Shown piece by piece: positions 1-15,978 of a DNA stretch of 15,978 nt. Position numbers and translations under genes: made by a program. The DNA is from Comamonadaceae bacterium (GTDB taxonomy: Bacteria; Pseudomonadota; Gammaproteobacteria; Burkholderiales; Burkholderiaceae_C): NCBI GenBank assembly GCA_947458345.1, contig CANHBU010000005.1, forward strand, positions 1-15,978, read 5' to 3'. The notes under the pieces were generated by a model. It was not told where the DNA came from and searched no databases. It worked only from the letters and a program-made list of their open reading frames with translations. Within the stretch, counting starts at the first letter, position 1. Every line of letters starts with the position of its first letter.

Positions 1-2805
<2,805 letters not shown>

Positions 2806-2820
2806 GCGATCGCCATATTC

Positions 2821-2825
2821 AAGGA
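2821..2825 (+). promoter_or_regulatory. Ribosome binding site of gltD
   Basis: AAGGA lies 6 nt before the ATG at 2832, in the short gltB-gltD spacer. It is one of the few clear Shine-Dalgarno matches in this window and supports the chosen gltD start. Confidence 0.6.
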
Positions 2826-2831
2826 CACATC

Positions 2832-4307
2832 ATGGGAAAAATCACAGGCTTCATGGAACTCGAGCGCATCGAGGAGGGCTACAAGCCCGTTGCCGAGCGC
2901 TTGCGCGATCACAAGGAATTCGTCATTACCCTTGACGAGTCGCAGTCAAAGAAGCAAGCGGCTCGATGCATGGATTGCGGCACGCCTTTTTGCAACAGCG
3001 GCTGCCCGGTCAATAACATCATTCCGGACTTCAACGATCTGGTCTACCAGGGCGACTGGAAGAACGCGATCACGGTGCTGCACAGCACCAACAACTTTCC
3101 GGAGTTCACCGGACGCATCTGCCCTGCGCCGTGCGAGGCTGCCTGCGTGGTCAACGTCAATGACGATCCGGTCGGGATCAAGTCGATCGAGCATGCCATC
3201 ATCGACCGTGCCTGGTCCGAAGGCTGGGTGCAGGCTCAGCCGCCGGCCCACAAGAGCGGCAAGAAAGTGGCGGTCGTCGGCTCCGGTCCGGCCGGACTGG
3301 CTGCAGCGCAGCAGCTCGCGCGAGTCGGCCACGACGTGACCGTGTTCGAGAAGAACGGCCGCATCGGGGGCCTGTTGCGCTACGGCATACCCGACTTCAA
3401 GATGGAAAAGAGCCACATCGATCGCCGCGTCGAGCAGATGCAGGCCGAAGGCGTGCAATTTCGCGTCAACACCTTGATCGGCGCCTTGCCCAGCCAGGGC
3501 CCGGGCAGCAAGGTGACCTGCGATGCCAGCACGGTCATCAGCGCCGAGCAACTGTGCCAAGATTTTGACGCGGTTGTGCTGGCCGCCGGGGCCGAGCAAA
3601 GCCGCGACCTGCCCGTGCCCGGTCGCGAGCTCGATGGCGTCCACTTTGCGATGGAGTTCTTGCCGCAGCAAAACAAGATCAACGCCGGCGACTCGCTCAG
3701 CAATCAGCTGCGTGCCGATGGCAAGCATGTGATTGTGATCGGCGGTGGCGACACCGGCAGCGACTGCGTCGGCACCAGCAACCGCCACGGCGCAGCCAGC
3801 GTCACCCAGTTCGAGGTCATGCCCCAGCCGCCCGAGCAGGAAAACAAGCCCCTGGTCTGGCCTTATTGGCCGCTCAAGCTGCGCACATCGTCTTCGCACG
3901 AGGAGGGCTGTGTGCGTGAGTTTGCGATTTCGACCCAGCAGTTCATCGGCAAGGATGGCAAGGTGACCGGCCTGAAAACCGTGCAAGTCGAAATGCGGGA
4001 CGGCAAGCTCAGCGAGGTAGCGGGAACCGAGCAGGAGTACAAGGCCGATCTGGTTTTGCTGGCGATGGGTTTCGTCAATCCTCTGGCGAGCTTGCTCGAG
4101 GCTTTCGGCGTCGAAAAAGATGGCCGCGGCAATGCCAAGGCCTCAACCGATTTCACAGGCGGCTATGCCACTAATGTGAAAAAAGTTTTCGCGGCCGGCG
4201 ACGTGCGGCGCGGACAGTCGCTGGTGGTCTGGGCCATTCGCGAGGGGCGCCAGGCGGCCCGCGCCGTCGATGAATTCCTGATGGGCCAGTCGGACCTGCC
4301 GCGCTGA
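2832..4307 (+). CDS. gltD: Glutamate synthase (NADPH) small subunit
   Basis: This 491-residue beta subunit of glutamate synthase takes electrons from NADPH on its FAD and passes them through iron-sulfur clusters to the FMN of GltB. The N-terminal ferredoxin-like region carries two cysteine groups: C46, C49, C54 and C58 ([14 protein letters not shown]) and C97, C101 and C105 (CPAPCEAAC). The FAD dinucleotide-binding loop GSGPAG is at 150-155 and the NADPH-binding loop GGGDTG at 304-309. Near the C-terminus is the [16 protein letters not shown] block typical of the family. Length is normal. The start at 2832 is supported by AAGGA 6 nt upstream and by alignment of the [10 protein letters not shown]-terminus with other GltD proteins. 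It follows gltB by 26 nt, so the two are almost certainly one transcript. A spacer of 131 nt separates it from the mla genes. Confidence 0.97.
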
Positions 4308-4438
4308 AGCACCTGCATCCGATCGCGCGTCTGCATCAATCGCAGCGTCCGGCTCGGCGCAGGGATGGGCCGCTATGATTGCAGTGGCGGGCCAGACGGC
4401 TGGCTTGTTGCCCTCTGCCTTGCGGCCCTTCCCCTTCC
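4308..4438 (+). promoter_or_regulatory. gltD-mlaF intergenic region, probable mla promoter region
   Basis: This 131-nt spacer holds no gene that I can support. No strong hairpin followed by a T-run is present, so I see no intrinsic terminator for gltBD. A TATGAT hexamer at 4374-4379 resembles a sigma-70 -10 element, but no good -35 box lies 16-18 nt upstream. An imperfect direct repeat, CTGCATCcGATCGC (4313-4326) and CTGCATCaATCGC (4331-4343), sits 18 nt apart just after gltD. The mla operon promoter is expected here from the change of pathway; that is inference. Confidence 0.35.
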
Positions 4439-5302
4439 ATGAACACCACGCCCCATGCGACCGAGCACCTGCTGCAATTGCAGCAGGTCAGCTTTGCCTA
4501 TCCGGGCGCCAGCGGCCAGCGTCTGATTCTCGATACCCTGAACCTCAATGTGCCGCGCGGCAAGGTCACCGCCCTCATGGGCGCCTCCGGCGGCGGCAAG
4601 ACCACGGTGCTGCGCCTCATCGGCGGGCAGCAGCGGGCCAGCAGCGGCCAGGTGCTGTTTGACGGGCAGGACGTAGGCGCCATGGACAGCGCGGCTCTGT
4701 ACGCCATGCGCCGGCGCATGGGCATGCTGTTTCAATTTGGCGCCTTGTTCACCGACCTGAGCGTCTATGACAACGTGGCCTTTGCCCTGCGCGAGCACAC
4801 CGAGCTTGACGAGGTTTTGATTCGCGACATTGTCCTGATGAAGCTCGACGCAGTGGGCTTGCGCGGCGCGCGCGATCTTATGCCCGCCCAGATATCGGGT
4901 GGCATGGCCCGGCGGGTGGCGCTGGCGCGCGCCATTGCGCTCGATCCAGAGCTCATCATGTACGACGAGCCTTTTGCCGGCCTCGATCCGATTTCCCTGG
5001 GCACGGCCGCGCAGTTGATCCGCCAGCTCAATGACACGCTGGGCATCACCAGCGTGGTGGTGTCCCATGATCTGGAAGAAACCTTTCGCATCGCAGACCG
5101 CGTGGTGATCCTGGCCAACGGGGCCATTGCAGCCGAGGGCACGCCCGATGAGGTCAGGCATTCCAACGATCCGCTGGTGCATCAGTTTGTCCATGCCTTG
5201 AGCCAGGGGCCGGTGAAGTTTCACTACCCGGCCCCCGATGCCGAGGCCGATTTCGGCCCGCGCTCGGTCACGGGCCGCCGCCCAGGAGGCCCGCGGCGAT
5301 GA
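4439..5302 (+). CDS. mlaF: Mla phospholipid transport system, ATP-binding protein MlaF
   Basis: This is the cytoplasmic ATPase of the inner-membrane MlaFEDB complex, which moves phospholipids between the inner membrane and the periplasmic carrier MlaC to keep outer-membrane lipid asymmetry. With the ATG at 4439 the protein has 287 residues. It has a complete ABC nucleotide-binding domain: Walker A GASGGGKT at 48-55, signature ISGGMARR at about 152-159 (the GGMARR form is characteristic of MlaF), Walker B ending Y175-D176-E177, and the switch His at 210 (VSHDLEE). The C-terminal tail of about 30 residues is Pro/Gly/Arg-rich. The frame extends upstream to a TTG at 4379, but that extension (CCPLPCGPSPS) is unlike the family. 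The chosen ATG lacks a Shine-Dalgarno sequence, so the start is moderately sure. The stop overlaps the mlaE start by 4 nt (ATGA). Confidence 0.93.
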   Translation: MNTTPHATEHLLQLQQVSFAYPGASGQRLILDTLNLNVPRGKVTALMGASGGGKTTVLRLIGGQQRASSGQVLFDGQDVGAMDSAALYAMRRRMGMLFQFGALFTDLSVYDNVAFALREHTELDEVLIRDIVLMKLDAVGLRGARDLMPAQISGGMARRVALARAIALDPELIMYDEPFAGLDPISLGTAAQLIRQLNDTLGITSVVVSHDLEETFRIADRVVILANGAIAAEGTPDEVRHSNDPLVHQFVHALSQGPVKFHYPAPDAEADFGPRSVTGRRPGGPRR

Positions 5303-6093
5303 GTCGGCCCGATCTCTGGCAGGGGCTCAGTGAGCTGGGCTTTGGCGTGCGCAAGCGGCTGGCCGATCTCGGGCATGCCGCCCGCCTCTTGCTCAATTTG
5401 CTGGCCATTTCAGGGCCGACCTTGCGCCGCTTCAGTCTGGTGCGCGACCAGATCTTTTTTCTTGGCAACTACTCGCTGGCCATCATTGCCGTCTCGGGGC
5501 TCTTCGTGGGTTTTGTGCTGGGTCTGCAGGGGTATTACACGCTGCAGCGTTACGGCTCGGCCGAGGCGCTGGGCTTGCTGGTGGCCTTGAGCCTGGTGCG
5601 TGAACTGGGGCCCGTGGTGACCGCGCTTTTGTTTGCGGGCCGCGCGGGCACGGCGCTGACCGCCGAGATCGGCCTGATGAAGGCCGGCGAGCAACTGGCA
5701 GCGATGGAGATGATGGCCGTGGACCCGGTGCGGCGCATCCTGGCGCCGCGCCTCTGGGGCGGCCTGATTGCCATGCCCTTGCTGGCCGCCGTGTTCAGTG
5801 CGGTCGGCATCGTCGGTGGCTACCTGGTCGGTGTGGTCATGATCGGTGTCGACCCGGGCGCGTTTTGGAGTCAGATGCAAGGCGGCGTGGATGTCTTTCG
5901 TGATGTGGGCAATGGCGTCGTCAAGAGCATGGTGTTCGGGCTGACCGTGACCTTTGTGGCGCTCTACCAGGGCTTTGAATCTCAGCCCACGCCCGAAGGC
6001 GTGGCGCGCGCCACCACCCGCACCGTGGTGCAGGCTTCGCTGGCAGTGCTGGCGCTCGATTTTGTGCTGACAGCTGCCATGTTCAGCATTTGA
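5299..6093 (+). CDS. mlaE: Mla phospholipid transport system, permease MlaE
   Basis: This 264-residue integral membrane permease is the transmembrane core of the MlaFEDB complex and the partner of MlaF. It belongs to the MlaE/YrbE permease family (Ttg2B). Several hydrophobic segments are evident: about residues 50-75 (YSLAIIAVSGLFVGFVLGLQ), 95-120, 150-180 and the C-terminal 235-262. The family hallmark LVRELGPVVTALLFAGRAG followed by TAEIG is present; it forms the cytoplasmic coupling region that contacts the ATPase. Length is close to the roughly 260 residues of E. coli MlaE. The start overlaps the mlaF stop by 4 nt, indicating translational coupling. It is followed by an unusually long gap of 269 nt before mlaD. 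Confidence 0.95.
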   Translation: MSRPDLWQGLSELGFGVRKRLADLGHAARLLLNLLAISGPTLRRFSLVRDQIFFLGNYSLAIIAVSGLFVGFVLGLQGYYTLQRYGSAEALGLLVALSLVRELGPVVTALLFAGRAGTALTAEIGLMKAGEQLAAMEMMAVDPVRRILAPRLWGGLIAMPLLAAVFSAVGIVGGYLVGVVMIGVDPGAFWSQMQGGVDVFRDVGNGVVKSMVFGLTVTFVALYQGFESQPTPEGVARATTRTVVQASLAVLALDFVLTAAMFSI

Positions 6094-6362
6094 GGGTTTT
6101 GCGGCGCGATGGATTAGCGCGGCGCGCCGCATGCGAAAATGTAAGAGTTTTCAATTAAGCTTTCGCCCCTGGGTTTTTTTAGCGTGTCAGCGCCGAGCCG
6201 GGGTCGGACGTTTAATGGGGTGTCCGCATCAGCTTGCGGGGCCGATGTGGGGCTTGGCTTGGGGCCGGCCCGACTTTGACCCAGCCCACCTTGGCATGGC
6301 CGGTGGTCGAGCGCTCCTTCCAGATCGCGTGTTTGAGACGGTTGTTTTCGGGAAAATATCAC
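6094..6362 (+). other. Non-coding gap inside the mla operon (mlaE-mlaD)
   Basis: This 269-nt interval has no open frame that I can defend as a gene. It contains a perfect 12-nt palindrome at 6119-6130 (GCGGCGCGCCGC), then an AT-rich patch with two mutually exclusive pairings. GAAAA (6135-6139) can pair with TTTTC (6148-6152), or GCGAAA (6133-6138) can pair with TTTCGC (6161-6166). A run of seven T follows at 6174-6180. Further on is a 10-nt palindrome at 6262-6271 (GGGCCGGCCC). The segment may carry an internal promoter or a leader that sets mlaD expression. No strong -35/-10 pair is evident, so its function is unassigned. Confidence 0.4.
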
Positions 6363-6851
6363 ATGCAACGCTCCAGCAAAGACCCTTGGGTGGGTTTGTT
6401 TGTCGTGCTCGGCGCGGTCGCCTTGCTCTTTCTGTCCTTGAAAGCAGCCAATTTGCTGACTCTGAGTTTTTCCGACAACAGCTATCCCGTGACGGCGCGC
6501 TTTGACAACATCGGCGGGCTTAAGCCCCGCGCCGCCGTCAAGAGCGCCGGCGTGGTCGTCGGGCGGGTCGAATCGATTGTTTTTGACGACGACCGTTACC
6601 AGGCCAATGTGCGCCTGTCACTCGACAGGCGTTATGTGTTTCCCAAGGACAGCTCGCTCAAGATCCTCACCAGTGGCCTGCTGGGCGAGCAGTACATCGG
6701 CATTGAGGCCGGTTCGGCCGACAAAAATCTGGCGGGCGGCGATGTCATCACCACCACGCAGTCGGCTGTGGTGCTGGAAAACCTGATCAGCCAGTTCCTC
6801 TACAGCAAGGCAGCCGATGCGGCTGGGCCCACTACGGGGGCCAAGCCATGA
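6363..6851 (+). CDS. mlaD: Mla system substrate-binding MCE protein MlaD
   Basis: MlaD is anchored in the inner membrane by one helix and exposes an MCE domain to the periplasm, where its homologues form a hexameric ring that hands phospholipid to or from MlaC. The ATG at 6363 gives 162 residues. There is a short cytoplasmic N-terminus (MQRSSKDPW), one transmembrane helix at about 10-32 (VGLFVVLGAVALLFLSLKAA), and an MCE domain at about 40-117 (YPVTARFDNIGGLKPRAAVK, AGVVVGRV, and SGLLGEQYIGIEAG near its end). The C-terminus after about residue 135 is short. The frame runs upstream to a TTG at 6234, but the extra 43 residues are not MCE-like and would disturb the N-terminal anchor. A GGGA about 10 nt before the ATG may be a weak ribosome site. 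The stop overlaps the mlaA start by 4 nt. Confidence 0.93.
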   Translation: MQRSSKDPWVGLFVVLGAVALLFLSLKAANLLTLSFSDNSYPVTARFDNIGGLKPRAAVKSAGVVVGRVESIVFDDDRYQANVRLSLDRRYVFPKDSSLKILTSGLLGEQYIGIEAGSADKNLAGGDVITTTQSAVVLENLISQFLYSKAADAAGPTTGAKP

Positions 6852-7594
6852 TCGCGCGCCGCATCGCGCTGGTTTTTCTCTTGAGCCTGCACGCTTTGCT
6901 GGTCGGCTGTGCCACCGTCAGTGCAGGTGCCGATCCGCGCGATCCCTGGGAAGGCTACAACCGCCAGGTCTGGCGTTTCAACGAAGCCCTCGATCAGGCG
7001 GTGTTCCAGCCTGTGGCCCGGGGCTACCAAGCGGCAGTGCCCGAGATCGTGCGCGTGGGCGTCGGCAATTTCTTTGGCAACGTCTCGGACGTTTGGTCTT
7101 TTGTCAACAATGCCTTGCAGCTCAAGCCACGGGAGTCGGCCCAAACGCTGGCGCGCGTGGGGATCAACACCACCGTCGGCTTGTTGGGCTTGATCGATGT
7201 GGCCTCCAGTGTGGACCTGCCGCGTTACCGCGAGGATTTTGGCCAGACGCTGGGCTTTTGGGGCTTGCCCAGCGGGCCCTATCTGATCCTTCCGCTGCTT
7301 GGCCCGTCGACCTTGCGTGACACCGCCGCCTTCCCGGTTGACCGGCAGGGCGATCTGGTCGGATGGGTCCAGGACAACCCGGTGCGGTACAGCCTGGTCG
7401 GGCTGCGCTTGGTCGATTTGCGAGCCGATGTGTTGCAAGCCGGTCGGGTCATCGAGGGCGCGGCGCTGGACAAGTACACTTTCGTGCGCGATGCCTATCT
7501 GCAGCGCAGGCGCGGCGTGGCCGATTTGCCCAAAACGCGGCCGGAGCCGGAAGAGCGCTTTGATCTGCCGGAAAAGCCCGCCCCGGCTCGCTGA
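6848..7594 (+). CDS. mlaA: Outer-membrane lipoprotein MlaA (VacJ)
   Basis: MlaA (VacJ) is the outer-membrane component of the Mla pathway, which removes misplaced phospholipids from the outer leaflet and gives them to MlaC. The 248-residue product has a lipoprotein signal peptide at 1-20 ending in the lipobox LVGC, with the lipid-modified Cys at 21. The following Ala-Thr is compatible with outer-membrane sorting. VacJ family signatures follow: DPWEGYNRQVWRFNEALDQ (about 32-50), then GNFFGNVSDVWSFVNN, INTTVGLLGLIDVASS, and EDFGQTLGFWGLPSGPYLIL at about 130-149. The last 35 residues are charged and Pro-rich. It starts inside the mlaD stop (ATGA). In E. coli this gene is unlinked from mlaFEDCB; here it lies within the operon, as I recall for other betaproteobacteria. 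Confidence 0.95.
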   Translation: MIARRIALVFLLSLHALLVGCATVSAGADPRDPWEGYNRQVWRFNEALDQAVFQPVARGYQAAVPEIVRVGVGNFFGNVSDVWSFVNNALQLKPRESAQTLARVGINTTVGLLGLIDVASSVDLPRYREDFGQTLGFWGLPSGPYLILPLLGPSTLRDTAAFPVDRQGDLVGWVQDNPVRYSLVGLRLVDLRADVLQAGRVIEGAALDKYTFVRDAYLQRRRGVADLPKTRPEPEERFDLPEKPAPAR

Positions 7595-7617
7595 GTGCCT
7601 GTCGCTTCCGATTACAC

Positions 7618-7621
7618 AGGA
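7618..7621 (+). promoter_or_regulatory. Ribosome binding site of mlaC (decides the start)
   Basis: AGGA at 7618-7621 is 5 nt before the ATG at 7627. It overlaps the first possible ATG at 7621, which would therefore have no usable spacing. This favours 7627 as the mlaC start. Confidence 0.55.
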
Positions 7622-7626
7622 TGACT

Positions 7627-8265
7627 ATGAACCACCCCCTCTTGCAGCGCTTCATGAGCGTCATCGCTGCAGGCCTGTTGGCGCTGGCCAGTTTCACGGC
7701 CCTCGCACAAGATGGGCCCGATCAGCTGATACGCCGCCTGAGCGCCGATGTGCTCGACACCATCAAGACCGACAAGGAAATGCAGGCGGGCAATGTTCGC
7801 AAGATTGTGGCCCTGGTCGATGGCAAGGTCATGCCACACGTCAATTTCACACGCATGACTGCCTCGGCGGTCGGACGCGCATGGCGGCAGGCGACGCCCG
7901 AGCAGCAAAAACGGCTGCAGGACGAGTTCAAGACCCTGCTGGTTCGCACCTACGCGGGCGCGCTCAGCCAGGTCAAGGACCAGAGCATTGCGGTCAAGCC
8001 GCTGCGCGGCAGTGCGGCCGACACCGAGGTCATCGTGCGCACCGAGGTCATCGGTCGGGGCGATCCGATTCAGTTGGACTACCGTCTGGAGAAAACAGCT
8101 GACGGCTGGCGCATCTACGACCTCAATGTGCTGGGGGTCTGGCTGGTGGAGACCTACCGCAGTCAGTTTGCCCAGGAAATCACCGCGCGCGGCATCGATG
8201 GCCTGATCACGGCCCTGGCTGAGCGCAACAAGACTGGCTCTGGCGGCGCCTCTGCAAAGAGCTGA
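7627..8265 (+). CDS. mlaC: Periplasmic phospholipid-binding protein MlaC
   Basis: This soluble periplasmic carrier shuttles phospholipid between outer-membrane MlaA and the inner-membrane MlaFEDB complex (Ttg2D/MlaC family). From the ATG at 7627 it has 212 residues. A Sec signal peptide covers about 1-26, with the hydrophobic core MSVIAAGLLALASFTALA and likely cleavage after ALA before QDGP. The mature part has the family pattern: an N-terminal helical region (PDQLIRRLSADVLDTIKTD), VMPHVNFTRMTASAVGRAWR, then QKRLQDEFKTLLVRTYAGAL, and a strand-rich C-terminus with YRLEKTADGWRIYDLNVLGV. An in-frame ATG two codons upstream (7621) is possible but lacks ribosome-site spacing. The gene follows mlaA by about 30 nt and mlaB starts 5 nt after its stop. 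Confidence 0.93.
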   Translation: MNHPLLQRFMSVIAAGLLALASFTALAQDGPDQLIRRLSADVLDTIKTDKEMQAGNVRKIVALVDGKVMPHVNFTRMTASAVGRAWRQATPEQQKRLQDEFKTLLVRTYAGALSQVKDQSIAVKPLRGSAADTEVIVRTEVIGRGDPIQLDYRLEKTADGWRIYDLNVLGVWLVETYRSQFAQEITARGIDGLITALAERNKTGSGGASAKS

Positions 8266-8270
8266 GGACC

Positions 8271-8570
8271 ATGCCCGCCTCGACTGCCGCCATCACCCAC
8301 CTGCGCCTGCCGGCGGTGGTCACCCATGCCCGTGCCAATGCCTGTGCCAAGGCTTTGCGCGAGGCCTTGCGCCTGAGCAAGGGTGGCGAGTTGGTGCAGG
8401 TCGACGCCTCGGCCCTGCAGCAGTTTGACTCTTCGGTCTTGGCCGTCTTGCTCGATTGCCGGCGGCGCGTGGTGGCCATGGGCTGGCGCTTCACGGTGGC
8501 CCATTTGCCCGAGCGGTTGCGCCAGCTTGCCGGGCTCTACGGCGTGGCTCAGTTGCTGCCAGCGGCTTGA
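8271..8570 (+). CDS. mlaB: STAS-domain protein MlaB
   Basis: This 99-residue single-domain STAS protein binds MlaF in the Mla complex and is needed for its assembly and activity in E. coli. The sequence shows the anti-sigma-factor-antagonist-like fold pattern: an N-terminal beta segment, VQVDASALQQFDSSVLAVLL at about 42-61 with the conserved D53-S54-S55, then helix LLDCRRRVVAMG and strand WRFTVAHLP, and a C-terminal helix ERLRQLAGLYGVAQLL. The Ser position corresponds to the conserved Ser/Thr of STAS proteins. GAGGA overlaps the mlaC stop and can serve as ribosome site for the ATG at 8271. Sequence similarity in this family is low, but position as the last gene of the mla set makes the call firm. 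Confidence 0.88.
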   Translation: MPASTAAITHLRLPAVVTHARANACAKALREALRLSKGGELVQVDASALQQFDSSVLAVLLDCRRRVVAMGWRFTVAHLPERLRQLAGLYGVAQLLPAA

Positions 8571-8666
8571 CACACTGGGCTCTGGCTGGCTCGCTTCAAA
8601 CCGTTTGGGGTCGCTTGAACCCGCCTAGGGCCGCCTAATGGGCGAGCGCCTAAAATAACGACTTTC
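8571..8666 (+). promoter_or_regulatory. Upstream region of the ABC-2 exporter, possible promoter and repeats
   Basis: This 96-nt spacer holds an imperfect direct repeat, TCGCTTCAAACCG (8592-8604) and TCGCTTGAACCCG (8612-8624), 20 nt apart. It also has an inverted repeat CAAAC-C-GTTTG (8597-8607) and the hexamer CGCCTA three times (8622, 8632, 8647). TAAAAT at 8651-8656 is a good -10 match only 10 nt before the ATG at 8667, and no Shine-Dalgarno sequence lies between. If used, the transcript would be nearly leaderless. No -35 at proper spacing is clear. No hairpin with a T-run is seen after mlaB. Confidence 0.35.
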
Positions 8667-9602
8667 ATGCCTGCCATTTCCTTTCAGTCTGTCTCCAAGC
8701 AGTACCGCTCGCGCTCTGGCCTTGCTGTACAGGCCTTGGACCAGGTCAGCTTCGAGATCGAAGAGGGCGAGTTCTTTGGCTTGCTGGGTCCCAATGGAGC
8801 CGGCAAGACCAGCCTCATCAGCATTCTGGCTGGCCTGTCGCGCGCCAGCGGTGGATCGGTCAAGGTCCACGGCTTTGACGTGCGCACCGATTTCGCCCAG
8901 GCCCGGCGCCTGCTCGGTGTGGTGCCGCAGGAGTTGGTCTTCGATCCCTTCTTTACCGTGCGGGAGACGCTGCGCATTCAGTCTGGCTATTTCGGCATTG
9001 CCCACAACGGCCCCTGGATCGACGAGCTGCTCGAGAGCCTGGGGCTTGCCGACAAGGCCCATTCCAATATGCGCCAGCTATCGGGCGGCATGAAGCGGCG
9101 GGTGTTGGTGGCCCAGGCGCTGGTGCACAAGCCGGCGGTGATCGTGCTCGACGAGCCCACGGCGGGCGTGGACGTGGAGCTGCGCCAGACGCTGTGGCAG
9201 TTCATCGCCAAGCTCAATCGCCAGGGCAGCACCGTGCTCCTGACCACGCATTACCTGGAAGAGGCGGAGGCCTTGTGCAGCCGCATTGCGATGCTCAAAA
9301 GCGGTCGGGTGGTGGCTTTGTCCTCGACCTCCGAGCTGCTGCGCAACGCCTCATCAAACGTGCTGCGTTTCAAGCTCGATCAAGAGTTGCCTGCGGACTT
9401 GGCCGCCCGGGCGCGGGTCACCGGGCGTGTGGTGCAACTGCCCGCGCACGATGCGCAGGAGATCGAGTCGCACCTGGCCAGCCTGCGCCGGGCGGGCTTG
9501 CAGGCCCAGGATGTGGAGATTCGCAAGGCCGACCTTGAGGACGTCTTTTTGGACGTGATGAGCGGTCAGGCCGGCCGCGCGGCGACAGTGGAGACACCAT
9601 GA
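8667..9602 (+). CDS. ABC-2 type exporter, ATP-binding protein (YadG-like)
   Basis: This is the cytoplasmic ATPase of an ABC exporter whose permease is the next gene. The 311-residue protein has a full nucleotide-binding domain: Walker A GPNGAGKT at 41-48, Q-loop around VVPQEL (85-90), signature LSGGMKRR at 138-145, Walker B VIVLDEP at 158-164, and switch His 195 (LTTHYLEEAEAL). The C-terminal extension after about residue 220 is like that of YadG/CcmA-type exporters (drug, polysaccharide or lipid-type substrates) and ends with the usual ADLEDVFLDVMSG motif. The substrate is unknown. The start ATG is preceded by a -10-like TAAAAT but no Shine-Dalgarno sequence. The stop overlaps the permease start by 4 nt. 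Position between mla and murA suggests, but does not show, an envelope role. Confidence 0.9.
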   Translation: MPAISFQSVSKQYRSRSGLAVQALDQVSFEIEEGEFFGLLGPNGAGKTSLISILAGLSRASGGSVKVHGFDVRTDFAQARRLLGVVPQELVFDPFFTVRETLRIQSGYFGIAHNGPWIDELLESLGLADKAHSNMRQLSGGMKRRVLVAQALVHKPAVIVLDEPTAGVDVELRQTLWQFIAKLNRQGSTVLLTTHYLEEAEALCSRIAMLKSGRVVALSSTSELLRNASSNVLRFKLDQELPADLAARARVTGRVVQLPAHDAQEIESHLASLRRAGLQAQDVEIRKADLEDVFLDVMSGQAGRAATVETP

Positions 9603-10354
9603 CCGGCTGGCTCACCCTGTTTTACAAGGAGGTTCTGCGCTTTTGGAAGGTGGCCTTCCAAACCGTGGCTGCGCCCGTGCTGACGGCGCTGATGTACCTG
9701 CTGATCTTTGGCCATGTGCTCGAGGACAAGGTTCAGGTCTACCCGGGCGTGCCTTACACCGATTTCCTCATCCCTGGACTGGTGATGATGAGCGTGCTGC
9801 AAAACGCTTTTGCCAACAGCTCCTCCTCGCTCATCCAGAGCAAGATGATGGGCAATCTGGTCTTCATTTTGCTCACGCCGCTGACGCCCTGGCACTGGTT
9901 TTGCGCCTACATGCTGTCGTCGATCGCACGCGGTCTGGTGGTTGGCCTGGGGGTGTTGTTGGTCACGCTCTGGTTTTCTGATCTGCCCTGGGCAGCGCCG
10001 TTATGGATCTTGGTTTTCGGGGCCCTGGGAGCAGGTCTTTTGGCCGCCATGGGCATCATTGCTGGCTTGTGGGCCGAGAAGTTTGACCAGATGGCGGCGT
10101 TTCAAAATTTCGTCATCATGCCCATGACGTTTCTGTCGGGCGTGTTTTATTCGCTGCACTCGCTGCCCGATGTCTGGCAATCGGTGAGCCATCTGAACCC
10201 GTTTTTCTACATGATCGACGGCTTTCGCTATGGCTTTCTCGGTCACAGCGACGTCTCGCCCTGGCTGAGCCTGGCGCTGGTGGCCGGTGCCTGTCTGGCG
10301 GTTAGCGCCGTCGCGCTGCACTTGCTGCGCATCGGATTCAAAATCCGCAGTTAA
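9599..10354 (+). CDS. ABC-2 type exporter, permease (YadH-like)
   Basis: This is the membrane partner of the preceding ATPase, an ABC-2 family permease of 251 residues. About six hydrophobic segments can be seen: near 22-38 (VAAPVLTALMYLLIFGH), 57-75, 103-127, 134-160, 170-190 and 218-244. Family features include an N-terminal coupling helix (LTLFYKEVLRFWK), the LIPGLVMMSVLQNAFANSSS block, and MTFLSGVFYSLHSLPDVWQ followed by LNPFFYMIDGFRYGFLG, which is close to the E. coli YadH pattern. GGAG at 9590-9593, 5 nt before the ATG, is a plausible ribosome site. The start overlaps the ATPase stop (ATGA), so both products are probably made in fixed ratio. Direction is export by family; the cargo cannot be read from sequence. 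Confidence 0.9.
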   Translation: MTGWLTLFYKEVLRFWKVAFQTVAAPVLTALMYLLIFGHVLEDKVQVYPGVPYTDFLIPGLVMMSVLQNAFANSSSSLIQSKMMGNLVFILLTPLTPWHWFCAYMLSSIARGLVVGLGVLLVTLWFSDLPWAAPLWILVFGALGAGLLAAMGIIAGLWAEKFDQMAAFQNFVIMPMTFLSGVFYSLHSLPDVWQSVSHLNPFFYMIDGFRYGFLGHSDVSPWLSLALVAGACLAVSAVALHLLRIGFKIRS

Positions 10355-10365
10355 AAGAATTGACC

Positions 10366-10611
10366 ATGACCGCTGAAGAACTCCAGCACCTGATTGCGCA
10401 AGGATTGCCTTGCGCCCACCTGAGCGTCGAGGGCGACGGCCGGCATTGGTCGGCCGTGGTGGTCTCCAGCGAGTTTGAGGGCCGGCGCCCGGTGTGGCGC
10501 CATCAGCGTGTCTACGCCACCTTGGGCCAGCGCATGCACACCGACGAGGTGCACGCCCTGTCGATGAAGACCTACACCCCGGCCGAGTGGGCTGCCCAGG
10601 GGGGGCGCTGA
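10366..10611 (+). CDS. ibaG: BolA family iron-sulfur regulator IbaG
   Basis: This 81-residue BolA-like protein belongs to a family that binds a [2Fe-2S] cluster together with monothiol glutaredoxins and acts in iron-sulfur metabolism and acid stress. It matches IbaG (YrbA) rather than BolA itself. The central GDG-H-W segment and the C-terminal EVHALSMKTYTPAEWA (about 61-76) closely follow the E. coli IbaG pattern HAVSIKAYTPAEWA, including the invariant His (H63). The ATG at 10366 is chosen; an in-frame TTG two codons upstream is less likely. It starts 11 nt after the permease stop and its TGA directly abuts the murA ATG. In E. coli ibaG likewise sits between mlaB and murA, which supports the assignment. 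Confidence 0.93.
   Translation: MTAEELQHLIAQGLPCAHLSVEGDGRHWSAVVVSSEFEGRRPVWRHQRVYATLGQRMHTDEVHALSMKTYTPAEWAAQGGR
10598..10605 (+). promoter_or_regulatory. Ribosome binding site of murA within the ibaG end
   Basis: AGGGGGGG lies 6 nt before the murA ATG, inside the last codons of ibaG. It includes a run of seven G, which makes this spot prone to indel errors in sequencing and perhaps in replication. With zero spacing between the ibaG stop and the murA start, translational coupling is likely. Confidence 0.5.
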
Positions 10612-11883
10612 ATGGACAAGCTGCTCATTCGCGGCGGCCGTCAGCTTGAGGGCACGGTCGACATTTCGGGCGCCAAGAATGCGGCTTTGCCCGAGCTTTG
10701 CGCGGCGCTGCTGACCGAGCAGCCGGTGACCCTGGACAACGTGCCGGGCCTTCAAGATGTCACCACCATGCTCAAGCTCATCGGCAACATGGGGGTTCGG
10801 GTGCAGCGCGACGCCCTACAGCCGACCCGGGTGGTGGTGGATGCCGCGGCGCTGGACAAACCGCAGGCCCCCTATGAGCTGGTCAAGACCATGCGCGCAT
10901 CGGTGCTGGCCCTCGGGCCCTTGCTGGCCCGCTTCGGCCAGGCGCTCGTCTCCCTGCCCGGGGGCTGCGCGATTGGCTCCAGACCGGTCGATCAACACAT
11001 CAGGGGTCTGCAGGCCATGGGCGCCGAGATCCATGTCGAGCACGGTTACATGGTCGCCCGCCTGGCCGGTGGCGCCCGGCGGCTCAAGGGCGCGCGCATC
11101 ACCACCGATATGGTCACGGTCACCGGCACCGAAAACTTCTTGATGGCCGCCACGCTGGCCGAGGGCGAGACCGTGCTCGAGAACGCTGCTCAGGAGCCCG
11201 AGATCGTGGACTTGGCCGAGATGCTCATCAAGATGGGCGCCCGCATCGAAGGCCATGGCAGCAGCCGCATCCGCATCCGGGGCGTCGACGCCCTGCATGG
11301 CTGCGAGCACCGCGTCGTGGCCGACCGCATTGAGGCGGGTACCTTTTTGTGCGCCCTTGCGGCCACCGGCGGCCAGGCCTACCTGCGGCACGGCCGCGGC
11401 GACCACCTCGATGCCGTCATCGAAAAACTGCAGGCCGCCGGTACCCGCGTCGCCTCAGACCCCCAAGGCATTGCGATCGAGGCCTCGGGCCGGCTTCAGG
11501 CGCAGTCCTTTCGCACCACCGAATACCCGGGTTTCCCGACCGACATGCAGGCGCAGTTCATGGCGCTCAATGTGATCGCCAGCGGCAGCAGCAAGGTGAC
11601 CGAGACCATCTTCGAGAACCGCTTTATGCATGTCAACGAGATGGTGCGGCTGGGCGCCAAGATCCAGGTCGATGGCAAGGTGGCCCTGATCGAGGGCGTG
11701 CCCCGTCTGTCGGGTGCCACCGTCATGGCCACCGATTTGCGCGCCTCGGCCAGCCTGGTGATCGCCGCGCTGGTGGCCGAGGGTCAGACCGTGGTCGATC
11801 GCATCTACCACCTCGATCGCGGCTACGACCACATGGAGACCAAGCTGCGCGGCTTGGGCGCGGACATCGAGAGGATCCGTTGA
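10612..11883 (+). CDS. murA: UDP-N-acetylglucosamine 1-carboxyvinyltransferase
   Basis: MurA transfers enolpyruvate from phosphoenolpyruvate to UDP-N-acetylglucosamine, the first committed step of peptidoglycan synthesis, in the cytoplasm. It is the fosfomycin target. The 423-residue length matches the family (419 in E. coli). Landmarks are the N-terminal [20 protein letters not shown] with K22-N23 type substrate residues, the flexible loop [13 protein letters not shown] with catalytic Cys119 (equivalent to E. coli Cys115, so fosfomycin sensitivity is expected from this residue), EAGTFLCA, and [18 protein letters not shown] with the active-site Asp. The C-terminus carries the [17 protein letters not shown] block. 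The ATG follows the ibaG TGA without a gap and has a G-rich ribosome site. Its own TGA overlaps the hisG ATG by one base. Confidence 0.97.
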
Positions 11884-12533
11884 TGTCCATGCTCACCCTG
11901 GCCCTGTCCAAAGGGCGCATTTTTGACGACACCATGCCGCTGCTCAAAGCAGCCGGCATTGAGGTGCTGGACGACCCCGAGCGCTCGCGCAAGCTGATTT
12001 TGGCGACCAACCGGCCCGATTTGCGGGTGGTGCTGGTGCGCGCCACCGATGTGCCCACCTACGTGCAGTACGGCAGCGCCGACATCGGCGTGGTGGGCAA
12101 GGACACCCTGCTCGAGTCCGACAGCCAGGGGCTCTATCAGCCGCTCGATCTGCAGATCGCCCGCTGCCGCATCAGCGTGGCGGTCCGCCAGGGCTTTGAC
12201 TACGCGGCAGCGGTGCGTCAGGGCGCGCGGCTGAAGGTGGCCACCAAGTACATCGCTATTGCGCGCGATTTTTTCGCAGCCAAGGGCGTGCACGTGGACT
12301 TGATCAAGCTCTACGGCAGCATGGAGCTGGCCCCGCTGACCGGTCTGGCCGATGCGATCGTCGATCTGGTGTCGACCGGCAGCACGCTCAAGGCCAACGA
12401 TTTGATCGAGGTCGAGCGCATCATGGACATCAGTGCCCGCCTGGTGGTCAACCAGACCGCGCTCAAGCTCAAGCAGGCGCCGATCCGTCAGATCATCGAG
12501 GCGATGGCTCGGGCCGTCCCTTCTGCCCCGTAA
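11883..12533 (+). CDS. hisG: ATP phosphoribosyltransferase, short form (catalytic subunit)
   Basis: HisG condenses ATP with phosphoribosyl pyrophosphate, the first step of histidine synthesis and the point of feedback control. At 216 residues this is the short form, lacking the C-terminal ACT-like regulatory domain of the roughly 300-residue form. By family knowledge it needs HisZ as regulatory partner; hisZ is not in this window. Visible motifs are the N-terminal [10 protein letters not shown], the [22 protein letters not shown] block (53-74), and the PRPP-binding loop [18 protein letters not shown] at 157-174. The ATG at 11883 shares its A with the murA stop (TGATG). A second ATG two codons on (11889) is an alternative. 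The reading frame runs upstream inside murA, but that part is out-of-frame shadow. Confidence 0.95.
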
Positions 12534-12541
12534 GTTACGCC

Positions 12542-13882
12542 ATGCAAGAAGCCCAACCTCTGCTGCTGTCAAGCGCGCAGCCCGACTTCGATCAGGCCTT
12601 GCAAGCGCGTTTGCAATGGTCGGCCGATACCGATGCGGCCATTGAGCAGCGTGTGGCCGACATCCTGGCCGATGTCAAGGCCCGCGGCGATGCCGCCGTG
12701 CTGCACTACACGCAGCGCTTTGACGCGCTGGCCGCGCAAGACATGCGCTCGCTCGAGCTCACGCAAGCCGAACTGAGCGCAGCCTTCGAGAATCTGCCGA
12801 CCGCGCAGCGGCAAGCCCTGCAAGCGGCTGCCGACCGGGTGCGCGCCTACCACGAGGCGCAGAAACAAGCCTCGGGGCAGAGCTGGAGCTACCGCGATGC
12901 TGACGGCACCTTGCTGGGACAAAAGGTCACGGCACTCGAGCGCGTGGGCATCTATGTGCCCGGCGGCAAGGCCGCCTACCCCTCCTCGGTGCTCATGAAT
13001 GCGATTCCTGCGCAGGTCGCCGGTGTGGGTGAAATCCTCATGGTCGTGCCCACCCCCGGGGGCGAGAAAAATCAACTGGTGCTGGCCGCCGCGCATCTGG
13101 CCGGAGTCAGCCGCGCCTTCACCGTGGGCGGCGCGCAGGCCATTGCCGCTTTGGCCTACGGCACCCAGACGGTCCCAAAGGTCGACAAGATCACCGGCCC
13201 TGGCAATGCCTATGTGGCTGCGGCCAAGCGCCGCGTTTTCGGCACGGTCGGCATCGACATGATTGCTGGGCCTTCCGAAATTTTGGTGCTTGCCGACGGC
13301 ACCACGCCGCCCGATTGGGTGGCCATGGATCTGTTCTCGCAGGCCGAGCATGACGAGCTGGCGCAAAGCATCTTGCTGTGCCCGCATGCCTCTTATATTG
13401 GCCAGGTGCAGCAGGCTATCGAGCGCCTGCTGCCGCAGATGCCGCGCGCTGCCATCATTGCCAAGAGCCTGAGCGGGCGCGGGGCCTTGATCCACACGCG
13501 CAGCATGCAGGAAGCCTGCGCCATCAGCAACCGGATCGCGCCGGAGCATCTGGAGGTCTCGAGCCTGTCGCCTGGCCAGTGGGAGCCTTTGCTGCAGCAT
13601 GCGGGGGCGATTTTCCTGGGCGCCTACACCAGCGAGTCCCTGGGCGACTATTGCGCCGGCCCCAACCATGTGCTGCCCACCAGCGGCACGGCGCGCTTTT
13701 CCAGCCCGCTGGGGGTCTACGACTTTCAAAAACGCTCGAGCCTGATCGAGGTCAGTCACAGCGGGGCGCAGCGCTTGGGCCCGATCGCCGCCGAGCTGGC
13801 CTATGGCGAGGGCTTGCAGGCCCATGCACGGGCCGCCGAGCTGCGGCTCGACAGCGTGCCACCGATGAGGACCACCCGGTGA
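12542..13882 (+). CDS. hisD: Histidinol dehydrogenase
   Basis: HisD carries out the last two oxidations of histidine synthesis, histidinol to histidinal to histidine, using NAD and a bound zinc ion. The 446-residue protein keeps the key residues at the expected spacing, all offset by about +8/+9 from E. coli: zinc ligands Q267 and H270 (QAEHDELAQ), D369 ([10 protein letters not shown]) and H428 (HARAAEL), and the acid/base pair E335-H336 (APEHLEV). The NAD-binding region [18 protein letters not shown] is at about 137-155. No Shine-Dalgarno sequence precedes the ATG, which lies 8 nt after the hisG stop, so it may depend on coupling. The stop overlaps the hisC start by one base (TGATG). Confidence 0.97.
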
Positions 13883-14973
13883 TGCTCGATCCCCGGCTCG
13901 CCGGCCTCATCCGTCAGGATGTGCAGTCCATGCACGCCTATGCCGTGCAAGATTCGGCCGGCATGGTCAAGCTCGATGCGATGGAAAACCCCTACAGCCT
14001 GCCGCCCCAGTTGCAGGCCGAACTGGGACGCCGGCTCGGCGCCTTGGCCTTGAACCGCTACCCCGACCGGCGCCTGGGCGATTTGCGACAGGCCTTGGCC
14101 AGCTATGCCAAGCTGCCGGCGGGTTTCACGCTGATGTTGGGCAATGGCTCGGACGAACTGATTTCCCTGCTGGCGATGGCCTGCGACCTGCCGGGCGCCA
14201 GCATCTTGGCGCCCGTGCCCGGCTTCGTCATGTATGCGATGAGCGCGCAATTGCAGGGACTCAATTTTGTTGGGGTGCCCCTGAGCCGCGATTTCGAGCT
14301 CGATCTGCCGGCCATGCTGGACGCCATCGGGCAGCACAAGCCGAGCATCACCTACCTGGCCTATCCGAACAACCCGACGGCCAATTGCTGGGACGATACC
14401 GCCATCGAGACCATCATCGCCGCTGTGGGCCGGCAAGGCGGCCTGGTGGTGATGGATGAGGCCTACCAGCCTTTTGCTGGCAAGAGTTATATCGACCGCA
14501 TCGCCGATCACGGCCATGTGCTGTTGATGCGCACCCTCAGCAAGTTTGGTCTGGCCGGCATCCGGCTGGGCTACATGATGGGGCCCGCTGCACTGATGGC
14601 CCAGATCGACAAGGTGCGCCCGCCCTACAACGTGAGCGTGCTCAATTGCGAATGCGCGCTGTTTGCACTCGAGCACCAGGAGGTGTTTGCGCAGCAGGCC
14701 CAGGCCATCGTCGCCGAGCGCGAAAGGCTGCTGGCTGCGCTGGCGGCCCTGCCGGGCGTGACGGCCTTTCGCAGCGATGCCAACATGGTGCTGCTGCGCT
14801 TGGGTGGCCCCCCCGAGCGGGCGTCGGCCGTTTTTCAAGCGCTCAAGGAGCAGCGGGTGCTGGTGAAAAACGTTTCTAAAATGCACCCTTTGCTGGCCAA
14901 CTGCCTGCGCCTGACCGTCGGCACGCCCGATGAGAACGCGCTGCTTTTGCAGGCCCTCCAACACAGCCTATGA
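13882..14973 (+). CDS. hisC: Histidinol-phosphate aminotransferase
   Basis: HisC is a PLP-dependent fold-type I aminotransferase that converts imidazole-acetol phosphate to histidinol phosphate with glutamate as amino donor. It is 363 residues long, normal for the family. Landmarks are [10 protein letters not shown] at 32-41, the Tyr60 of NRYPD that reaches the neighbouring subunit, GNGSDELI at 87-94, YPNNPTAN at 161-168, DEAYQPF at 192-198, the PLP-binding Lys221 in [15 protein letters not shown], and the Arg in the C-terminal [11 protein letters not shown] that binds the phosphate or carboxylate. The ATG at 13882 overlaps the hisD stop; the frame extends upstream within hisD, but only as shadow. 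GAGG about 11 nt upstream is a weak ribosome site. The stop overlaps the hisB start by 4 nt. Confidence 0.96.
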
Positions 14974-15578
14974 CCTCCCCCGCCCAGACCGCCCGCATTG
15001 CCGAGGTGAGCCGCCATACCGCTGAGACCCGCATCAGCGTCAAGATCAACCTCGATGGCACGGGGCAGTCGCGCCTGGCCACCGGGATCGGTTTTTTCGA
15101 TCACATGCTCGACCAGATTGCCCGCCACGGCCTCATTGACCTGGACATCGTGGCCGAGGGCGATTTGCACATTGACGGCCATCACACCGTCGAGGACGTC
15201 GGCATCACCCTCGGTCAGGCGCTGGCTCAGGCGGTCGGTGACAAGCGCGGCCTGCGCCGCTATGGCCATGCTTACGTGCCGCTCGACGAGGCCCTGTCGC
15301 GGGTCGTGGTCGATTTTTCCGGCCGCCCTGGCCTGGTGATGCATGTGCCGTTTAAGAGCGGCATGATCGGGCAGTTCGACACGCAACTGGCCTACGAGTT
15401 CTTCCAGGGGCTGGTCAACCACGCTTTCATCACCTTGCACATTGACAACCTGCGCGGCGAGAACGCCCACCACCAGGCTGAAACCGTGTTCAAGGCCTTC
15501 GCCCGTGCTTTGCGGATGGCGCTGGAGATCGATCCGCGCGCGCCATCTGCCATCGCCTCGACCAAGGGTTCGCTCTGA
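14970..15578 (+). CDS. hisB: Imidazoleglycerol-phosphate dehydratase (monofunctional)
   Basis: HisB removes water from imidazole glycerol phosphate to give imidazole acetol phosphate, the substrate of HisC. The 202-residue protein is the monofunctional dehydratase. It lacks the N-terminal histidinol-phosphatase domain of the enterobacterial bifunctional HisB, so a separate phosphatase must exist elsewhere. The metal-binding motifs are intact: F-D44-H45-M and H53 ([11 protein letters not shown]), DGHHTVED with H71, H72, E75 and D76, and the second set [11 protein letters not shown] with H167 and H168. The ATG overlaps the hisC TGA by 4 nt and has no clear Shine-Dalgarno sequence, so coupling is likely. 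A spacer of 41 nt separates it from hisH. Confidence 0.97.
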
Positions 15579-15619
15579 TCCACTACCGCGCCGTTTGCCC
15601 CGGTGTGCCGTTCTGACCG

Positions 15620-15978
15620 ATGTCCAAGCAAACCGTCGCAGTCGTCGATTACGGCTCAGGCAATTTGCGCTCCGTCGCGCAGGCGGTGCGCCATGCGGCG
15701 CTGGGTTCAGCCTGCGAAGTGGTGGTCAGCAGCGATGCGCAACAAATCCTGGCGGCCGACCGTGTCGTGCTGCCCGGTCAGGGGGCCATGCATGACTGCA
15801 TGCGCTCGCTTGACGCCTCAGGCCTGCGCCAGGCGGTGCTGTACGCGGCGGCCCACAAGCCGCTGTTTGGGGTTTGCGTAGGCATGTAGATGCTGCTCGA
15901 CCTCAGCCATGAAGGTTTGGACGGTCAGCCCACGCCTGGCTTGGGCCTGATCGCAGGACAGGTGCTGCGCTTTGAACT
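15620..15978 (+). pseudogene. hisH: Imidazole glycerol phosphate synthase glutaminase subunit, interrupted by an in-frame TAG; 3' end beyond the window
   Basis: HisH is the class I glutamine amidotransferase that feeds ammonia to HisF in histidine (and AICAR) synthesis. From the ATG at 15620 the frame reads as His[14 protein letters not shown] at 7-19, the oxyanion-hole segment LPGQGAM at 51-57, and the nucleophile elbow FGVCVGM with catalytic Cys86. It is then cut by TAG at 15887-15889. After the stop the same frame continues to the window edge with ordinary HisH sequence (MLLDLSHEGLDGQPTPGLGL and then IAGQVLRFE). Family members have Gln directly after the nucleophile Gly-Met, so CAG to TAG is the simplest explanation. 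The stopped 89-residue product lacks the His and Glu of the catalytic triad. A real nonsense mutation and a base-call error are both possible. An ATG directly after the TAG could allow restart but would not restore the first part. Confidence 0.88.

Follow-up and report, generated by a model that had tools for sequence, protein, structure and literature searches.

An in-frame TAG codon terminates hisH after 89 codons, at the place of the conserved glutamine of the nucleophile elbow, in the stretch of DNA analysed here (the window, 15,978 nucleotides), which is the whole of one contig (C5) of metagenome bin G000. With a probability that we put at about 0.8, this TAG would be a wrong consensus base within the final ~140 bases of a contig from a fragmentary bin, where support is thin, and the organism's own hisH is most likely ordinary and intact. 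The wrong base may have arisen in sequencing or assembly or through DNA damage, or it may come from a minority read that entered the consensus, and we infer low or mixed read support as the cause. An error is favoured because near-identical intact hisH copies exist and because other, unrelated genes of the bin are broken in a like manner. Of the causes offered in the original prediction, error is the best supported, amber suppression is disfavoured, and auxotrophy is not inferable from the contig.

The interrupted hisH gene

The original prediction placed a premature amber codon exactly at the elbow glutamine, and the TAG is indeed in frame with the hisH start (Table 1). Past it, the HisH frame stays open to the contig end, as had been claimed, continuing without a frameshift for 29 codons whose residues are 69–76% identical to the HisH of relatives (10 rows printed). 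The 89-aa piece upstream of the stop matches positions 1–81 of 198 of the NCBIfam HisH model TIGR01855 with 59.8 bits, which is under the cut-off of 105.4, as expected for a cut piece. It also matches positions 2–82 of 190 of Pfam GATase and resembles HisH up to the nucleophile elbow, the HisH structures 1ka9 and 4gud being matched. Of the features of a class I glutaminase, the N-terminal part and the Cys are present, and a stop stands where the Gln would follow. The elbow Gln of class I glutaminases has a role in glutamine binding, and the catalytic His and Glu of HisH, which we take to lie in the C-terminal part, would be missing from the contig. A passage of PMC8115485 names HisH-C84 and does not mention Q88.

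Upstream, hisG, hisD, hisC and hisB each match their NCBIfam family across all or almost all of the profile, in agreement with the earlier statement that the other his genes of the window look intact. A further remark, that the valine codon GTA (15878–15880) stands two codons before the stop and is unusual, needs correction in both parts: it stands three codons before the stop, GTA makes up 613 of the 8200 valine codons in long frames of 38 contigs, and it is found at the same place in 3 of 24 relatives.

Table 1. Coordinates of the hisH region in the window and of the other breaks judged in the bin
Feature	Location	Strand	Basis or remark
hisH, 5′ part: 89 codons, then TAG, then 29 codons, cut by contig end	window 15620..15978	+	ORF and profile matches
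In-frame TAG at conserved Gln codon	window 15887..15889	+	Frame from hisH start 15620; Gln in relatives
TAC (Tyr75), second private residue	window 15842..15844	+	Comparison with 120 listed HisH proteins
hisB, intact; interior control	window 14970..15578	+	NCBIfam HisB, whole profile; 403–1008 bases from contig end
ftsK, TAG	G000:C11 (L039) 13722	+	321 bases from end; Walker B position
glcD-like FAD oxidase, TAG	G000:C22 (L152) 11351	-	956 bases from end
ABC transporter, TAG	G000:C52 (L225) 4648	-	4454 bases from end
tctC-like receptor, TAA (weak case)	G000:C11 (L039) 198	-	198 bases from end, near contig start

Conservation of the elbow glutamine

The hisH piece finds a match in 38 of the 41 genomes searched (own genome included). 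An alignment with the hisH of relatives, which had been proposed as a check, gave a Gln codon in all 24 loci that were compared (21 from the same genus and 3 from the same order; CAG in 20, CAA in 4). Among 80 named loci around hisB, 79 show a match to hisH; the 78 that reach the site all have a Gln codon (CAG in 57, CAA in 21). At the protein level, Gln is present in all of the best 120 of 5567 HisH matches from a set of 5.8 billion proteins. These counts (24/24, 78/78 and 120/120) support the proposal that the break goes back to the substitution of one base in a conserved Gln codon.

The closest proteins, P0001–P0006, are 225 aa long, 96–98% identical to the HisH of the window, and all carry the Gln. 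Leaving the stop aside, P0001 and P0002 share 117 of the 118 compared residues with the window, the single difference being the Tyr75 of the window. A strict elbow motif searched in 399 genomes of the family, which misses 199 of them, has a Gln codon (CAR) in another 199 and a stop (TAG or TAA) in no genome but that of the window. The change is hence absent from near-identical relatives, and a stop at the motif is seen in 1 of 399 family genomes.

The contig end and the quality of the bin

As the window comprises all of contig C5, the T at 15887 is followed by just 91 further bases of the contig. The bin consists of 399 contigs (2.32 Mb) at 66.2% completeness. The best HisB matches in a named genome collection, which may leave out the genome of the window itself, come from Rhodoferax and other Comamonadaceae or Burkholderiales at no more than 88% identity; the source organism is related to Rhodoferax and other members of the Comamonadaceae. 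Searches of the bin with the 89-aa piece, the last 279 bases and full-length P0001, which include the suggested search for a second hisH, found neither a second copy nor the rest of the gene on another contig; the hisH on C5 is the only place matching P0001, over residues 1–119 with one TAG inside. For hisF, the bin gave only a sub-threshold match and none above the family cut-off, and the remaining his operon probably sits in the missing third of the genome. The last 20 bases of the contig, allowing up to 2 mismatches, match contig C99 once, a match that was set aside as it lies inside a frame that does not look like HisH. As for a contig end one k-mer past the changed base, at a branch of the assembly graph, 38 contigs showed no shared end sequence except a tandem repeat inside contig C26.

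The last 137 bases of the contig hold two private codons, the TAG and, 45 bases upstream of it, the codon for Tyr75. Residue 75 is His in 112 and Gln in 8 of the best 120 of 5567 HisH proteins, and Tyr in none. HisB, further from the contig end, has an identical database protein (P0124, on 42 contigs) and 0 private residues in 202 among 120 listed proteins. With HisH residues 1–73 also counted as interior, the chance of both private residues falling among the last 46 of 321 is ~0.02, a small effect that was calculated after the pattern had been seen and is blind to silent changes. Tyr75 could alternatively mark a real, diverged allele.

Other broken genes in the bin

Stops flanked on either side by coding signal in their own frame were collected from 58 contigs of the bin (677 kb), and breaks were judged by eye. 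Five of the 41 flagged stops were judged to be broken genes, hisH included (four clear, one weak). When 1.43 Mb of G013, a genome of the same genus with a listed completeness of 100%, was scanned in this way, 57 stops were flagged, of which none was judged a break. As judged by eye, the rate of breaks in unrelated genes is raised over that of this good bin (5/41 against 0/57); at equal break frequency, the probability of finding five of five in the smaller sample would be 0.0035.

In three of the other cases, the match to a Pfam domain continues past the stop. In ftsK, a cell-division gene that is essential in many bacteria, positions 2–177 of FtsK_SpoIIIE are followed by 180–221 past the stop, and relatives have Glu at the site in 15 of 15 loci. 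The glcD-like oxidase matches FAD_binding_4 at positions 1–68, then 70–138 past the stop, and seven same-genus genomes match it at 80–90% identity with an open frame of 503–560 aa; the residue at its stop is not readable in close relatives. The ABC transporter matches ABC_tran at positions 5–37, then 40–137 past the stop, and its one reference (G013) has Gln at the site. In the weak case, the tctC-like receptor, Pfam TctC is matched by the downstream piece alone, and the residue at the stop differs among paralogues. Further candidates on contigs C19, C1, C51, C39 and C8 were judged, on a Pfam check, to be adjacent genes or ambiguous.

A scan against a reference, in which 1204 reading frames of G013 were compared with the 58 contigs, gave 155 matches of 140 frames covering 131 kb, with 17 stops inside the matches. 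In four of these, 10 or more of the 15 residues on either side are identical: hisH, the ABC transporter, C28:6088 and C17:8379, the latter two being set aside as probable shadow frames in matches of 53–55%. An earlier scan of this kind with 493 frames, which gave mainly shadow-frame stops, was superseded.

At a nonsense fraction of 2.9%, five breaks correspond to ~3 changed bases per 10,000 coding bases, a rate that plausibly fits thinly covered contigs. The mixture of stops and residues is consistent with random substitutions. Three of the five breaks are found no more than 321 bases from an end of their contig, in a zone that makes up 5.5% of the bases (chance 0.0015, with the 321-base limit picked after the data were seen). 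The other two, in the oxidase and the ABC transporter, are 956 and 4454 bases from an end (Table 1), so end effects alone are insufficient. Since the other breaks of the bin sit in unrelated genes, the active-site position of the TAG in hisH looks like a coincidence. The higher break count of the bin could alternatively come from pooled strains rather than from errors.

Alternative explanations

The strain, or part of its population, might carry a real and recent nonsense allele that makes it a histidine auxotroph or dependent on free ammonia for the HisH step, an explanation that we regard as unlikely. The substitution is clean and single, the upstream his genes look intact, and the bin lacks a second hisH and any hisF above the cut-off, all of which speak for such an allele; the joint absence of hisF and the rest of hisH is, however, what a bin of 66% completeness predicts. 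Near-identical full-length HisH proteins, a stop at the motif in just 1 of 399 family genomes, and the like break in ftsK argue further against it. That HisH is actually cut before the catalytic Gln and the C-terminal part is accordingly just as doubtful, and a real allele would be an ordinary loss-of-function mutation. Auxotrophy is not inferable from the contig of the window alone, for which the nonsense codon by itself is no support.

Very improbable is a HisH that is naturally short in this lineage and ends at the TAG. Two proteins from other species, P0242 and P0248 (90 aa, 76% and 71% identity), do end at FGVCVGM, the same residue as here, although either a stop or a contig edge may be what ends them; they are among 12 short HisH-like proteins. 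The 89-aa form itself is absent among these 12, in a database clustered at 90% identity that could hide it in a cluster. Against a short form stand the 225-aa length of the closest proteins at 96–98% identity, the HisH sequence that goes on past the stop, the catalytic His and Glu, which lie in the missing part, and the family scan, in which a single one of 399 genomes has TAR at the motif and which supports no recurrent stop.

That TAG is read as an amino acid, through natural amber suppression or recoding, can practically be dismissed. In its favour, TAG is the codon in four of the five judged breaks, and hisH and the ABC transporter have Gln in relatives. Against it, ftsK has Glu, which leaves no single decoding for all of them; release factor 1 (RF1) is intact; TAG terminates 78 of 664 coding-like frames; and random substitutions in the codon usage of the bin would yield TAG in ~60% of nonsense changes, a share with which four TAG and one TAA can be explained without any special cause. 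The search for a tRNA with a CTA anticodon, which had been proposed as a check, found none among 20 tRNA genes in the 66%-complete bin. It is equally far-fetched that some in-frame ambers of this lineage, hisH included, are real and read by a suppressor tRNA encoded in the missing third of the genome, with HisH output depending on suppression.

A wrong consensus base hence stays the preferred reading, and the case calls for caution: a nonsense codon that falls on an active-site residue close to the edge of a contig, in a fragmentary bin, gives weak grounds for inferring auxotrophy.

Comparison with known systems

As a gene, the fragment is like HisH, the glutaminase subunit of imidazole glycerol phosphate synthase (TIGR01855), in matching model positions 1–81 and in its frame continuing past the stop. 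It differs in having the stop at the elbow Gln, and in that the C-terminal part is absent from contig and bin. Stop-codon reassignment occurs in phages and some bacteria, and the bin resembles such cases in its in-frame TAG codons in conserved genes; it differs from them in the small number of cases, the differing residues replaced, the intact RF1 and the use of TAG as a terminator. A literature search on premature stops in metagenome bins returned no paper matching all search terms. False pseudogenes that arise through consensus errors in fragmentary metagenome bins are a known kind, from which we saw no differences here: the hisH of the window shares with them an isolated substitution near a contig end, a conserved gene, near-identical relatives in which that gene is intact, and like breaks elsewhere in the bin.
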